Of a DNA stretch of 64,000 nt, positions 1 to 64,000 are shown in pieces. Positions within the stretch are counted from its first letter, which is position 1, and every line of letters starts with the position of its first letter. The DNA comes from Rhodococcus sp. ARC_M6. Lineage in GTDB: Bacteria; Actinomycetota; Actinomycetes; Mycobacteriales; Mycobacteriaceae. Below the pieces are notes generated by a model that worked only from the letters and a program-made list of their open reading frames with translations, was not told the origin of the DNA and made no database searches. The DNA lies in contig NZ_JALGQH010000030.1 of NCBI RefSeq assembly GCF_022810305.1, positions 1 to 64,000 of the forward strand, read 5' to 3'. Both the position numbers and the translations under genes were made by a program.

Positions 1-275
1 CTGGCCGGCTGCTCTGGGGCAACTTTTCCAGCTTATCGGATTCTCTGCGCCGGCGCAAACCGGGCTGATCGTCGTCGTGAACTGGAGGTGAAGCACAACC
101 ATACAGGATGGAAACTGCTTCGGATTTTGTAGATTTTGTCAGGCACTTCGTCCAACCTCGTGTCTCTCGCTGTGAGGCGGGAGTCGGTGTCCGTGTCGCT
201 CTGACTTGGAATAAGTTACGCGAGTGTTCATCGAAATAACAAATCGCCTGTTCACAGGCTTGCGCTCGGTAAACT
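1..275. other. Left edge: possible 3' end of a truncated gene, then non-coding
   Basis: Two plus-strand frames are open from the left edge. One ends at a TGA at 66-68 and encodes a tail beginning GRLLWGNFSS. The other ends at a TGA at 89-91 with a hydrophobic tail (LIGF..GLIVVVNWR). Either could be the end of a gene that starts outside the window, and I cannot decide between them. From about 92 to 275 there is no convincing coding frame, hairpin or promoter. The next gene (276-473) converges from the right. Confidence 0.25.
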
Positions 276-473
276 TCAGGGAACCCAGTACCTCTGCGCC
301 AACTCTTCGACGATCGGATCGCCCTCTTTTGCCTGTTCGAGGGCCTCGAGATCGTCAGTCACCGCGAGCAACCTTGAATCGTCGCCTTCTGCCTCTCGAA
401 TCGGGCGACGGCCATCCTCTGCGAGTTGCCGCAGCAACTTCTCGCGCACCCGGGCCTTCAACGAATCAGCCAT
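276..473 (-). CDS. Hypothetical protein, 65 aa
   Basis: A small charged protein with no family I recognise. It is rich in Arg, Lys, Glu and Asp, has no membrane segment, and its first half (MADSLKARVREKLLRQLAEDG) looks like an amphipathic helix. It is the last gene of a minus-strand run that includes the 33-aa membrane peptide, the DUF2752 protein and the RDD protein, and it starts 47 bases after the stop of the 33-aa gene. The ATG at 473 lacks a clear ribosome binding site. The frame is open upstream to a stop just after the 33-aa gene, but offers no standard start there. Reality of the gene is plausible; function is unknown. Confidence 0.5.
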   Translation of the reverse strand: MADSLKARVREKLLRQLAEDGRRPIREAEGDDSRLLAVTDDLEALEQAKEGDPIVEELAQRYWVP

Positions 474-520
474 ACCGCCAGCATGTTCCTTCAGTGCAGC
501 GATGTCGAGTGCCTACTTGC

Positions 521-622
521 CTATTCGTCGTCCTTCTTTTTGCCGAAGACCCGCCTGGCTGTCGGAATCAAAACGATCAATGCACCGAGCAGCACAATCA
601 GCGAAAAGACCTGCATTGCCAT
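521..622 (-). CDS. Small single-pass membrane peptide, 33 aa
   Basis: A 34-codon frame encoding MAMQVFSLIVLLGALIVLIP followed by TARRVFGKKKDDE. It is one hydrophobic helix of about 17 residues and then a strongly charged, Lys-rich tail, the layout of a small inner-membrane protein with the tail in the cytoplasm. It starts 18 bases after the stop of the DUF2752 gene on the same strand. A GAGG lies five bases before the ATG at 622; a second in-frame ATG is at 616. Position, ribosome binding site and the clean helix-plus-tail design argue for a real gene. It may assist the membrane proteins encoded upstream, but that is inference. Confidence 0.55.
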   Translation of the reverse strand: MAMQVFSLIVLLGALIVLIPTARRVFGKKKDDE

Positions 623-640
623 ATCGACCTCATCTTCCGT

Positions 641-1066
641 TCAAGCCGGCGCGAGCCAGCTTCCCCAAGGGGTGTTCCGCACAACCGTAAACGCAACAAG
701 AGTTCCGAGCACGACGATGGTCGCAACGGGATTGAGGACGATCATCCGATCGGCCGTCCCCCTCCATCTGCGCTCCGCCCAGCGCACCCACGCCACTGTC
801 AGTACTAGAACGAGCGGGACGATCAGGGCATTGCTCGACATTGCCGCACCGATATCGAGGTTGGTCAGATCGTTGACTGCCCGCAGACCTCCACACGCCG
901 GACACCAGAGGCCCGTCACCGCATACAGAGGACAAATGCCGTAACTCCCCGCATTGTGCGGATCTCGGAGGTGCAGAAGTGCAAATGCCGAGACCCCTGC
1001 GGCGGCGACACCGGCCGGCGCTGAAAGCGCCCGCCAGCCTCGCACTGCGGAGGTCTCGGCATTCAT
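641..1066 (-). CDS. DUF2752 family membrane protein
   Basis: A 141-aa membrane protein with three hydrophobic segments. The central signature is GICPLYAVTGLWCPACGGLRAVNDL (shown across its Cys pair), the CPxCG motif typical of DUF2752 proteins, whose function is unknown. The ATG at 1066 was chosen because GGAG sits five bases before it and because the family begins close to the first membrane segment; upstream in-frame codons give an unlikely Trp/Ser/Arg-rich extension. It lies 37 bases downstream of the RDD gene on the same strand and is followed by the 33-aa membrane peptide, so the three probably form one transcription unit. Confidence 0.85.
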   Translation of the reverse strand: MNAETSAVRGWRALSAPAGVAAAGVSAFALLHLRDPHNAGSYGICPLYAVTGLWCPACGGLRAVNDLTNLDIGAAMSSNALIVPLVLVLTVAWVRWAERRWRGTADRMIVLNPVATIVVLGTLVAFTVVRNTPWGSWLAPA

Positions 1067-1103
1067 ACGCTCCACTGTAGAAGCAGGAGCCCGACACTTG
1101 TAC

Positions 1104-1673
1104 CTATCGCACGCGGATGACGACCGAACGAACAACCATGTCGTGCCAGCACTGACTCTTCGCGTCCCAGAGCGGCCACAGGTAGTTGATGAAACACGCC
1201 CCGCCGAGGATCGACACCATGATCCATCGCAGAAGTGCCATCCCCGGCCCCAATGAAACACCATCGGATTCGCGGACCACCGAGATTCCCAGCCACTTCT
1301 TGCCGAGCGTCTGGCCGGTATTTCCTTGACGGAATACGTAATTCCACACCTCGATCAGCAGAATTGCCAGGCCGCCGACCACCATGACAGCGATTCCGGC
1401 ACCGTTCACGCCGTCGATGTTGCTCGATTCATACGTGTCATAGGTGTCATAGGTAGTGACTTCGGCGCCGGAGAACGCGATCACCGCACCGACGATCATC
1501 AAAATCACGCCGGGTAACGGCACGACGAAGTTGTCGAGCAAATATGCCCAGACTCGCGAAATCCACGACGCGTAGGGATAGGCAGGTTGCGGGGGAAGGT
1601 ATCCCTGCGGCGACATCGGCGGCATCTGTCCGTACTGCGGCGGCTGGCCCGATCCCCAATTCTGGTCCGACAT
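1104..1673 (-). CDS. RDD family membrane protein
   Basis: A 189-aa protein with a Pro/Gln/Tyr-rich cytoplasmic N-terminus (about residues 1-35) followed by an RDD domain of three membrane segments. The domain starts at ASWISRVWAYLLDNFVV, where the family's Arg and Asp residues are visible, and ends with the typical QTLGKKWLGISVV block and a last segment. The biochemical role of RDD proteins is mostly unknown; some have been linked to ion transport. It appears to lead a minus-strand operon with the DUF2752 gene. A strong terminator (1751-1790) separates it from the tRNA-Thr upstream. Confidence 0.88.
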   Translation of the reverse strand: MSDQNWGSGQPPQYGQMPPMSPQGYLPPQPAYPYASWISRVWAYLLDNFVVPLPGVILMIVGAVIAFSGAEVTTYDTYDTYESSNIDGVNGAGIAVMVVGGLAILLIEVWNYVFRQGNTGQTLGKKWLGISVVRESDGVSLGPGMALLRWIMVSILGGACFINYLWPLWDAKSQCWHDMVVRSVVIRVR

Positions 1674-1750
1674 CGCGGTCTCTCCCTGCTCAGGCGCGCG
1701 TGCGCAAGATCAGGATAAACCGGTCGGCGCGTTTGCGTACGTACAAACGG

Positions 1751-1790
1751 CAAGAGCCCCACACCCAAGATTACGGGTGTGGGGCTCTTG
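1751..1790 (-). terminator. Strong intrinsic hairpin after tRNA-Thr
   Basis: A perfect 16-bp inverted repeat, CAAGAGCCCCACACCC paired with its complement across an 8-base loop (1767-1774). It lies just downstream of the minus-strand tRNA-Thr and upstream of the RDD operon, so it most likely ends the tRNA transcript. Confidence 0.8.
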
Positions 1791-1794
1791 ACCG

Positions 1795-1867
1795 AGCTGC
1801 CTGAGAGAATCGAACTCTCGACCTTTTCATTACGAGTGAAATGCTCTACCGACTGAGCTAAGGCAGC
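1795..1867 (-). tRNA. tRNA-Thr (anticodon CGT)
   Basis: A 73-base cloverleaf on the minus strand. The acceptor stem pairs GCTGCCT (1867-1861) with AGGCAGC. The anticodon stem TTTCA/TGAAA encloses the loop CTCGTAA, giving anticodon CGT, which reads ACG (Thr). The T-arm carries GAGAGTTCGATTCTC. CCA is not encoded. The gene follows holB and is closed by the hairpin at 1751-1790. Confidence 0.95.
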
Positions 1868-1897
1868 GTGCCTTTCGGCGAGGGCGAGTCTAACTGG

Positions 1898-3127
1898 TCA
1901 ACCCCCCGAACGCGAAAACGGGGGTCGGAAAGCCTCTCCGATACGGGCAACCATCGCGTCGAGTGCCCATTGCAACTTGACGTTGAAATCGACCGCCTCA
2001 CGACATGCCAGGACCGCCTCGATGCACGTCAACAGCCCTTCGGGCGAAGTGCGAGCAGCCAGCTGAGCGGCTTCTGTCGTCTTATCCGGATGAGTGGCCG
2101 TCGACGACGATCCCAGCGAATAAGACAACGCGTCCCGGTACATGCCGGCAAGGTCGATCAGCGTCCGATCGAGAAGGTCACGACGCCCTCGGGTATCGCG
2201 AGATTTCTGTCGATCTTCGAGTTCTTTGATCAATCCGGCGGATCCGCGGATAGCACCGGCGGTGCCCTTGCCAGTACCTCCGGCACCGAGCGAGACCTTC
2301 AGTTCCTCGAGCTCTTGTTCCTTGAGATCGGCATAGAGCGCCTTGGTTTCCGATTCGATCGACTTGACCAATGCCTCGGCCGCTTTGTAGGCCGTAGATG
2401 CCGAAGCAGCGTCGAAGGCGAGCCGCAATGACCGTGACCGTTCATCGCGGGCACTGTCATCGGTAGCCAAACGCCGTGCTCGACCGACATGTCCACCGCT
2501 GATGGACGCGGCAAACGCCGCCTGCTCGGGAGAAAGCCCGTCGCGCTCGACCAACACCTGCGCAATCGACTCGACAGAAGGAGTCACCAACGGCATGTGC
2601 CTACATCTCGACCGCAATGTGACCGACATGTCCTCGGGGTCCGTCGTGGGCGCACACAGCAGGATGACAGTACGGTCCGGTGGCTCTTCGACAACCTTCA
2701 GAAGCGCATTTGCAGCGCCCTCGGTCAACCGATCTGCATCCTCCACCACGATGATCTGCCAGCGTCCGGTGGTTGGCCGGCGAGACGCGATATTGACGAT
2801 CTTGCGCATTTCTTTGACCGGGATGCTCAAGCCGACAGGAACGATCCGTCGTACGTCACCGTGAGTTCCGGCCATCGTCGTTGTACACGCATGGCACTCA
2901 CCGCATCCTGGTGCGCCATCTGACGTGCATTGCAAAGCTGCGGCGAAGCAGAGCGCCGCAACGGAACGCCCGGACCCTGGCGGGCCCGTGAACAGCCACG
3001 CATGACTCATATCGGAACCGGTCGAATCGCCCCTGGCGGCCAGCGCGGCGGCTCGCAAACTCTGCTCGACGTCGTGCTGGCCTACCAGCCGGCCGAACAC
3101 ACCGCGTTCGGCCACCTCAATACTCAT
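1898..3127 (-). CDS. holB: DNA polymerase III delta' subunit
   Basis: Clamp-loader subunit of the replicative polymerase, 409 aa. The N-terminal AAA+ domain opens with VFGRLVGQHDV and has a P-loop at about residues 48-55 reading GPPGSGRS. Arg replaces the catalytic Lys, which fits delta', a subunit that does not hydrolyse ATP. A four-Cys zinc cluster follows (C..CGECHAC, residues about 67-82). The sensor region VVEDADRLTEGAANALLKVVEEPP is well conserved. The gene starts 36 bases after topA on the same strand and is probably co-transcribed with it. This matches Rv3644c, also close to topA in M. tuberculosis. Confidence 0.95.
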   Translation of the reverse strand: MSIEVAERGVFGRLVGQHDVEQSLRAAALAARGDSTGSDMSHAWLFTGPPGSGRSVAALCFAAALQCTSDGAPGCGECHACTTTMAGTHGDVRRIVPVGLSIPVKEMRKIVNIASRRPTTGRWQIIVVEDADRLTEGAANALLKVVEEPPDRTVILLCAPTTDPEDMSVTLRSRCRHMPLVTPSVESIAQVLVERDGLSPEQAAFAASISGGHVGRARRLATDDSARDERSRSLRLAFDAASASTAYKAAEALVKSIESETKALYADLKEQELEELKVSLGAGGTGKGTAGAIRGSAGLIKELEDRQKSRDTRGRRDLLDRTLIDLAGMYRDALSYSLGSSSTATHPDKTTEAAQLAARTSPEGLLTCIEAVLACREAVDFNVKLQWALDAMVARIGEAFRPPFSRSGG

Positions 3128-3163
3128 GCAAAAACCCTAACCGCCGGTACCGACGAGTCCGGC

Positions 3164-6091
3164 TCAGTCCTTCTTCGCCGGGGCCTTCTTTGCAGCGGCC
3201 TTCTTGGCCGGAGCCTTCTTTGCAGCCGTCTTCTTGGCAGCGGCCTTCTTGGCCGGAGCCTTCTTGGCAGCAGCCTTCTTCTTCACCGGTCCGCGGGCAC
3301 GACGGTCAGCCAGCAATTCAGACGCGCGAGCATCCGAAATCGACTCGACCTCGTCGTCCTTACGCAAGCTGGCGTTGGTCTCGCCGTCAGTGACGTACGG
3401 ACCGAAGCGGCCGTCCTTGATCACCATCGGCTTCTCGCTCACCGGGTCGACACCCAGCTCACGCAGCGGCGGAGTAGCCGACGCCTGACGTCCACGACGC
3501 TTCGGCTCGGCGTAGATCTTGAGCGCCTCGTCGAGCGTCACCGTGAACATCTGCTCCTCGTCCGCAAGCGAACGGGAATCGGTGCCCTTCTTCAGATACG
3601 GACCGTAGCGGCCGTTCTGCGCGGTGATCTCTTCCTTCGACTCCGGGTCGACACCGACAACGCGCGGCAACGAGAGGAGTCGCAACGCGTCTTCGAGCGT
3701 GATGGTTGCCAGGTCCATCGACTTGAGCAACGAACCGGTGCGCGGCTTGGGACCGGCAACCTTCTTCGCAGCCTTCTTCGCGGGAGCCTTTTTGGCTGCG
3801 GCCTTCTTCACCGCAGTCTTAGTGCTGCCGGCACTGATCTCTTCAGGCTCAGGCACGGGAACGATGTCCGGTTCCGGTTCAGCTGGCGGCTCAGGCAACA
3901 ATTCCGTGACGTAAGGACCGAAACGGCCCTCCTTCGCGACGATTTCGTGGCCGGTCAGTGGGTCGACACCCAGCTTGCGGCCCTCTTGAGGCGTCGAGAA
4001 CAGCTTTTCCGCGAACTCGGGAGTGAGCTCGTCCGGCGGCAGATCATCAGGAAGATTGGCCCGCTGCGAGATCAGATCGCCTTCGGGATCGTCCGGATTT
4101 TGGACCATGCGCTCGAGGTACGGACCGAAACGTCCGACACGCACGTGAACATCACGGCCCTCCGCGTCGTCGAACAAACGAATGGAGTTGACCTCGCGGG
4201 CGTCGATCTCTTCGAGATTGACACCGACCATCTTCTTCAAGCCGCCCTCGCGGGCCACCGAACCTTCAGCGCCGGTCTCGCCGCCGAAGTAGAAGCTGCT
4301 CAGCCAGTTGCCGCGCTGTTCTCGTCCACCGGCGATGGCGTCGAGGTCGTCTTCCATGCCGGCGGTGAAGTCGAAGTCGACCAGACGGCCGAAGTGCGCT
4401 TCGAGCAACCCGATGACCGCGAAGGCGACCCAGGCCGGGACCAACGCACTGCCACGCTTGTAGACGTAACCGCGGTCGAGGATTGTCTTGATGATCGACG
4501 AGTACGTCGACGGACGACCGATGCCGAGTTCTTCGAGCGTCTTGATGAGGCTGGCTTCGGTGTATCGCGCCGGCGGATTGGTGCTGTGACCGTCCGGATC
4601 GAGCTTGGTTGCCGTGACATCCTGACCCTTGACCAGCACCGGAAGTCGGGATTCTGCGTCGTCGGACTGTCCACCGGCCTCTTCGTCGACACTCTCGACG
4701 TAAGCCTTGAGGAAGCCCGCGAACACGATGGTTCGACCCGAAGCGGAGAACGTGCAGTCCTCGCCCGTGCCTGCTGTACCCGAGATCCGCAACGTCAGCG
4801 TTGTTCCCCGAGCGTCGGCCATCTGCGAAGCGACCGTGCGCTGCCAGATAAGTTCGTACAGCTTGAACTCGTCGGTATCGAGCTTCGAATGCAACTGCCC
4901 GGGGGTCTGGAAAACGTCACCGGCCGGACGGATCGCCTCGTGCGCTTCCTGCGCGTTCTTGACCTTGCGGGTGTACTGCCGTGGCGTCGGGTGGACGTAC
5001 TCCGGGCCGTACAGTTCCGCGGCCTGCGTACGAGCAGCAGTGATCGCAGACTCCGACAGCGTCGTCGAGTCGGTACGCATGTAGGTAATGTAGCCGTTTT
5101 CGTACAACCGCTGCGCGATACGCATGGCCCGCTCGGACGTGAAACGAAGCTTGCGTCCGGCTTCCTGCTGCAGCGTCGATGTCATGAACGGCGGGTAAGG
5201 CTTGCGGGTGTACGGCTTGTCCTCAGCGGAGGAAACCGTCAGGTCAACGCCCTGCAGTCCTTCCGCGAGACGACGCGCAGCGGCCTCGTCCAACACGGTG
5301 ACTGCACTGCCCTTGAGCTTTCCGTCGGGTCCGAAATCGCGACCCGAAGCGACGCGTGAACCGTCGACAGTGACAAGACGAGCACCGAAACTGCGCGGGC
5401 TGGCGTCGGCGCCGGCATCGAGCGTGGCAGAGATATCCCAGTACGAAGCCGACTTGAACGCCATGCGCTCACGCTCACGCTGAACGATGACACGGGTTGC
5501 CACAGACTGAACGCGACCAGCCGAAAGCTTCGGCATGACCTTCTTCCAGAGAACCGGGCTGACCTCGTAACCGTATAGACGGTCGAGGATACGGCGGGTT
5601 TCCTGGGCGTCGACGAGGTCGGTGTCCAACTCGCGGGTGTCATCGGCGGCGGCACGAATTGCCGACTCGGTGATCTCGTGGAAGACCATTCGACGAACCG
5701 GAATCTTGGGTTTCAGGGTCTCGAGAAGATGCCAGGCAATGGCCTCGCCCTCGCGGTCAGGGTCAGTTGCGAGGAATAGCTCGTCGGCGTCCTTCAAGAG
5801 CGCCTTGAGCTCGGCGACCTTGCCCTTCTTCTCCGGGCTCACGACATAGAGCGGCTCGAAATCGTTGTCGACGTTGACGCCGAGGCGGGCCCAGGACTCG
5901 CCCTTGTACTTGGCCGGAACATCCGCTGCACCGCGCGGCAGGTCACGAATATGACCGACCGACGCCTCTACTACGTAATCTTTACCGAGGTAGGGAGCGA
6001 TTTTGCGCGCCTTGGTCGGTGACTCGACGATCACGAGGCGACGAGGGTTACCGGACGCTCCCTGACCGCTGCCGTTGTCCGCTTTAGCCAC
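3164..6091 (-). CDS. topA: DNA topoisomerase I (type IA)
   Basis: Relaxes negatively supercoiled DNA, 975 aa. The TOPRIM domain at the N-terminus has E23 and the DPDREGE motif with D110, D112 and E114. The active-site Tyr is Y337 in ITYMRTDS, followed by the conserved RPSTYSSII block. The C-terminal third contains repeated topoisomerase I C-terminal modules marked by GRYGPY/GRFGPY motifs, without zinc cysteines, as in other actinobacteria. Two Lys/Ala-rich stretches occur, one between modules and one forming the last 40 or so residues; the latter is the basic tail known from mycobacterial TopA. GTG start at 6091. Tandem palindromic elements lie just upstream at 6121-6159. Confidence 0.98.
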   Translation of the reverse strand: MAKADNGSGQGASGNPRRLVIVESPTKARKIAPYLGKDYVVEASVGHIRDLPRGAADVPAKYKGESWARLGVNVDNDFEPLYVVSPEKKGKVAELKALLKDADELFLATDPDREGEAIAWHLLETLKPKIPVRRMVFHEITESAIRAAADDTRELDTDLVDAQETRRILDRLYGYEVSPVLWKKVMPKLSAGRVQSVATRVIVQRERERMAFKSASYWDISATLDAGADASPRSFGARLVTVDGSRVASGRDFGPDGKLKGSAVTVLDEAAARRLAEGLQGVDLTVSSAEDKPYTRKPYPPFMTSTLQQEAGRKLRFTSERAMRIAQRLYENGYITYMRTDSTTLSESAITAARTQAAELYGPEYVHPTPRQYTRKVKNAQEAHEAIRPAGDVFQTPGQLHSKLDTDEFKLYELIWQRTVASQMADARGTTLTLRISGTAGTGEDCTFSASGRTIVFAGFLKAYVESVDEEAGGQSDDAESRLPVLVKGQDVTATKLDPDGHSTNPPARYTEASLIKTLEELGIGRPSTYSSIIKTILDRGYVYKRGSALVPAWVAFAVIGLLEAHFGRLVDFDFTAGMEDDLDAIAGGREQRGNWLSSFYFGGETGAEGSVAREGGLKKMVGVNLEEIDAREVNSIRLFDDAEGRDVHVRVGRFGPYLERMVQNPDDPEGDLISQRANLPDDLPPDELTPEFAEKLFSTPQEGRKLGVDPLTGHEIVAKEGRFGPYVTELLPEPPAEPEPDIVPVPEPEEISAGSTKTAVKKAAAKKAPAKKAAKKVAGPKPRTGSLLKSMDLATITLEDALRLLSLPRVVGVDPESKEEITAQNGRYGPYLKKGTDSRSLADEEQMFTVTLDEALKIYAEPKRRGRQASATPPLRELGVDPVSEKPMVIKDGRFGPYVTDGETNASLRKDDEVESISDARASELLADRRARGPVKKKAAAKKAPAKKAAAKKTAAKKAPAKKAAAKKAPAKKD

Positions 6092-6120
6092 CTGCTGCCC
6101 GAACCTTCCTTTGGACGATC

Positions 6121-6159
6121 ACTGCCGTCGGCAATGACGATCTACTGCCGTCGGCAGTA
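6121..6159. promoter_or_regulatory. Tandem 13-base repeats, candidate operator of topA
   Basis: ACTGCCGTCGGCA occurs exactly twice, at 6121-6133 and 6144-6156, 23 bases apart. The second copy sits inside a perfect palindrome, TACTGCCG-T-CGGCAGTA (6143-6159). Both copies lie 30-68 bases upstream of the topA GTG. Two equal sites about two helical turns apart, directly before a gene known to be under supercoiling control, look like a regulator binding region. The regulator is unknown. The more distal palindrome could alternatively be a weak terminator of the upstream gene. Confidence 0.5.
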
Positions 6160-6259
6160 CTGAGAACTAGACGTCTGGAGCAATTTATACCCCGTGCCGC
6201 CCTTTACAGAGTGACATACCCACAACACATTCGTGCAGATCAGTACAGTATGGGAACCA

Positions 6260-6844
6260 TCAGACATGTGGCCAAGCTGACTGGACGTCCACGTGACGGG
6301 GCGCATCCCCGAGGTATTCGACAAGCTTCGTCAGTCTCTTCTTCCCGGAAACTCGAAGCCCCGGACCCGGTGTCCGATTACCCAATTGAGTGGGCGCTAT
6401 ACCCACCCGCATCAACGCCTGCGCCAACGGCGCATGGGTGTTGGTGGCATGCGGGTCGAGACCGAAGACGAAGCGATCACCGTCCTCTTCCAGACGCCCG
6501 GCGGCGACGGCCCAGACCCGGAGTTGACGCGAGTTCGGGACCCAACCAGCCGGTACCGACTTCACGGCGCCTTTGGTCCACTGCACGGACAGCGGCAGCA
6601 ATGCCGGCGTCGACTGCGTACGCACCAGCGGGCTGCCTTCTTCGCTGCGCGTCACCTCCGCGCCCAGTCCGCATTGCGCGATGAGTTCCGCGACGGCCTG
6701 CGCTCGCCAGTCTCGATCCACGACGATGGAGATCCGGGCACGATCCTCGGTGGTCACTACCTGACCGGGTCCGGCCAGCATGCCGGCGAGGTCGGTCACG
6801 GCCGGAGGAATCGACTCGGCAGAGAAAAAGGACAGTTGGCTCAC
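6260..6844 (-). CDS. Conserved actinobacterial protein (Rv3647c-like)
   Basis: A 194-aa protein of unknown function found in the same place as Rv3647c, between cspA and topA. The middle part (DRARISIVVDRDWRAQAVAELIAQCGL...) looks like a small alpha/beta fold, and the C-terminus is basic (SGKKRLTKLVEYLGD). No catalytic motif is recognised. I prefer the GTG at 6844 (MSQLSFFSAE) because it gives a length close to that of Rv3647c (about 192 aa); an in-frame ATG at 6880 would add 12 residues. The gap to topA contains the tandem repeats described there. Confidence 0.75.
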   Translation of the reverse strand: MSQLSFFSAESIPPAVTDLAGMLAGPGQVVTTEDRARISIVVDRDWRAQAVAELIAQCGLGAEVTRSEEGSPLVRTQSTPALLPLSVQWTKGAVKSVPAGWVPNSRQLRVWAVAAGRLEEDGDRFVFGLDPHATNTHAPLAQALMRVGIAPTQLGNRTPGPGLRVSGKKRLTKLVEYLGDAPRHVDVQSAWPHV

Positions 6845-6947
6845 AGAGTGCAACGTAGGGCACGAAGACCGCTGCGGCATAGACGGACGCTTCGCAGGCG
6901 AGTTGAAGAATCAACTTCCGACAGCGGGAAACAACACGAAAAGGAAT

Positions 6948-6989
6948 GTCCCCCACCGCTACGCACCTTGCAGCGCAACGATGGGGGAC
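6948..6989 (-). terminator. Long hairpin downstream of cspA
   Basis: GTCCCCCA (6948-6955) pairs perfectly with TGGGGGAC (6982-6989), with more pairing possible inside the 26-base loop. It lies between the cspA stop and the Rv3647c-like start, both on the minus strand. There is no U-tract, so it may be a transcript-stabilising or attenuating structure rather than a classic terminator. Confidence 0.4.
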
Positions 6990-7032
6990 GATCCTGCCTA
7001 AAACTATTCGCCCGAAGATACGAGCGGAAGAA

Positions 7033-7236
7033 TCAGACTGCGCGAACGCCGGTCGCCTGAGGCCCCTTGGTTCCCTGGCCGACCTCGAACTCCACGCGCT
7101 GGTTCTCCTCGAGGGTACGGAAACCGTTGCCCTGGATCTCGGAGTAATGAACGAAGACGTCTGCGGAACCGTCTTCGGGAGCGATGAAGCCGAAGCCCTT
7201 TTCAGCGTTGAACCACTTCACATTGCCCTGTGCCAT
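7033..7236 (-). CDS. cspA: Cold shock protein
   Basis: A 67-aa single cold-shock domain that binds single-stranded RNA and DNA and melts secondary structure. Both nucleic-acid-binding motifs are intact: [12 protein letters not shown] (RNP1) and DVFVHYSEI (RNP2). AGAAGGA lies just before the ATG at 7236. The nearly 400-base divergent region upstream leaves room for a long 5' leader, as is common for cold-shock genes. Its position between the helicase and the Rv3647c-like gene matches Rv3648c. Confidence 0.97.
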
Positions 7237-7635
7237 GCTTTTCCTTCTCTTTCTAACACCGGATTCGATGAACTGCCCTTATCAATTCACCGGGCCGGTT
7301 CCGACCGCCGTACTTTTGTTTCCCCCAAGCTTGAATCCTCGCAGGAAAGGCAAGGCACCGCGCTCGCAACAACGATTCTGCGAGCGTGCACTTTCTCAAG
7401 CCTACGAACACAGAAGCTGCGACCGGTTGTCAGTCAACCATGTTCTGCGCGTACAGAACAGTAGAAATAGGTTAAAAATTTGCTACGAGAAAAACCGTCT
7501 GCCGGCGGCAATCCCGCAGGTCGCAGTCAGCACCCCACGCCGACACGATCCTGAACCGATGCGTATCATCAAAACTGCAGGTAACGGCAGTTTCGCACTG
7601 TCGGGACACCCCGAACGCCGATCCCGGAGAGTCAC
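7237..7635. other. Divergent promoter region between cspA and the helicase
   Basis: This 399-base gap holds no convincing gene. It must contain promoters for both divergent genes and probably the cspA leader. The clearest element is the palindrome at 7441-7460, listed separately. Immediately before it is TTGTCAGT (7427-7434). That resembles the upstream half of the actinobacterial PafBC (RecA-NDp) DNA-damage promoter, but the downstream half is not present at the expected distance. Confidence 0.6.
7441..7460. promoter_or_regulatory. Perfect palindrome TGTTCTG-N6-CAGAACA
   Basis: Two perfect 7-base arms flank the spacer CGCGTA. The site is 176 bases upstream of the helicase start and 205 bases upstream of cspA. 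It does not match the mycobacterial LexA box (TCGAAC-N4-GTTCGA). It is a plausible homodimer operator for one or both of the divergent genes. Confidence 0.45.
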
Positions 7636-9984
7636 GTGAACGCAGCCTCCCCAATTCCTGATCCCGGCGGGACCCCTGGCGAAACCTACGGACAGATGCT
7701 TCTCGGCCGCATCGTAGCGGGTGTCACGGGAAACGAAGATCCGTTGACCTTCACGGCGCAGCTACTTGCCCGCCGCGCACGGTTCGCCGAATGGCCGGAG
7801 TGGTTGCACCCCAGCGTCGTACGAACGTTGCGCGAGCACAGCGTGACCGCCCCCTGGACTCATCAGAGCGAAGCTGCCAACCTTGCCCATCAAGGGAAAC
7901 ACGTCGTCGTTGCCACCGGAACAGCGTCGGGCAAGTCACTGGCATACCAACTTCCGGTTCTGACTGCGATGGCGTCGGACCCGCTCGCTACCGCGCTGTA
8001 CCTCTCCCCCACCAAAGCGCTCGGCAGCGACCAACTACGAGCAGTGCTGTCCCTCACCGACTTCGACGCCGACCTACGGGGAACCAACCCGAGCGCGTAC
8101 GACGGGGACACATCGACGGAACTTCGTACCTGGGCGCGCGAGAACTCGCGATGGCTGTTCACCAATCCCGACATGCTGCATATTTCACTGCTCCGCACCC
8201 ACCAACGATGGGCACACTTCTTCCGCAATCTGAAATACGTGATTGTCGACGAATGCCACTCCTACCGTGGCGTCTTCGGATCCAATGTCGCCCTCATTCT
8301 CCGCCGATTGCGCCGCATCGCCGCCCGGTACGGAGCCGAACCCACCTTCATCCTGGCCAGTGCTACCACTGCCGACCCCGGCGTAGCCGCCTCACGGCTG
8401 ATCGGCGCTCACTGCGCCGAAGTCACAGACGACGGATCACCCCACGGACCGCGCACCGTCGCACTCTGGGAACCGCCACTCGTACCGGCACTCACCGGCG
8501 AGAACGGCAGCCCCGTACGTCGTCCTGCCGGCGCGGAAGCAGCCCGGATCATGGCAGACCTGATGATCGAAGGCGCTCGAACTCTCACCTTCGTTCGTTC
8601 GAGGCGCGGCGCCGAACTGACCGCCCTGGCGACCAAACGTCTACTCGCCGAAGTCGACACCGATCTAGCCGAACGCGTCGCACCGTACCGCGCCGGATAT
8701 CTCGCGGAAGATCGCCGAGAACTCGAAGCAGCTCTCGCGGACGGCACGCTGCTGGGAGCCGCGACCACCAACGCCCTCGAACTCGGCGTCGACATCGCCG
8801 GTCTCGACGCCGTTGTCGTAGCCGGCTTTCCGGGAACCGTGGCGTCGTTCTGGCAACAAGCAGGCCGGTCCGGCAGACGAGGCGAAGGATCGTTGGTCGT
8901 TTTGATCGCCCGTGACGATCCACTCGACACCTACCTCGTTCACCACCCCGCCGCGATTCTCGAGAAACCGGTCGAGGCTACCGTCACAGATCCCGGAAAT
9001 CCCTACGTTCTCGGACCTCAGCTTCTCTGTGCTGCAATGGAACTCCCTCTATCAGAAGCCGAGGTCGAGGCTTTCGGAGCACTCGAGGTCCTGACCGCAC
9101 TCGCCGAGCAGGGCAAAATCAGGCAACGCAAACACGGCTGGTTCGTCACAGCGGATTCCAACCCACACGGCTCCCTCGATATTCGCGGCGGCATCGGCAC
9201 CCAAGTCGCCATCGTCGACGGTCAATCCGGCCGAATGCTCGGAACTGTCGACGCCGGACGCGCGCCCGCCACCGTTCATCCGGGTGCAGTGCACATCCAC
9301 CAAGGTGAGTCGTACGTTGTCGACGAACTGGACTTGGAAGTCGGGCTTGCCCTCGTTCACGCGGAAAACCCCGACTGGACCACGTCAGCGCGCGAAACCA
9401 CCGAAATCACCGTCACCGAACAGCTCGAGCACAAGAATTACGGCGACATCGCCGTATCGCTCGTACGGGTCGAGGTCACGCATCAAGTTGTCGGCTACCT
9501 ACGTCGCCTGAACTCCGGCGAAGTCCTCGACTCGATCGAACTCGACATGCCCGAACATACTTTGCAGACGCGGGCCGTGATGTACACGATCACGCCAGAA
9601 CTCCTCGAATCCGTCGGTGTTACCCCGGAACGGTTCCCGGGATCACTCCACGCCGCGGAACACGCCGCGATCGGACTTCTGCCGTTGGTAGCGATCTGTG
9701 ATCGAGGAGATATCGGCGGAGTCTCGACTGCGGTACACGCCGACACCGGCCTGCCTACCGTCTTCGTCTACGACGGCCATGCCGGCGGCGCGGGATTCGC
9801 AGATCGCGGGCACAGTGAGCTCTCCCGCTGGCTCACCGCCACCCGCGACGCGATCACCTCCTGCGAGTGCTCCCACGGCTGCCCGTCGTGCGTCTACTCG
9901 CCCAAGTGCGGCAACGGAAACGACCCACTCGACAAAGACGGTGCCATACGAGTTCTGACGGCGGTCCTCGACACCATCAACTGA
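7636..9984 (+). CDS. DEAD/DEAH-box helicase with DUF1998 domain (MrfA/YprA-like)
   Basis: A 782-aa superfamily 2 helicase. Motif I is ATGTASGKS, motif II is VDECH in YVIVDECHSYRG, motif III is SATT, and motif VI is QQAGRSGRRG. The C-terminal domain carries the Cys-rich signature C-E-C-S-H-G-C-PSC-VYSPKC typical of DUF1998 helicases such as Bacillus MrfA (YprA), a 3'-5' DNA helicase that repairs mitomycin damage with the nuclease MrfB. No MrfB-like gene is adjacent. The GTG start at 7636 follows a GGAGAG. It corresponds to Rv3649. The stop is only four bases from the end of the convergent Tad operon. Confidence 0.92.
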   Translation: MNAASPIPDPGGTPGETYGQMLLGRIVAGVTGNEDPLTFTAQLLARRARFAEWPEWLHPSVVRTLREHSVTAPWTHQSEAANLAHQGKHVVVATGTASGKSLAYQLPVLTAMASDPLATALYLSPTKALGSDQLRAVLSLTDFDADLRGTNPSAYDGDTSTELRTWARENSRWLFTNPDMLHISLLRTHQRWAHFFRNLKYVIVDECHSYRGVFGSNVALILRRLRRIAARYGAEPTFILASATTADPGVAASRLIGAHCAEVTDDGSPHGPRTVALWEPPLVPALTGENGSPVRRPAGAEAARIMADLMIEGARTLTFVRSRRGAELTALATKRLLAEVDTDLAERVAPYRAGYLAEDRRELEAALADGTLLGAATTNALELGVDIAGLDAVVVAGFPGTVASFWQQAGRSGRRGEGSLVVLIARDDPLDTYLVHHPAAILEKPVEATVTDPGNPYVLGPQLLCAAMELPLSEAEVEAFGALEVLTALAEQGKIRQRKHGWFVTADSNPHGSLDIRGGIGTQVAIVDGQSGRMLGTVDAGRAPATVHPGAVHIHQGESYVVDELDLEVGLALVHAENPDWTTSARETTEITVTEQLEHKNYGDIAVSLVRVEVTHQVVGYLRRLNSGEVLDSIELDMPEHTLQTRAVMYTITPELLESVGVTPERFPGSLHAAEHAAIGLLPLVAICDRGDIGGVSTAVHADTGLPTVFVYDGHAGGAGFADRGHSELSRWLTATRDAITSCECSHGCPSCVYSPKCGNGNDPLDKDGAIRVLTAVLDTIN

Positions 9985-9988
9985 GCAC

Positions 9989-10339
9989 CTACCCGGACGG
10001 CCCGGCCCGAGCGGATGCCTCGGCGTCGCCGATGCCGAAGGCCGACAACAACACCGGCGCCCGCACCCGGACAACAACATCCCATTCCTCGATCACACAT
10101 TCCGCGAGGACAGTCCGCATCCGCACGGCAACTTCAGTGGCCTTCTCACACCCGGCGTCGCCGCCACGATCGAGCGCTCCCGCGCCGGCCAACGCCGAAA
10201 GGTCTGCCGAGGACTGGGCACTGTGGCGGGCGACAACTGCCGAACCGACATGCAGGAACCCGCCGGTAGCCACCACGATTCCCGCCAACGCAATGCATGA
10301 AAAGACTGTTGCAACACCGTCGTCGGACCGGATACTCAT
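9989..10339 (-). CDS. TadE/TadG-like pilus assembly protein (Rv3654c-like)
   Basis: A 116-aa protein with one N-terminal membrane helix (VFSCIALAGIVVATGGFLHVGSAV across the junction) followed by RHSAQSSADLSALAGAGAL, the pseudopilin-like segment seen in TadE/TadG minor pilins. The rest is predicted outside the membrane. It is the last gene of the minus-strand Tad operon and overlaps the preceding TadE gene by four bases. PGAP-type annotation calls this group helicase/secretion-neighbourhood TadE-like protein. Confidence 0.85.
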   Translation of the reverse strand: MSIRSDDGVATVFSCIALAGIVVATGGFLHVGSAVVARHSAQSSADLSALAGAGALDRGGDAGCEKATEVAVRMRTVLAECVIEEWDVVVRVRAPVLLSAFGIGDAEASARAGPSG

Positions 10340-10695
10340 CCGCTCACCCCTGGTTCGACCGACGCCACCGCCTCCGCTGAAATGTTCACCATCGGTAGCA
10401 ACGCGCTGTCTGCGCTCACCACCGCCACGACAAATCCGTCAACGATCTGTACCGAAATTCGTGCGTCGGAAGGACCGATACGACGCGCCGTGGTGATCGC
10501 ATTGTCGCGATCACCACGCGCGGTCAGTCTTGCCGCCTCACGAGCAGCATCCACGCACCGAACTTGCATCGACACGGCCAACACCGCTCCGATGCACAGC
10601 ACCACCACAGTGATGATCGAGGCAAGACCGATCGCAGCCTCGACTGTGACCGCACCGTCGTCGGATCTACGAATACTTCTCGTGGACAACATCAC
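10336..10695 (-). CDS. TadE family minor pseudopilin (Rv3655c-like)
   Basis: A 119-aa protein with a TadE-type N-terminus: a short basic leader, DDGAVTVEAAIGLASII, then a long hydrophobic helix and VRCVDAAREAARLTARGD. The Glu in VTVEAA occupies the position used for pseudopilin assembly. It overlaps the Flp gene upstream and the next TadE-like gene downstream by four bases each, so translation is probably coupled. It is expected to sit in the inner membrane and initiate or cap the pilus. Confidence 0.88.
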   Translation of the reverse strand: MMLSTRSIRRSDDGAVTVEAAIGLASIITVVVLCIGAVLAVSMQVRCVDAAREAARLTARGDRDNAITTARRIGPSDARISVQIVDGFVVAVVSADSALLPMVNISAEAVASVEPGVSG

Positions 10696-10895
10696 ACAGC
10701 TGTCTTGAGTGCTTTGTCGATGATCCCGGTGAGAGCTGTGACAATCGAATCACCAGTGACCACTGAGTAGAGAACTGCACCGAACGCCGCAGCCGCGATA
10801 GTCCCGATTGCATACTCTGCCGTGGACATTCCGTCGTCATCGGCAACCAGCAGCGTCAACCGGGCGGACAACCTACCCATCATTTCGGACATCAT
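10692..10895 (-). CDS. Flp/DUF4244 type IVb prepilin (Rv3656c-like)
   Basis: A 67-aa major pilin candidate. It has a charged leader ending in DDG, then MSTAEYAIGTIAAAAFGAVL. The G followed four residues later by the E-Y pair is the type IVb prepilin cleavage motif (G, then E at +5 and Y at +6). Cleavage would release a mature peptide of about 45 residues that is almost entirely one hydrophobic helix. The ATG at 10895 (a second ATG follows directly) is preceded by AGGAGGGG. No prepilin peptidase is encoded in the window, so processing must rely on an enzyme elsewhere. Confidence 0.88.
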   Translation of the reverse strand: MMSEMMGRLSARLTLLVADDDGMSTAEYAIGTIAAAAFGAVLYSVVTGDSIVTALTGIIDKALKTAV

Positions 10896-10951
10896 TTTCC
10901 CCTCCTGTAAACCGCGACAGCTGTTCTGCCGCGGAAGAATTGAGCTCTGCG

Positions 10952-11539
10952 TCAGATCAATCCGTCGCCGAGCACCGAAGTTGCCAATCCGATCACTACC
11001 GGCACTATGCCGAGGCAGAGAAAGGCAGGCAGAAAGCACAGCCCGAGCGGCCCGCTGATCAGCACACCGGCGCGTTCCGCTGATGCTGCTGAGGCATCCT
11101 CCGCCTCGTCTCTGCTTCGATCTGCGAGTTCAGTCATCGCGACCGAGAGCGACGTACCGGAACGCGAAGACCTACGAGCCAACCGCGCAAGCGATTCCGT
11201 GCCGGGATCAAGTGCAGCCTCGCTCCAGGCCACATCCGGATCTGCACCCAACGCTAATAGGTCTGCCACCCGGCGGAGCGTGTCGGCCATCGGGCTCGGA
11301 GCCGTAACGGCAACCGCGGCAACAGCCTCCGCGACCGGAAGCCCTCCCCGCAGACAGGCTGCCAGCAGATCGAAACTTGCCGCCACCGCAAGGGGATCGA
11401 TGTTGTCGACGTGCATCTGCGAGCCGGGAACGACATCCTCGACCCCACGAAAGATCTCCGCAGTCCGGGACAAAGACGTGCGGGCATTCGGAACGACAAG
11501 GAGCGAGCAACCAACCATCAGAGCGGCCTGCCACATCAT
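10952..11539 (-). CDS. Type II/IV secretion system F family protein, TadC-like (Rv3657c-like)
   Basis: A 195-aa inner-membrane platform protein. The central T2SF domain includes FDLLAACLRGGLPVAEAVAAVA and SLARLARRSSRSGTSLSVAMTELAD, and two hydrophobic segments lie at the C-terminus (VLISGPLGLCFLPAFLCLGIVPVVIG, read across the gap). The ATG at 11539 overlaps the stop of the TadB-like gene as ATGA, and an ATG codon follows directly. It pairs with the TadB-like protein to form the platform beneath the growing pilus. Confidence 0.88.
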   Translation of the reverse strand: MMWQAALMVGCSLLVVPNARTSLSRTAEIFRGVEDVVPGSQMHVDNIDPLAVAASFDLLAACLRGGLPVAEAVAAVAVTAPSPMADTLRRVADLLALGADPDVAWSEAALDPGTESLARLARRSSRSGTSLSVAMTELADRSRDEAEDASAASAERAGVLISGPLGLCFLPAFLCLGIVPVVIGLATSVLGDGLI

Positions 11540-12324
11540 GAGCTGACCTTCGCGGTGATTTTGTCGGTCCACAGCAGACCCAGGGAAACAAACACGGTTC
11601 CCGCGACGAGCATCATTCCGCCGGCACCTCCCCCGAAGAGCACAGTCAACGGGGACGCACCCATCAGTTCACCCAATCCGATACCGAGAAGCGGAAGTCC
11701 CGCAAGGACCGATGCCGTGGCTCTCGCGCCGGCCAAACCTGCTTCGGTGCGCTGGCGAAAGCGTCTGCGACCCAACATATCCGTCCGCACAGCGTCAAGC
11801 AGATCGGCGAGAGCCAACCCGTGGTCTTCGGCCACCGACCATACTGATCCGACTCGCGCCAACTCGCGCTCGACCAGCGAGCCGACAACTCCGAACGCGT
11901 CAGCAGCGGAGCCGCCCAATCGAGCCCGGGCAGAACCCCGTCGAAACACTTCCCCGACCTCACCCGCACACTCCTCACCGGCAACGGCACACGCAGAAGC
12001 CGGATGCGCACCGATCCGCAACTCCGCGATCAGAATCTCCAAGCCTGCAAGCAGGACAGAAAGTTCCGAGTCTCTCGACCGGGTTGCTTTCTTCCGCCGG
12101 CCACGAAGCATGGTCGTTCCGCAGATCACCCCGACGCCCACTATCGCCGAGAACCCGCCGAACACCCAACCCAAAAAGATCACCAGAACCGCCGCCGGCA
12201 GAACCCCTGGCACTTTCCGGGATGCGAATGTAGACCGATCAACAAGGAGATCAAGCCTTGTACGCGAATCCGCCACCGGCGCAACCATTACGGACAACGC
12301 ACACAGCAACAATGTCACGCTCAT
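11536..12324 (-). CDS. Type II/IV secretion system F family protein, TadB-like (Rv3658c-like)
   Basis: A 262-aa polytopic membrane protein with a T2SF domain in its second half (LLAGLEILIAELRIGAHPASACAVAGEE, read in parts) and membrane helices at both ends. It is the partner platform protein of TadC in type IVb pilus assembly. Its start overlaps the TadA stop by four bases and its stop overlaps the TadC start. The order ATPase, TadB, TadC, Flp, TadE, TadE-like is the same as in Rv3659c-Rv3654c. Confidence 0.88.
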   Translation of the reverse strand: MSVTLLLCALSVMVAPVADSRTRLDLLVDRSTFASRKVPGVLPAAVLVIFLGWVFGGFSAIVGVGVICGTTMLRGRRKKATRSRDSELSVLLAGLEILIAELRIGAHPASACAVAGEECAGEVGEVFRRGSARARLGGSAADAFGVVGSLVERELARVGSVWSVAEDHGLALADLLDAVRTDMLGRRRFRQRTEAGLAGARATASVLAGLPLLGIGLGELMGASPLTVLFGGGAGGMMLVAGTVFVSLGLLWTDKITAKVSS

Positions 12325-13505
12325 CGGATGAGGCTCTCTCGATCACGAAGGCGCAACAGTCGCTCGAGTTGATCGCGGCCCGGACCCACCGTCGGCCAGG
12401 CCTCGTTGATACGCACGAAGCCGTCGACACCACGCTCGATTACGCCGATCTGTTCGAGTCGCCTGGATCCGTCAGCGCTGCGATGAACGTGCAGGATCAC
12501 CTGGACTGCTGCTGCAAGCTGACTGTGCAACGCATTTCGGTCCATCCCACCCAACGCTGCCAGTGCCTCCAGCCTGGCCGGCACCTCCTCCGGAGAGTTG
12601 GCATGGATGGTTCCGGCGCCGCCGTCATGACCCGTATTCAAGGCTGTCAGAAGGTCGATGACCTCGGCTCCACGAACTTCTCCGACCACGATGCGGTCAG
12701 GTCGCATCCGCAGTGCCTGGCGTACGAGATCGCGTACCGTCACCTCCCCGACACCCTCCACATTCGGCGCACGTGCAACCAACCGGACGACATGGGGATG
12801 CGGCGGAGCCAACTCTGCGGCATCCTCGACACAGATGATCCGCTCTCGGGGATCGACAGCGCCCAGGACCGCCGACAGCAAAGTAGTTTTTCCGGCGCCG
12901 GTGCCACCGATCACCAGAAATGCCAAGCGGCACCTAATGATTCGATCGAGCAGCATTCGGGCCCCCGGTTCGATCGCGCCGCGTTCACACAGTGCGTCGA
13001 GACCCTGCGTCGCCGGCCGAAGCACGCGCAAGGACAAGCAGGTCCCGCCCTGCGCAACAGGTGCGAGAACAGCGTGCAACCGAACTCCGAAGTGACCGTC
13101 ACCCACACCGTGCAGACGGCCGTCGACCCACGGTTGCGCGTCGTCGAGTCGTCTACCCGCCGACAAAGCCAACCGCTGCGCTAGGCGTCGTACCGCGGCC
13201 TCGTCGGCAAATCTCACCGCGGTTCGCTCCAGCCCGACACCTCGATCCACCCACACCTCGTCCGGCGCGGTCACCAGAACATCGGCAACTCCAGGTTCGT
13301 GCAACAGCGATTCGAGCGGGCCCGCGCCGGTCAGTTCGGTCTGGAGGATTCGCAGCACCTCCAGCAAGTCGGTATCACCCAGCACCCCTGAGGATTCGGC
13401 GCGGACAGCGTCAGCCACCGTAGCCGCTGTCGGCTCCAGGCTTGTCGACGCCGTCAATCGTTCACGGACTCGCTCGAGCAAGTCCGCCGTGACCAGGCCA
13501 CTCAT
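12321..13505 (-). CDS. TadA/CpaF-type secretion ATPase (Rv3659c-like)
   Basis: A 394-aa hexameric ATPase that powers pilin assembly from the cytoplasmic side. The N-terminal domain is followed by Walker A GGTGAGKTTL, the Asp box ICVEDAAEL, Walker B RIVVGEVRGAE and the His box GHDGGAGTIHANS, all intact. I chose the ATG at 13505 because it overlaps the upstream stop as ATGA; the frame extends 25 codons further up, but into the upstream gene. It is the second gene of the Tad operon. Confidence 0.92.
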   Translation of the reverse strand: MSGLVTADLLERVRERLTASTSLEPTAATVADAVRAESSGVLGDTDLLEVLRILQTELTGAGPLESLLHEPGVADVLVTAPDEVWVDRGVGLERTAVRFADEAAVRRLAQRLALSAGRRLDDAQPWVDGRLHGVGDGHFGVRLHAVLAPVAQGGTCLSLRVLRPATQGLDALCERGAIEPGARMLLDRIIRCRLAFLVIGGTGAGKTTLLSAVLGAVDPRERIICVEDAAELAPPHPHVVRLVARAPNVEGVGEVTVRDLVRQALRMRPDRIVVGEVRGAEVIDLLTALNTGHDGGAGTIHANSPEEVPARLEALAALGGMDRNALHSQLAAAVQVILHVHRSADGSRRLEQIGVIERGVDGFVRINEAWPTVGPGRDQLERLLRLRDRESLIR

Positions 13506-14605
13506 GCTGCGGGGCCCCAGATGCGTGCCCCTGAGGTAATCGCGTCCAGAACGGCGCCGGCAGCAACACTCAAAGGGCAATGACGCGTCAATTCCAACCC
13601 GCCGCGCTCGAGCATCGATGCCAGCGATCGATGCCCACGCATGACAGCAATCAACGGCAATCCGAGCATGTTCGCGACATCGACCCCGCGGAGACCTCCT
13701 GGAGCCGGACCCCGCACCAGCAGCCCGATATTCGAATTATGTTCCGCCGCCCACACTCCCACCTTCTCGGCCGCGACGCATGACGCCACCGTGGCCGGGA
13801 CGACCATCACCACGAAGTCCGATGCTTCGAGAATCGCTTCGACCACCGGGCTTCGATCGCGCGGAACGTCGCACACAACCACGCCGCCCGACCGCCGTCC
13901 GGCGTCGAGCACCGCCCCCACAGCCGTGACGGTAGGACCGCGAACTTCCCGCCTGCTGCACGCGAGCACGCGCAGATCCTTTCCCAACGCGGGAAGTGCA
14001 TCGCGAAGCGCTTCCGGCGACAACCGGCCACCCTCGACCGTCAACGCCGACCAACGCAACCCCGGAACAGAATCGATACCGAGCAAGACGTCCGCGCCGC
14101 TTCCGAGGGCGTCGACGTCGACAAGCAATGTCGGTGTGTGACGAGCAGCAGACGTCAAGGCGATAGCGGCGGCACTCACGGAAGCCCCTGCTCCACCACA
14201 ACCGCCGACAACTGCCACGACTGTGCCGTCGCCGCGGCTTGCGGAATGCTCGGCCAGCACGGCGACCAACGCATTCTCGTCGGCGGGCAACGTGAACAGG
14301 GCCTGAGCCCCGATGGAGGTGGCGTACTTCCACTCGTCGATCGTGGGTTCGCCCTCGTTGACGATAAATACACGCGAACGTCTGGGGTTGCGACTCGAAC
14401 AAGCTCTGGCACTCGCCACGTCGAGAACTACCGCCGACGCCCGATTCCATTGCTGCCGCGAGACCGGATGTATCGCTTCGTCCACTGCCTGATCAATCGC
14501 GGCAGCCACGCGTCGCACACTGGCGAGAATCATCGGATCGTCGACCATCACCAGGACATCCGCGCCGGTCGGCCCTGGGCCCGCTGCTGCTGCCATCGAG
14601 TTCAT
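13502..14605 (-). CDS. Septum-site-determining-like / CpaE-like protein (Ssd, Rv3660c-like)
   Basis: A 367-aa MinD/ParA-superfamily protein that opens the Tad operon. Residues about 15-110 resemble a receiver-like CpaE N-terminus (DVLVMVDDPMILASVRRVAAA). A MinD-like domain follows, with VVAVVGGCGGAGASVSAAAI in the place of the deviant Walker A motif. The signature Lys residues are missing, so ATP hydrolysis is doubtful. In M. tuberculosis Ssd has been reported to affect division; in Tad systems CpaE/TadZ localises the apparatus. ATG at 14605 preferred; another is at 14596. Confidence 0.85.
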   Translation of the reverse strand: MNSMAAAAGPGPTGADVLVMVDDPMILASVRRVAAAIDQAVDEAIHPVSRQQWNRASAVVLDVASARACSSRNPRRSRVFIVNEGEPTIDEWKYATSIGAQALFTLPADENALVAVLAEHSASRGDGTVVAVVGGCGGAGASVSAAAIALTSAARHTPTLLVDVDALGSGADVLLGIDSVPGLRWSALTVEGGRLSPEALRDALPALGKDLRVLACSRREVRGPTVTAVGAVLDAGRRSGGVVVCDVPRDRSPVVEAILEASDFVVMVVPATVASCVAAEKVGVWAAEHNSNIGLLVRGPAPGGLRGVDVANMLGLPLIAVMRGHRSLASMLERGGLELTRHCPLSVAAGAVLDAITSGARIWGPAA

Positions 14606-14716
14606 GGGCAAGAGCCTGTTCTCGATCGCCCGGAAACGACAGACACCCGAAGAACTCTGTGGACAACTCGCGGACTGTGGATAACTCACACGCCGGGGTG
14701 CGCGACCGGAAAAGGG

Positions 14717-14782
14717 AACGACCCCCGCCTGGGGGGAGGCGGGGGTCGTTCATCAGTTCAGCCCCGGGGGGTTGGGCTGAAC
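14717..14782. terminator. Two adjacent strong hairpins in the ssd/HAD divergent region
   Basis: Hairpin 1 pairs AACGACCCCCGCCT (14717-14730) with its perfect complement (14737-14750) across GGGGGG. Hairpin 2 pairs GTTCAGCCC (14756-14764) with GGGCTGAAC (14774-14782). On the minus strand hairpin 1 is followed by TTCCCTTTTCC, like a terminator. The genes on both sides point away from this region, so the hairpins lie in a leader rather than at a gene end. They may attenuate transcription into the Tad operon or block antisense transcripts. Confidence 0.6.
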
Positions 14783-14929
14783 TCGTCCGAACGAATCGAA
14801 CTGCGCTAACCCTACACCGCGGCAATCCGAAAAATGCAAGCCTGAGCAGCACTGATTCAGAGATTTCGCCGCAGAATCCCACGCTTTCGAAGCACATACG
14901 AACCGTCTGTCGGACTATCCTCGGTAGCT

Positions 14930-15748
14930 GTGACCGACAAGCCTGCGAATGGACTGACAACCGGGCGGACTGCCGCTTTCTTCGACCTCGACAAGACCGT
15001 CATCGCCAAATCCAGCACGCTGGCTTTCAGCAAGCCGTTCTTCGCTCAGGGACTGATCAACCGACGCTCCGTCCTCAAGAGCAGTTACGCCCAATTTCTG
15101 TTTCTGCTCTCCGGTGCCGATCACGATCAGATGGAACGGATGCGCGAACACCTCACCGCAATGTGCGCCGGGTGGGATGTGGAACAGGTGAAATCGATCG
15201 TCGCAGAAACTCTGCACGACATCGTGGACCCACTCGTCTATGCCGAGGCTGCAGACCTGATCGCCGACCACAAGTTGCGAGGGCACGACGTCATCGTGGT
15301 GTCCGCTTCCGGAGAGGAAATCGTGGCTCCGATCGCGCGGGCGCTGGGGGCAACTCACTCTGTGGCGACGGCCATGAAGGAAACCGACGGGCACTACACC
15401 GGCGAGGTCGAGTTCTACTGCTACGGCCCCGGCAAGGTGGAAGCTATGGAACGACTCGCGGACCGGTACGGCTACGACCTCGGTTCAAGTTACGCCTACT
15501 CCGATTCCGTAACCGACTTGCCGATGCTCCAGGCCGTCGGACATCCTACGGCAGTCAACCCGGACCGCGCGCTTCGTAAGGCCGCGGCCGGAAACGGTTG
15601 GCCCATACTGACTTTCTCGAATCCGGTATCACTGCGGGCACGGTTGTCGGCGCAGTCGAACACTACGGTCGCAACTACGGCGGCAGTGGGGATAGGGGCC
15701 TTGACCGCCGGGGTTGTGACGTTTGCACTGTTGCGCCGAAAACGCTGA
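14930..15748 (+). CDS. HAD-IB family hydrolase with C-terminal membrane anchor (Rv3661-like)
   Basis: A 272-aa phosphatase of the SerB-like HAD-IB family. Motif I is FFDLDKTVI (nucleophile Asp and acid Asp), motif II is VVSASG, motif III is the Lys in GPGKVEAM, and motif IV is YSDSVTDLPML. The last 30 residues form a hydrophobic helix ending in LLRRKR, which suggests an inner-membrane anchor with the enzyme in the cytoplasm. The substrate is unknown; members of this family include lysophosphatidic acid-type and phosphoserine-type phosphatases. GTG start at 14930. The gene is followed by the Ms1 RNA region, as Rv3661 is. Confidence 0.9.
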   Translation: MTDKPANGLTTGRTAAFFDLDKTVIAKSSTLAFSKPFFAQGLINRRSVLKSSYAQFLFLLSGADHDQMERMREHLTAMCAGWDVEQVKSIVAETLHDIVDPLVYAEAADLIADHKLRGHDVIVVSASGEEIVAPIARALGATHSVATAMKETDGHYTGEVEFYCYGPGKVEAMERLADRYGYDLGSSYAYSDSVTDLPMLQAVGHPTAVNPDRALRKAAAGNGWPILTFSNPVSLRARLSAQSNTTVATTAAVGIGALTAGVVTFALLRRKR

Positions 15749-15813
15749 AATCCGAAGCCCACAAACAAGAATTGCCACTTGCTGTGAGCGGCGACACAGA
15801 GTACAAAGGAGTT

Positions 15814-16110
15814 ACGGAAGAACGGAAGGCCAGGAACGGCTCGGAAGAGAAGGACCGTTTCCCCAACTGAAATTCCCAGCACGGGCACTAGGGCACCCAC
15901 GCGGAGCACAAGCCACTATAAGGGCAGAAGCGTTGTGGGCCTGCGAGATTCGTTCAGTTTGAGCGAGGACTCCGCACAGGTTGCGGAGACAAACTCAGAA
16001 GAGCGATCCCTCGCCGAGGCCACCCACACAACCCACCGAGCACGCTTGGTAACGAGCAGTCCGTGCTAACGGGCGGCGAAGTCGATTTATCGGCAGCGCC
16101 GCCCGTTTTG
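15814..16110 (+). ncRNA. Ms1-type (MTS2823) 6S-like RNA
   Basis: The 387-base gap between the Rv3661-like and Rv3662c-like genes is the place where mycobacteria encode Ms1 (MTS2823), an RNA of about 300 nt that binds the RNA polymerase core. Here the region has no coding frame but has clear RNA structure, for example ACTCCGCA-CAGG-TTGCGGAG inside an outer GTTTG/CAAAC pair near 15955-16000, and it ends in an intrinsic terminator with a T-tract. A possible promoter is TTGCTG (15779-15784) and TACAAA (15802-15807) with a 17-base spacer, giving a start near 15814 and a length near 297. The ends are estimates; a second possible -10, TATAAG at 15917-15922, would give a shorter RNA. Confidence 0.7.
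16069..16109 (+). terminator. Intrinsic terminator of the Ms1 RNA
   Basis: ACGGGCGGCG (16069-16078) pairs perfectly with CGCCGCCCGT (16097-16106) and is followed by TTTTG. The orientation is plus strand, matching the proposed Ms1 transcript. Confidence 0.85.
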
Positions 16111-16135
16111 TGCGTGCACCTAGTTAGTGGTGGAA

Positions 16136-16888
16136 CTAGCCAGCGGCAGCGGCATCAGCAATCGACCCGGCTTCGCGAGCGCCGGCTTCGAGAGCACCAC
16201 AGCACAGAATCACCCAACTGCCGACACCTTCGGTCCGACCGGACGCGAACCCCGCAGCACCGTCCGCATACGCCTGCGGCCTACGCAACCAACTGACCTC
16301 CGGGACACCGAGGTTGTGCGGATCCAGTCCCGACGACACCGCAACGAGACGAGACGCCGCCCGCGCCACAATTCCGTCGGCAGTGCCGAACGGACTCAAT
16401 GCCAGAAGTTCACCGTGAACAACAGCGGCAAGAACCGGAGCCGGCGCCGACGTACCACCGGTGACGAGTTGAGCCAGGGCGTCGAGGCGCTCCCCCACTC
16501 CGCGATCCGATCGAGGCCTCCCGAGTTCGTCGGAATCCTCCACCAGGTCTGCGGCCGCCAGAAGATGCAAACGCGCCAACGCCTGCAACGGTGCTCGCTT
16601 CCACGTCGCTTCCATCAACGGAAGGCTGTCTCCGTCGAGCGCCTGGGCGACCCGCAACGCGCCGGCCAGAATCGGATCTCCCGCCAGACCCTCGGCCGGC
16701 AGCACAGTTGATCCGCCGGCCAGGGAGGCCGAGGCGCGGGCGGCGCGAACTGCCGCCTCGGCAGCCGTCGTGGGCCAACCCCGCCTGTTGGTTTTGTGCC
16801 GATGTACCTCACCGAGCGCGTCGCGCGCATGATCAGCGGCGGCAAGAACGCCGGGGAGATCTACGAGGGGCTGCAAGGGATCAGTCAC
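16136..16888 (-). CDS. Conserved actinobacterial protein, Fic-fold-like with degenerate motif (Rv3662c-like)
   Basis: A 250-aa Ala-rich, largely helical protein. Near residue 190 it reads HGELLALSPFGTADGIVARAASRL, which resembles the Fic signature HPFxxGNGRxxR, but Ser replaces the catalytic His and the GNG glycine-asparagine core is altered. If the fold is Fic, classic AMP transfer is unlikely. Homologues are often labelled simply oxidoreductase or hypothetical. The GTG at 16888 gives the start TDPLQPLVDLPGVL; the frame is open further up but runs into the acs promoter region. It faces the Ms1 terminator at its 3' end and diverges from acs. Confidence 0.75.
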   Translation of the reverse strand: MTDPLQPLVDLPGVLAAADHARDALGEVHRHKTNRRGWPTTAAEAAVRAARASASLAGGSTVLPAEGLAGDPILAGALRVAQALDGDSLPLMEATWKRAPLQALARLHLLAAADLVEDSDELGRPRSDRGVGERLDALAQLVTGGTSAPAPVLAAVVHGELLALSPFGTADGIVARAASRLVAVSSGLDPHNLGVPEVSWLRRPQAYADGAAGFASGRTEGVGSWVILCCGALEAGAREAGSIADAAAAG

Positions 16889-16993
16889 GATCAACGACGG
16901 TACCCGTCGGCCACACCCGAAAAGTAGCCGCCCGCTTGTCGCCGTCGGCAACCACCCGTCGCATCGATTCGACCGATTGTCGCAGGACAAGGA

Positions 16994-17011
16994 GTTGCAA
17001 CGTGATGCAAC
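16994..17011. promoter_or_regulatory. Palindrome GTTGCA-N6-TGCAAC upstream of acs
   Basis: A perfect inverted repeat with a 6-base spacer (ACGTGA), 80 bases before the acs start and 19 bases before the CRP-type site. The TTGCAA-like half-sites recall the core recognised by RamB-type regulators of acetate metabolism, but the match is partial and the assignment is inference. Confidence 0.45.
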
Positions 17012-17029
17012 GGTGCGATTGACAGCTCT

Positions 17030-17045
17030 TGTGACTACCCTCACA
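17030..17045. promoter_or_regulatory. CRP/GlxR-type operator TGTGA-CTACCC-TCACA
   Basis: A perfect match to the TGTGA-N6-TCACA consensus, 45 bases before the acs ATG. The window encodes Crp at 27306-27980. Control of acetyl-CoA synthetase by Crp or GlxR is known in mycobacteria and corynebacteria, so this is very probably a functional site. Confidence 0.85.
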
Positions 17046-17090
17046 CGAAGCGATGTACTACCGATCCGAAGCGAAAGAAGGCCGTCAATC

Positions 17091-19022
17091 ATGACCAGTG
17101 CAGCCGAAACAGACGTCCCGCAGGCGTACCCGCCCAGCGCAGAATTTGCCGCGGCCGCCAACGCCGGACCGGAACTCCAGGCTGCCGCCGACACCGACCG
17201 TCTCGGCTTCTGGGCCGACCAAGCCGAACGTCTGCACTGGCACGAAAAATGGACCGACGTCCTCGACTGGACCGACGCACCCGTCGCCAAATGGTTCGTC
17301 GGCGGAAAACTCAACGTCGCCTACAACTGCGTCGACCGCCACGTCCTCGCCGGCAACGGCGACCGCGTCGCAATCCACTTCGAAGGCGAACCCGGCGACA
17401 GCAGAGACCTCACCTACAACGACCTCCTCGCCGAAGTCAGCCAAGCGGCAAACACATTCACCGACCTCGGACTCGTCGCCGGTGACCGCGTCGCCATCTA
17501 CATGCCGATGATCCCCGAAGCGATCGTCACGATGCTCGCCTGTGCCCGCCTCGGCCTGACCCACTCCGTCGTCTTCGCCGGATTCTCCGCCACCGCCCTG
17601 CGCTCACGCATCGACGACGCCCAAGCCAAACTCGTCGTCACCGTCGACGGCCAATGGCGCCGCGGATCTGCAGCCCCCATCAAAGACGCCGTCGACGAAT
17701 CCGTCGCCGGCGCGCAATCCGTCCACAACGTGTTGGTAGTCAACAGGACCGGCATCGACGTCGCCTGGACGCAAGGCCGCGACCTGTGGTGGCACGAAAC
17801 TGTCGCTACAGCTTCCCCCGAACACGAAGCTCAACCGTTCGATGCCGAGCATCCCCTGTTCATCCTCTACACCTCCGGCACCACCGGTAAGCCCAAGGGC
17901 ATCATCCACACCTCCGGCGGCTACCTCACCCAGGCGTCGTACACCCACCACAACGTCTTCGATCACAAAGCCGGACAAGACGTTTACTGGTGCACCGCCG
18001 ACATCGGCTGGGTCACCGGACACTCCTACATCGTCTACGGCCCACTCTCGAACGGCGTCACCCAGGTCGTCTACGAAGGCACCCCGAACTCCCCGAACGA
18101 GCACCGCCACTTCGAGATCATCGACAAGTACGACGTCTCCATCTACTACACCGCCCCCACCCTCGTGCGCACATTCATGAAGTGGGGGCGCGAGATTCCC
18201 GACGCCCACGACCTGTCCTCGATCCGCCTCCTCGGCTCCGTCGGCGAACCCATCAACCCCGAAGCGTGGCGATGGTTCCGCGACGTGATCGGCGGCGGCA
18301 AGGCACCCATCGTCGACACCTGGTGGCAGACGGAAACCGGCGCGATCATGATCTCGCCGCTGCCCGGAATCACCGCCACCAAGCCCGGATCCGCGATGGC
18401 ACCACTACCGGGCATCTCCGCGAAGATCGTCGACGACGACGCAAAAATCCTCGGCGCCGGCGGAAACGGCTACCTCGTTCTCGACGAGCCGTGGCCGGCG
18501 ATGCTGCGCGGCATCTGGGGCGACATGGAACGCTTCAAGGACACCTACTGGTCTCGCTACGCCGAAGAAGGCTGGTACTTCGCCGGCGACGGCGCCAAGT
18601 ACGACGACGACGGCGACCTCTGGGTCCTCGGCCGCGTCGACGACGTCATGAACGTCTCCGGCCACCGCATCTCCACCTCCGAGGTGGAATCGGCACTGGT
18701 CAACCATCACGGTGTGGCCGAAGCAGCCGTCGTCGGAGCAGCCGACGAAACCACCGGCCAGGGCATCGTCGCGTACGTGATCCTGCGCGAGGGCGTCGAA
18801 AACACCGGAGAAATCCTGATCGCGGAACTCAAGGCACAGGTGTCCAAGGACATCAGCCCCATCGCCAAGCCCCGTCAGATCACCATCGTGCCCGAGCTCC
18901 CGAAGACCCGCTCCGGCAAGATCATGCGTCGACTCCTGCGCGATATCGCGGAAGGCCGCGACCTCGGAGACACCTCAACGCTCGTGGATCCCAAGGTATT
19001 CGACGCAATTCGCGGCAAATAG
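17091..19022 (+). CDS. acs: Acetyl-CoA synthetase
   Basis: Makes acetyl-CoA from acetate, ATP and CoA in the cytoplasm, 643 aa. The AMP-binding signature YTSGTTGKPKG is at about residues 260-270. The acetate-pocket block TWWQTETGAIM and the hinge block LGRVDDVMNVSGHRIS are both present. K610 in PKTRSGKIMRR is the Lys that is acetylated to switch off the enzyme and reactivated by sirtuins. Start ATG at 17091 after AGAAGG. A perfect CRP-type site and a second palindrome lie upstream, so acetate use is probably tied to cAMP. Equivalent to Rv3667. Confidence 0.97.
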   Translation: MTSAAETDVPQAYPPSAEFAAAANAGPELQAAADTDRLGFWADQAERLHWHEKWTDVLDWTDAPVAKWFVGGKLNVAYNCVDRHVLAGNGDRVAIHFEGEPGDSRDLTYNDLLAEVSQAANTFTDLGLVAGDRVAIYMPMIPEAIVTMLACARLGLTHSVVFAGFSATALRSRIDDAQAKLVVTVDGQWRRGSAAPIKDAVDESVAGAQSVHNVLVVNRTGIDVAWTQGRDLWWHETVATASPEHEAQPFDAEHPLFILYTSGTTGKPKGIIHTSGGYLTQASYTHHNVFDHKAGQDVYWCTADIGWVTGHSYIVYGPLSNGVTQVVYEGTPNSPNEHRHFEIIDKYDVSIYYTAPTLVRTFMKWGREIPDAHDLSSIRLLGSVGEPINPEAWRWFRDVIGGGKAPIVDTWWQTETGAIMISPLPGITATKPGSAMAPLPGISAKIVDDDAKILGAGGNGYLVLDEPWPAMLRGIWGDMERFKDTYWSRYAEEGWYFAGDGAKYDDDGDLWVLGRVDDVMNVSGHRISTSEVESALVNHHGVAEAAVVGAADETTGQGIVAYVILREGVENTGEILIAELKAQVSKDISPIAKPRQITIVPELPKTRSGKIMRRLLRDIAEGRDLGDTSTLVDPKVFDAIRGK

Positions 19023-19025
19023 CAC

Positions 19026-19069
19026 TGTGCGTCTTTATTAACCGCCCACGGTTAATAAAGGCGCACAGC
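19026..19069. terminator. Bidirectional terminator between acs and the MHS transporter
   Basis: A 20-bp stem (CTGTGCG..TTTATTAACCG, 19026-19045, pairing with 19050-19069) with one G-T pair and a CCCA loop. The AT-rich middle gives U-rich tails in both directions. The flanking genes converge on it. Confidence 0.9.
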
Positions 19070-19074
19070 AGGTT

Positions 19075-20475
19075 TCAGGCCCCTACATCGTCCAGCGACT
19101 CGTCCTTCGTTTCACGCATGACGAGCAGCGCGACAAACGTCAGGGCCGCGGCAACCAGCAGGTAGATCCCAACCCAGCCGACGCCGTAGTGGTCGACCAG
19201 ATAGACCGCGATGAACGGTGCAACTGCCGCACCGAGGATGCTCGCCGTGTTGTACGCGATACCCGAGCCGGTGTACCGGACGTTGGTCGGGAACAGTTCC
19301 GGGAGAACAGCACTCATCGGCCCGAAGGTCAGACCCATCAGGATCATGCCGACAACGAGGAAGGCCAGCATCCGGCCGTCGCTCATGCCGTCGGACTCCA
19401 GAAAAAGGCCGAACGTGAGACCGAATGCCATCAACATGCCCGTGATGACCAGCAGCGTGATGCGTCGGCCGTAACGGTCGGCCAGCCAACCCGATACCGG
19501 CACTGCGGCAGCGAAGAAGACCACTGCGATCAGCTGCAGCACAAGGAAATCGGTGTACTTGAAGCCCGCTCCGACGCCACCTTCGGCGGGAGTCTTCGCG
19601 ATTCCGTAGCTGAGCACCCACGTGGTCATGAGGTAGAACAGCGTGTAGGTGGCGAGCATGACGAAGGTACCGATGATCAGCTGACGCCAGCTGGTCTTGA
19701 ATACCTCGGCGAGTGGTGTCTTGACCTTCTCGCCGCGCTCGACTGCGCGCGCAAATACCGGAGTTTCCTCGAGACGAAGTCGCACGTACAGGCCGATCAT
19801 CACCATTACTGCGCTGAGCAGGAAGGGAATTCGCCAACCCCACGAGAGGAAGGCTCCGTCGAGGTCGGGGTTGGCGCTGTCATGGTCCATCATCAGCGAG
19901 ATGGTCAGGAACAGACCGTTCGCGAGGAAGAAGCCGATGGGCGCACCCAACTGGGGCCACATGGCCGCCCAGGCCCGCTTGCCTTCCTTTGCCGTCTCGG
20001 TTGCAAGCAATGCTGCACCGGACCACTCACCGCCGAGGCCTAGGCCCTGACAGAAACGCATCAGCGCAAGAAGTGCCGGTGCGAGCAAACCGACTTGTGC
20101 ATAGGTCGGGAGCACACCGATGAGGAACGTCGCGACGCCCATCGTCAGGAGCGAGCCGACCAATGTCGCCTTGCGGCCCACCCGGTCGCCGAAGTGACCG
20201 AAGAGGATCGAGCCGAGCGGACGCGCTACGAACGCGAGACCGAACGTCGCCAGCGACGCCAGGAGTGCGGTGGTGTCGTTGCCTTTGGGGAAGAAGAGAT
20301 GCGGGAACACCGAGACCGCAGCAGTGGCATAGATGTAGAAATCGTAGAACTCGATCGACGTGCCGATCGTGCTGGCGACGATGATTCGACTGCGAGGCAC
20401 ACCACCGACTGTGTCAACGCCGGTTGTGTCACCACCCTCAGGCGTCGGCGGGTTCTTATTCAGTGACGTACTCAC
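19075..20475 (-). CDS. MHS-family MFS transporter
   Basis: A 466-aa proton symporter of the metabolite:H+ symporter family with 12 predicted membrane helices. The family hallmarks are visible: TSIEFYDFYIYATAA in helix 1, GHFGDRVGRKATL after helix 2, RFCQGLGLGGEWSGAALL in helix 4, WGWRIPFLLS in helix 6 and DRYGRRITL after helix 8. Substrates in the family include dicarboxylates, proline/betaine and aromatic acids; the one here cannot be told. I chose GTG at 20475 (MSTSLNKNPP) because AGGAGC lies before it; an ATG at 20511 is possible. It is not part of the conserved backbone. Confidence 0.9.
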   Translation of the reverse strand: MSTSLNKNPPTPEGGDTTGVDTVGGVPRSRIIVASTIGTSIEFYDFYIYATAAVSVFPHLFFPKGNDTTALLASLATFGLAFVARPLGSILFGHFGDRVGRKATLVGSLLTMGVATFLIGVLPTYAQVGLLAPALLALMRFCQGLGLGGEWSGAALLATETAKEGKRAWAAMWPQLGAPIGFFLANGLFLTISLMMDHDSANPDLDGAFLSWGWRIPFLLSAVMVMIGLYVRLRLEETPVFARAVERGEKVKTPLAEVFKTSWRQLIIGTFVMLATYTLFYLMTTWVLSYGIAKTPAEGGVGAGFKYTDFLVLQLIAVVFFAAAVPVSGWLADRYGRRITLLVITGMLMAFGLTFGLFLESDGMSDGRMLAFLVVGMILMGLTFGPMSAVLPELFPTNVRYTGSGIAYNTASILGAAVAPFIAVYLVDHYGVGWVGIYLLVAAALTFVALLVMRETKDESLDDVGA

Positions 20476-20715
20476 TCGGGATGCTCCTGCAGCTATACAA
20501 CGGTTGTCCAATTGGTGGGATGAATCCCAATCCGTAGGAATTCAACACGGGCGCCATTTCGTACGCAAATTCGGTTCCGAGACCGATCCGCGATAAAATT
20601 TCGTAAAAGGTGAGCCGGGAAGTCTGGTCGGCACGTGATTTTTCACGTCCATATGTCCGCAGCGTCCGTATGTCTGCACACCGAACAAAGGTCGTATCCT
20701 CGCGTGATTTCCACA

Positions 20716-21954
20716 ATGCGGTCAGAGTTGTCCCGCTACCTCCGCACCGAAACAGTGGGCGGGTCCATCCTTCTGGTCGCCGCTGCCATCGCCCTGATCT
20801 GGGTCAACTCGCCGTGGGGTGACAGTTACCTTGCATTGCGCGACTTCCAGATCGGGCCGTCGGCGCTCCACCTCGACCTCAGTCTCGGCACCTGGGCACA
20901 GGATGGTCTGCTTGCCATCTTCTTCTTCGTGGCAGGCCTCGAACTCAAGCGCGAACTGGTCGTCGGGGAACTCGCCGACCGCAAAGCCGCCATGCTTCCG
21001 ATCATCGCCGCGTGTGGCGGAGTTCTCGTTCCGGCGATCATCGCGGCATCCATCGGCTGGGGTACCCCGGGCATGGAAAAGGCGTGGGCCATCCCGGTTG
21101 CCACCGATATTGCTTTTGCCCTCGGAATCCTGGCCTTGACCGGTTCCCGCATTCCGACCAGCGCGCGGGTGTTTCTGCTCAGCCTTGCCGTAGTCGACGA
21201 TCTGCTGGCGATCATCCTGATCGCCGTACTGTTCACCGCGTCGATCGCAATGCTGTGGTTGCTCACCGCTGTGGCGGCACTTGCCGTCTATGCCTATGCC
21301 CAGCACAAACGCATCACAACACCGTTCCTTTATGTTCCGCTTGCGCTTCTGGCCTGGTATTCGATGCACGAGGCCGGCATCCATGCCACGCTCGCCGGCG
21401 TCGCACTCGGCCTACTCACGCGGGTTCGTCGTGACCCGGACGAAGAGTATGCGCCCGGAACTCGCCTGGAACATCGCATCCAGCCGTACTCGGCCGGGTT
21501 CTGTGTTCCCGTCTTCGCACTGTTCGCGTCCGGGGTCCCCATCAACGGCGCAGTGCTCGGCGACATCTTCACCGAACCCTTCGGGCAGTCCGTTGTCGTC
21601 GGCCTCCTTGTCGGAAAGACCGTCGGAATCTTCGGAATTTCCCTGCTCGCGATCAAATTGGGCATAGCCACAAAACCGAAGACGCTGGAACTGCGGGACA
21701 TGTTTGCCCTCTCAGTTCTCGGCGGCATCGGGTTCACCGTTAGCCTGCTTGTAGCAGACCTCGCATTGGACGGGGTCGGCGATGGCAGTGAGGCCGAAAT
21801 AGCGAAGGCCGCAGTTCTCGTGACATCGTTGTTGGCGTCGCTGATCGGATCAGCGCTGCTGTGGCGACGTGGGCGGTTTCATGCGGCTCGCGACGAGGAG
21901 TCCGCTGCCATCGCTACGGACGCGAGAGAACTACCTGGAGAGGTCGACAAGTGA
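20716..21954 (+). CDS. nhaA: Na+/H+ antiporter NhaA
   Basis: A 412-aa inner-membrane antiporter that expels sodium in exchange for protons. The paired Asp residues of the ion site are in SLAVVDDLLAIILIAVLF. The N-terminal block QDGLLAIFFFVAGLELKRELVVGELAD and the helix IPVATDIAFALGILAL are typical of NhaA. The ATG at 20716 gives the usual family N-terminus (RSELSRYLRTE); in-frame GTGs at 20704 and 20635 are alternatives. Its stop overlaps the GTG of the DUF1469 gene by four bases, so the two are translationally coupled. It diverges from the MHS transporter. Confidence 0.93.
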   Translation: MRSELSRYLRTETVGGSILLVAAAIALIWVNSPWGDSYLALRDFQIGPSALHLDLSLGTWAQDGLLAIFFFVAGLELKRELVVGELADRKAAMLPIIAACGGVLVPAIIAASIGWGTPGMEKAWAIPVATDIAFALGILALTGSRIPTSARVFLLSLAVVDDLLAIILIAVLFTASIAMLWLLTAVAALAVYAYAQHKRITTPFLYVPLALLAWYSMHEAGIHATLAGVALGLLTRVRRDPDEEYAPGTRLEHRIQPYSAGFCVPVFALFASGVPINGAVLGDIFTEPFGQSVVVGLLVGKTVGIFGISLLAIKLGIATKPKTLELRDMFALSVLGGIGFTVSLLVADLALDGVGDGSEAEIAKAAVLVTSLLASLIGSALLWRRGRFHAARDEESAAIATDARELPGEVDK

Positions 21955-22460
21955 GCTTGACCAACGGAGAGAGCCAGCGCTTCAACGGAGACGGAGTGCC
22001 GAACACGGTGTCCTCCATTCCACTGACCGATGTGGACGCCCGCACGCCGAGCGAAGCCAGCATCGGCGCCCTTGTCAGGGATGCGACGGCTCAGGTCTCG
22101 ACATTGGTGCGGGCAGAAGTAGAGCTCGCCAAGGCCGAGGTCACCGGCGAGGTCAAGAAGGGCCTGCAGGGCAGTGTGTTCTTCATCTTGGCATTCACCG
22201 TTCTGCTGTTCAGTTCCTTCTTCTTCTTTTTCTTCCTGGCAGAGCTGCTCAGCCAGTGGCTCGATCGCTGGGCTGCGTTCTTGATCGTGTTCCTGATCAT
22301 GGTGCTGACGACCGCACTGCTCGGGTTGCTGGGCTACATGCGTGTACGGAAACTCCGGGCTCCGGAGAAGACGATCGAATCGCTCCGGGCCGCCAAGAGT
22401 GTCCTTCCCGGTAGCCACGACGACGTCAAGCCGTCGGTCGAATTCAACGCACGTAGGTAA
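21951..22460 (+). CDS. DUF1469 / phage-holin-superfamily membrane protein (Rv3669-like)
   Basis: A 169-aa protein with a soluble N-terminus containing LVRDATAQVSTLVRAEVELAKAEV, the amphipathic helix typical of the DUF1469 family, then two membrane helices around residues 70-95 and 105-130 with a striking run of seven Phe. A basic C-terminal tail follows. Role unknown; the phage-holin label is only a fold-based grouping. GTG start overlapping the nhaA stop as GTGA. Ten bases separate it from the epoxide-hydrolase-like gene, as with Rv3669-Rv3670. Confidence 0.88.
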   Translation: MSLTNGESQRFNGDGVPNTVSSIPLTDVDARTPSEASIGALVRDATAQVSTLVRAEVELAKAEVTGEVKKGLQGSVFFILAFTVLLFSSFFFFFFLAELLSQWLDRWAAFLIVFLIMVLTTALLGLLGYMRVRKLRAPEKTIESLRAAKSVLPGSHDDVKPSVEFNARR

Positions 22461-22470
22461 CGAAACCGCT

Positions 22471-23403
22471 GTGTCAGCCCCAGATCCATCCACCGTCAGA
22501 TTCGACGGCCCCTGGATTCACCGGGATATTCACGCCAACGGCATCCGGTTCCACGTCGTCGAAGTCGGCGACGCCGATCCGGATGCCCCCTTGGTGGTGC
22601 TCCTACACGGATTTGCCGACTTCTGGTGGTCCTGGCGCCATCAACTGACTGCGCTGTCGGCGCAGGGCTTCCGAGTGGTTGCATTGGATCTGCGCGGATA
22701 CGGCGACTCCGACAAACCACCCCGCGGCTACGACGGCTGGACGCTGGCCGGCGATGTGGCGGGGCTTATCCGGGCGATGGGATACGGCAAGGCCACGCTG
22801 ATCGGTCACGCCGACGGCGGGCTGGTGTGCTGGGCGACTGCCATCCTGCATCCACGGTTGGTGCGCTCGATCGCGTTGATCTCCTCACCGCACCCCCTGG
22901 CACTCAAACAAGCGATCATCCGCGACCGGTACCAGCGCAAAGCGCTCGTTCCGTCGTTCCTGACCTATCAGATTCCGTTCCGGCCGGAAAAGCGTCTGAC
23001 TGCCGACAACGGCGCCGAGGTGGAGCGACTGGTGCGTGCACGCTCAGGTCCGGCGTGGTCGGAGCAAGCGGAATTCGACGACGTCGTCACCAAATTACGG
23101 TCCGCGATCCGGATTCCCGGCGTCGCACATTCGACGCTGGAATATCAGCGTTGGGCCTTCCGCAGCCAACTTCGCCATGAAGGTCGCAGATTCATGCGAC
23201 TGATGGATCAGGTGCTCCGCATTCCGATTCTGCAGATTCACGGCGACCTGGATCCGTACGTCCTGACACGCACGGTTCGGCGCAACAAGCGTTGGGCACC
23301 GGAGGAACAGCTTCACGCAATCCCGGGAGTCGGCCATTACGCCCACTGGGAAGCCCCGCAGAGAGTCAACGACGCGCTGCGGGACTTCCTTACCGCCGAC
23401 TAG
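22471..23403 (+). CDS. Alpha/beta hydrolase, epoxide-hydrolase-like (Rv3670 EphE-like)
   Basis: A 310-aa alpha/beta-hydrolase. The oxyanion region is VLLHGFADFWWSWRHQ. The nucleophile elbow reads LIGHADGGLVCW, where standard epoxide hydrolases have GHDWGG: the position of the catalytic Asp holds Ala, and an Asp sits one residue later. The acid is probably in HGDLDPYVL and the His in GVGHYAHWEAP. The family position matches EphE, but catalytic competence is uncertain. GTG start at 22471, 10 bases after the DUF1469 gene. It converges on marP with only three bases between the stops and no terminator. Confidence 0.87.
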   Translation: MSAPDPSTVRFDGPWIHRDIHANGIRFHVVEVGDADPDAPLVVLLHGFADFWWSWRHQLTALSAQGFRVVALDLRGYGDSDKPPRGYDGWTLAGDVAGLIRAMGYGKATLIGHADGGLVCWATAILHPRLVRSIALISSPHPLALKQAIIRDRYQRKALVPSFLTYQIPFRPEKRLTADNGAEVERLVRARSGPAWSEQAEFDDVVTKLRSAIRIPGVAHSTLEYQRWAFRSQLRHEGRRFMRLMDQVLRIPILQIHGDLDPYVLTRTVRRNKRWAPEEQLHAIPGVGHYAHWEAPQRVNDALRDFLTAD

Positions 23404-23406
23404 CTC

Positions 23407-24597
23407 CTAGAGAATGCAGGCGCCTGTAGGGACGGGCGTCGACGCACCGGTGGCCATCCCCAGTTGACGCGACACCTCGTTCGCGGTGAGGACAAAACCG
23501 GTGTCACTGTCATCGATAGCAGCACCGAACACGACGCCCAGCACTTCACCTTGGTCGTTGACCATGGGTCCACCGGAATTGCCCTGTCGGATCGATCCGC
23601 GAACGGTGTACACCTCACGCTTGGTGGTGCCGGCCTTGTAGATGTCCGGTCCGTTGAGGTTGAGGACCTCACGTACTCGCGCTGCGCTGGCTGTGTAGGG
23701 ACCGCCGCCTGGGTAACCGAGCACCAGGGCGTTGTCCCCGGTCTGCGCAGGCTTCGAAGCGAACGGCAGAACCGGTACGTCAAGCCCGGGCACCGCAAGG
23801 ATGGCGATGTCGACGGAGGAATCGAAGAGTACGACCTCTGCCGGCAACGGGCCGGTCAGGGTGTCGACGGTGATGCTTTCGGTACCGGCAACAACGTGGG
23901 CATTGGTCATGACGCGCTCCGGCGCCACGACGAACCCGGATCCTTCGAGCGCACGCTGACAACTCGGCGCAACACCGTTGATGCGCAGAACGCTCGGCCG
24001 CAGCTGCGCGGCCAGCGGGCTGGCCAGAACGCTGGCGTCGGGAGGTTCAACTTCGGTAATGGGGGTGCGTCCGAACGGGCCGATCACGTCGGGCAGTCCT
24101 GACGTGTCGAGCAGCGCCGAGAACTCTGTCGGGATCTGCCGGAGCCACTGCGGCGCGAGGTCGTCGACACCGGCCAGGACGTTCGAACCGCGCACGGCGG
24201 CCGCCACGTTCGGCTGCGACGACGACGTCAACGGGATGGCCAGCAGCCACGCCGCGACCACTACGGCAACTGCTTGCAACCCGGCGCCGATCACGCTGTC
24301 GACTGATCGCGCGACCGGACTGTGCATGCCACTTCGCGCAGCTCGGCCCAGCACCATTCCCGATACTTCGCCGATGATCACCAGCACCACGATCAACGAG
24401 ATGCCGGCCAGAATGCGCAGCTTGCCCTCGCTGACGTGCACCAGGACGTGCGGTGCCAGGAGGATGCCGGCGACAGCACCCAGGATCACTCCGACAAACG
24501 CCAACGCCGACGCCACCGCGCCCTGACGCCATCCCGATGTGGCCGCGATGAGCGCGACCAGCACGATGGCGAGGTCTACCCACCGCGAACCGGTCAT
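23407..24597 (-). CDS. marP: Membrane-bound serine protease MarP (Rv3671c-like)
   Basis: A 396-aa protein, almost the length of MarP. Four N-terminal membrane helices (residues about 5-125, CvpA-like) anchor a periplasmic trypsin-like domain. The triad is H234 (MTNAHVV), D263 (SSVDIAIL) and S341 (RQGNSGGPM). C213 and C394 correspond to the redox-sensitive disulfide of the M. tuberculosis enzyme. MarP is needed for acid and oxidative stress survival in that species, acting on the cell-wall hydrolase RipA. It is the last gene of nth, thioredoxin-like, Nudix, marP; its ATG overlaps the Nudix stop by four bases. Confidence 0.96.
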   Translation of the reverse strand: MTGSRWVDLAIVLVALIAATSGWRQGAVASALAFVGVILGAVAGILLAPHVLVHVSEGKLRILAGISLIVVLVIIGEVSGMVLGRAARSGMHSPVARSVDSVIGAGLQAVAVVVAAWLLAIPLTSSSQPNVAAAVRGSNVLAGVDDLAPQWLRQIPTEFSALLDTSGLPDVIGPFGRTPITEVEPPDASVLASPLAAQLRPSVLRINGVAPSCQRALEGSGFVVAPERVMTNAHVVAGTESITVDTLTGPLPAEVVLFDSSVDIAILAVPGLDVPVLPFASKPAQTGDNALVLGYPGGGPYTASAARVREVLNLNGPDIYKAGTTKREVYTVRGSIRQGNSGGPMVNDQGEVLGVVFGAAIDDSDTGFVLTANEVSRQLGMATGASTPVPTGACIL

Positions 24598-25313
24598 CGG
24601 GGCACCGCCGAATCTTCGATGTCTTCGCCGATTTCGGCGAGCGCCGTGTCCAGATCCCTCACGTCGTCGGTATCCCACGGAATTTCCCAGCCGGACACCG
24701 CGAACAGTGCGGCCAGGATGCCCGCGGTGAACCCCCAGACGAGCATGCCGTCGGCCAGGAACGCCGGGCCTTGATATCCGGCCTGATGGCGAACCTGGAA
24801 GCGGTTGTCAGGATCGAGGAGCGTGCGCAGGGGCACCCGCGCCACTCGGCCGACCTCACCGGAGTCCTGAATGCCCACGGGCATCGGGTTCTCCCAGTAG
24901 GCGATCACCGGAGTCACATCGAATCCGGACGGGGGAATGAAGATTTCGGGCAACACCGTCAGCGGGAGAACTCCACTCGGGTCGACGCCGGTTTCTTCCT
25001 GCGCCTCACGCAGGGCAGTGCCGACGGGACCGTCGTCACCCGGATCAGCGGCGCCGCCGGGAAACGCGACCTGGCCACTGTGCTGACGCATCGTCGACGC
25101 ACGTTGAGTGAGCAGTACGTCCGCGCCCTCGGGCAGCCCACCGAGGCACAGCGGATCAGCGTCGCGAGGTCCACCGAAGAGAACCAGGACCGCAGCGGGA
25201 CGCGTGTGCGCGCCTCGGGGCGCATGCCGGTTCAGAACAGGATTGAGACGGTGTGGATCGGTGGGTTCGGTGCTGGAAACTGCACGCAACCATTCGGGCA
25301 CCTGTGCGTTCAT
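24594..25313 (-). CDS. Nudix hydrolase, CoA pyrophosphatase type (Rv3672c-like)
   Basis: A 239-aa Nudix enzyme. The Nudix box reads GGAADPGDDGPVGTALREAQEETGV across its length, with the REAxEE metal-binding core intact. Upstream, LLTQRASTMRQHSGQVAFPGG matches the CoA-pyrophosphatase subfamily, which splits CoA and related nucleotides into 3',5'-ADP and phosphopantetheine. Cytoplasmic. Both its start and its stop overlap neighbours by four bases, so it is coupled to the thioredoxin-like gene and to marP. Confidence 0.92.
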   Translation of the reverse strand: MNAQVPEWLRAVSSTEPTDPHRLNPVLNRHAPRGAHTRPAAVLVLFGGPRDADPLCLGGLPEGADVLLTQRASTMRQHSGQVAFPGGAADPGDDGPVGTALREAQEETGVDPSGVLPLTVLPEIFIPPSGFDVTPVIAYWENPMPVGIQDSGEVGRVARVPLRTLLDPDNRFQVRHQAGYQGPAFLADGMLVWGFTAGILAALFAVSGWEIPWDTDDVRDLDTALAEIGEDIEDSAVPR

Positions 25314-25963
25314 ACGACAACTCCCAAATACTGCGCCGTTGCGGCAGCGATCTCATCCGCACTGCGGAACGGTTGGGGCAACACCTTTGCGACGGTTCCG
25401 TCGGGGCGGATAAGTACCGAGACCGGCAGAACGGGGGGCGCACCGAGTGCGATCCGCACCTTCCCGTCGCCGTCCTGAACACCCGGCAGTCGAACGGAGT
25501 AGTCGATGAGTCGTGTCAATGCGTTCTCCTGATTCGGATCGGAATGCACCGTCAACACATTGACACTCTGCCCGGCACGATCCGCAAATTCCTGGAGGTG
25601 AGGCAGTTCTTCTGCGCATGGCGCGCACCAATACGCCCAGAGGTTCACGAGCGTGGGTTTGCCGGCCACTGCGGCTGCGAGATCTACAGAACTGCCGTCG
25701 GCGATGCAGTCGAGGGTGATTCCGGTCAACGCCGCTCCAGTCGGAGCGGGGGAAACCGGTGTCGGGCAAGCCGCCAATCCGGCCTGCTCTCGAAGTTGGC
25801 CGAGCGATTCCGAGGACGGAGTGAACGTGGGCGGACGGTAAGCCGAAGTCGACGAGCCGCCGGACACGTTCGGGGCGTCATCTCCCCCGCGTGGCCAGAT
25901 CGCGACGACGAGCGCGGCGACCAGGGCAAGCGCAACGAGGGACCACCGAGCAGCACTGGACAT
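25310..25963 (-). CDS. TlpA/ResA-type thioredoxin-like protein (Rv3673c-like)
   Basis: A 217-aa protein with an N-terminal membrane anchor (WSLVALALVAALVVAIWP) and a periplasmic thioredoxin fold. The active site is WCAPC in LWAYWCAPCAEELPHL. The cis-Pro side reads LPVSVLIRPDGTV. It is expected to reduce or exchange disulfides outside the membrane, possibly in cytochrome maturation or in controlling partner proteins such as MarP; the latter is inference. Six bases separate it from nth upstream. Confidence 0.92.
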   Translation of the reverse strand: MSSAARWSLVALALVAALVVAIWPRGGDDAPNVSGGSSTSAYRPPTFTPSSESLGQLREQAGLAACPTPVSPAPTGAALTGITLDCIADGSSVDLAAAVAGKPTLVNLWAYWCAPCAEELPHLQEFADRAGQSVNVLTVHSDPNQENALTRLIDYSVRLPGVQDGDGKVRIALGAPPVLPVSVLIRPDGTVAKVLPQPFRSADEIAAATAQYLGVVV

Positions 25964-25969
25964 CAGCGA

Positions 25970-26755
25970 TCACAACCCGGCCAGAGCGAGCAGGTGCTCA
26001 GTCTCCGGCCCCTTGACCAGAGCGGCAGCTTCCGCTTTGTCTGTCGGCCCGAGCCCGTACGACGGGCAGTCTTTGGCCAGGACGCACACGCCACACGCTG
26101 GTTTCCGGGCGTGGCAGACGCGTCGTCCGTGGAAGATGACGCGATGTGACAGCAGTGTCCATTCCTTACGTTCGATCAGCGCTCCGATGGCATGTTCGAC
26201 TTTGACGGCATCTTCTTCGTCCGTCCACTTCCAACGGCGAACCAGTCGACCGAAATGGGTGTCCACGGTAATTCCCGGGACGTCGAACGCGTTTCCGAGG
26301 ACGACGTTGGCGGTCTTACGTCCGATTCCCGGCAGCGTCACCAGATCTTTGAGCTTGTTCGGCACTTCGCCGTCGTAACGCTCGAGCAGCGCTTGGCCCA
26401 ACCCGATCAACGACGTGGTCTTGTTCCGATAGAAGCCGGTGGACCGGATGTACTCCTCGAGTTCGAGCCGGTCCGCTTCGGCGTAGGCACGAGCATCCGG
26501 GTACCGGGCGAACAACGCCGGCGTCACCATGTTGACGCGAACATCAGTGCACTGTGCCGACAGGATGGTTGCCACTGCCAGCTCGAGGGGCGTCGTGAAA
26601 TCGAGTTCGCAGTACACGTGCGGGAATGCCACCGCGAGCTGCCGGTTCATCCGACGTGCGCGACGTACCAACGCCAGATGGGATTCTTCACCACCAGTGC
26701 CGGTGGACCGCCGTCGCCGAGGTGACTCTGAACGCTCGGTTGGGGTGGTCTGCAC
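25970..26755 (-). CDS. nth: Endonuclease III
   Basis: A 261-aa base-excision repair glycosylase/AP lyase for oxidised pyrimidines. The helix-hairpin-helix is [17 protein letters not shown] with the catalytic Lys, followed by the catalytic Asp in [11 protein letters not shown]. The [4Fe-4S] cluster ligands are the Cys residues in [17 protein letters not shown]. The N-terminal 25 residues are basic and probably disordered. It is first in the four-gene operon that ends with marP, as in Rv3674c-Rv3671c. Confidence 0.96.
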
Positions 26756-26835
26756 TCAGACAACTGTACGGATATGTCCCGACACGACATTTTGTCGTGT
26801 CGATTCCGAGATGTTGGCCGTGTTTACTTTCCGGT

Positions 26836-27099
26836 ATGCAAGGACTCGCTGTGATCCTCTTCCCAGTGCTCTTGATGCTCTTCGCCTTGGCGATGGAGAG
26901 GGTCGAACGGCGACTGCGTCGACTCTCGGTTCGGGAAAACGAAGTGGCCGAGTTCCTGGATCAGGCCAGCCAGGACGACGTCGCAGCGCTGGCCAACGAC
27001 GGATTCCCGCACGCATTCGCACGATTCCACCTGCAACGGAAAGGGCGCCGCACCAGCAGTCAACTCGGCAGCGGCCGGGATGATCGCCCCAGCCGCTGA
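26836..27099 (+). CDS. Small membrane protein (Rv3675-like)
   Basis: An 87-aa protein with one N-terminal membrane helix (MQGLAVILFPVLLMLFALAM) followed by a charged, helical region, MERVERRLRRLSVRENEVAEFLDQA. No catalytic motif. It occupies the place of Rv3675, between nth (divergent) and crp. The ATG at 26836 was chosen because the hydrophobic helix begins there; the open frame upstream overlaps nth and looks non-coding. Function unknown. Confidence 0.8.
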   Translation: MQGLAVILFPVLLMLFALAMERVERRLRRLSVRENEVAEFLDQASQDDVAALANDGFPHAFARFHLQRKGRRTSSQLGSGRDDRPSR

Positions 27100-27305
27100 G
27101 CTGATCGAGGGCGATACAAACTAGCCAATTCTTCCGCTGTCAGGATAATTTTCGGCCCTTACGTGGCATCAATCACTCGTCCCGGCCGCCCGGGACGTAG
27201 ACTTCGGTGCCGTACCTGTTGCATTGAGCACGGATTGTGCAGGTACAAAGGTAGATAGTGAAATAAGCGACACCACAAACGAACAAATCCCAACAAGGAG
27301 CGCAC

Positions 27306-27980
27306 GTGGACGACGTCCTGGCAAGAGCCGGCATCTTCCAAGGAGTCGAGCCCTCAGCGGTAGCGGCGCTGACCAAGCAGCTGCAGCCCGTCGACTTCCC
27401 CCGTGGACATGTCATCTTCAACGAGGGTGAACCAGGCGACCGCCTGTACATCATCGTGTCCGGCAAGGTGAAGATCGGTCGACGCTCACCCGACGGCCGC
27501 GAGAACCTGCTGACAATCATGGGCCCGTCCGACATGTTCGGCGAGCTGTCCATCTTCGATCCGGGTCCCCGCACCTCGACAGCCACCACCGTCACCGAGG
27601 TCCGTGCTGTGAGCATGGACCGTGACGCACTCAAGGCGTGGATCCAGCAGCGTCCCGAGATCGCTGAGCAGCTGCTCCGTGTTCTCGCTCGCCGCCTGCG
27701 TCGTACCAACAACTCGCTTGCCGACCTGATCTTCACGGACGTTCCCGGCCGTGTCGCCAAGGCTCTGTTGCAGCTTGCACAGCGCTTCGGCACTCAGGAG
27801 GGCGGCGCGCTGCGCGTCACCCACGACCTCACTCAGGAAGAAATCGCCCAGCTGGTCGGTGCTTCCCGTGAGACGGTCAACAAGGCGCTGGCCGACTTCG
27901 CACACCGCGGATGGCTGCGCCTCGAAGGCAAGAGTGTTCTGATCTCGGATTCCGAGCGTCTCGCACGTCGCGCACGCTAG
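27306..27980 (+). CDS. crp: cAMP receptor protein family regulator (Crp/GlxR)
   Basis: A 224-aa dimeric transcription factor. The cyclic-nucleotide domain (residues about 10-120) has the phosphate-binding cassette [19 protein letters not shown], with the Arg and Thr that contact cAMP. The C-terminal winged helix carries [20 protein letters not shown], whose recognition helix reads TGTGA-type sites. GTG start at 27306 after AAGGAG. The perfect TGTGA-N6-TCACA site before acs is a probable target. Upstream at about 27260-27275, AGTGA-AATAAG-CGACA is a weak resemblance to its own site. Equivalent to Rv3676. Confidence 0.97.
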
Positions 27981-27984
27981 GTTT

Positions 27985-28031
27985 TTCCAGCTCGACCTTT
28001 CGGCCGCTCCCACTTCTTGTGGGGGCGGCCG
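27985..28031 (+). terminator. crp terminator, copy 1 of a duplicated element
   Basis: TTCGGCCGCTCCCAC (27997-28011) pairs with GTGGGGGCGGCCGAA (28017-28031) with one G-T pair. The 44-base block 27985-28028 recurs at 29087-29130 with 39 of 44 identical bases. It closes crp, and the duplicate lies after the next gene. Confidence 0.85.
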
Positions 28032-28172
28032 AAGTCGTTTCGACGTGCGTTTCGGTGTGTTATCACGAACCCTGTCGGCGCTCGCAAAAGAATTCTTCTC
28101 CGGAAGGCGACAACCGGCAGCACCTCGGTGCATTGCACACAAACCCGACTCCTTGACGAAGGATCCGTGAAA

Positions 28173-28197
28173 TGGTTGCTGTGTTCAACAGCAACCA
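28173..28197. promoter_or_regulatory. Palindrome TGGTTGCTGT-N5-ACAGCAACCA
   Basis: Perfect 10-base arms around GTTCA, 70 bases before the GTG of the alpha/beta hydrolase gene. The size and position suit an operator for a dimeric repressor. No regulator gene lies next to it; the LysR gene at 30691 is the nearest candidate. Confidence 0.5.
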
Positions 28198-28266
28198 GCC
28201 AAATCGTCAAGGTAGTGGTTCAGAAAGACACCCGACAACTACCGACCCGAACAACAGGAGGAAGCG

Positions 28267-29001
28267 GTGTCCAAGCCGTATACGTTCGTACTGGTCCACG
28301 GAGCTTGGCATACCGGCGAGCACTGGGAACCTGTTGCCAAGAATCTCCTCGCTGCCGGTCATCTCGTGTACACCCCGACCGTCGCGGGCTTCGGCGAAGC
28401 GAACCCCGAGGTTTCGCATGCGGATGGCGTCGACTCGATTGTTCAGTACATCAACGATCGAGACATCGACGACTTTGTCCTGGTCGGACACAGCTTCGGT
28501 GGCACCATCATTTCCAAAGTTGCGGAGGCAGTTCCCAACCGAATTCGCCGTCTCGTGTACTGGAATGCATTTGTCCTCGAAAGTGGCAGTAGCATCAACG
28601 ATGAATCCCCGGCGCACTATCGTGAGATGGTCCAGGCCGGAACCACGAACGGCATGTTCTCACTCCCCTGGAACGTGTGGCGAGAAGCATTCTTGAACGA
28701 CGCTGATCACGACACAGCCTTGCGCGCGTATGAAACGTTGTGCCCGACACCGGTAACCATGCTGGAAGACAAACTCGACCTGACGAAGTTCTACGATCTC
28801 ATCGCCACTGGACAGTTGAAAGCCTCATACCTGAACTGCACCGATGACACCGCGATGCCTCACGGCGAACTCGCTTGGCACCCAAGGTTTTCAAGTCGCC
28901 TCGGCCTCTGCAGGATCGTACAGATGCCCGGAAGCCACGAAGTCATCTTCACCAACCCAGACGCCCTTGCAATCAAAATAGTCGAGGCTGGACGCGACTG
29001 A
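28267..29001 (+). CDS. Alpha/beta hydrolase (esterase-type)
   Basis: A 244-aa hydrolase related to plant methylesterase/salicylate-binding-like enzymes. The N-terminus has FVLVHGAWHTGEHW, the nucleophile elbow is VLVGHSFGG with Ser, and the catalytic His is in MPGSHEVIFTNP. The acid is probably the Asp in NCTDDTAMP. AGGAGG precedes the GTG start at 28267. It is the first gene of the island inserted after crp and is flanked by two copies of one terminator. It may cleave an ester or amide of an aromatic acid that feeds the 3-hydroxyanthranilate genes; that link is inference from proximity. Confidence 0.85.
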   Translation: MSKPYTFVLVHGAWHTGEHWEPVAKNLLAAGHLVYTPTVAGFGEANPEVSHADGVDSIVQYINDRDIDDFVLVGHSFGGTIISKVAEAVPNRIRRLVYWNAFVLESGSSINDESPAHYREMVQAGTTNGMFSLPWNVWREAFLNDADHDTALRAYETLCPTPVTMLEDKLDLTKFYDLIATGQLKASYLNCTDDTAMPHGELAWHPRFSSRLGLCRIVQMPGSHEVIFTNPDALAIKIVEAGRD

Positions 29002-29086
29002 AAACCACCTGTCCTCGCGGATCCGACGCTTCCTACTTCGGGAGGAAGGTAGCGGCGAATCCTGTTGGTACGAGCGAAAAAATTTC

Positions 29087-29130
29087 CCAGCTCGAACTTT
29101 CGGCCGCTCCCATATCTTGCGGGAGCGGCC
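29087..29130 (+). terminator. Terminator of the alpha/beta hydrolase gene, copy 2 of the duplicated element
   Basis: GGCCGCTCCC (29102-29111) pairs perfectly with GGGAGCGGCC (29121-29130). The block matches 27985-28028 at 39 of 44 bases, including the non-paired lead CCAGCTCGA. One difference (A for G in the right arm) turns a G-T pair into A-T. Confidence 0.8.
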
Positions 29131-29173
29131 TGATTCATTTCCAGCTCAGGTTGTACCAATCCGAGGAGAAATC

Positions 29174-29263
29174 GTGGTGTCGCGCGCATTGGCTGACGAG
29201 GCCGTGTATTCCAGATTGGCGGAGCGCCTCGAACATCGACTGTTGGATGCTCTTTCGCAATAG
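29174..29263 (+). CDS. Possible 29-aa peptide
   Basis: GTG at 29174 with GAGGAG five bases before it and TAG at 29261-29263. It encodes MVSRALADEAVYSRLAERLE followed by nine residues, an amphipathic helix. It lies 92 bases before the carboxylesterase gene. It could be a leader peptide, a gene fragment or chance. Confidence 0.25.
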   Translation: MVSRALADEAVYSRLAERLEHRLLDALSQ

Positions 29264-29355
29264 TGCATATCGTCCGACCATAAAGGTATTTGTGTCGCTG
29301 TCATGTGGTGGCATGCTGACATCAGACAAGACGCAGATACAACGCTAGGGGATGC

Positions 29356-30639
29356 ATGTCCGTGGTAATCGCCGGCGCGACTTCGGGACAGTTCCGTGGA
29401 GTCCGACGCGAAAGTTCGTTGTACTTCGGCGGAATTCCATATGCACGCGCCGCCAGATTCCAGCGACCCGAACCGGTCGAACCGCAGATCGGAATTTTTG
29501 ATGCCACCGCACCGGGAACAGTATTTCCGCAACCTCCCTCACGACTCGAACGTGTCATGGGGCCACCTGTTCCCGAACCAGAGCAGAGCGAGGACAGCTT
29601 CACGGTCACAGTCACCACGCCGTCGTTGACCGGGCGACGACCTGTGATGGTGTGGCTGCACGGAGGTGGATACTCAAGCGGCGGTGGCGCCCTTCCCTGG
29701 TATGACGGCGACGCCTTGTCAACGGAAGGCGACGTCGTAGTGGTCTCGGTCAACTACCGAGTCGGGGTTCTCGGATATCTCCTCCTCGACGGAGTCAGCG
29801 AAGGCAATCTCGGAGTCCACGATCAGATCGCCGCGATCGAATGGGTACGGACCAACATCGATACTTTCGGCGGCGACCCTGATTCGATCACCCTGTTCGG
29901 CCAGTCTGCTGGTGCACATTCGATAGTGAACCTGTTGAGCAGCAATGCCTCCCGCGCCGGAATCCGCAGAGTCGTATTGCACAGCAGTCCACGTCTGGAC
30001 TTCAACTTTTCACACTCGGCAGCAGTCGAGAACGGCAAAGTTTTTGCGCGGATACTCGGCGGCGATCCGAACACCGCTCCCCTCGCCGATATGCTGGAGG
30101 CATTTCGTGGAACAGCGATCGAGTTCGGACAGCGATCCGGCAATGTGGTTCAACCACCGTTCGCTCCTGTCTCCGGAGTAGCGCCGCTCCCCGAGGAATC
30201 AGGCACCTTCACCGATGCCCCGGACGCCATCATCGGCTACACACACGACGAAGGATCGGCGTTTCTGCGCGTGGCACTCGACCCGTCGCGGGACAAAGAG
30301 GAAGCGTTGACGCAGAACATGTTTGCCGATACCGCTGTGGAATTGGCCGATATGTTTGCGGCTGCCGGAGCCTCGGTGTACACGTATCGTTTCGATTGGA
30401 CTCCCGAGGAGAACGCTTTCGGCGCCCCACACTGCATCGATCTCCCGTTCGTCTTGGGATCCCAAAAGGCTTGGCAGGGTTCACCAATGCTAGGCAACGC
30501 CGAGTGGTCGACTGTCGACGAGCTGGGTCGCCGGATTCGACAGCTCTGGATTTCGTTTGTACATAACGGAAGTCCGGACGGCGGAAAATCATGGATGACG
30601 TACACACCGGAGAATCCGATCGGAATCACCTTCGCCTGA
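29356..30639 (+). CDS. Type B carboxylesterase
   Basis: A 427-aa serine esterase of the carboxylesterase/cholinesterase family. The N-terminal block FRGVRRESSLYFGGIPYA, the oxyanion loop VMVWLHGGGYSSGGG, the nucleophile ITLFGQSAGAHS and a His in FGAPHCIDLPFV are all visible. It is shorter than many bacterial members (about 500 aa) through loss of C-terminal loops. It has no signal peptide, so it is probably cytoplasmic. AGGGG lies before the ATG at 29356. It is followed after 51 bases by the LysR gene in the same direction. Likely role: releasing an acid for the catabolic island, by inference. Confidence 0.88.
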   Translation: MSVVIAGATSGQFRGVRRESSLYFGGIPYARAARFQRPEPVEPQIGIFDATAPGTVFPQPPSRLERVMGPPVPEPEQSEDSFTVTVTTPSLTGRRPVMVWLHGGGYSSGGGALPWYDGDALSTEGDVVVVSVNYRVGVLGYLLLDGVSEGNLGVHDQIAAIEWVRTNIDTFGGDPDSITLFGQSAGAHSIVNLLSSNASRAGIRRVVLHSSPRLDFNFSHSAAVENGKVFARILGGDPNTAPLADMLEAFRGTAIEFGQRSGNVVQPPFAPVSGVAPLPEESGTFTDAPDAIIGYTHDEGSAFLRVALDPSRDKEEALTQNMFADTAVELADMFAAAGASVYTYRFDWTPEENAFGAPHCIDLPFVLGSQKAWQGSPMLGNAEWSTVDELGRRIRQLWISFVHNGSPDGGKSWMTYTPENPIGITFA

Positions 30640-30664
30640 GCAACTTCGAGCATCTGTCCGTCAG

Positions 30665-30688
30665 CGGCAATCCCAGCTAGGATTGCCG
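30665..30688. promoter_or_regulatory. Palindrome CGGCAATCC-N6-GGATTGCCG before the LysR gene
   Basis: Perfect 9-base arms ending two bases before the LysR start codon. It may be an autoregulatory operator, or a hairpin that ends the esterase transcript or hides the LysR translation start. Confidence 0.5.
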
Positions 30689-30690
30689 AC

Positions 30691-31617
30691 ATGGACATGC
30701 CCAAGCTCCTCGACGGGCGACTCAAACTCCGCCACCTCTTGCTGGTCGACGCCTTGAGTCGTCAGGGCAGCGTGGTCGGTGCCGCCGCTGCACTTCACAT
30801 CACGCAGCCTGTGGCAACTCGCAGCCTGCACGACATCGAGTCGATTCTCGGCGTCTCACTCTTCGATCGCGGGCCACGCGGCATCACTCCGACGATTTTC
30901 GGCGAGGCCTTCACGGCTCACGCTCGCGCTGTCATCGCGCAGCTCACCGAAGCCGGCCGACACGTGGTGGAACTTGCCGACGCAAACCGTGGAACCGTCA
31001 TCGTAGGAACGCACCTGGCAGGATCAAATGTGTTGCTGCCCGGCGCTATTGCACGACTGAAGGTCCATCATCCACTACTCACAGTGATCGTCCGAGAAAG
31101 TACCCCCGAACAACTGCTCACCGATCTCGAGGCCGGCCGAATCGACCTGATTGTCGGCCGGCTCACCTCACCGACCGACGGCACCGCAGTAAGGCGTAAT
31201 CTCTACGCTGAATCAGTCGAACTTGTTACCCGCGTTGATCATCCACTGACCGCGCGCGAAGACATACAGCTCGAAGATCTTCGCAACTTTCCCTGGATCT
31301 TGCCCGGCGTCGAAACTGTCCTCCGCCGCGAACTGGAAGAGTTCTTCGTCCGCAACGGCCTTCCGATGCCCGAGAACCGCGTCGAGGCAACATCATTCCT
31401 CACAGTTCGACAACTGCTGATCGAGACCGACATGATTGCCGTACTTCCGAGCCTGATTCCCCGCGACGACGCTCGTCTGACCACGCTTCCGATCACTCTC
31501 GATCCGATCGGTCACAGTGTAGGTATCACGACTTCTGCCACTAGGACATCGAGTCCGTCCGCAGAAGCGCTGATCGCCACGTTGCGCGCCTTCGCCACAG
31601 AACTCATGCATCCATGA
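30691..31617 (+). CDS. LysR-type transcriptional regulator
   Basis: A 308-aa activator/repressor. The winged helix-turn-helix (residues about 10-70) reads LLLVDALSRQGSVVGAAAAL and ITQPVATRSLHDIESILGV. The effector domain starts near residue 95 (GTVIVGTH) and shows the usual two-lobe pattern. The opening LKLRHLLLVDAL resembles the GbpR/PcaQ-type subgroup, which controls aromatic or sugar catabolism. It converges on the MHS transporter and the 3-hydroxyanthranilate operon and is their most likely local regulator. The shared element at 33123-33172 and 37461-37510 is a candidate binding site. Confidence 0.9.
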   Translation: MDMPKLLDGRLKLRHLLLVDALSRQGSVVGAAAALHITQPVATRSLHDIESILGVSLFDRGPRGITPTIFGEAFTAHARAVIAQLTEAGRHVVELADANRGTVIVGTHLAGSNVLLPGAIARLKVHHPLLTVIVRESTPEQLLTDLEAGRIDLIVGRLTSPTDGTAVRRNLYAESVELVTRVDHPLTAREDIQLEDLRNFPWILPGVETVLRRELEEFFVRNGLPMPENRVEATSFLTVRQLLIETDMIAVLPSLIPRDDARLTTLPITLDPIGHSVGITTSATRTSSPSAEALIATLRAFATELMHP

Positions 31618-31649
31618 AAGGCCCGCTCCCATCCCAGGGAGCGGGCCTT
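31618..31649. terminator. Bidirectional terminator between LysR and MHS transporter genes
   Basis: AAGGCCCGCTCCC (31618-31630) pairs perfectly with GGGAGCGGGCCTT (31637-31649) across ATCCCA. The two genes converge on it. Confidence 0.88.
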
Positions 31650-31664
31650 CGATCATGAAATCTC

Positions 31665-33011
31665 TCAAGCGTTTTCGGACACACGAACCTCATCGTGCTG
31701 CAACCCACGCGATGAATCCGGCACCACCCGGAACAGTGCGATCGCGCCGGCCAGACTGATCGAACACATTGCGACCAGATACCAGGTCACTCCGACCGAG
31801 GAACCCGTGGCGTCGAGCAGTGCCGTCGCGATCATCGGAGCCAATCCGCCGCCCAGAATCGCACCACTCTGCAGGATCAACGACGAGCCGGAGTAACGCA
31901 CCTTCGCCGGGAAGGTATCCGCGATGATGGCACCCTGGACGCAGTGCGTCACCGGGATGATCAAACCCATCCCGATAAAGGCGACGACGGCGACAACTTT
32001 GTTCTCGGTGTTCAGAAGCGGGAAGAAAACAATGCACCACAACAGGATTGCGGCTGATCCGCCGATGAACATGTGCCGACGCCCGTACTTGTCTGCCACC
32101 TTGGTCCAGATCGGAATCGAAATGAACCACACGACTGCCGCGGCAGTGACACTGAGAACCAGGAACTGCTTGTCGTATCCCAGATGTTGGGTGCCGTACG
32201 CAAGGGTGAACACCATGAAGGCATACGCCACTGCCGAGTTCGCAACGCAGGCAGCCAATGTGAGCGAGAGACGAGGGAAACCGACCTTGAGCGCCTCACG
32301 TAGCGGGAAGCGTACAATTTCGTTCTTTTCCATGATTCCCGCGAACGACGGTGATTCGGTAACTCGTAGGCGGATCACCAGTCCGATCGCAACCAGAACG
32401 AAGCTGAGCAGGAACGGAATACGCCATCCCCACGAAGCGAAGGCCGAGTCCGACATCATTGCGCTGATGCTGAGGAAAAGTCCGTTGGCGAGAACAAGTC
32501 CGGCTGGTGTACCCATTTGAGGGAAGCCTGCATACAGGTTCTTCTGACCGGCCGGCGCATGTTCCATCGACATCAGTGTCGCCCCGGCACCTTCGCCGCC
32601 CAGTCCGATGCCCTGAATGACTCGCATCAGAACCAATAGCACGGGGGCCCAGAACCCGATGGAATCGTAGTTCGGGATCAGGCCGATCAAAGTGGAGCCG
32701 ACCCCCATCATCACCAGTGAGACGACGAGTGTCGCCTTACGGCCGATGCGGTCACCGAAGTGTCCGAACACCAGGCCACCCACCGGTCGGGCAATGAAGC
32801 CGACGGCAAACGTGCTGAACGCAGCCAAAGTGCCGGCGGTGGGACTCAAGCTCGGGAAGAACTGCTTGTTGAAGATCAGCGCTGCGGCTGTTCCGTAGAG
32901 AAAGAAGTCGTACCATTCAAGAGTTGTGCCGGCGAGGGTTGCCATGGCAACTCTGCTGCGGGCAGCTTTCTCCGGCAACGGCTTTCCGTCACTGGTTACG
33001 CTTTGGGTCAT
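31665..33011 (-). CDS. MHS-family MFS transporter of the aromatic-acid island
   Basis: A 448-aa proton symporter with 12 predicted helices. The signatures are TLEWYDFFLYGTAAALIF in helix 1, GHFGDRIGRKATL, RVIQGIGLGGEGAGATLM, WGWRIPFLLS and DKYGRRHMF. It differs clearly from the other MHS protein at 19075-20475. It lies downstream of the five catabolic genes on the same strand, but the 142-base gap carries its own copy of the shared promoter element, so it can probably be expressed separately. It is likely to import the pathway substrate, for example an anthranilate-type acid. Confidence 0.9.
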   Translation of the reverse strand: MTQSVTSDGKPLPEKAARSRVAMATLAGTTLEWYDFFLYGTAAALIFNKQFFPSLSPTAGTLAAFSTFAVGFIARPVGGLVFGHFGDRIGRKATLVVSLVMMGVGSTLIGLIPNYDSIGFWAPVLLVLMRVIQGIGLGGEGAGATLMSMEHAPAGQKNLYAGFPQMGTPAGLVLANGLFLSISAMMSDSAFASWGWRIPFLLSFVLVAIGLVIRLRVTESPSFAGIMEKNEIVRFPLREALKVGFPRLSLTLAACVANSAVAYAFMVFTLAYGTQHLGYDKQFLVLSVTAAAVVWFISIPIWTKVADKYGRRHMFIGGSAAILLWCIVFFPLLNTENKVVAVVAFIGMGLIIPVTHCVQGAIIADTFPAKVRYSGSSLILQSGAILGGGLAPMIATALLDATGSSVGVTWYLVAMCSISLAGAIALFRVVPDSSRGLQHDEVRVSENA

Positions 33012-33122
33012 CGCGGATACCTATCGATTGGATGGGCGGCAGGCGGATGGTGGAATCTTCTGTCGCCGACCGTGGTTCACGAGCGTCGTCGATCGTTGTT
33101 GTTGAATTGTGCGCGCCCGAGA

Positions 33123-33172
33123 CATGACTCACAAATGCCAAATCTCTCGTTAGCTATACCGAAACAGGCATA
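33123..33172 (-). promoter_or_regulatory. Shared catabolic promoter element, copy A (MHS transporter)
   Basis: Read on the minus strand it contains TATGCC-TGTTTC-GGTATA followed by GCATTTGT and CATG. It aligns without gaps to 37461-37510 with 36 of 50 identical bases. It overlaps the last codons of the decarboxylase gene and ends 112 bases before the transporter ATG. The dyad is a likely regulator binding site. Confidence 0.6.
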
Positions 33173-34167
33173 CCCGACAAACCGAGGAACCGTTCGGCAT
33201 TCCCCCGCGAAATTAGCTGTCGTGCAGCATCATCCAAGAACTCACTCTTACGAACAACATTTCCGACAGGGCGTTCACCCAGCGGATACGGGTAATCACT
33301 TCCCACCATCACACGGTCCACCCCCACCGTGTCCACCAGCAATCTCAGCGCACGCTCATCGAAGACGACAGAATCCACGTAGAACCTGCCCAGGTAATGC
33401 GAGGGCGGATACTCCGACGTCCCGATGATGTCATTTCGGCCGTGCCAGGCGTTCTCCATCCGGCCGAGCCAGAATGCGAAAGATCCACCGCCATGTGCAA
33501 ATCCGATCTTCAGCCGATCATCGATCTTGTCGAAGACGCCGCCGAGGATCAGTGCGAGTATCGACAAATGCGTCTCGGCCGGCATCGCGGTGAGCCACTG
33601 CGCCATCCAACGATCAAGACGCGGCGAGTTGGCCATATCCCACGGATGCACGAAGACCGGCACGTCCAGCGAAGCGCAATGCTGCAGGAATGTCACGACC
33701 CCCTCACTGTCGAGATCGAGATCGCCGACGTGATTGCCGATCTCGACTCCGCGGTGCCCGTTCGCAATGCAACGCTCGAGTTCGCGACAGGCCGCATCGG
33801 TATCTTGCAACGGAACCTGGCAGAACGGGATAAGCCGATCCTTCGCAGGTTCTACGATCTCGAGTGCAAGATCGTTGAAGATCCTCGAGATTCTGGCCGC
33901 CTGCTCACCAGTGCGGCCGTAATTGAAGAATGCGGGTGTCGGCGAGACAACTTGCGTGTGCACCCCGTCCGCATCCATGTCGCGAAGGCGCACCTCGGCG
34001 TCCCAGGCATCGGACTGAACTCGTCGAAACTCCTTGGTACCCATCATGATCATGGCTTCGGTCTCGGACTCCACCTTCATCCACGGAGCCTCCGGACCTG
34101 CATCCGCCGAGAGATCCGGCCACCCTTTGGGCACGTAGTGGGTATGAACATCGATCATGTCGCCCAT
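33154..34167 (-). CDS. 2-amino-3-carboxymuconate-6-semialdehyde decarboxylase
   Basis: A 337-aa zinc amidohydrolase-superfamily decarboxylase (ACMSD; NbaD-type). It removes CO2 from the ring-cleavage product of 3-hydroxyanthranilate and yields 2-aminomuconate semialdehyde. Metal ligands H8 and H10 lie in DVHTHYVPKGW, with further ligands in PVFVHPWDM, FAHGGGSFAF and MVGSDYPYP. Length and motifs match ACMSD well. It starts four bases after the dioxygenase stop, in the order dehydrogenase, oxalocrotonate decarboxylase, deaminase, dioxygenase, ACMSD. Confidence 0.94.
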   Translation of the reverse strand: MGDMIDVHTHYVPKGWPDLSADAGPEAPWMKVESETEAMIMMGTKEFRRVQSDAWDAEVRLRDMDADGVHTQVVSPTPAFFNYGRTGEQAARISRIFNDLALEIVEPAKDRLIPFCQVPLQDTDAACRELERCIANGHRGVEIGNHVGDLDLDSEGVVTFLQHCASLDVPVFVHPWDMANSPRLDRWMAQWLTAMPAETHLSILALILGGVFDKIDDRLKIGFAHGGGSFAFWLGRMENAWHGRNDIIGTSEYPPSHYLGRFYVDSVVFDERALRLLVDTVGVDRVMVGSDYPYPLGERPVGNVVRKSEFLDDAARQLISRGNAERFLGLSGMPVSV

Positions 34168-34170
34168 GTG

Positions 34171-34692
34171 TCAGCCCTTGCCTGGATGCAGCGTGCCGCA
34201 GTTTTCACACGTGCGCGCTTCTTCGCTCTCGTAGAACTTGACGAAGACCGGTGGGAGGTCGGCAACGATGTCGCGCACCTGAAGTTCCACCTCGTGAATC
34301 TTGTGATTGCATTCCAGGCAGTACCACTGGAACTTTTCCAGCGTTCCCTCGACGCGGACGCGCTCGATGACAAGGCCGATCGAACCCGCAGTGGGCCGCT
34401 GCGGCGAATGCGGGAGATTTCTTGGCAGCAGCCAAGTTTCACCCTCCCGAATGTCGACCCGCTGGGGTCCGTCTTCCGTCATCACGTTGACGTGAATATC
34501 ACCTTCGAGCTGGTAGAACCATTCCTCGTACGGGTCGAGGTGGTAATCGGTCCGCTGGTTCGGTCCACCGACTACCTGCACGATGAAGTCGTCTCCCAGC
34601 GCCATCGTCTGATTGTTGACGGGTGGCTGCAGCAGATGCCGGTTGTCGTCGATCCACTTCTTGAAATCGATGACGGGCGGAATCGCGGTCAT
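34171..34692 (-). CDS. nbaC: 3-hydroxyanthranilate 3,4-dioxygenase
   Basis: A 173-aa cupin that opens the ring of 3-hydroxyanthranilate with O2. The iron ligands H51, E57 and H95 are in [12 protein letters not shown] and [10 protein letters not shown]. The C-terminal rubredoxin-like site has C125, C128, C162 and C165 (YCLECNH and TCENCGT). These positions match those of the characterised Cupriavidus enzyme. Its start overlaps the deaminase stop by four bases. This gene defines the pathway of the island: tryptophan (kynurenine) or 2-nitrobenzoate/anthranilate-type substrates reach this point through 3-hydroxyanthranilate. Confidence 0.96.
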
Positions 34693-35141
34693 GATGCATT
34701 CTCCGTATCTACGGACGCTGAGCGTCGGGAGGCGGGCACGTACGCCACGCCGGAAATTTCGATGAGAAGGTGTGGGTGGGGCAGTTGATGAACAGCCACA
34801 GTCGTTCTCGTCGGGCCGTTTTCGTCGAACAGTTCGGCGTATACCTCGTTGTATCCGCCGAAGTCGTTCATGGACACCAGATATGAGGTGACCTGGACCA
34901 GATCGCCCAGTTCACCGCCGACTTCGGCGAGGATCGCGGCAATGTTCTCGATAACGGCACGGGTCTGCGCCCGAATGTCGAGCGACGTCGTACCCATTTC
35001 ATCGACCTCGACACCCACGAACGTGTTGTCCGGCCTCCGAGAACTGGTACCGGAAACGTAGACAAAATCTCCGACTACCTTGACGTGAGGGAACTTTCCA
35101 CGTGGCTTGGCTAGCTTCTCGATGACCTGAGCCCCGCTCAT
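34689..35141 (-). CDS. 2-aminomuconate deaminase (RidA/YjgF fold)
   Basis: A 150-aa RidA-family protein. Conserved blocks are [36 protein letters not shown] and the C-terminal [15 protein letters not shown]. In this operon it should convert 2-aminomuconate to 4-oxalocrotonate and ammonia, as NbaF/AmnD-type enzymes do. The ATG at 35141 overlaps the upstream stop as ATGA. It differs from the second RidA gene at 38324-38794, which belongs to the conserved backbone. Confidence 0.9.
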
Positions 35142-35908
35142 CGGACACCTCGCACCGAAACGGTTCCCAACCCCGCAACGTTGCACTGTGCTGTTTCCTC
35201 ATCGAGTCGGATTGCCGCCGTGGCGGCGCCGGCCAGAATAACCTGTCCGGCGCGCAACGGGATTCTGCGTCGGCGGGCGATGTCCAGAAGGGCGTGGAGC
35301 GCCTGTGCCGGATCGCCGAGGATCGCAGATGTCGAACCGACAACCTCCTCACTACCGACCTTCATACGGACAACTCGATCCGAGACATCCTGTAGCGACT
35401 GCCACGGCCCGATTACATATCCGGCAGCACTGGTGTTGTCGGCGACGACATCGGTATAGGTGAATCGAAAATCGCGGTATCGCGAGTCGATGATCTCCAT
35501 CGCCGAAGCCACCGCGTCGACGCAGGATTCGATGTCGGTATTCGGATCATCGAGGTCGACGTCCTTCGACAGTCGGTACGCCACTTCAGGTTCGATCTTG
35601 GGATGAATGAAGGACGACAGGTCCACGTCGCTGCCGTTCTCCACTGTCATCGCGTCGGTCAGTTGGCCGACGATAACCTCGGAGACACCCATCTGGGCCA
35701 TCTTGGCTTTGCTGGTGAATCCGAGTTTGACGCCGACAATGGATTCCCCTCGCCCGATACGCCTTTCGAGGAGAGCGTTCTGAATCTTGTACGCGTCGTC
35801 GATGTCGATGTTGTCATCGTCAGCCAGGCTCGGAGTGTCGGTGCAACTGGTCTGTGCATCGTCGAGACGACGCGCGAGCGCAGATATGGTGTCTTCGGGG
35901 GTTGTCAT
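35138..35908 (-). CDS. 4-oxalocrotonate decarboxylase (fumarylacetoacetase-like family)
   Basis: A 256-aa member of the 2-keto-4-pentenoate hydratase / 4-oxalocrotonate decarboxylase family. Blocks include [33 protein letters not shown] with the metal-binding E-P-E, and a region [30 protein letters not shown] spanning the usual active-site loop. In context it should convert 4-oxalocrotonate to 2-oxopent-4-enoate. A hydratase role is possible because the two subfamilies are very similar. The ATG at 35908 (GTG at 35911 also possible) was preferred over a longer start at 35977, which would overlap the dehydrogenase gene. Confidence 0.87.
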
Positions 35909-35961
35909 CACGACTCGCTCATTTCTCGGGACTCGAGTGGATCTGTTGGGGGCTTCGATAT

Positions 35962-37437
35962 TCACAGCTGCACGCACACGTTGGTGGGTTCGGTATAGAA
36001 GTGCAGCGAGGATTCTCCACCCTCGCGGCCGATCCCGGAAAGACCCGATCCGCCGAACGGAGACCGCAGTTCACGGGTGAACCAGGTATTGACCCAGGAG
36101 ATTCCGACGTTCATCTTCTGGGCAACGCGATGTCCGCGGCGCAGATCGTTGGTCCACACGGATGCGGCCAGCCCGTATTCGGTGTCGTTGGCCAAAGCAA
36201 TAGCCTCTGCCTCGGTGTCGAACGGAATGAGCGCGGCAACGGGTCCGAAGATTTCCTCCCGCACGGCGCGATCCTTGTTGGTCAGGCCGGTCCACAGTGT
36301 GGGTTCGATCCAGGATCCACCGGCCAGCGCTTCGCCGAGGTCTGGAATGCCGCCACCGGTGAGAACTTTCGCTCCCTCTTGCTGCGCGATCTCGAAGTAG
36401 TCGAGGACCTTCTTGCGATGAGCTTGCGAGATCAACGGACCGGTTGTGGTCGCGTCGAGCATCGGATCGCCAAGACGCAATTCCTGCGCGCGCTCGACGA
36501 GCCCACCGGCAATATCGTCGAAAATGTTGCGGTGCACATAAACCCGCTCGGTGCACAAGCAGACCTGCCCGGTGTTGGTGAACACCGATTTGGTGAGGCC
36601 GGTCAGCGCTTCGTCAATGTCGACGTCGTCGAACACGATTGCGGCGTTCTTGCCACCCAGCTCGAAGGAGACCGGGAGAACCCGTGGCGCAACGGTTTTC
36701 ATGACGTGAGATCCAGTTGCCGATGATCCGGTGAAGGTGACACCGTTGATACCGGGATGTGTGGTGAGGAACTCTCCGGCCGAGTTGGCACCGAAGCCGT
36801 GAACGACGTTGTACACGCCGGCCGGCAGGCCCACCTCTTCGAGTACCTCTGCGAGAAGGGAGGCGGTTGCCGGAGTCTCTTCGGACGGCTTGACCACCAC
36901 GGAGTTTCCACAGGCGAGGGCCGGTGCAACTTTCCACGTCAGAAGAAGCAGCGGCAGGTTCCAGGGCACGATGACGGCAACGACGCCGAGCGGCTTACGG
37001 ATCGCATAGTTGAGCGCCTGCTTGCCTCCTGCCAGGTCCGTGATGAACGATTCCTGCCCGGCCGCAGCCACGATGTCGGCGAATGCCCGAAAGTTCGATA
37101 CGGCGCGAGCGACATCCAAAGACCGGGCCTGTGTGATGGGCTTCCCGGTATCCGCCATCTCAGCAGCAACAAATTCCTCGAACCGCTCCTCGATCCGGTC
37201 GGCCGCACGGCGCAGCAGTGCCGTGCGCTCTCCCACCGGTGTACTCGCCCAGCCGTTGTCCAAGGCCCGCCTGGCCGAGGTCACAGCCCGATCAACCAGT
37301 GCGCGGTCGGCCTCGTGGACCCGGGCGAGGACGCGGCCCGTTGCCGGGTCTACCTGCTCGAAGCTCGATGATTCGTCCGGTTCGACATACGCGCCATCCA
37401 CGTAGTTGCGGATCCATCCGTCGCAGTGTGTGGTCAT
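35962..37437 (-). CDS. 2-aminomuconate-6-semialdehyde dehydrogenase
   Basis: A 491-aa NAD-dependent aldehyde dehydrogenase. The cofactor block PWNLPLLLLTWKVAPALACGN, the general-base Glu in SFELGGKNAAIVF and the catalytic Cys in TNTGQVCLCTERVYV are intact, and EEIFGPV follows. It resembles the AmnC/NbaE group that oxidises aminomuconate or hydroxymuconate semialdehydes. It is the first gene of the five-enzyme operon. The ATG at 37437 lies 24 bases after the shared promoter element. An upstream ATG at 37458 would fall inside that region. Confidence 0.92.
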   Translation of the reverse strand: MTTHCDGWIRNYVDGAYVEPDESSSFEQVDPATGRVLARVHEADRALVDRAVTSARRALDNGWASTPVGERTALLRRAADRIEERFEEFVAAEMADTGKPITQARSLDVARAVSNFRAFADIVAAAGQESFITDLAGGKQALNYAIRKPLGVVAVIVPWNLPLLLLTWKVAPALACGNSVVVKPSEETPATASLLAEVLEEVGLPAGVYNVVHGFGANSAGEFLTTHPGINGVTFTGSSATGSHVMKTVAPRVLPVSFELGGKNAAIVFDDVDIDEALTGLTKSVFTNTGQVCLCTERVYVHRNIFDDIAGGLVERAQELRLGDPMLDATTTGPLISQAHRKKVLDYFEIAQQEGAKVLTGGGIPDLGEALAGGSWIEPTLWTGLTNKDRAVREEIFGPVAALIPFDTEAEAIALANDTEYGLAASVWTNDLRRGHRVAQKMNVGISWVNTWFTRELRSPFGGSGLSGIGREGGESSLHFYTEPTNVCVQL

Positions 37438-37460
37438 GGACCAACTATTGACCTGCATCC

Positions 37461-37510
37461 CATGTCAAACAAATGCAAAAACTGCCGCCAGATATACCAG
37501 AATTGGCATA
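37461..37510 (-). promoter_or_regulatory. Shared catabolic promoter element, copy B (enzyme operon)
   Basis: On the minus strand: TATGCC-AATTCT-GGTATA, then GCATTTGT and CATG, aligned gap-free with 33123-33172. A TTGACA at 37463-37468 may be part of the promoter. The dyad overlaps the terminator hairpin of the upstream beta-lactamase gene. Confidence 0.6.
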
Positions 37511-37521
37511 TCGAGCGGCAG
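37477..37521 (-). terminator. Terminator of the metallo-beta-lactamase gene
   Basis: On the minus strand CTGCCGC (37521-37515) pairs with GCGGCAG (37488-37482). The inner dyad ATATGCCA/TGGTATAT extends the stem, and TTTTT follows (37481-37477). The same bases contain the dyad of promoter element copy B. Confidence 0.65.
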
Positions 37522-37538
37522 GATTGCAAAGCGGAGAT

Positions 37539-38324
37539 TCAGCGACGTAGATATGCCAGCTGCACGTTCACGGATTTCTCGGCCACCGGCCAGAGCTTGG
37601 GGTCCACATCCGAATAGACGTGTTCGACAACATCTCTGACAGGCGCCGAATCGCCGAGCGTCACCAACGCCGCCCGCACCTGATCGAGTCGCTCCTCGCG
37701 ATGCGCGAGGTACTGCTGCGAAATCTCTTGCAGATCAGGCAGCTCCGGACCATGGCCAGGCAATACTGTTCGCCCGTCACCGAGTTCGATGAGTGCGCGC
37801 AGCGAGGTGAGGTAATCCCCCAGATCGCCGTCGGAATCGTCGAGAACCGTTGTGCCGCGACCGAGGATGGTATCGCCGGTGAGCACGCTGCCATCGTTTT
37901 CGATCACGATCGATACGGAGTCCGCCGTGTGACCGGGAGTTGCGACGATACGCAATCTCAGCCCGGCAACCTCGATGACTTCGCCGTCGATAAGCGTCGT
38001 ACCGCTACCACGCAAAAACTCGGGGTCCACGGAACGCACTGGAACCGAGGTTAATTCGTAGAAACGGCCCACCCCACCGGTGTGGTCGAAATGCCGGTGC
38101 GTGATCAAGGTCAATGCAACCCGACCCGATCCGGCGACCCGTTGCAGATGTTCTTCGTCGTTGTCACCGGGATCGACGACAACACATTCGGCATTGCCCG
38201 GTAGCTGCAAAATCCATGTGTTGGTGCCGTCGAGCGTCATCATGCCCGGGTTGTTCTCGAGCATGACCGACGCGATGTCGGTGACGGTGCGAAGCTGCGC
38301 GTAGGCGGGGTGAACCGTTGCCAT
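37539..38324 (-). CDS. Metallo-beta-lactamase fold hydrolase (Rv3677c-like)
   Basis: A 261-aa metal hydrolase of the glyoxalase II-like/LACTB2 group. The zinc motif is THRHFDHTGG, with the later ligands in TPGHTADS, LTGDTILGRG and VLPGHGPEL. Substrate unknown; LACTB2-type proteins include endoribonucleases and thioesterase-like enzymes. It starts one base inside the RidA stop (TGATG), so the two are coupled. This gene normally sits next to crp; here the island lies between them. Confidence 0.92.
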   Translation of the reverse strand: MATVHPAYAQLRTVTDIASVMLENNPGMMTLDGTNTWILQLPGNAECVVVDPGDNDEEHLQRVAGSGRVALTLITHRHFDHTGGVGRFYELTSVPVRSVDPEFLRGSGTTLIDGEVIEVAGLRLRIVATPGHTADSVSIVIENDGSVLTGDTILGRGTTVLDDSDGDLGDYLTSLRALIELGDGRTVLPGHGPELPDLQEISQQYLAHREERLDQVRAALVTLGDSAPVRDVVEHVYSDVDPKLWPVAEKSVNVQLAYLRR

Positions 38325-38794
38325 CAGCGAACTTCTACGATCATGTCCACCTCGACGGCTGCACCGAGGGGAAGTTCTGCAACACCAACAGCAGCACGGG
38401 CGTGAATGCCCGCGTCACCGAAGACCTCACCGAAGAATTCGGACGCACCGTTGATCACGACGGGCTGACCGGTGAATCCTTCGGCGGACGCAACGTAGCC
38501 GACGACCTTGACGACTCGAACGACATTGTCGATACCCACCAGTGCGTCGACAGCAGCAAGTGCGTTGAGCGCGCAGACACGCGCGGCAACCTTTGCGTCT
38601 GCTTCCGACACGCCCGCACCGAGTTTGCCCGTCAGCGACAATTTTCCGTCCACGAACGGCAACTGCCCGGACGTGTAAACGTGATCGCCCGTACGAACCG
38701 CCGGGACGTACGCCGCAACGGGAGCGGCAACGGCGGGAAGTTCGATTCCGAGCTCGGCCAGGCGTGCTGACCAGGTCTGTGTGGTCTCACTCAT
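38324..38794 (-). CDS. RidA family protein (Rv3678c-like)
   Basis: A 156-aa RidA/YjgF-type protein with YVPAVRTGDHVYTSGQLPFVDGK (in part), CALNALAAVDALVG and the end block ELPLGAAVEVDMIVEV. This subgroup has Val/Asp-rich C-terminal sequence and usually lacks the catalytic Arg of imine deaminases; I do not see the IEAxxx-Arg motif clearly. ATG at 38794. It is five bases downstream of the DUF4177 gene and coupled to the beta-lactamase gene. Confidence 0.9.
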   Translation of the reverse strand: MSETTQTWSARLAELGIELPAVAAPVAAYVPAVRTGDHVYTSGQLPFVDGKLSLTGKLGAGVSEADAKVAARVCALNALAAVDALVGIDNVVRVVKVVGYVASAEGFTGQPVVINGASEFFGEVFGDAGIHARAAVGVAELPLGAAVEVDMIVEVR

Positions 38795-38799
38795 GTACT

Positions 38800-38964
38800 T
38801 CAGCCCTTCGGACGCTTGAGGTACGCGACGTGCTGCTCGCCCGACGCGCTCGGCAGTACGGTAACCAGTTCCCATCCGTCGACGCCCCAGTTGTCGAGGA
38901 TGGCCTTCGGATTGTGGACCAGAAGCGGGGTAACGGTGTATTCCCAGGAAGTCGTTTCACTCAT
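38800..38964 (-). CDS. DUF4177 family small protein (Rv3678A-like)
   Basis: A 54-aa protein beginning MSETTSWEYTVTPLLVHN and containing DNWGVDGWELVTVLPS, the G-W-E-L-V core typical of DUF4177 proteins. It ends AYLKRPKG. Function unknown. It is first in the minus-strand run DUF4177, RidA, beta-lactamase and corresponds to Rv3678A. Divergent from the ArsA-type ATPase gene, with a 53-base gap. Confidence 0.85.
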   Translation of the reverse strand: MSETTSWEYTVTPLLVHNPKAILDNWGVDGWELVTVLPSASGEQHVAYLKRPKG

Positions 38965-39017
38965 GCGGTGAGCCTATCCCGCGCACAAGTTCGGTCCCAG
39001 ACTTATAGGCTCGCGGT

Positions 39018-40034
39018 GTGGTTGCATCCCAAGATGAGCTGAGCAAGACCTGGCCTGAGTCTGCATCGAAGGCCCGCTTGCATTTTGTGTCGGGCAAAGG
39101 CGGAACCGGTAAGTCGACGGTGGCTGCCGCGTTGGCGCTCGCGTTGGCCGAAGGTGGTCGACGCGTGTTGCTGGTGGAAGTGGAGGGTCGCCAGGGAATT
39201 GCGCAGCTCTTCGACGTGCCGCCGCTGCCGCCTCAGGAAACCAAGGTCGCTGCCGCCGAGGGCGGTGGCGTCGTCATGGCCCTGGCTGTGGACATCGAGA
39301 CCGCTTTTCTCGAATACCTCGAGATGTTCTACAACCTGGGTTTCGCTGGACGCGCGATGCGTAGGTTCGGGGCCATCGAGTTCGCCACCACCATCGCTCC
39401 GGGCCTGCGGGACGTGCTGCTCACCGGCAAGATCAAGGAGTGCGTGATCCGCACCGACCGGACTGGCAAGCGGGTGTACGACGCCGTCGTCGTCGACGCT
39501 CCGCCGACGGGCCGGATCGGCAGTTTCCTGGACGTCACGAAGGCGATGGCTGACCTGGCGAAGGGCGGACCGGTGCATTCGCAGAGTGAGGGTGTTGTGC
39601 GGTTGCTGCATTCACCCGAGACCGTGGTGCATCTGGTTGCCTTGCTCGAGGCCCTGCCTGTGCAGGAAACCGCGGATGCCGCAGCAGAACTGGCACGCGA
39701 CGATCTCAATCTCGGGGCCGTCATCGTCAATCGCGCGAGCCCCACGTTCCTACCCGAAGGCACCCTGGCCGAGGCTGCTGCCGGAAACATCGCTGCGGAC
39801 GCAATCCGGTCGACGCTCTCAGCTGTCGGTCTGGATCTGTCCGACAACGACTTCGCCGGCCTGCTGACGGAAACGATCGAGCATGCGTCGGTGCTCGAGG
39901 CTCAGGGAGCCAGTGCGGAGAAATTGAGCGAGATCGACGGAGCGCGGATGCAATTGCCGGCACTTGCCGACGGCGTCGATCTGGGCGGGTTGTACGAGTT
40001 GGCCGAGTACCTCATGGAACAGGGCGTCCGATGA
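39018..40034 (+). CDS. ArsA/GET3-family ATPase (Rv3679-like)
   Basis: A 338-aa anion-transporting ATPase-like protein. The deviant Walker A motif is [17 protein letters not shown] with the signature Lys, switch I resembles [15 protein letters not shown], and a Cys-poor C-terminus argues against arsenic transport. With the next gene it forms the Rv3679-Rv3680 pair. In mycobacteria this pair has been reported as a BagAB complex that protects against glycerol and nitric-oxide stress. GTG start at 39018. Its stop overlaps the next ATG by four bases. Confidence 0.92.
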
Positions 40035-41218
40035 CCGAAACCAGTGAATCCGCCGAAAACGTCATGAACAGCAGTGGCCGCACCGGGCGTCGCAATGCCC
40101 CGGTGCTCGACATTTCCGCGATCATCAACGATCCGACATCGCGAATCGTGGTGTGCTGCGGCGCGGGCGGCGTCGGGAAGACCACGACGGCAGCATCGTT
40201 GGCGCTGCGGGCAGCGGAGCAGGGTCGACGCGTCGTAGTCCTCACGATCGATCCGGCGAGGCGTTTGGCGCAGGCACTCGGTGTCGAGGAACTCGGCAAC
40301 ACACCGCAACCGGTGAAGCTCGGACCGGATGCCACCGGCGAGTTGCACGCGATGATGCTGAACATGCGTCGCACGTTCGACGAGATGGTGATCGAGCATT
40401 CCAGCCCGGAAAAGGCCGAGCAGATCCTGGCAAATCCCTTTTACCAAACCGTTGCCACATCGTTCTCCGGAACTCAGGAATACATGGCGATGGAGAAGTT
40501 GGGGCAGCTCGCGTCGGACGACAAATGGGACCTCGTTATCGTCGATACACCTCCGTCACGGAACGCACTCGATTTCCTCGACGCTCCGCAGCGGCTCGGT
40601 ACGTTCCTCGACGGACGCATGATCCGCCTTCTTTCCGCGCCCGGGCGCGGCCTGACCAGGCTGGTGGCGGGTGCCATGGGATTGGCACTCAAGGGCGTCT
40701 CGACGATTGTGGGCAGCGCAATGCTGTCCGACGCGTCGGCGTTCGTTCAGTCGCTGGATTCGATGTTCGGCGGTTTCCGAGAGCGCGCCACCAAGACCTA
40801 CGAACTCCTTCGCCAGCCCGGCACCCATTTTCTGGTGATCGCTGCTGCGGAACCCGATGCGCTGCGGGAAGCTGCATTCTTTGTCGATCGGCTGGCTGGT
40901 GATTCGATGCCGTTGGCGGGGTTGGTCTTGAACCGAACGCACCCGACCCTGACGGCTCTACCGGCAGATCATGCGGTGACGGCTGCCGACAAGCTCGAGG
41001 CCAAGGAGAATCCGACCGACGCGGAGGCTTTGACGGCGGCGGTCTTGCGTATCCACGCTCATCGCGCGGTTATTGCAAAGCGCGAGGTGGGGTTGCTCAG
41101 CCGATTCACCGCAGCCCATCCGCGGGTTCCGCTTATCGGTGTGCCGTCGTTGCCGTTCGAGGTTTCCGACCTCGAAGCGCTGCGCGCCGTGGGGGATCAG
41201 CTCACCCGCAAGGGTTAG
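40031..41218 (+). CDS. ArsA/GET3-family ATPase (Rv3680-like)
   Basis: A 395-aa partner of the preceding ATPase. Walker A reads [20 protein letters not shown], switch I is [21 protein letters not shown], and the middle region contains a hydrophobic stretch ([24 protein letters not shown], read in parts) that could line a groove for a hydrophobic client. It is coupled to the first ATPase by a four-base overlap and converges on whiB4, with one base between the stops. Confidence 0.92.
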
Positions 41219-41219
41219 T

Positions 41220-41546
41220 TCAAACGACGGCAGAATGCTGCTGACGCTGGCCTTCGAAGAATTCGGACCAGGAGTCGACGTCGGGGTGCTGTTTGAGGAG
41301 AGCGCGTCGCTGACGCTCCGTCATGCCGCCCCAAACCCCGAATTCGACGCGATTGTCGAGGGCGTCGGCGCCACACTGCATGAGGACCGGGCAATGCCGA
41401 CAGATAGTTGCTGCCTTGCGCTGCGCAGCACCACGGACAAATAGCTGATCGGGGTCTACCTCGCGGCAGCGCGCCTGGGTTACCCAGGCAATGCGAGCCT
41501 CTGCTTGCTCGACGTCCAAACGGCTACTCGGGGTGGCTGTGTACAT
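41220..41546 (-). CDS. whiB4: WhiB-family redox regulator WhiB4
   Basis: A 108-aa iron-sulfur protein. The four cluster Cys are in ARCREVDPD, TICRHCPVLMQC, in the C-x(n)-C-x2-C-x5-C pattern. The G(V/I)WGG turn appears as FGVWGGMTERQRR, followed by a basic stretch. WhiB4 senses oxygen and nitric oxide and controls antioxidant genes in mycobacteria. The ATG at 41546 lies after AGGGGACC. Its position opposite the ATPase pair and divergent from ponA2 matches Rv3681c. Confidence 0.94.
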   Translation of the reverse strand: MYTATPSSRLDVEQAEARIAWVTQARCREVDPDQLFVRGAAQRKAATICRHCPVLMQCGADALDNRVEFGVWGGMTERQRRALLKQHPDVDSWSEFFEGQRQQHSAVV

Positions 41547-41821
41547 TCTGGTCCCCTTTTCAAAAGTCTGACCGTCGCCGTGGGGCGAGCAGCGCAACAT
41601 CTCGGACTTCGCGATTATCACGACGAAAGCTGAGACACATTCGTGATCGGGTGTTACGTCGATCACATCGTTCACACAATTTAGGTAAAGAAGCGCCTAC
41701 ACGCAAGACGGATAACCGTATTTTTTGGTACGGCAGTACAAACCGGGTGTTCAGGACGTTTTGTGCATTAAAAAATTTCTAGAACCGTGTCCACTAGGTG
41801 GGCACACGTACTCTGTAGATC

Positions 41822-44149
41822 GTGTCGATTGCAAAAACAGTGGCGAAGCTCGCCGGAAGCTCCGCGTTGGCCGGGATACTCGTTGCCGGGGTGATGTTCC
41901 CCGTGGCTGGTGGACTCGGATTCGCGTCCAACAGAGCCGCAGATACCGTCGACAACGTCTCGGCGGAGTTGGTCGAAGGTACGGTTCCCGCGGTCTCGAC
42001 GATGGTCGATTCAGCCGGCACTCCTATTGCCTGGCTGTACGACCAACGACGGTTCGAAGTCCCGAGCGACAAGATCGCCAACAACATGAAGTTGGCGATC
42101 GTCTCCATCGAGGACCGGCGATTCCCCGACCACAAGGGAGTCGACTGGCAGGGAACTATGCGCGCGTTCCTGACCAACACCACCTCCGGTGAAGTTCAGC
42201 AGGGCGCGTCGACCCTCGATCAGCAGTACGTGAAGAACTACCAACTGTTGGTCGTCGCGAAGACCGATGCCGAACGCCGCGCGGCGATCGAAACGACTCC
42301 GGCTCGAAAGATCCGTGAAATTCGTATGGCACTCACGTTGGACAAGGAACTCACGAAGGACGAGATCCTGACCCGCTACCTGAACCTGGTGCCGTTCGGC
42401 AACGGTTCTTTCGGCATCCAGGATGCTGCGCAGACCTACTTCGGAGTCAACGCCGCAGATCTGAGCGTCCCGCAGGCCGCGATGCTCGCCGGCATGGTTC
42501 AGTCCAGTTCGGCCCTGAACCCGTACACAAACGTCAAGGGTGTCACTGAGCGTCGCAACACTGTGCTCGACACGATGATCACCAACATTCCCGATCGCGC
42601 CGACGAATTCCGGGCGGCCAAAGCAGAGCCGTTGGGTGTCCTCGAGACCCCGAACAGCTTGCCTCGCGGATGCATCGCGGCCGGTGACCGCGGATTCTTC
42701 TGCGATTACGCACTCAAGTACCTCTCGGACGCGGGCATCAGCCGCGACCAGATCAATGAGGGCGGCTACCTCATCAAAACCACTCTCGACCCGACGGTTC
42801 AGGCGACCACGAAAGCCGGCCTCAACGCGAACGCGAAGGCCAACCTCGACGGCATCGCCAATGTCATGAGCGTGATTCGCCCGGGCCAGGATTCGCACAA
42901 GGTTCTCGCGATGGCCAGCAGCCGAACCTACGGTCTCGACGCCGATGCCAGTGAAACTGTTCAGGCTCAGCCGTATTCACTCTCCGGCGACGGAGCGGGT
43001 TCGGTATTCAAGGTCTTCACCACTGCCGCCGCTATGGAAAAGGGCCTCGGCATCGACTCCACCCTCGATGTTCCCCGACGATTCGACGCCAAGGGCTTCG
43101 GCAGTGGCGGTGCGGCCGGTTGCCCGGTGTCCACGTACTGCGTCGAGAACGTCGGCAACTACCCAGCGAAGCTGTCCGTGACGGACGCTCTTGCGCAGTC
43201 CCCCAACACCGCATTCGTGAAGCTCATCGTGGATACGGGTGTGACACCGACCGTCGACATGGCCGTGCGTCTGGGTATGCGCTCGTACGCGGAGCCCAAC
43301 ACGTCCGGGTTCGACGAACGCAGCATGGCCGACTTCCAGAAGGACCAGAACCTCGGTTCGTTCACACTTGGCCCCACATGGATCAACCCACTTGAATTGT
43401 CCAATGTCGCGGCAACTTTGGCGTCGCACGGCAAGTGGTGCCCGCCCAGTCCGATCGACTCCGTCGTCGACCGCAGTGGCAAGCCGATCACCGTCACCGA
43501 GCAGGGTTGCGAGCAGGTAGTCGAGCCCGGCCTGGCCGATACTCTCGCCAATGCCTTGAGCCGTGACGACGTCGGCGCCGGTACTTCTGCGGGCGCTGCG
43601 AGCAGTGCCGGGTGGAACCTGCCGATGTCCGGCAAGACCGGTACGACCGAGACGCACAAGTCGTCGGCATTTCTCGGATTCACCAACAATCTTGCCGCCG
43701 CCGTCTACATCTTCGGCGACTCGCCGACACCGGGTGAAATCTGCTCGAGCCCGCTACGTCCCTGTGGCAGCGGCAACCTGTACGGCGGTACCGAACCTGC
43801 GCGAAGTTGGTTCGCGGCAATGATGCCGGTGGCAAACAACTTCGGCCCGACGGCTTTGCCGCCGATCGATCCGAAGTACGCACGCGGATCTCAGAACGGG
43901 CAGGTCCCTGAAGTAGTCGGACTGAGCCAGTCTGCAGCAACGTCCCGACTGCAGGAATCCGGCTTCACCGTCAACCCGGTGACAACCGCCTCCAGTGTGC
44001 AAACCGGCACGGTAACCAGCGCATCACCATCCGGTTCGGCAGTACCCGGTTCCACGATCACGATCTACATCAGTGACGGATCGGTGCGAGCGCCCGCCCC
44101 GAATGCTCCGCCATCCGAGTCACCACCAGCAGAGACACCACCTCGGTAG
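41822..44149 (+). CDS. ponA2: Bifunctional penicillin-binding protein PonA2 with PASTA domain
   Basis: A 775-aa class A peptidoglycan synthase. An N-terminal membrane anchor (residues about 10-35) is followed by a GT51 glycosyltransferase with VSIEDRRFPDHKGVDW and QGASTLDQQYVKN. The transpeptidase has S-x-x-K as GAGSVFKVF, SPNTAF and KTG in MSGKTGTTE. Near the C-terminus one PASTA domain (VPEVVGLSQSAATSRLQESGF) precedes a Pro/Ser-rich tail. GTG start at 41822. The 275-base gap upstream, shared with divergent whiB4, shows no other gene. Confidence 0.96.
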   Translation: MSIAKTVAKLAGSSALAGILVAGVMFPVAGGLGFASNRAADTVDNVSAELVEGTVPAVSTMVDSAGTPIAWLYDQRRFEVPSDKIANNMKLAIVSIEDRRFPDHKGVDWQGTMRAFLTNTTSGEVQQGASTLDQQYVKNYQLLVVAKTDAERRAAIETTPARKIREIRMALTLDKELTKDEILTRYLNLVPFGNGSFGIQDAAQTYFGVNAADLSVPQAAMLAGMVQSSSALNPYTNVKGVTERRNTVLDTMITNIPDRADEFRAAKAEPLGVLETPNSLPRGCIAAGDRGFFCDYALKYLSDAGISRDQINEGGYLIKTTLDPTVQATTKAGLNANAKANLDGIANVMSVIRPGQDSHKVLAMASSRTYGLDADASETVQAQPYSLSGDGAGSVFKVFTTAAAMEKGLGIDSTLDVPRRFDAKGFGSGGAAGCPVSTYCVENVGNYPAKLSVTDALAQSPNTAFVKLIVDTGVTPTVDMAVRLGMRSYAEPNTSGFDERSMADFQKDQNLGSFTLGPTWINPLELSNVAATLASHGKWCPPSPIDSVVDRSGKPITVTEQGCEQVVEPGLADTLANALSRDDVGAGTSAGAASSAGWNLPMSGKTGTTETHKSSAFLGFTNNLAAAVYIFGDSPTPGEICSSPLRPCGSGNLYGGTEPARSWFAAMMPVANNFGPTALPPIDPKYARGSQNGQVPEVVGLSQSAATSRLQESGFTVNPVTTASSVQTGTVTSASPSGSAVPGSTITIYISDGSVRAPAPNAPPSESPPAETPPR

Positions 44150-44161
44150 TCACGCCTGACA

Positions 44162-44202
44162 AGAACGGCCGCTTTCCTCACAAGGAGGAAAGCGGCCGTT
44201 CT
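44162..44202. terminator. Bidirectional terminator after ponA2
   Basis: A perfect 18-bp stem, AGAACGGCCGCTTTCCTC (44162-44179), pairing with 44185-44202 across ACAAG. It lies between the convergent ponA2 and GatB/YqeY genes. Confidence 0.92.
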
Positions 44203-44218
44203 CGATTGCAAGTGATGT

Positions 44219-44695
44219 TTACAGACGCGACTTCACGGCAGAAGAGATACGTGCGCCGTCCGCCTTGCCCTTGGCCAAAGCGTTGGCCGCCTTGATGACC
44301 TGGCCCATCTGACGTATTCCCGGACGCTCACCGAGTTCCTCGGATACCTGAGCCATCGCGGTATCGACGACGTCGACGAGTTCTGCGTCGGTCAACGGCG
44401 TCGGTAGGTACTCGTCGATGATCTGAGCTTCTGCGCGCTCTTTCGCGGCAAGTTCACCGCGGCCGTTCTCGGTGTAAATTTCGGCGGCTTCTCCGCGCTT
44501 CTTCGCTTCCTTGGCAAGGACCTTGATGATTTCTTCGTCGGTGAGAACCCGGGCTTCCTTGCCTGCAACCTCTTCGGTCTGGACTGCTGCCATGAGCATC
44601 CGAAGGGTGGCGGTGCGGAGCGGATCCTTTGCCTTCATGGATGCGACCATGTCGGTACGGAGGGTGTCTTTGAGCGTTGCTGTCGTGTCGGACAT
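44219..44695 (-). CDS. GatB/YqeY domain protein
   Basis: A 158-aa YqeY-type protein, similar to the tail domain of GatB that contacts tRNA. Blocks seen are LRTATLRMLMAAVQ, EIIKVLAKEAKKRGEAAEIY and the C-terminal GQVIKAANALAKGKADG. Stand-alone YqeY proteins have no proven function; a role in tRNA quality or amidation is often proposed. The ATG at 44695 (MSDTTATLKDTL) was chosen over an ATG at 44722. It is divergent from the phosphoesterase gene, with a 57-base gap. Confidence 0.92.
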   Translation of the reverse strand: MSDTTATLKDTLRTDMVASMKAKDPLRTATLRMLMAAVQTEEVAGKEARVLTDEEIIKVLAKEAKKRGEAAEIYTENGRGELAAKERAEAQIIDEYLPTPLTDAELVDVVDTAMAQVSEELGERPGIRQMGQVIKAANALAKGKADGARISSAVKSRL

Positions 44696-44752
44696 GGGTG
44701 AAACGCTACGCGCACACCGCACCGTCCGTCCTCTTAGTTATATCCTTGACTG

Positions 44753-45721
44753 GTGTCTGACCAGTTCCGCACCAACCTGACCCGCACCGCACTTGGTGCC
44801 GCGGGCGTCGCTGCACTCGGAATCGGGTACGCATCCGGCATCGAACGCAATGCTTTTGCATTGCGTGAGGTGACAATGCCTGTACTCGCACCGGGTTCGT
44901 CCTCGCTGCGGGTTCTCCACCTCAGTGATCTCCACATGATGCCGAATCAGAGGTTGAAGCAGAACTGGTTGCGCGAACTCGAGAGCCTCGATCCCGACCT
45001 CGTCGTGAACACGGGTGACAACCTTTCGCATCAGCGCAGTGTCCCCGCAGTTGTTCAGGCACTCGGCGACCTTCTTGCACGTCCCGGCCTATTTGTCTTC
45101 GGCAGCAACGACTACTTCGCTCCGAAGCCGAAGAACCCGCTGAGCTACCTCTTCGACAAGAAGAAGCGCATCACCGGAGATCCGCTGCCCTGGGGAGACC
45201 TGCGGGCGGCCTTCACCGAACGCGGCTGGCTCGACGTGACGCACGTACGACGCGAACTCGAAGTATCGGGCATCAAGATCGCTACGGCAGGCGTCGACGA
45301 CCCACATCTCAAGCGTGATCGCTACGACACCATCGCCGGGCCGCCCAATCCCCTGGCTGATCTGAAACTCGGTTTGACGCACTCCCCGGAACCTCGCGTA
45401 CTCGATCGGTTTGCGGACGACGGTTATGACTTGGTTCTCGCCGGCCATACGCACGGTGGGCAACTCTGCCTGCCGTTCTACGGCGCTTTGGTGACCAACT
45501 GCGAGTTGGACCGTTCACGGGTCAAGGGTCCGTCCAAGTGGGGCGCTCACACCCAATTGCACGTCTCCGCGGGAATCGGAACGTCGCCGTGGGCACCGGT
45601 GCGATTCTGCTGCCGTCCCGAGGCAACTTTGTTGACGTTGATTCCTGCGCCGAGGCGCGAACCGGAGCACTCGTCCGCACGCAGCGATGCGCAGTCACAA
45701 GCACCAGTTTTACGCAACTGA
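44753..45721 (+). CDS. Metallophosphoesterase (Rv3683-like)
   Basis: A 322-aa calcineurin-like phosphoesterase with an N-terminal hydrophobic stretch (TALGAAGVAALGIGYASG) that may anchor or export it. The metal-binding motifs are LHLSDLHMM, VVNTGDNLSH, VFGSNDYF (in place of GNH), LGLTHSPEP and LAGHTHGGQL. GND instead of GNH and SND here are seen in a subset of the family. Substrate unknown. GTG start at 44753. It precedes tRNA-Pro, as in mycobacteria. Confidence 0.92.
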   Translation: MSDQFRTNLTRTALGAAGVAALGIGYASGIERNAFALREVTMPVLAPGSSSLRVLHLSDLHMMPNQRLKQNWLRELESLDPDLVVNTGDNLSHQRSVPAVVQALGDLLARPGLFVFGSNDYFAPKPKNPLSYLFDKKKRITGDPLPWGDLRAAFTERGWLDVTHVRRELEVSGIKIATAGVDDPHLKRDRYDTIAGPPNPLADLKLGLTHSPEPRVLDRFADDGYDLVLAGHTHGGQLCLPFYGALVTNCELDRSRVKGPSKWGAHTQLHVSAGIGTSPWAPVRFCCRPEATLLTLIPAPRREPEHSSARSDAQSQAPVLRN

Positions 45722-45775
45722 CCAGCGGATTTAATACCTGCCAACTTCGTGCTGTAAGCTAACCGAGGTTCGACA

Positions 45776-45849
<74 letters not shown>

Positions 45850-45864
45850 CAGTGAAGAACTTGA

Positions 45865-45903
45865 AGAAGGCACTTTCTCCGCAAGGAGAAGGTGCCTTCT
45901 TTT
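45865..45903 (+). terminator. Terminator of tRNA-Pro
   Basis: AGAAGGCACTTTCTCC (45865-45880) pairs with GGAGAAGGTGCCTTCT (45885-45900) with one G-T pair and a GCAA tetraloop, followed by TTT. Confidence 0.92.
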
Positions 45904-45978
45904 GTTGTGAACGCCGGTTGGAACACTTTTGAGGTGCATTCTCGGGTGCGCTACCGTGCACTCGAGGAGTTGGTGACA

Positions 45979-46302
45979 GTGAGCAAGAACGAGGACTTCG
46001 CACACAACGACATAGCCAGCCGCAGTCGCCGAGAAAAGGCGCTGGGGTTGGCCAAGTTTGCGTGGGATCGAGGGATCACCGGCGCCGAACTGCTGGACAT
46101 GCCCGACGATCGGTTGCGCAAACTCGCTCGGGCGGCGGACGCGAACCCCCCGAGCACCCGCGAGACCTGGACCATTGCGGCAGGGCTCGTCAACGAGAAG
46201 GATCAATGGGCGTCGACGCACCCCGATAGGCCGGAAGCGCAGCGAGCGCATCCCGACGAGAAGATCATGTGGGTGAAAAAGCCGATCGAGCCCTGGCTTT
46301 AG
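45979..46302 (+). CDS. Hypothetical protein, 107 aa
   Basis: A soluble, charged protein with no family I can name. The middle reads GLAKFAWDRGITGAELLDMPDDRLRKLARAA, which suggests a small helical domain, perhaps a helix-hairpin type. A later part is rich in Trp and Pro (VKKPIEPWL at the end). GTG at 45979 was chosen because GAGGAG is nine bases before it. It converges on the acyltransferase gene, and the two stop codons overlap. Function unknown. Confidence 0.65.
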   Translation: MSKNEDFAHNDIASRSRREKALGLAKFAWDRGITGAELLDMPDDRLRKLARAADANPPSTRETWTIAAGLVNEKDQWASTHPDRPEAQRAHPDEKIMWVKKPIEPWL

Positions 46303-47600
46303 CCAGTCTTCTGCTTCTCCAGACACGCCAACACGCGGGCTGCGTTCTTCTCCAGAATCGCCGCATATTCACGGATATCGCCGGCATCCGGAGTGCCGCT
46401 CATCACCGAAATCGTGAGCACATCACCGACCGAATAAATTCCGTGGTTGAACGGACTCCGCGGAGACACGTACGGAAATGATGCGGTCAGCACGATTGTG
46501 GAATCACCCAAAGTCATGGTGGCCGGGCCGCGATTGACGCTGCTCGCCACTGTTCCCAATTTTGGCTCGCTCGCCAGCTTCGGGTTGACAGCGATTGCCG
46601 GAAGTTCGTATTGCAGCGCGCGTACCGCTCGGAAAGCATCGGGAAATCCGGCTTTACCCTTCACATTATTTTCCGTGATGGCAACGATTCGGTCCGCGGG
46701 ATCTTCTTTGTCCATCGCCAAATCGATGTGATAGCAACCCATGTGGTTCTGGCCGCGCACATCGGCGTCGACTGGCGCTCCAGCCATCACTTGCATTGAC
46801 CGTGGACTCTTGTCGCCGAAATGCTCTTCCAACGAGAGGGAAATAATCGTCTGAGCGACGCTAGTTACCGTCGCTCCGGGCCAGAACCCCTTGACGTCTC
46901 GGATCTGCCTCAGGTCAAGCGCGATTGCTGCAGCCGACCGCTGGCCCGAAAATGTCACAGCCCCGCCGCCAGAAATTGGGGCATCGTGTTTTCTCGTCTC
47001 CGGTAACGCGCGAAATGCGCGGATGTATTGCCGCGGAGTGCAGAGCAACCCTTTGACCGACGACCACCAGGGGTTCGGCGCCGTCAGTTCCGGAACAAAC
47101 TCTGGAAGAGGCTTCGACGAAAACAGATCCTGAACAATGACGTTGTACACACGACCGTCACCCATCGCATGTGACGCTTTCAGAATCACCGCAGTGGCCT
47201 CGCCCTGCACACCAGGCGCGTCACGAATGCCTCGGACGACGTGCAGACGCCACAGACTTTCGTAGGGGTCGACGATCTGTGCGGCAATCTCGCTGAAGTA
47301 TTCAAAAGTACCGTCCCACGAAGATATTTCGGTGTTGTCCTCGATATGGTCGGCGATGTCGAACGGTTTCGTGTCGATCCAGTACGGAAAATTTAATCTG
47401 CCGGGAACCCTGGTCAGCGTCCATCGCAATTCAGGAATTTTCGACGCTCGATCTCCGAGAAAATCGAGTAGTTCCGACTTACCCAACGGAATCGAAGTTC
47501 CCGAATCGAACAAGAAGATCGTCAGAACATCCGTCGATCGATTCACGACATTGGCAGCAATCAATTCGAAATCAACCGAAGTCAGTTGGTTCGTAGGCAT
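46299..47600 (-). CDS. Wax ester synthase/diacylglycerol acyltransferase family protein
   Basis: A 433-aa WS/DGAT-family protein. Members esterify fatty alcohols or diacylglycerol with acyl-CoA to store lipid, a prominent trait of rhodococci. The catalytic motif HHxxxDG appears as S143-H144-A-M-G-D148-G149, so the second, catalytic His is kept and the first is Ser. The usual N-terminal FELIAANVVN and the late PFNHGIYSVGDVLTISV block (cf. SNVPGP/ND motifs) are recognisable but divergent. GGAG lies eight bases before the ATG. It may be a catalytically altered member. It lies between the SIR2 gene and an unrelated small gene. Confidence 0.82.
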   Translation of the reverse strand: MPTNQLTSVDFELIAANVVNRSTDVLTIFLFDSGTSIPLGKSELLDFLGDRASKIPELRWTLTRVPGRLNFPYWIDTKPFDIADHIEDNTEISSWDGTFEYFSEIAAQIVDPYESLWRLHVVRGIRDAPGVQGEATAVILKASHAMGDGRVYNVIVQDLFSSKPLPEFVPELTAPNPWWSSVKGLLCTPRQYIRAFRALPETRKHDAPISGGGAVTFSGQRSAAAIALDLRQIRDVKGFWPGATVTSVAQTIISLSLEEHFGDKSPRSMQVMAGAPVDADVRGQNHMGCYHIDLAMDKEDPADRIVAITENNVKGKAGFPDAFRAVRALQYELPAIAVNPKLASEPKLGTVASSVNRGPATMTLGDSTIVLTASFPYVSPRSPFNHGIYSVGDVLTISVMSGTPDAGDIREYAAILEKNAARVLACLEKQKTG

Positions 47601-47624
47601 AGTTGCATCTCCGACACGGTAAAC

Positions 47625-47663
47625 AGCAATGGGGCAAATAGACCATAAACGCTCCCCATTGCT
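47625..47663 (-). terminator. Hairpin between the SIR2-like and acyltransferase genes
   Basis: AGCAATGGGG (47625-47634) pairs perfectly with CCCCATTGCT (47654-47663), with a 19-base loop. On the minus strand GTTTACC follows. It may end the SIR2 transcript or act as an operator for the acyltransferase gene 25 bases downstream. Confidence 0.45.
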
Positions 47664-47689
47664 ACCGCGAATTAGCTACACGAAACCGC

Positions 47690-49189
47690 CTACGGTTTAG
47701 CGCCCAACTCGATAAGCGCAGACTCCAGAGTTCGCCAGCGATCTCGACTTTCGGATGGCAGTTTGCCGATGATCTTTGAGGCGTCGCGCAATGCGTCAGC
47801 CAATTTGACCTCGTCGCCGTCCAGTAAACCCCGGTAGTTCGTATCCAAGAGATACGGGGCGTCCACGCTGGTCAGAATCGACACGCTGTCGAGTAGGATC
47901 TCCAGATCGCGCGCCGCAGTGGCATCGTCTTCGGCCTTCGAAGCGGCGACGTAGTCGAAATCGCCCCGCCACAGCGCAGTCCGCAACGTGTCATTCCGCA
48001 GCGTGATCACAGTCCCCAACGAGCGCTGACGACTATGCCGCTCATTGAGCGCAAGGACTTCATGAGCCAAGCGAAGCACGTTGTCATCTGTCATGGACGC
48101 TCCCACAACTATCAAGTGACCAGTAGCCATGAGGGACTGAACAATTGATCCCAACGGACGCCGTTCAGCGTCATACCTGACGAAGTCTCGTCGACTCAGC
48201 ACTATGCTGGACGGGTCTGAAATATCGCCGTGCAACTTCAGAATCCAGGGCCGATCGGCAGTAACCTCACCTCGAGGGAGTACGGCTATCGAACCTGCGC
48301 CGTGTGCTGATTCAAAGGCTTTCTCGTATAGCGAGTCATAGTTTGTAGTAACAACTTTCGAGACTGCAAGGGAAGACAGCAGGCAGTGCGCCAACGTCGG
48401 CTTGACATCCCGATCACCCGTCAACTCGGCGACGCGCTCGCCCAGTTGGTCCGGCTCCATCGACTTCGACAACAGTTGCGCGCGATCCAAAACCCCCAAG
48501 AGCGCGAAATCTTCGGTGCTCATCTCAGGAAGAACATCGCTTCGAATCGTCTCGAGAAGCCCGTCCCACGTCGGTAAGCCCGCAGGAATGCTGACTCCGG
48601 CACCCAGTAGCAGTGAAACATCTCCCGCTTGCAACTTGTCGGCAAGTTCCTGAACATGCAGTGGCACACCGACATTACGCAGGTGGACACGCCGAACCGA
48701 TTGATAGGCGGCATAGTCGGAATTGTTCGCGACCACAAAGACGATATCGAAGTCGTACTTCGCCGCACATGAAGTTGCCGCCTCAACCAATGCCTTGATG
48801 ACCTGACCGCGAACCATTCCCTGCCCGCCCAATCCCACGCCAAAGGTCGGCAACGCGATCAGCGGCTTGATTCGACGACCACCGGGCTCGATTCCGGTTG
48901 CCGCAATCGCGTCGAGAACATCGTGAACACCGTCCACCAGCCAGGACACCGAAATCCGCGAAGCGACGTTCAACAACCAAACGGGGCGCCCATCCTTCGG
49001 AAATGACCGAATTCGACCGGCGCCAGGCGGCGCCTGGTCCACGGGCCCAGTGATACCGAGGACTGGCCACCAATGATCACGTGGCACAAAACTGCCACTC
49101 GTCGATACCACTGCAGCATCCCAGTCCACCGATTCGAGTCGGCCTCGGACTACAAACACATGACCGGCACTCGCATCATTCTCAGCCAT
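47690..49189 (-). CDS. Macro-like/SIR2 fusion protein, putative defence NADase
   Basis: A 499-aa two-domain protein. Residues about 10-175 resemble a macro domain: WDAAVVSTSG near the start and LIALPTFGVGLGGQGMVRGQ (residues 110-129), like the ADP-ribose loop of macro domains. Residues about 188-440 are SIR2-like: GAGVSIPAGLPTW (196-208), TTNYD (281-285), KLHGD with H320 (318-322) and GASMTDDN (363-370). The TTNYD and LHGD forms are those of SIR2_2-type NADases in phage defence (Thoeris ThsA, DSR-type), not of protein deacetylases. No TIR, HerA or Argonaute partner lies next to it. Inference: senses or binds an ADP-ribose-type ligand and degrades NAD on infection. Orphan gene; 60 bases separate its start from the FadD stop. 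Confidence 0.82.
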   Translation of the reverse strand: MAENDASAGHVFVVRGRLESVDWDAAVVSTSGSFVPRDHWWPVLGITGPVDQAPPGAGRIRSFPKDGRPVWLLNVASRISVSWLVDGVHDVLDAIAATGIEPGGRRIKPLIALPTFGVGLGGQGMVRGQVIKALVEAATSCAAKYDFDIVFVVANNSDYAAYQSVRRVHLRNVGVPLHVQELADKLQAGDVSLLLGAGVSIPAGLPTWDGLLETIRSDVLPEMSTEDFALLGVLDRAQLLSKSMEPDQLGERVAELTGDRDVKPTLAHCLLSSLAVSKVVTTNYDSLYEKAFESAHGAGSIAVLPRGEVTADRPWILKLHGDISDPSSIVLSRRDFVRYDAERRPLGSIVQSLMATGHLIVVGASMTDDNVLRLAHEVLALNERHSRQRSLGTVITLRNDTLRTALWRGDFDYVAASKAEDDATAARDLEILLDSVSILTSVDAPYLLDTNYRGLLDGDEVKLADALRDASKIIGKLPSESRDRWRTLESALIELGAKP

Positions 49190-49249
49190 ACGCGACTCCC
49201 CAACTCCGTCACTCGATGCAGTGGTACTTCACGAGCTCCTAGGCAGAAG

Positions 49250-50821
49250 TTACACGCCGGCGACAATCTCCCCCGCGAGGGTTTCCTTCGCCCAGCGGTA
49301 GTCGGCTTTACCGCTCGGGGAGCGCAGGATGGTCGGAACCAGAACTATGGAACGCGGAATCTTGTACCCCGCAACGTGAATACGGCAGTGCTCGGACAGT
49401 GCACCCAGTTCTACGTCTTCGAAACCGGGTCGGACCTGAACGACAGCCGCCACTTTTTCACCGAATCGCGCATCGGGTGCGCCGGCAACCAGAGCGTCGA
49501 AAACCGCCGGATGGGTTTTCAGTGCCTGCTCCACTTCTTCGGGGTAAATCTTCTCCCCGCCGGAGTTGATGCACATGGAACCGCGGCCGAGAAGCACGAT
49601 CGAACCGTCGGCTTCGATCGTGCCCATGTCTCCGGGCACAGCCATCCGGACGCCGTCGATGACGGGGAATGTCGCGGCTGATTTCACCGGATCTTCGAAG
49701 TAGGCCAGAGGAACATGCCCTACCCTCGCGATGTAGCCGACGGTGTCGGATCCCGGCTCGATGCGGCGGAACTCTTCGTCGACCAGAATCATGTTGGGGT
49801 TGGAGCGAATTCGTCGAATTCCGTCCTCCCCGAATTCGAGGACGCCGTCATGGCCGGATTCGGAAGCACCGAATGTATCCTTGATGACCAACCCGGGGAA
49901 CCGGGCCTTCAATTCTTCCTTGAGGTTCAAGGAGAACAGTGCGCCGCCGGATCCGATCATCTTCAGCGTCGAGAGATCGTATTTGCCATCCGATGCCGCA
50001 ATCGCATCGGCGATGGGACGGGCGATGGCGTCGCCGACAACCGTGATTCCGGAGATCTTCTCAGCTTCGATGAGACGGGGTACGTCAGCCGGATCGAAGC
50101 CTCGCGTCAGCACTCGTGGCGCTGCCATCAGGAACGCTGCGAGAAGTGAGTAGATGGCGGCGCCGTGCATGAGAGGCGGAATAAGCAGGAGCACAACAGG
50201 ATTGGTGTTCGCAACGGCTGCAGCGACCACTTCTTCGACACTGAGAAGCGGCGGACCACCGAAGTTCGCGCCGCCGAGAGCCGCGAGGTAGAAGTCTTCC
50301 TGGCGCCAGACAACACCCTTGGGCATGCCCGTCGTGCCACCGGTGTAGATGACAAAATGGTCGTCGCCGGAGCGAGGACCGAAATCCCGTACGTCCGACG
50401 CCGCAGCCAAGGCGCTCTCATACTCGTCCCCCACGACAAGAATGTTCTGAATCGCTGGGCATTTTGCTACGACTGCCCGCGCAAGCGGTGCGAACTCGCT
50501 CTCGACCAGCAGTGCCACCATCTTCGAGTTGGTGTAGACGTACTCGAGTTCAACGTCGGTGTAGCGGAAGTTGACGTTGATCGGAACGGCCCTGATCTTC
50601 ATGCAAGCCAGAAGCGCCTCAACGTATTCCGCACAGTTCCGCATGTGAATTCCGACGTGCTGTCCCGGTTCGACGCCAACGGACTGAAGGTGATGCGCCA
50701 ATCGATTGGCCCGTTGTTCGAGTTCTCGATAGGTGAAACGTTGACCCTCGAGAATCAGCGGCGTGCGATCAGGAATTGCATCGGCCACAGCCTCGAACAG
50801 ATCGGCCACGTTCAGGGTCAT
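49250..50821 (-). CDS. Fatty acyl-CoA synthetase (FadD-like)
   Basis: A 523-aa adenylate-forming ligase. The P-loop is IYTGGTTGMPKGVVW, the second motif is DTFGASESGHDG (Ser-rich, unlike the usual YGxTE), and the hinge block is GRGSMCINSGGEKIYPEEVE. The C-terminal Lys is in LRSPSGKADY. It activates a carboxylic acid, probably medium-chain, steroid side-chain or branched, to its CoA ester. ATG at 50821 chosen over 50833. It diverges from the iron-uptake lipoprotein gene. Confidence 0.9.
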   Translation of the reverse strand: MTLNVADLFEAVADAIPDRTPLILEGQRFTYRELEQRANRLAHHLQSVGVEPGQHVGIHMRNCAEYVEALLACMKIRAVPINVNFRYTDVELEYVYTNSKMVALLVESEFAPLARAVVAKCPAIQNILVVGDEYESALAAASDVRDFGPRSGDDHFVIYTGGTTGMPKGVVWRQEDFYLAALGGANFGGPPLLSVEEVVAAAVANTNPVVLLLIPPLMHGAAIYSLLAAFLMAAPRVLTRGFDPADVPRLIEAEKISGITVVGDAIARPIADAIAASDGKYDLSTLKMIGSGGALFSLNLKEELKARFPGLVIKDTFGASESGHDGVLEFGEDGIRRIRSNPNMILVDEEFRRIEPGSDTVGYIARVGHVPLAYFEDPVKSAATFPVIDGVRMAVPGDMGTIEADGSIVLLGRGSMCINSGGEKIYPEEVEQALKTHPAVFDALVAGAPDARFGEKVAAVVQVRPGFEDVELGALSEHCRIHVAGYKIPRSIVLVPTILRSPSGKADYRWAKETLAGEIVAGV

Positions 50822-50971
50822 CGGATTCCTCACTACATGCGTCTTCGCTTACTTGCACAGGTCTTTCGCGAAGCTAACACGTTCGCTGACGCAGTGACGG
50901 TGAATTGCGTCAGGATGTCCGACCAACGGGAGAAATCATGTACTCGATGCAATTGCGAGTCAATTTTGCCG

Positions 50972-50990
50972 AAAGGCTACCCTAACCTAA
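50972..50990. promoter_or_regulatory. DtxR/IdeR-type iron box before the siderophore-binding lipoprotein
   Basis: The 19 bases match the TTAGGTTAGGCTAACCTAA consensus at 14 positions, ending CCTAACCTAA. The last base is the A of the proposed start codon, which suggests a very short or absent leader. Confidence 0.75.
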
Positions 50991-52021
50991 TGTACTTACG
51001 CTCTCCGCTCCGGAACCGACGTTCGGTCCGCATCGCCATGGTCGCCCTGGCGACTGTTTTTGCCGCAACCTCCTGCGGAACTTCCGACGCCGGTAGCAAC
51101 GCGAACGGAAATACCGACGTCGCGACCGGCGGCCAGCTGTTCAGCACCGCCGACTCGGAAACGGCGAAGCTCGGCAGTGACGCTGCACCCGGGGAATTCC
51201 CTCGCACCGTCAAGCACGCATTGGGCGAGACCACCCTCGACGCCAAGCCGTCGCGCGTCATCGTCCTCGACAGCGGCGAATTGGACGAAGTACTTTCGCT
51301 CGGAATCACCCCGGTAGGCATGGCCAGCCCGGAAAGCGCGGCGGGCCAGCCGTCGTACCTCGCCGACAAGTTGGTGGGTGTCCCTGATGTGGGTACGACC
51401 AACAATCTCAATCTCGAGGCCATCACAGCACTGAAGCCCGATCTGATTCTCGGTAGCAAGTTGCGCCAGGACAAGCTGTACCCACAGCTGTCCGCGATCG
51501 CTCCGACAGTGTTCAGCATCCGTCCCGGATTCCCGTGGAAGGAAAACTTCATCCTTGCCGGCGACGCGTTGGGTGAGGAAACGAAGGCGCAGCAGGTCCT
51601 CAACGGCTACCAGGCACATGCCGATCAGGTTCGTGAGTCGATCGACGGTTCACCGACCATCTCCCTGGTCCGCTTCATGTCCGGCAAGTTGCGCCTCTAC
51701 GGCAACTTGTCCTTCATCGGTGTCATCCTGAAGGACGTCGGACTCCCCCGCCCGGCCGTTCAGGATATCGACGAACTCGCAGTCGAGGTCAGCCCGGAAA
51801 CCATCACCGAAGCCGAGGGTGATCGAATCTTCTACTCCAGCTACGGGAAACCAGCCGATACCGGTCAGGCAACCGTGGTCGCCGGACCGTTGTGGGCGAG
51901 CATGAATGCCGTCAAGGAAGGTCGCGCCACCGAGGTGAGCGACGAGACCTGGTTCCTGGGCCTCGGTCCGACCGGTGCCGGCCTGGTTCTCGACGACCTG
52001 CAGGCAAAGCTCGGCAAGTAG
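50990..52021 (+). CDS. Iron-siderophore ABC transporter substrate-binding lipoprotein
   Basis: A 343-aa periplasmic-binding lipoprotein of the FecB/FepB type. The signal peptide has a basic start, a hydrophobic core (IAMVALATVFAA) and a lipobox ending TSC. Mature blocks include SRVIVLDSGELDEVLSLGITPVGM and LEAITALKPDLILGSKL, typical of ferric-siderophore binding proteins. ATG at 50990, overlapping the iron box; an in-frame ATG at 51038 would shorten the signal peptide. No permease is adjacent in its own unit; it may share the heme permease or use one elsewhere. Confidence 0.9.
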   Translation: MYLRSPLRNRRSVRIAMVALATVFAATSCGTSDAGSNANGNTDVATGGQLFSTADSETAKLGSDAAPGEFPRTVKHALGETTLDAKPSRVIVLDSGELDEVLSLGITPVGMASPESAAGQPSYLADKLVGVPDVGTTNNLNLEAITALKPDLILGSKLRQDKLYPQLSAIAPTVFSIRPGFPWKENFILAGDALGEETKAQQVLNGYQAHADQVRESIDGSPTISLVRFMSGKLRLYGNLSFIGVILKDVGLPRPAVQDIDELAVEVSPETITEAEGDRIFYSSYGKPADTGQATVVAGPLWASMNAVKEGRATEVSDETWFLGLGPTGAGLVLDDLQAKLGK

Positions 52022-52036
52022 CTCCACTGAAGACAA

Positions 52037-52072
52037 GGCCGCCGTTCGACTCTCGGGAGTCGAGCGGCGGTC
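52037..52072 (+). terminator. Terminator of the siderophore-binding protein gene
   Basis: A 16-bp stem with two G-T pairs, 52037-52052 with 52057-52072, and a TCGG loop, followed by GTGCTTTC. It separates the gene from the heme operon, which has its own iron boxes. Confidence 0.85.
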
Positions 52073-52155
52073 GTGCTTTCTCGAAGCGAGCACCGTTCCA
52101 GCGTTCGGTTGTCCTTTACTTCCGATTTGACAATTTAAGGCACAATACTGGACGC

Positions 52156-52194
52156 TCTGTTTAGCCTAACCTCACTGTGGTTAGGCTGACTTAA
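52156..52194. promoter_or_regulatory. Two adjacent DtxR/IdeR-type boxes before the heme operon
   Basis: Box 1 (52156-52174) contains TTTAGCCTAACCT and box 2 (52176-52194) contains GGTTAGGCTGACTTAA. Each matches the 19-base consensus at about 15 positions. AGCCTAACC and GGTTAGGCT also form one larger perfect inverted repeat. They lie 37 bases before the GTG of the binding protein. Confidence 0.85.
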
Positions 52195-52230
52195 TTCCTG
52201 GCCTCGTTTCCCACCAAGGAGTGCACTGCT

Positions 52231-53202
52231 GTGCGATACCGTCCCGCGTCGATAGCGTCACTACTTGTCAGCCTGGCTCTTGTCAGCGGAGCGACCGCTT
52301 GCGGAACCGATACTCCGGTGACCGCGGAAACTGCTGCCGCATCGGCGACCACAACCACATCCTCGGCAGCGAACGCCGCCGCAGTTGATGCGTTGGTCGC
52401 CCAGTTCCCCGCAACTCCGCCGAAAACCGTCGTAGCGGCCTCTGTTCCTCTGGCTGAGGTTCTCACTTTGCTGGAAATTCCGGTCGCCGGTGTTCCGTCG
52501 ACGACGACGCAGCAGCTTCCCGCCGCTCTCAACGATGTGCCGCGCATCGGCTCGACCATGGCGCCGGATGTGGAAAAGATCATCAAGCTTTCCCCCGATC
52601 TGGTGATCGCTGCGGAAACCTCGCGCAGCACGATCGAAGCCAGCTTGGCCTCCACCACCACGCCGGCTGCGTTCCTCGAGACCGACAGCTTCGGCGATCT
52701 GAAGCTCGCCGTCGAGGTGTTGGGCGAAGCCTTCGACAAGCAAGCCGAAGCCGACAAGATTCTCGCATCGATGACTGCAAACGAGTCAGCGCTTGCAACA
52801 GCCGGTGCCGCGACCGATGCTCCGAAGGTTCTGGTTCTGATCGGCGCCACGGATTCCTTCATGGTGATGAACAACAACTCGTTCATGGGTAGCCTCATCG
52901 AGCTTTCCGGGGCCGACAACATTGCGGTGTCGGCGCTCGGGGTGAAGGAAACCTACAGTGCCGTGAATCTGGAGAACATCATCGCGGCAGCGCCGGACGT
53001 GGTCCTGGTCCTGCGATCGGGCAATGTCGCCGAGGGACAAGCGGCCTTCGACGCCGAGGTCGCGAAGAACGCTGCCTGGAAGAGCCTGCCTGCGTACGCC
53101 GATGATCGCATTCACGTACTGGACTACGCGACCTTCGGCTACACCTCGGTCGGCCAGCTCGACAAGGCCGTCCCCACACTCACCGGACTGCTTTACCCGT
53201 GA
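52231..53202 (+). CDS. Heme ABC transporter substrate-binding lipoprotein (IsdE/HmuT-like)
   Basis: A 323-aa lipoprotein. A signal peptide (IASLLVSLALVSG) ends in a TAC lipobox, followed by an Ala/Thr/Ser-rich linker of about 25 residues. The binding domain has AEVLTLLEIPVAGVPS, IGSTMAPDVEKIIKLSPDLVIAAE and a GDDxIxVLDY-like end block, typical of the IsdE/HmuT group. GTG start at 52231 after AAGGAG. It opens an iron-regulated operon with permease, ATPase and heme-degrading enzyme; its stop overlaps the permease start by four bases. Confidence 0.9.
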   Translation: MRYRPASIASLLVSLALVSGATACGTDTPVTAETAAASATTTTSSAANAAAVDALVAQFPATPPKTVVAASVPLAEVLTLLEIPVAGVPSTTTQQLPAALNDVPRIGSTMAPDVEKIIKLSPDLVIAAETSRSTIEASLASTTTPAAFLETDSFGDLKLAVEVLGEAFDKQAEADKILASMTANESALATAGAATDAPKVLVLIGATDSFMVMNNNSFMGSLIELSGADNIAVSALGVKETYSAVNLENIIAAAPDVVLVLRSGNVAEGQAAFDAEVAKNAAWKSLPAYADDRIHVLDYATFGYTSVGQLDKAVPTLTGLLYP

Positions 53203-54251
53203 CCACTTCCACTTCACCTCCGGTGAGCTCTCGCTCTGCCGTACCCGTGAGCAGTCCGTCAGCGCCTACTCGCCAGCGCGCGAAGTGGGCACTCCCCACG
53301 GCTTGGATCCTGCTCGGAGTAGTTGCGCTGGTCAGCCTCGGCCTCGGCAGTGTGCAGATTTCCCCCGCCGAGATCATCGCGGTTTTGACGGGCAGCAATG
53401 ACAGCGCCTCCCTCAGCACAATTCTGTGGGATGTGCGGTTGCCGCGCGTTCTGCTCGCACTGTTGGTGGGGGCCAGCATTGCGGTGTCAGGAGCACTGCT
53501 TCAAACGGTGATGGGAAACCCGTTGGCCGATCCCGGACTGACCGGAGTCACCAGCGGCGCTGCGGCTCTCGTTCTCGTCATTCTGCTGGCCGCGCCGAGT
53601 TACAGCTCGATGATTCCCTTTGCAGCCTTTGCCGGCGGCGCGATTGCTGCAACAATCGTCTACGCCTTGGCTTGGCGCCGTGAAGGGATCAAGCCACTGA
53701 ACATCATTCTGGCCGGAGTCGCAGTCAACGCCCTTGCCGGTGCGTTCATTGCTTTCCTGTCGCTTCGCTACAGCGATCGACTTCCCGCAGCAATCCAGTG
53801 GATGAACGGAAGTCTCGCCGCGAAAGGAATGAACTCGGTCTGGATGATCCTGCCCTACACCATAATTGGGCTGCTGATCTCTCTTCTGTGCATTCGTTCG
53901 GCAAACATCATGCGATTGGGTGACGACGTCGCGCGCAACCTGGGTGAAGGCGTCAACCTCACCCGCATCATGCTGTCGTTGGTCGCCGTATTCCTGGCCG
54001 CGATCGCGGTGGCCGCAGTCGGGATCATCGGTTTCGTGGGCTTGGTCGTACCGCACATCGCCCGAATGATCGTGGGATCGAATCACGCAGTGCTCATTCC
54101 GATGAGTATTGCGGTCGGCGCTCTGCTGGTTTTGGTCTCCGACACAATGGGCCGAACCATTTTCAGTCCCACAGAGATTCCCGCCGGAATCATCATGGCG
54201 GCAATTGGAGCCCCTTACTTTCTCTACCTCATGCGCAGGCAGGGGATCTGA
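53199..54251 (+). CDS. FecCD-family heme/iron ABC transporter permease
   Basis: A 350-aa permease with about nine or ten membrane helices. Family blocks are LWDVRLPRVLLALLVGASIAVSGALLQ, NPLADPGLTG, ILAGVAVNAL and the coupling block GIIGFVGLVVPHIARMIVG. A 35-residue cytoplasmic N-terminus rich in Ser/Pro precedes the first helix. It overlaps the upstream stop by four bases and the ATPase start by one (TGATG). Partner of the IsdE-like lipoprotein in moving heme across the membrane. Confidence 0.93.
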   Translation: MTTSTSPPVSSRSAVPVSSPSAPTRQRAKWALPTAWILLGVVALVSLGLGSVQISPAEIIAVLTGSNDSASLSTILWDVRLPRVLLALLVGASIAVSGALLQTVMGNPLADPGLTGVTSGAAALVLVILLAAPSYSSMIPFAAFAGGAIAATIVYALAWRREGIKPLNIILAGVAVNALAGAFIAFLSLRYSDRLPAAIQWMNGSLAAKGMNSVWMILPYTIIGLLISLLCIRSANIMRLGDDVARNLGEGVNLTRIMLSLVAVFLAAIAVAAVGIIGFVGLVVPHIARMIVGSNHAVLIPMSIAVGALLVLVSDTMGRTIFSPTEIPAGIIMAAIGAPYFLYLMRRQGI

Positions 54252-55096
54252 TGCGAGAGAGTGCAGTGACTCTGCTCGAAGCGCGCGACGTGAGTGTTTG
54301 TTACGGCGAAACCCGTGTGGTGAACAATGTTTCGCTGACGGTGGGATCGAACGAGGTTGTCACCCTAATCGGCCCCAACGGGTCGGGAAAATCGACCGTC
54401 ATGAAAGCGCTGAGCGGTCAGCTCGCTCCTCGCTCCGGAGTGGTTCGCCTCGAAGGATCCGACATGTCGTCGTGGTCTTTGCGTCGGCGCGCCCGGGCAA
54501 TCGGAATGCTCAACCAGAAGAACACGGCGCCGACGGATATGACGGTGCGCGAACTGGTCGGCTACGGGCGGCACCCTCATCATCGCTGGTATCAGCGGCC
54601 CACCGAAGAGGACAGCGAAGCAGTCGACTGGGCGATAGCTCATACCGAGCTCAAGAAGCTGGCGGATCGTCTTGTCTCGCAACTCTCCGGCGGAGAAGCG
54701 CAGCGGGCGTGGCTCGCAATGGTGCTTGCCCAGCGACCCCAGGTTCTGCTCCTCGACGAGCCTACGACGTACCTCGATATTGCTCATCAGCATGAGGTTC
54801 TCGAGGTGGTCACATCGTTGAACCGCACGTTGGGAATTGCCGTGTTGATGGTGCTGCACGACCTCAATCAGGCGTCGACGTTCAGTGATCGCATAGTCGC
54901 CCTCTCGACGGGACAGGTTGTTGCCGAGGGCACACCCGGCGAGGTGCTGACTCCCGATCTGATTCGTGAGGTGTACGGCATGGAAGCCGAGGTGGAGGAG
55001 CATCCCCTCACCGCCCGCCCCCGAATCCACTTGGTTCGACGGCAATGGAATGTCGCCGAGCCCGCCATCCCGATGTACACACCCGAGGAGAACTAA
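54251..55096 (+). CDS. Heme/iron ABC transporter ATPase
   Basis: A 281-aa nucleotide-binding subunit. Walker A is IGPNGSGKST, the signature is SQLSGGEAQRA (Glu-Ala variant of LSGGQ), Walker B is VLLLDEPTTYLD and the switch His is in MVLHDLNQA. The C-terminal 25 residues extend past the usual end. Its stop codon TAA shares one base with the ATG of the heme-utilisation gene. Confidence 0.95.
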   Translation: MRESAVTLLEARDVSVCYGETRVVNNVSLTVGSNEVVTLIGPNGSGKSTVMKALSGQLAPRSGVVRLEGSDMSSWSLRRRARAIGMLNQKNTAPTDMTVRELVGYGRHPHHRWYQRPTEEDSEAVDWAIAHTELKKLADRLVSQLSGGEAQRAWLAMVLAQRPQVLLLDEPTTYLDIAHQHEVLEVVTSLNRTLGIAVLMVLHDLNQASTFSDRIVALSTGQVVAEGTPGEVLTPDLIREVYGMEAEVEEHPLTARPRIHLVRRQWNVAEPAIPMYTPEEN

Positions 55097-55611
55097 TGCT
55101 GTCCGATGCAGAACATGTAAAGGCTCTGGACGCCTACCGCGCCTTTCTCTCCGAACGCAAAACCGTTGTCATCTCGACGAAGGACGAAAACGGCGAACCG
55201 TTCCTGTCGATCGTTCCTTTTGCCATTCAAGAGGATTCGCTCTACGTCTACGTGAGCGAGATCGCGGATCACTACACTTACCTGCACAATGCCGAGACTG
55301 CCTGCGTCTTGATCCACGGCGGCGAAAGCGAATCTGCCAATCTCTTCGGCATTGAACGAGCTCGCTTCGACTGCATCGTCACGGAGTGCGTGGAAGAAGG
55401 CCACGACGATGTGTTCGAAAGGCTCGGAGCCCGAACGAACGCCAAGATGGTCGACCTGCTTCGCACCCTGGACTTCCACCTCTTCCGTCTGACGCCGCAA
55501 AAGGGACGCTACGTTGTCGGTTTCGGCAAGGCTTTCGACGTGAGCTTCGACGGCAGTCGTTTCGACCATGTTGTCATCGACAAGAAGCCTGCCGTTGCAG
55601 AAAGCAACTGA
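55096..55611 (+). CDS. HugZ/HutZ-type heme-utilisation protein
   Basis: A 171-aa split-barrel (pyridoxamine-phosphate-oxidase-like) protein. Blocks are KTVVISTKDENGEPFLSIVPFA, VSEIADHYTYLHN and the end block RYVVGFGKAFDVSF, which match HugZ/HutZ proteins that bind and degrade heme to free its iron. GAGGAG precedes the ATG at 55096. As the last gene of an iron-regulated heme uptake operon its role is well supported. A strong terminator follows. Confidence 0.88.
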   Translation: MLSDAEHVKALDAYRAFLSERKTVVISTKDENGEPFLSIVPFAIQEDSLYVYVSEIADHYTYLHNAETACVLIHGGESESANLFGIERARFDCIVTECVEEGHDDVFERLGARTNAKMVDLLRTLDFHLFRLTPQKGRYVVGFGKAFDVSFDGSRFDHVVIDKKPAVAESN

Positions 55612-55626
55612 CACAACATTTTTTGA

Positions 55627-55662
55627 ACTGTTGCCCAGCTCTCCGTCGAGCTGGGCAACAGT
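55627..55662. terminator. Bidirectional terminator between heme operon and cholesterol oxidase
   Basis: ACTGTTGCCCAGCTC (55627-55641) pairs perfectly with 55648-55662 across TCCGTC. T-rich sequence lies on both sides (TTTTTT before, CATTTTC after). The flanking genes converge. Confidence 0.9.
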
Positions 55663-57404
55663 CATTTTCGGGGCATGAACTGGTCGATGAACGAGTTACT
55701 GAAGATTCGATGCGGGTCGTACTTGTCGAGGGTCGCGAGGGCGAAGTCCCAGTTTCCGTCGCCACCGGCTTCAAAGGTGGCGGGAACTGTGCGAGTGAGG
55801 AATTCGTCGTCCTGATACGCCGCGTTTTCGGTGAATGCCCATCCCTTCGACCATTCGGGCCGAAAGGTGGCGTAATCCCCGGAATAGGTTGCCACCATCC
55901 ATCTTTCCATCTCGCGCAGGAACGCGGACAGTCCCGGCGTGCCGGGAATCGACACCACGTTCATCCAAATCGCGGTATCCCAGTCACTGCGATCTGCACG
56001 CGGACGCACTGCGGAAAGGTCTGGCGCACCGGCACTGTCGACCATCACGTCGCATTGATCATCGACACCACACAACCGCACTTCGAACGGCATGTTGACA
56101 GGATACTGCCCCAGCGAGGCGTAGTGCGTCATCCGCTCGTTGAGCCAACTCGTCATCTCGTGGATGACGCGGCCAATGTTGGACCGCTTGGTGATAACGG
56201 CGCCGCCCCCGGCTACGACGCGTAAAGTTGTGTGCCGCAGGTAGAACAGGACGTCCTTGGACCATCCCCACAGGTCGTCGGTATCGGTGAGCACCAATCC
56301 TGCTGCGACAGCGCCGAACTGTGATGCTCCGAATACCGGCGTAGCGCCCTGCAGTCCCTTGGCCACCATACCCAGCGGCGTGGTCACTTCTTCGGGTATC
56401 GCATCGGAGAAGAAATAGTTGTACGGCCCGTGCACCTCTCGCGATTCGGGAGGCTTTACGGGTGTCGGGGTCCAGACTTTCAGCCACGGAGTGGCCGTGA
56501 AAGGGAACCAGATCGCTTCGACGCGGCCGGACGTTTCGACAAAACTCTCGTAGGTGCGGCCCGGCGATCCTGGGGGCGCAAAGAGTTCCTGCCAGGGGAT
56601 ATCGGTGTAACTCTGGCAACGCAATCGGTAGTTCTCACCGGCCTGCAAGGTGACGGATGTGACGAAGGTGCGTCCGAGGTGGGTCAGGAAGGCGGTGCTC
56701 TCGACATCGGATCGCTTGAATTCTCGCAACTGGTAACTGTTCTCGGATGCGTCCCAGGCCACCACGGTGATCGTGGTGATGAGATTGCTCAGGGATCCGT
56801 ACGACTGACCGGGCGTAATCGTCTCGCCGGCAGCCGGGTACGTGGCTCCGTGCGCTCCGATCGCGAGGGCGCCCGCGATCGAGAGTTCTCCGATGGCCGG
56901 GGCATTGGCCCATCCGAGTCCTTGCTCTTGGAGCGCCGAGAGGATCTTTTCGATACTCGCGCCCGCGCCGGCGGTGACGGTTGCCGGCGCGCCAGGTTGT
57001 ACCGCAACCGAATTCAGATGGACCATGGTATCCACGAGTAGTACGCGATCAACCGATGCTCCGGGAACAACTGTCAGCGGACTCCAGCCGTGCATGGTGC
57101 CGCGCGCCCGCACCGTGTACCCGTGCTGATGCGCCCAGTTGGAGAGAATCACAACGTCATCCGCGCTTCGAGCGGTTGCCGTCCAGACGCTGTCGAGAAC
57201 AATTTCCTTGGACCAGTTGACGTACGCCTGCTGCGACAGCGGAATGCCGGCCGGAAACTCGGGTGGAGGGGCGAGTGTGGACTGCGGACCCCACGGAACC
57301 GCTCCGGCCGGCGCCCAGGAAACACTCGCAACCGCGACGGCGCCGACTCCCGCTGCGAGAAATCCTCGCCGGCTTACCGAACCGAACTTTGCATCTTGCG
57401 CCAC
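55662..57404 (-). CDS. Cholesterol oxidase, VAO-type (class II), Tat-exported
   Basis: A 580-aa flavoprotein. The signal peptide has the twin-Arg motif SRRGFLAAG. The FAD domain includes ARGTMHGWSPLT, whose His is the covalent FAD attachment site in the Brevibacterium sterolicum class II enzyme, and GELSIAGALAIGAHG. The substrate domain has WFPFTATPWLKVWTPTP and the end block DPHRIFSNSFIDQFMP. It should oxidise cholesterol to cholest-4-en-3-one outside the cell or at its surface, making H2O2. A catalase gene lies 5 kb away. Steroid-degradation genes are not otherwise present here. Confidence 0.92.
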   Translation of the reverse strand: MAQDAKFGSVSRRGFLAAGVGAVAVASVSWAPAGAVPWGPQSTLAPPPEFPAGIPLSQQAYVNWSKEIVLDSVWTATARSADDVVILSNWAHQHGYTVRARGTMHGWSPLTVVPGASVDRVLLVDTMVHLNSVAVQPGAPATVTAGAGASIEKILSALQEQGLGWANAPAIGELSIAGALAIGAHGATYPAAGETITPGQSYGSLSNLITTITVVAWDASENSYQLREFKRSDVESTAFLTHLGRTFVTSVTLQAGENYRLRCQSYTDIPWQELFAPPGSPGRTYESFVETSGRVEAIWFPFTATPWLKVWTPTPVKPPESREVHGPYNYFFSDAIPEEVTTPLGMVAKGLQGATPVFGASQFGAVAAGLVLTDTDDLWGWSKDVLFYLRHTTLRVVAGGGAVITKRSNIGRVIHEMTSWLNERMTHYASLGQYPVNMPFEVRLCGVDDQCDVMVDSAGAPDLSAVRPRADRSDWDTAIWMNVVSIPGTPGLSAFLREMERWMVATYSGDYATFRPEWSKGWAFTENAAYQDDEFLTRTVPATFEAGGDGNWDFALATLDKYDPHRIFSNSFIDQFMPRK

Positions 57405-57500
57405 TGCCCACTCGTCTCTGCCGACTCGGACTCTGTCAGGGACGAACGTAGAACAGATTTGATTACGATGCCAGTGGTTCCGTAATAATAGTTCTAGAAC

Positions 57501-58295
57501 TTACGAACCAATCACCGCGTAGATCGCCTCCGGCGCACCGTCGAAAGCTTTGACGATCAGCCACACGGTCAAGAGCGTGAGCGCCGGGCCGATCAGAATC
57601 TTCTCGAAGTTGCCGCCGGCTCGAATCGAGAGGAACGACGGAAGTCGCTGCTCCCACCAGCGTTTACCACCCAACGGAATGAGCGGCGCGAGAAACGGCA
57701 CGCCTTCCTTGGTGATCGCGTCACCGAGACAATGCGTCGCGCAACCCAACGCGACCGCGACGCCCAACCCGGTGGATCCCGCCTCGCTGGGATACCACTG
57801 CCACGTCAGCGCCGACAGAGCCAGGGCGATCGCCGACACGATCAACCAGCCCTTCTCCTTCGCGAAGTCGCCCGCCAAGCCGCGGATCGCGAGCCCTAAA
57901 CAGAAGAACAGGGTGATGATGATGGCGGGCTTTCCGAACTGCACGACCAACGCTGACACGCCGGCGCCAAGGCCGGCCGCGAACAGCGCTGTGTGCGTGA
58001 GCGTCCGGTGCCCGCCGCGACGCTTGCCGTCCTTCTTGCCTTTTGTGAGGCGGTAGAACGCCACCGATACGGCGTCGACGCCCTGTGCGAGGGCTTTGCT
58101 GATCGGCCCGAACGACCGCGCGACAGTCGATTGACCGGTATCGAGATCCGGAAGCAGCGCCGCGCCCGCACATACCCCCGCAAAGGTCAGAGTCTCGGCA
58201 GTGGAGGTGGGTCCACCCCAATCGAGCGGCAAGAGTTCGGCAACCACCAGACCAACGGCAGCACCGGACATTGCGTGGGTAGGACCCATAACCAT
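57501..58295 (-). CDS. YdjM-type membrane-bound metal-dependent hydrolase
   Basis: A 264-aa polytopic protein of the LexA-binding inner-membrane-associated hydrolase family (YdjM/DUF457). Blocks are MGPTHAMSGAAVGLVVAELL at the start, LLPDLDTGQSTVAR, RGGHRTLTHTALFA and CATHCLGDAITKEGVPFLAP, with His/Asp residues likely to bind metal. About six membrane helices. Substrate unknown; phospholipids have been suggested for the family. Start ambiguous among ATG at 58307, 58295 and 58289; 58295 chosen. Confidence 0.87.
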   Translation of the reverse strand: MVMGPTHAMSGAAVGLVVAELLPLDWGGPTSTAETLTFAGVCAGAALLPDLDTGQSTVARSFGPISKALAQGVDAVSVAFYRLTKGKKDGKRRGGHRTLTHTALFAAGLGAGVSALVVQFGKPAIIITLFFCLGLAIRGLAGDFAKEKGWLIVSAIALALSALTWQWYPSEAGSTGLGVAVALGCATHCLGDAITKEGVPFLAPLIPLGGKRWWEQRLPSFLSIRAGGNFEKILIGPALTLLTVWLIVKAFDGAPEAIYAVIGS

Positions 58296-58437
58296 GACGC
58301 ACAACACCTTCCGAAGCGCGCCCCGACACGTGCGTCGGGGCCGCTCCAGAACGTAGCAAGTGCCACCGACAGACTTTCCTCATTTCGGCACGGTCGTACC
58401 GTTCCTACTCAAAGAAATTGCTACGTAGCTACTTTCA

Positions 58438-58812
58438 TCAGCAGGAAATTGCAAGTGTGACGCTGCTGTCGGTCGGGGGCGTGCTCGCGACGTTCTCGCC
58501 CTCACTGCCGGGTTCGTCGGGGCGCTCGCCGACCAAGGCTTCGGTCATGACTGCGGGCGTGCTGTCCTCGAGGCTGAGCTCACCCTTCGCGACCAGCGCG
58601 TCGACCTCTTCCGGGGTCAAGGCAGGGGCACACTCGTCGGACTGCGTGGCCGGAACGAGTTCCGCGGCGGGAGTGGAGACAACAGCCGGTGCGGTATCGG
58701 GGACGGAGCCGTTGGCCCAGGCAATGCCGGGTACAGCGATCGCTGCGACAGCGGCGATTCCGGCGGCAGCGACGGTTACTCGACGGCGGGTGGTGGTGAT
58801 GGTCTTGCCCAT
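58438..58812 (-). CDS. Secreted hypothetical protein, 124 aa
   Basis: Begins [20 protein letters not shown] and continues into a hydrophobic signal peptide cleaved after AWA. The mature part is acidic and Pro/Ser/Thr-rich, with [26 protein letters not shown] as its only ordered-looking stretch, and it ends in Cys (LAISC). The two mature Cys could form a disulfide. No family recognised. It diverges from the response-regulator gene (164-base gap), which may control it. Confidence 0.75.
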
Positions 58813-58975
58813 GGTGATCTCCTCGTTCAGTGTCGCGGCTCGGATTGCCTCGACACCAACGAATCTATTGGCGGAAAACTCGGCGTTCGTTAGCGAACTA
58901 TTAGGGATTGATGAGAATGCGAGGGCCTCGTCACCAGAACGTGGGTCGCACCGAATCCGGTGGCACTATGGTTTG

Positions 58976-59671
58976 GTGAGCACACCCGAACGCATCCTGA
59001 TCGTGGACGACGACGCCAAGGTTCTGACCTCCATCGAACGCGGACTGCGCCTATCGGGGTTCGAGACCGACACTGCCGTCGACGGACGCTCCGCTCTTGC
59101 TGCCGTGAGCAAACGCTGCCCGTCGGCAATCGTCCTCGATGTCAATATGCCCGGTCTCGACGGCGTCGGAGTGGTGACGGCTTTACGCGCTATCGGAAAC
59201 GAGGTGCCGATCTGTGTTCTGAGCGCGCAAAGTTCGGTCGGTGATCGCATTGCCGGCCTCGAAGCCGGTGCCGACGATTACCTCACCAAACCGTTCGAGT
59301 TGGCGGAGCTGGTTGCCAGGTTGCGGGCGTTGTTGCGACGCACGGCAAATACCGAGACGACGACGGACCGTCCGATATCGGTGGGCCCACTCACCGTCGA
59401 CCTTCCCGGCCATCGCGCGTATGTAAACGGCACTCGAATCGAACTGACCAAAAGGGAATTCGATCTCCTCGCAGTTCTCGCCGAACATGCCGGGGTCGTG
59501 CTCAGCCGACCTCAACTCCTCCGCCTCGTGTGGGGCTACGACTTCGATGCCGACACCAACGTCGTGGACGTCTTTGTCACCTATCTACGTAAGAAACTCG
59601 AGGCCGACGGCGCGCCTCGTCTTATCCATACCGTTCGCGGAGTCGGTTTTGTATTGCGAGCCGAACGATGA
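58976..59671 (+). CDS. OmpR-family response regulator (PrrA-like)
   Basis: A 231-aa two-component regulator. The receiver has DDD (residues about 10-12), the phospho-acceptor in [12 protein letters not shown] and the Lys in YLTKPFEL. The winged helix domain has [23 protein letters not shown] and [13 protein letters not shown]. It closely resembles mycobacterial PrrA. GTG start at 58976; a longer open frame upstream has no coding character. The stop overlaps the kinase ATG by four bases. Confidence 0.93.
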
Positions 59672-60957
59672 AGCGCTCGTTGTCATTACAGACGCGAGTA
59701 GCGATCGCTTCCGGCCTGGCTGCTGCCATAGTCATTGCAGCAGTGTGTATCGCGTTCGTGGTTTTCTTGCGCGTCAACGGCTCCGAGCAGCTTGATCGAA
59801 CCCTTGATTCCGTTACGCTCGGATTGGCCACTGATTCGGCCTACGCGATCCGCACAGAACCGGCGACACCTATATCCGAGCCTGCCGTCACCGATCCCGG
59901 CACAGGCGCCACTTCCATTCCCGCAGCGCCACTTACCGATGTCCGCACTCGCGATATCCCCCTTCCCGGAGACAGCGGAGCCGCTCTGTCGGTCACCGTT
60001 CCCGAAGATCCACTGACACAAGCAATACGAGAACAAACATTTCAAGTCGCAGCTGCAGCAGTTGTCGCGATACTTGTCGCGGCGGGACTCGGGTGGGTGC
60101 TCGCCGGCCGTGCCGTGCGTCCATTTCAGGAATTGACGAAGACGACCAGTTCGATCGGCAACAACCTCGATGCCGAGGAACTTGCGCGTCGTGCGCCGTC
60201 GGTTCGGGGCACCCGTGAGGCAGAAGAACTCTCCGAAGCGATACACAGCATGCTCAGTCGAATCGAACTCGATCGCAGCCGAACAAAGCAGGCTCTCGAA
60301 TCGGCTCGAGATTTCGCCCGCATATCTGCCCACGAACTTCGCACACCCATGACGTCGATGCGTACCGACCTGGAAGTCCTTGCCACGCTGGAACTCACCG
60401 AAAAGCAGCGCAACGAACTCGCGGCCGAACTGCTGGTGTCACAACGACAGATCGAACGCACCCTCACCGATCTGGAAACTCTAGCTCTGGGCGAAGTTGC
60501 GGACACCGCCGATTACACCTCCGTCGATCTGGTGGACTTAGCCGATCGAGTGGTAAACGAAACCGGCCGACTGCACCGGGGGACGACGATCACGCTGGAC
60601 GGTCCCGAAGATCTGACGGTTCAGGCGTTTCCGGCCGGAATACGATTGGTACTGACCAACGCGATATCCAACTCTGTCAGGCACGGACGAGCCACTCGAG
60701 TCGATGTCGTCGTAAGCCCCGGCGCCGGTGCCGGTTCAGCTGTCATCGTCGTCGACGACAACGGCACCGGCATAGACGAATCCGTCCGAGAGTCGATGTT
60801 CGAGCGCTTTGTGCGGGGCCCCGGCGCCTCGGACACCGGCAGCGGATTGGGGTTGGCGCTCGTTGCCCAGCAGGCCGGACTTCACGGTGGGCAGGTTCAG
60901 CTCGACGCCAGCCCACTCGGCGGCACCCGACTGACCTTCACGATCAACCCAATCTGA
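59668..60957 (+). CDS. Sensor histidine kinase (PrrB-like)
   Basis: A 429-aa membrane kinase: helix 1 (residues about 12-35), an extracytoplasmic region of about 100 residues, helix 2 ([21 protein letters not shown]), a HAMP domain, the H-box [16 protein letters not shown], the N-box [13 protein letters not shown]1 VDDNGTGID and G2 TGSGLGLAL. All catalytic motifs are intact. Partner of the upstream regulator. Its 3' end overlaps the convergent F420 oxidoreductase gene by 14 bases, with no terminator between. Confidence 0.93.
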
Positions 60958-61933
60958 CGTGCAGCGCCTCCAGCAGCGGCTTCGCAGCCTCGTCGAAAAA
61001 TCGGTCCTGAGTGTCGCCGCCGATCTGAAGTAGAGCAACGTCGGTGAATCCCGCATCGGCGTACTTGCTCACTGCATCGACAATCGCATCCAGATCCGGA
61101 CCACACGGAATATTCTCTGCCACATCCTCTTTGCGGACGAACTGCGTGGCCGCGGCAAAGCTTGCCGGAGTCGGCAGTTCCGAGTTGACTGACCAGCCGC
61201 CACCGAACCAGCGGAACTGCTCATAGGCTCGGGCGATCGCCGCGTCTCGGTCGAGGTCCCACGCTATCGGAATCTGCGCGATGGATCGTCGTGCCGGCTC
61301 CAACCCGAAAGCTCGACTGTGGAGGTGTTTCCACTGGCGAATCAGATCCGAATCAGGTTGCACCCCAATGAGGCAATCCGCCATGGGTCCGAACTTCTCA
61401 ACAGACTCCTCCCCTGACATCGCCACAGCGATCGGGACGGGAATCTCGGGCAGATCCCAGATCCGAGCGGATTGCACATCAAAATACTCACCCTTCCAAC
61501 TCACCACGTCCCCGGAGTGCAACGCCCGAATAATCGCAACGGCCTCCTGCAACATGTCTTGCCTCGTGTCGATGGACGGCCACCCGTCTCCCACCACGTG
61601 CTCGTTCAGGCTCTCGCCGCTCCCGACTCCGAGAGTGAATCTTCCGTCGGCGAGAATCTGCATCGTGGCGGCCTTCTGCGCGATCACTGCTGGGTGGTAC
61701 CGAACCGTCGGGCATGTCACATACGTCATCAACCCAACCGACTCGGTGGCGTAAGCGACAGCACCGAGAACTGACCAGGCATACGGCGCATGTCCCTGCT
61801 CGCTCAGCCACGGGGAGTAGTGATCACTCATCACCTCGAAATCGAAGCCGACCGCCTCGGCCCTCACCGCATGCCGAACCAATTCCTTCGGGCCGGCCTG
61901 CTCGGTCATCAACGTGTAGCCGAATCTCGCCAT
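60944..61933 (-). CDS. F420-dependent LLM-class oxidoreductase
   Basis: A 329-aa luciferase-like TIM-barrel protein of the F420-dependent group (TIGR03557-like). Blocks are FGYTLMTEQAGPKELVRHAVRAE (in part), FEVMSDHYSPWLSEQGHAPYAWSVLGA, VTCPTVRYHPAVIAQKAATM and LGVGSGESLNEHVVG. It belongs with F420-dependent glucose-6-phosphate dehydrogenase-like and related enzymes; the substrate is unknown. Cytoplasmic. ATG at 61933. Confidence 0.9.
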   Translation of the reverse strand: MARFGYTLMTEQAGPKELVRHAVRAEAVGFDFEVMSDHYSPWLSEQGHAPYAWSVLGAVAYATESVGLMTYVTCPTVRYHPAVIAQKAATMQILADGRFTLGVGSGESLNEHVVGDGWPSIDTRQDMLQEAVAIIRALHSGDVVSWKGEYFDVQSARIWDLPEIPVPIAVAMSGEESVEKFGPMADCLIGVQPDSDLIRQWKHLHSRAFGLEPARRSIAQIPIAWDLDRDAAIARAYEQFRWFGGGWSVNSELPTPASFAAATQFVRKEDVAENIPCGPDLDAIVDAVSKYADAGFTDVALLQIGGDTQDRFFDEAAKPLLEALHVRLG

Positions 61934-62057
61934 GACTGACCAACTCCTGACCTCGAAAAGAACACTCGTACGAGTCGACTGCCCGCCAGCGCCTTACTCG
62001 AAACAGTTTCGGTAGACGTGGATCATGGAATACACGTCGTGGCGAAGGAGGACCGTC

Positions 62058-62117
62058 GTGGACACCGTTGTCGAATTCATTCTCGCGTGCCTGGTTTATT
62101 GGTGGGGGCTGCTCTAG
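62058..62117 (+). CDS. Possible tiny membrane peptide, 19 aa
   Basis: GTG at 62058 preceded by GAAGGAGGACC, one of the strongest ribosome binding sites in the window. It encodes MDTVVEFILACLVYWWGLL, a single hydrophobic helix, ending in TAG. An in-frame ATG at 62025 would give a 30-aa form that includes the ribosome-binding sequence as MEYTSWRRRTVV. It lies in the 257-base gap between the divergent F420 oxidoreductase and the 3' end of katA. Unproven, but the signal and the helix are both unusual for chance. Confidence 0.4.
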   Translation: MDTVVEFILACLVYWWGLL

Positions 62118-62122
62118 GACAC

Positions 62123-62168
62123 AAAAAGGCGGACCGCCGCAAAGGGATTTCCTCTGCAGCGGCCCGCC
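62123..62168 (-). terminator. katA terminator
   Basis: On the minus strand GGCGGGCCGCTGCAGAGG folds onto its imperfect complement, ending GGCGGTCCGCC, and is followed by TTTTTGTG (AAAAA at 62123-62127 on the plus strand). It lies 22 bases after the katA stop. Confidence 0.82.
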
Positions 62169-62190
62169 ATAGCCACACCTTCAAACAGGT

Positions 62191-63642
62191 CTACTGACCT
62201 GCGCGTACACCCTCTTCGACGCGCTTACCGAGATCTGCGTCGACGTTCTTCCAGTACTCGAAGACACGCAGCAGAACTTCCTCGCTGACACCGCCCAAGG
62301 CATGGCCGACGATGTTGCCGACCAGACGCTCACGCGCCGCGTCGTCGAGAACCTCGCGGACGAGAGTTCCGGCCTGGGTGAAGTCTCCGTCCTCGGCGTG
62401 CTGAATGTATCCGGCGCGAATTGCTTCGCCGTCGAACGACCATAGTCCTTCGTCACCGGCAACCGACGGATCGGCGTGCGGTCCGCCGTACGAGTTGGGT
62501 GCGTACACCGGCGTCGTCGGAGAATTGAAGCTGTAGCGCATGGCGCCCTCCTTGGAGTAGGAGTTCACCTCGTTCTTCGGAGCATTGACGGGCAGGTCTG
62601 CGTAGTTGGTGCCGATGCGGTAACGGTGCGCGTCGGCGTAGGAGAACACGCGGCCGAGCAGCATCTTGTCGGGGCTGAAACCGATGCCGGGCACCACATT
62701 CGACGGTTCGAACGACGCCTGTTCGATCTGCGCGAAGAAGTTCTCCGGGTTGCGGTTCAGGGTCCACTTGCCGACCTCGATCAGCGGGTAGTCCTGCTGT
62801 GACCACACCTTCGTGAGATCGAAGGGGTTGAAGCGATATCCCTCGGCTTCGTCGGCGGGCATGACCTGGACCTTGAGAGTCCAGCTCGGGAAGTTCCCGG
62901 CCTCGATCTCGTTGTACAGATCGGCGCGGTGGTAGTCGGGATCCGTACCCGCAAGAGTGTCGGCCTCGGCCTGGGTCAGAAACTCGATGCCCTGATCGGT
63001 CTTGAAGTGGTACTTCACCCAGAAACGCTCACCGGCAGCGTTAACCCACTGGTACGTATGCGAACCGAAGCCGTCCATGTTGCGCCACGTCTTCGGGATA
63101 CCGCGGTCACCCATCAGCCAGGTCACCTGATGCGCGGTCTCGGGACGCAAAGTCCAGAAATCCCACTGCATGTCGTGATCGCGCAGACCCGAACCTGGCA
63201 GACGTTTCTGCGATCGAATGAAGTCGGGGAACTTGATGGCGTCCTTGATGAAGAACACCGGGGTGTTGTTGCCGACGAGGTCGTAGTTGCCCTCCTCGGT
63301 GTAGAACTTCATCGCGAAACCACGCGGGTCACGCCAGGTATCGGGGGAACCCTGCTCACCAGCGACGGTCGAGAACCGCACCAAGGACTCGGTCTTCTTG
63401 CCGGGCTGCAGGAAGTTCGCCTTGGTGTACTTGCTGACATCGTGGGTGATGACGAGTTCGCCAAATGCACCGCCGCCCTTGGCATGTACGATGCGCTCCG
63501 GGACACGCTCACGATTGAACTGGGCCAGCTTCTCGATCAGGTAATGGTCGTGGAGCAAAACCGGTCCCTGAATACCTGCGGTCAACGACTCGTCGTCGCT
63601 GGCTACCGCGATACCGAAGTTGTTGGTAGTGGGCTTGGTCAT
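62191..63642 (-). CDS. katA: Catalase (monofunctional heme type, clade 3)
   Basis: A 483-aa heme catalase. The distal His is H53 in [13 protein letters not shown], the Asn is in the GNNTPVFF region, and the proximal heme ligand Tyr is in [14 protein letters not shown]. The small-subunit length and absence of a C-terminal flavodoxin-like domain indicate clade 3. It removes H2O2 in the cytoplasm. It lies 33 bases downstream of furA in the same direction, so it is probably under control of the encoded Fur-type repressor. Confidence 0.97.
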
Positions 63643-63675
63643 GGCGAAGCCTCCTGCGTGTAGTGGGCTGAGCGT

Positions 63676-64000
63676 TTAACGGGCTGTGTGCTTTAGCGCG
63701 CGGTCTGCATCTTGATTCTGGGAGACGGCGCCAAGTTCGGGGGTGGATTCAGTAGAAATCGTCAGACAATCTTTGCAACGGCCCCAGAACACGACCTCCG
63801 CTTCATCGATCTCGAAGCCGTGATAATCAGAAGGTTCAAGGCAGGGAGCTTGGCCGACAACACAATCGACGTCGACAACCTTGCCGCAGCTACGACAGAC
63901 GAGATGGTGATGGTTATCCCCGGTCCTCGTCTCGAACCGTGCTGGCGAACCCGCCGGCTCGATGCGTCGTAGCAACCCTGCGCTGACGCATGCCTTCAGC
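63676..64000 (-). CDS. furA: Fur-family regulator, FurA/CatR-like (N-terminus outside the window)
   Basis: The C-terminal 107 codons or so of a Fur-type repressor. Visible are the end of the DNA-binding domain ([21 protein letters not shown]), the metal block [19 protein letters not shown] with H-H-H and the CxxC zinc pair, and a late CKDC pair. The frame continues past the right edge, so the start is missing. Adjacency to katA matches the furA-katG/katA arrangement of actinobacteria, where the repressor responds to peroxide and controls both genes. Confidence 0.93.

Follow-up and report, generated by a model that had tools for sequence, protein, structure and literature searches.

Bacterial immunity makes repeated use of SIR2 NADases as effectors, which are usually triggered by a partner gene or by a long sensor. 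KomC works together with other Kom proteins, and we know of no macro domain either in KomC or in DSR2. The portion of the DSR2 literature available to us describes direct recognition of a phage tail tube protein. For the Escherichia coli TM-macro ThsA of Thoeris, the available text of Shi et al. (PMC11204291) reports that neither of two test substrates was hydrolyzed and that self-aggregation follows ligand binding. The legend of Extended Data Fig. 2 in PMC12700824 (2025), within the part of that paper at hand, names 'Macro' among the additional domains of SIR2_2 proteins, so that, going by this legend, a macro plus SIR2_2 architecture has already been seen by others. The literature searched, which leaves most subscription journals outside, contains no functional account of a macro-SIR2 fusion, and the accessible part of PMC13316683 holds nothing on one. 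A compact effector that carries its own reader of ADP-ribose-type ligands and needs no obligate partner gene would amount to a minimal and portable unit; it would also reveal whether NADases can be gated in cis by a macro domain.

Here we describe a candidate for such an effector, the macro-SIR2 protein, encoded in a 64,000-nucleotide stretch of DNA from Rhodococcus sp. ARC_M6 (contig NZ_JALGQH010000030.1, positions 1 to 64,000; hereafter the window). We propose that it is a self-contained, single-protein defense effector, a predicted NADase gated by its macro domain; our confidence in this proposal is evenly divided. Its features and those of its surroundings, in window coordinates, are as follows.

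47690..49189, minus strand: macro-SIR2 fusion gene, a single ORF of 499 amino acids with an ATG start (from ORF, Pfam and dN/dS)
48686..49165, minus strand: putative divergent macro domain, residues 9-168, with the family motif GH[LV]F..xG[RD]L.....D (from profile search and hhalign with shuffle controls)
48824..48841, minus strand: macro-domain glycine loop GVGLGG, residues 117-122 (from sequence and family alignment)
48020..48658, minus strand: SIR2 domain, residues 178-390, Pfam SIR2_2 at 278-397 (from Pfam, profile and motifs)
47693..48019, minus strand: C-terminal extension, residues 391-499 (from family alignment and Pfam)
49251..49256, no strand assigned: upstream copy of the 6-bp repeat CGTGTA (minus-strand reading), which bounds the segment missing from a sister genome
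47677..47682, no strand assigned: downstream copy of the 6-bp repeat CGTGTA
49250..50833, minus strand: AMP-binding (acyl-CoA synthetase-like) gene, upstream neighbor, 60 bp gap
46299..47600, minus strand: WS/DGAT-type acyltransferase gene, downstream neighbor, 89 bp gap

A sequence-only reading of this DNA had picked out four motifs, and all lie at the positions that it gave (ALPTFGVGLGG at residues 112-122, GAGVSIPAG at 196-204, TTNYD at 281-285, and KLHGD, which includes H320, at 318-322). The domain order that it claimed, macro first and SIR2 second, is borne out by the Pfam SIR2_2 match together with two profile methods for the N-terminal macro domain. Values of dN/dS of 0.19 and 0.10, obtained from the copies in the window, L003 and L004 (the last two from congeners), indicate purifying selection and hence a selected protein. 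Pfam gives no match past residue 397; in the family alignment, R427, L433, D434, L448 and D449 of the C-terminal extension are invariant.

Sequence comparison provides good support for placing the SIR2 half in the NADase enzyme class. The SIR2_2 family (PF13289), to which it had been assigned from its motifs, matches residues 278-397 far above chance (E 5.2e-25; 88.6 bits against a gathering cut-off of 24.5). By sequence, the closest solved SIR2 chains are ThsA, KomC and DSR2: searched against PDB, a 31-member profile finds 7uxt best (E 1e-35), along with ThsA (2e-33), KomC (5e-28), DSR2 (8e-28) and human FAM118B (0.001). The 7uxt chain was deposited as 'USG protein', and is named ThsA in the available text of PMC12700824. 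ThsA is also the top PADLOC match, limited to residues 179-387, and the suggested kinship to phage-defense NADases was thus upheld. Among the 31 aligned members, the catalytic asparagine (N283) is kept in all and the catalytic histidine (H320) in 29. Deacetylase sirtuins carry a four-cysteine zinc module; the window protein, with two cysteines in all (C141 and C269), has no such module. In L065 and L067, both from genus g29, an asparagine replaces the catalytic histidine (KINGD) in otherwise open frames, and these two enzymes are possibly inactive or altered.

That residues 9-168 form a divergent macro domain, as first proposed from the glycine loop, is supported by hmmsearch and by hhalign, though Pfam misses it: nothing in Pfam matches residues 1-186 of the window protein, where the PF01661 gathering score is not reached, and 27 family N-domains yield no macro match. 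Searched against PDB chains with hmmsearch, a 27-member N-domain profile finds macroH2A1.1 at E 1.7e-5, its top five matches all being macroH2A chains. With four sequences from other families added (31 members), macroH2A1.1 improves to E 9.2e-8, and the top five are again all macroH2A, close variants of one protein family. The hhalign target was a set of 22 PF01661 macro domains (24 loci minus two fragments), against which the N-domain aligns collinearly over 143 columns with a score of 35.9 (E 6e-5, probability 65%), compared with 14.7 for the SIR2 half, 10.2 for the C-terminal part, 11.1 for a reversed profile and at most 21.9 for 20 column shuffles. An AlphaFold2 model of the whole protein, built from an alignment of three close sequences (window, L003 and L004), was unusable, with a mean pLDDT of 39.5, and the macro fold claim therefore rests on sequence profiles.

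The macro domain retains its glycine loop, GVGLGG. The NAAN/GGGV loop of MacroD-type hydrolases is absent from the 31 aligned rows, which have STS or PTD-like letters in its place and no GGGV; given this missing loop, the macro half is probably a binder and not a hydrolase. Eleven of 31 members, a GDL group that includes L127, retain the aspartate of the GD[IL]T motif, which we take to be the adenine-contacting residue in Af1521. The window protein has an arginine instead, which makes ADP-ribose binding there uncertain; the ligand may have changed in the Rhodococcus branch.

The fusion had been described as an orphan; it is, instead, one member of a family that occurs patchily across its class, with the domain order fixed. 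At E <= 1e-3, the N-domain finds matches in 34 of 401 genomes of the own bacterial family, 33 of them real carriers, and in 27 of these 33 both domains lie in one open frame (L060 is counted here, although its last part runs on in another frame). Six carriers have broken or fragmentary copies only (G018, G214, G256, G268, G289 and G294; G214 and G268 are called fragments from match rows alone). Two candidate members were rejected as false positives: G183 (L071), an unrelated membrane-type protein, and G710 (L131), a low-complexity frame. The latter is the one match judged false among those in 8 of 396 genomes of a phylum-wide sample. In a class-wide sample of 394 genomes and 138 genera, the matches fall in 14 genomes and 11 genera; of ten class-level matches outside the own bacterial family, the nine that were fetched (G788 was left out) are all full-length macro-SIR2 proteins.

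Named relatives that carry the gene at the same site are Rhodococcus sp. IEGM 1379 (L003, at 87% identity) and R. globerulus (L004, at 75%). In a 40-member tree, sequences of genus g29 are split into two separate groups, perhaps three (L070 sits on a long branch), a split suggestive of transfer or of ancient duplications. Identities of the macro and SIR2 halves co-vary (Spearman 0.65 over all pairs of 31 members, which are not independent), as is expected if the two halves travel together; the family alignments leave out L052, L071, L072, L073 and L074.

Many defense genes are mobile, unlike the macro-SIR2 fusion, whose absence from the plasmids and phages searched speaks against a defense role. 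Two N-domain queries of 72,556 plasmid records gave no match, and a whole-protein query met 277 plasmid and 8 phage records, none spanning 80% of the query. Viral contigs yielded three SIR2-only relatives or none, and no fusion; at the plasmid loci L086 and L087, SIR2 is present and the macro part missing.

Gene neighborhoods of the homologs, proposed in the sequence-only reading as a check, were surveyed by single-linkage clustering of the genes called at 31 loci and in the window (macro-SIR2 itself was called in 29 of the 32). Thirty neighbor families recur at a minimum of three loci and a maximum of five of the 32, and an obligate second gene was rejected on this ground. The short genes found upstream at several loci encode mostly unrelated proteins. 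Some recurring families reflect the mere synteny of Rhodococcus loci. Those that recur in more distant members are AMP-binding (F1), Fic (F2), helicase-nuclease (F3), NERD-helicase (F4), ResIII/PLD helicase (F5) and HNH (F10) families, and an SMC-like ATPase with a small gene (F12 and F13). These recurrences favor the defense reading and, through F1, also the lipid-related alternative discussed below.

At the window locus, the immediate neighbors are the AMP-binding and WS/DGAT-type genes, and the statement that no TIR, HerA or Argonaute gene is adjacent proved correct; the locus has neither an adjacent thsB/TIR gene of the Thoeris type nor an adjacent partner as in SIR2-HerA or SIR2-Argonaute systems. 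PADLOC's ThsA models cover residues 179-387 only, and the protein has neither the SIR2-SLOG nor the TM-macro architecture of ThsA. Elsewhere in the same genome, contig C9 (L092:8028-11293) carries a SIR2_2 protein (427 aa) adjoining a HerA-domain ATPase (661 aa), a defense pair of the SIR2-HerA type.

The protein might still be a Thoeris-like effector acting in trans, its macro domain reading a TIR-made nucleotide supplied by a TIR encoded elsewhere and activating the SIR2 NADase, an arrangement that we consider unlikely. Its own genome does have, on another contig, TIR_2 and ThsB_TIR proteins flanking a SLATT protein, and within the genus TIR_2 is found in three of four carriers versus 8 of 20 non-carriers, a small sample. 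Against this, when all genera are counted, a TIR_2 match is present in 15 of the 37 true carriers, 20 of the 37 have neither TIR_2 nor ThsB_TIR (the two TIR families searched), and no TIR gene lies among those macro-SIR2 neighbors that were identified, a minority of all neighbors. Carriers thus show no clear TIR enrichment. The set on contig C20 (L090:7379-9884) consists, in a row, of the TIR_2 protein, a SLATT_3/SLATT_1 membrane protein on the opposite strand and the ThsB_TIR protein; it stands beside ParB/DnaB-like genes (named by eye), possibly on a plasmid.

Within Rhodococcus, the macro-SIR2 gene lies 60 bp after the AMP-binding gene and 89 bp before the WS/DGAT-type gene, all on the same strand, and this order is common to the window, L003, L004 and L072, with either a gene or a broken copy in the middle. 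The closest sister, G016 (98% synthetase identity), shares these flanks (92-94% identical in DNA), with the macro-SIR2 segment alone missing; what is missing is the stretch between the two CGTGTA copies. At this site, G001, G002 and G012 contain no sequence matching the macro-SIR2 or the WS/DGAT gene. The gene, or what remains of it, is present there in G003, G018 and G023, so that the simpler explanation for G016 is a loss. The copy in G018 is frameshifted, and that in G023 (L003) has ACG at the position of the window ATG. In its gain and loss, macro-SIR2 behaves as a dispensable gene. The claim that it occupies an accessory region was partly right: the gene itself is accessory, but on either side of it stand chromosomal genes in synteny, the AMP-binding and the WS/DGAT-type one. 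Nor is the window locus a defense island; its flanks are lipid genes.

A perfect 10-bp inverted repeat (AGCAATGGGG / CCCCATTGCT, 19 nt spacer) occupies window positions 47625-47663, between the macro-SIR2 and WS/DGAT-type genes, and a similar one is retained in the sister genome without the macro-SIR2 gene. In G001 (L124:8660-9290), the place taken in the sister clade by macro-SIR2 and WS/DGAT-type genes is occupied by a short unit (about CGGCTGTCACAGCTGCGCTGAATT) repeated head to tail.

The lipid-gene flanks raise the possibility, in our view quite unlikely, of a lipid-linked metabolic regulator, a sirtuin-like protein that is co-transcribed with the synthetase-like and WS/DGAT-type genes and acts on acyl-CoA or NAD balance. 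The shared strand, the short gaps and the gene order common to four Rhodococcus loci are in its favor, as are AMP-binding genes one to two genes away at L053 and L059, and the regulation of an acyl-CoA synthetase through deacetylation by bacterial CobB, as given in the accessible part of PMC7272460. However, AMP-binding genes are very numerous (139 first-look candidates in the own genome), so that the neighbors at L053 and L059, neither of which is both co-directional and adjacent, may be there by chance, and most other loci have no AMP-binding gene in the stretch fetched. Moreover, the sister G016 retains both lipid genes without macro-SIR2, and the protein does not have the zinc-binding cysteines of deacetylases.

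The association of macro-SIR2 with defense-type genes, seen at a minority of loci, is suggestive. At L054, Wadjet JetA, JetB and JetC precede macro-SIR2, from which a 185-aa gene separates them; past two small genes lies a large, Hhe-like MTES_1575/DUF4011 helicase-nuclease. A divergent macro-SIR2 sits amid same-strand DpdE-, DruE- and DrmD-like helicases and a UvrD/GajB-like helicase at L070:401-16214. At L049, the adjoining gene encodes a PDC-S37/Hhe-like helicase-nuclease, a family that clustering finds in the same place at L050 and L051, three genes off at L057 and, as a fragment at the contig end, at L055. An SMC-like ATPase with a small gene, one to three genes from macro-SIR2 at L062-L064 and again at the tree-distant L069, is a possible recurring neighbor module in two distant lineages. 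ResIII/PLD helicase, NERD-helicase and HNH families occur at four to five loci each, 1-14 genes from macro-SIR2. L165 has an MkoA-like neighbor and L164 a weak DndH-like match; seven further large neighbors scanned alongside gave no defense match.

PADLOC was run on 100 of 142 neighbor proteins, from 19 of 25 loci, and on control proteins drawn from 20 carrier genomes, 20 arbitrarily chosen regions in all. At E <= 1e-10, the 100 neighbors matched 100 families, versus 22 for 100 control proteins. A few proteins yield most of these families, and the control contains a clear defense protein (RT_UG5-nitrilase) and more mad3 matches (7 versus 3), which makes the excess suggestive rather than proof. 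It also weighs against a defense role that the window locus is without defense neighbors, which a minority of loci have, and that the catalytic histidine is an asparagine in L065 and L067 and the adenine-contacting aspartate an arginine in the window protein.

Improbable, finally, is a fused SirTM/macro pair, a writer-eraser or toxin-antitoxin in one chain whose SIR2 half would ADP-ribosylate a target and whose macro half would erase the mark: links between SirTM sirtuins and macrodomains have been described (PMC12700824 and PMC9503650, in the parts available), but the macro half is without the NAAN and GGGV loops of hydrolyzing macro domains, its best solved relatives are macroH2A, a binder (PMC9503650, same part), and the SIR2 half is of the SIR2_2/ThsA type.

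In the reading that we prefer, that of a self-contained defense effector, the SIR2_2 domain would be a NAD+-hydrolyzing enzyme that healthy cells keep inactive. The N-terminal macro domain would serve as a binding-only module for an ADP-ribose-type ligand and would gate the SIR2_2 domain, as the counterpart of SLOG in ThsA. A trigger would turn the enzyme on, probably via oligomerization; NAD+ would then drop, and the infected cell would stop growing before phage release, probably a form of abortive infection. We infer NADase activity, ligand, gating and oligomerization, and likewise phage defense. The macro domain might even sense in cis the product of its own chain, binding ADP-ribose released by the SIR2 half and so driving an all-or-none collapse of NAD+ (or, with the opposite sign, a shut-off), an idea that we hold to be doubtful. 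If true, it would amount to Thoeris-like signaling in one chain with no TIR enzyme, in a class-wide actinobacterial defense system that is without functional description, and a macro domain reading its enzyme's own product would represent a new control principle for NAD+-depleting immunity. With a family spread across a class, activity, ligand and phage trigger are testable with one gene.

Among described systems, SirTM with its Zn-macro partner resembles the macro-SIR2 protein in linking sirtuin and macro functions; it differs in pairing with a hydrolyzing macro domain (PMC11490716, in the text available) and in belonging to another sirtuin subfamily (PMC12700824, likewise). DSR2 and KomC have SIR2 domains related in sequence to that of macro-SIR2, and DSR2, at about 1000 aa, differs in size from the 499-aa fusion. 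SIR2_2 proteins with 'Macro' in PMC12700824 have the same kind of domain pair and may include this or a near family; the entry, as far as the available part goes, is a label on a tree, and the comparison is one of legend wording, without members, order or function.

The SIR2-SLOG ThsA of Thoeris has a homologous SIR2 domain, is the best solved relative (residues 179-387), and likewise carries a second, nucleotide-reading domain in one chain, as described in the available text of PMC11204291. In macro-SIR2, by contrast, the second domain is a macro domain and is N-terminal, and no ThsB/TIR gene is adjacent. The TM-macro ThsA, according to the same portion of PMC11204291, has a transmembrane effector instead of SIR2 and works with ThsB; what it shares with the protein described here is a macro domain, which in that system acts as a non-enzymatic reader of an ADP-ribose-type nucleotide in phage defense.
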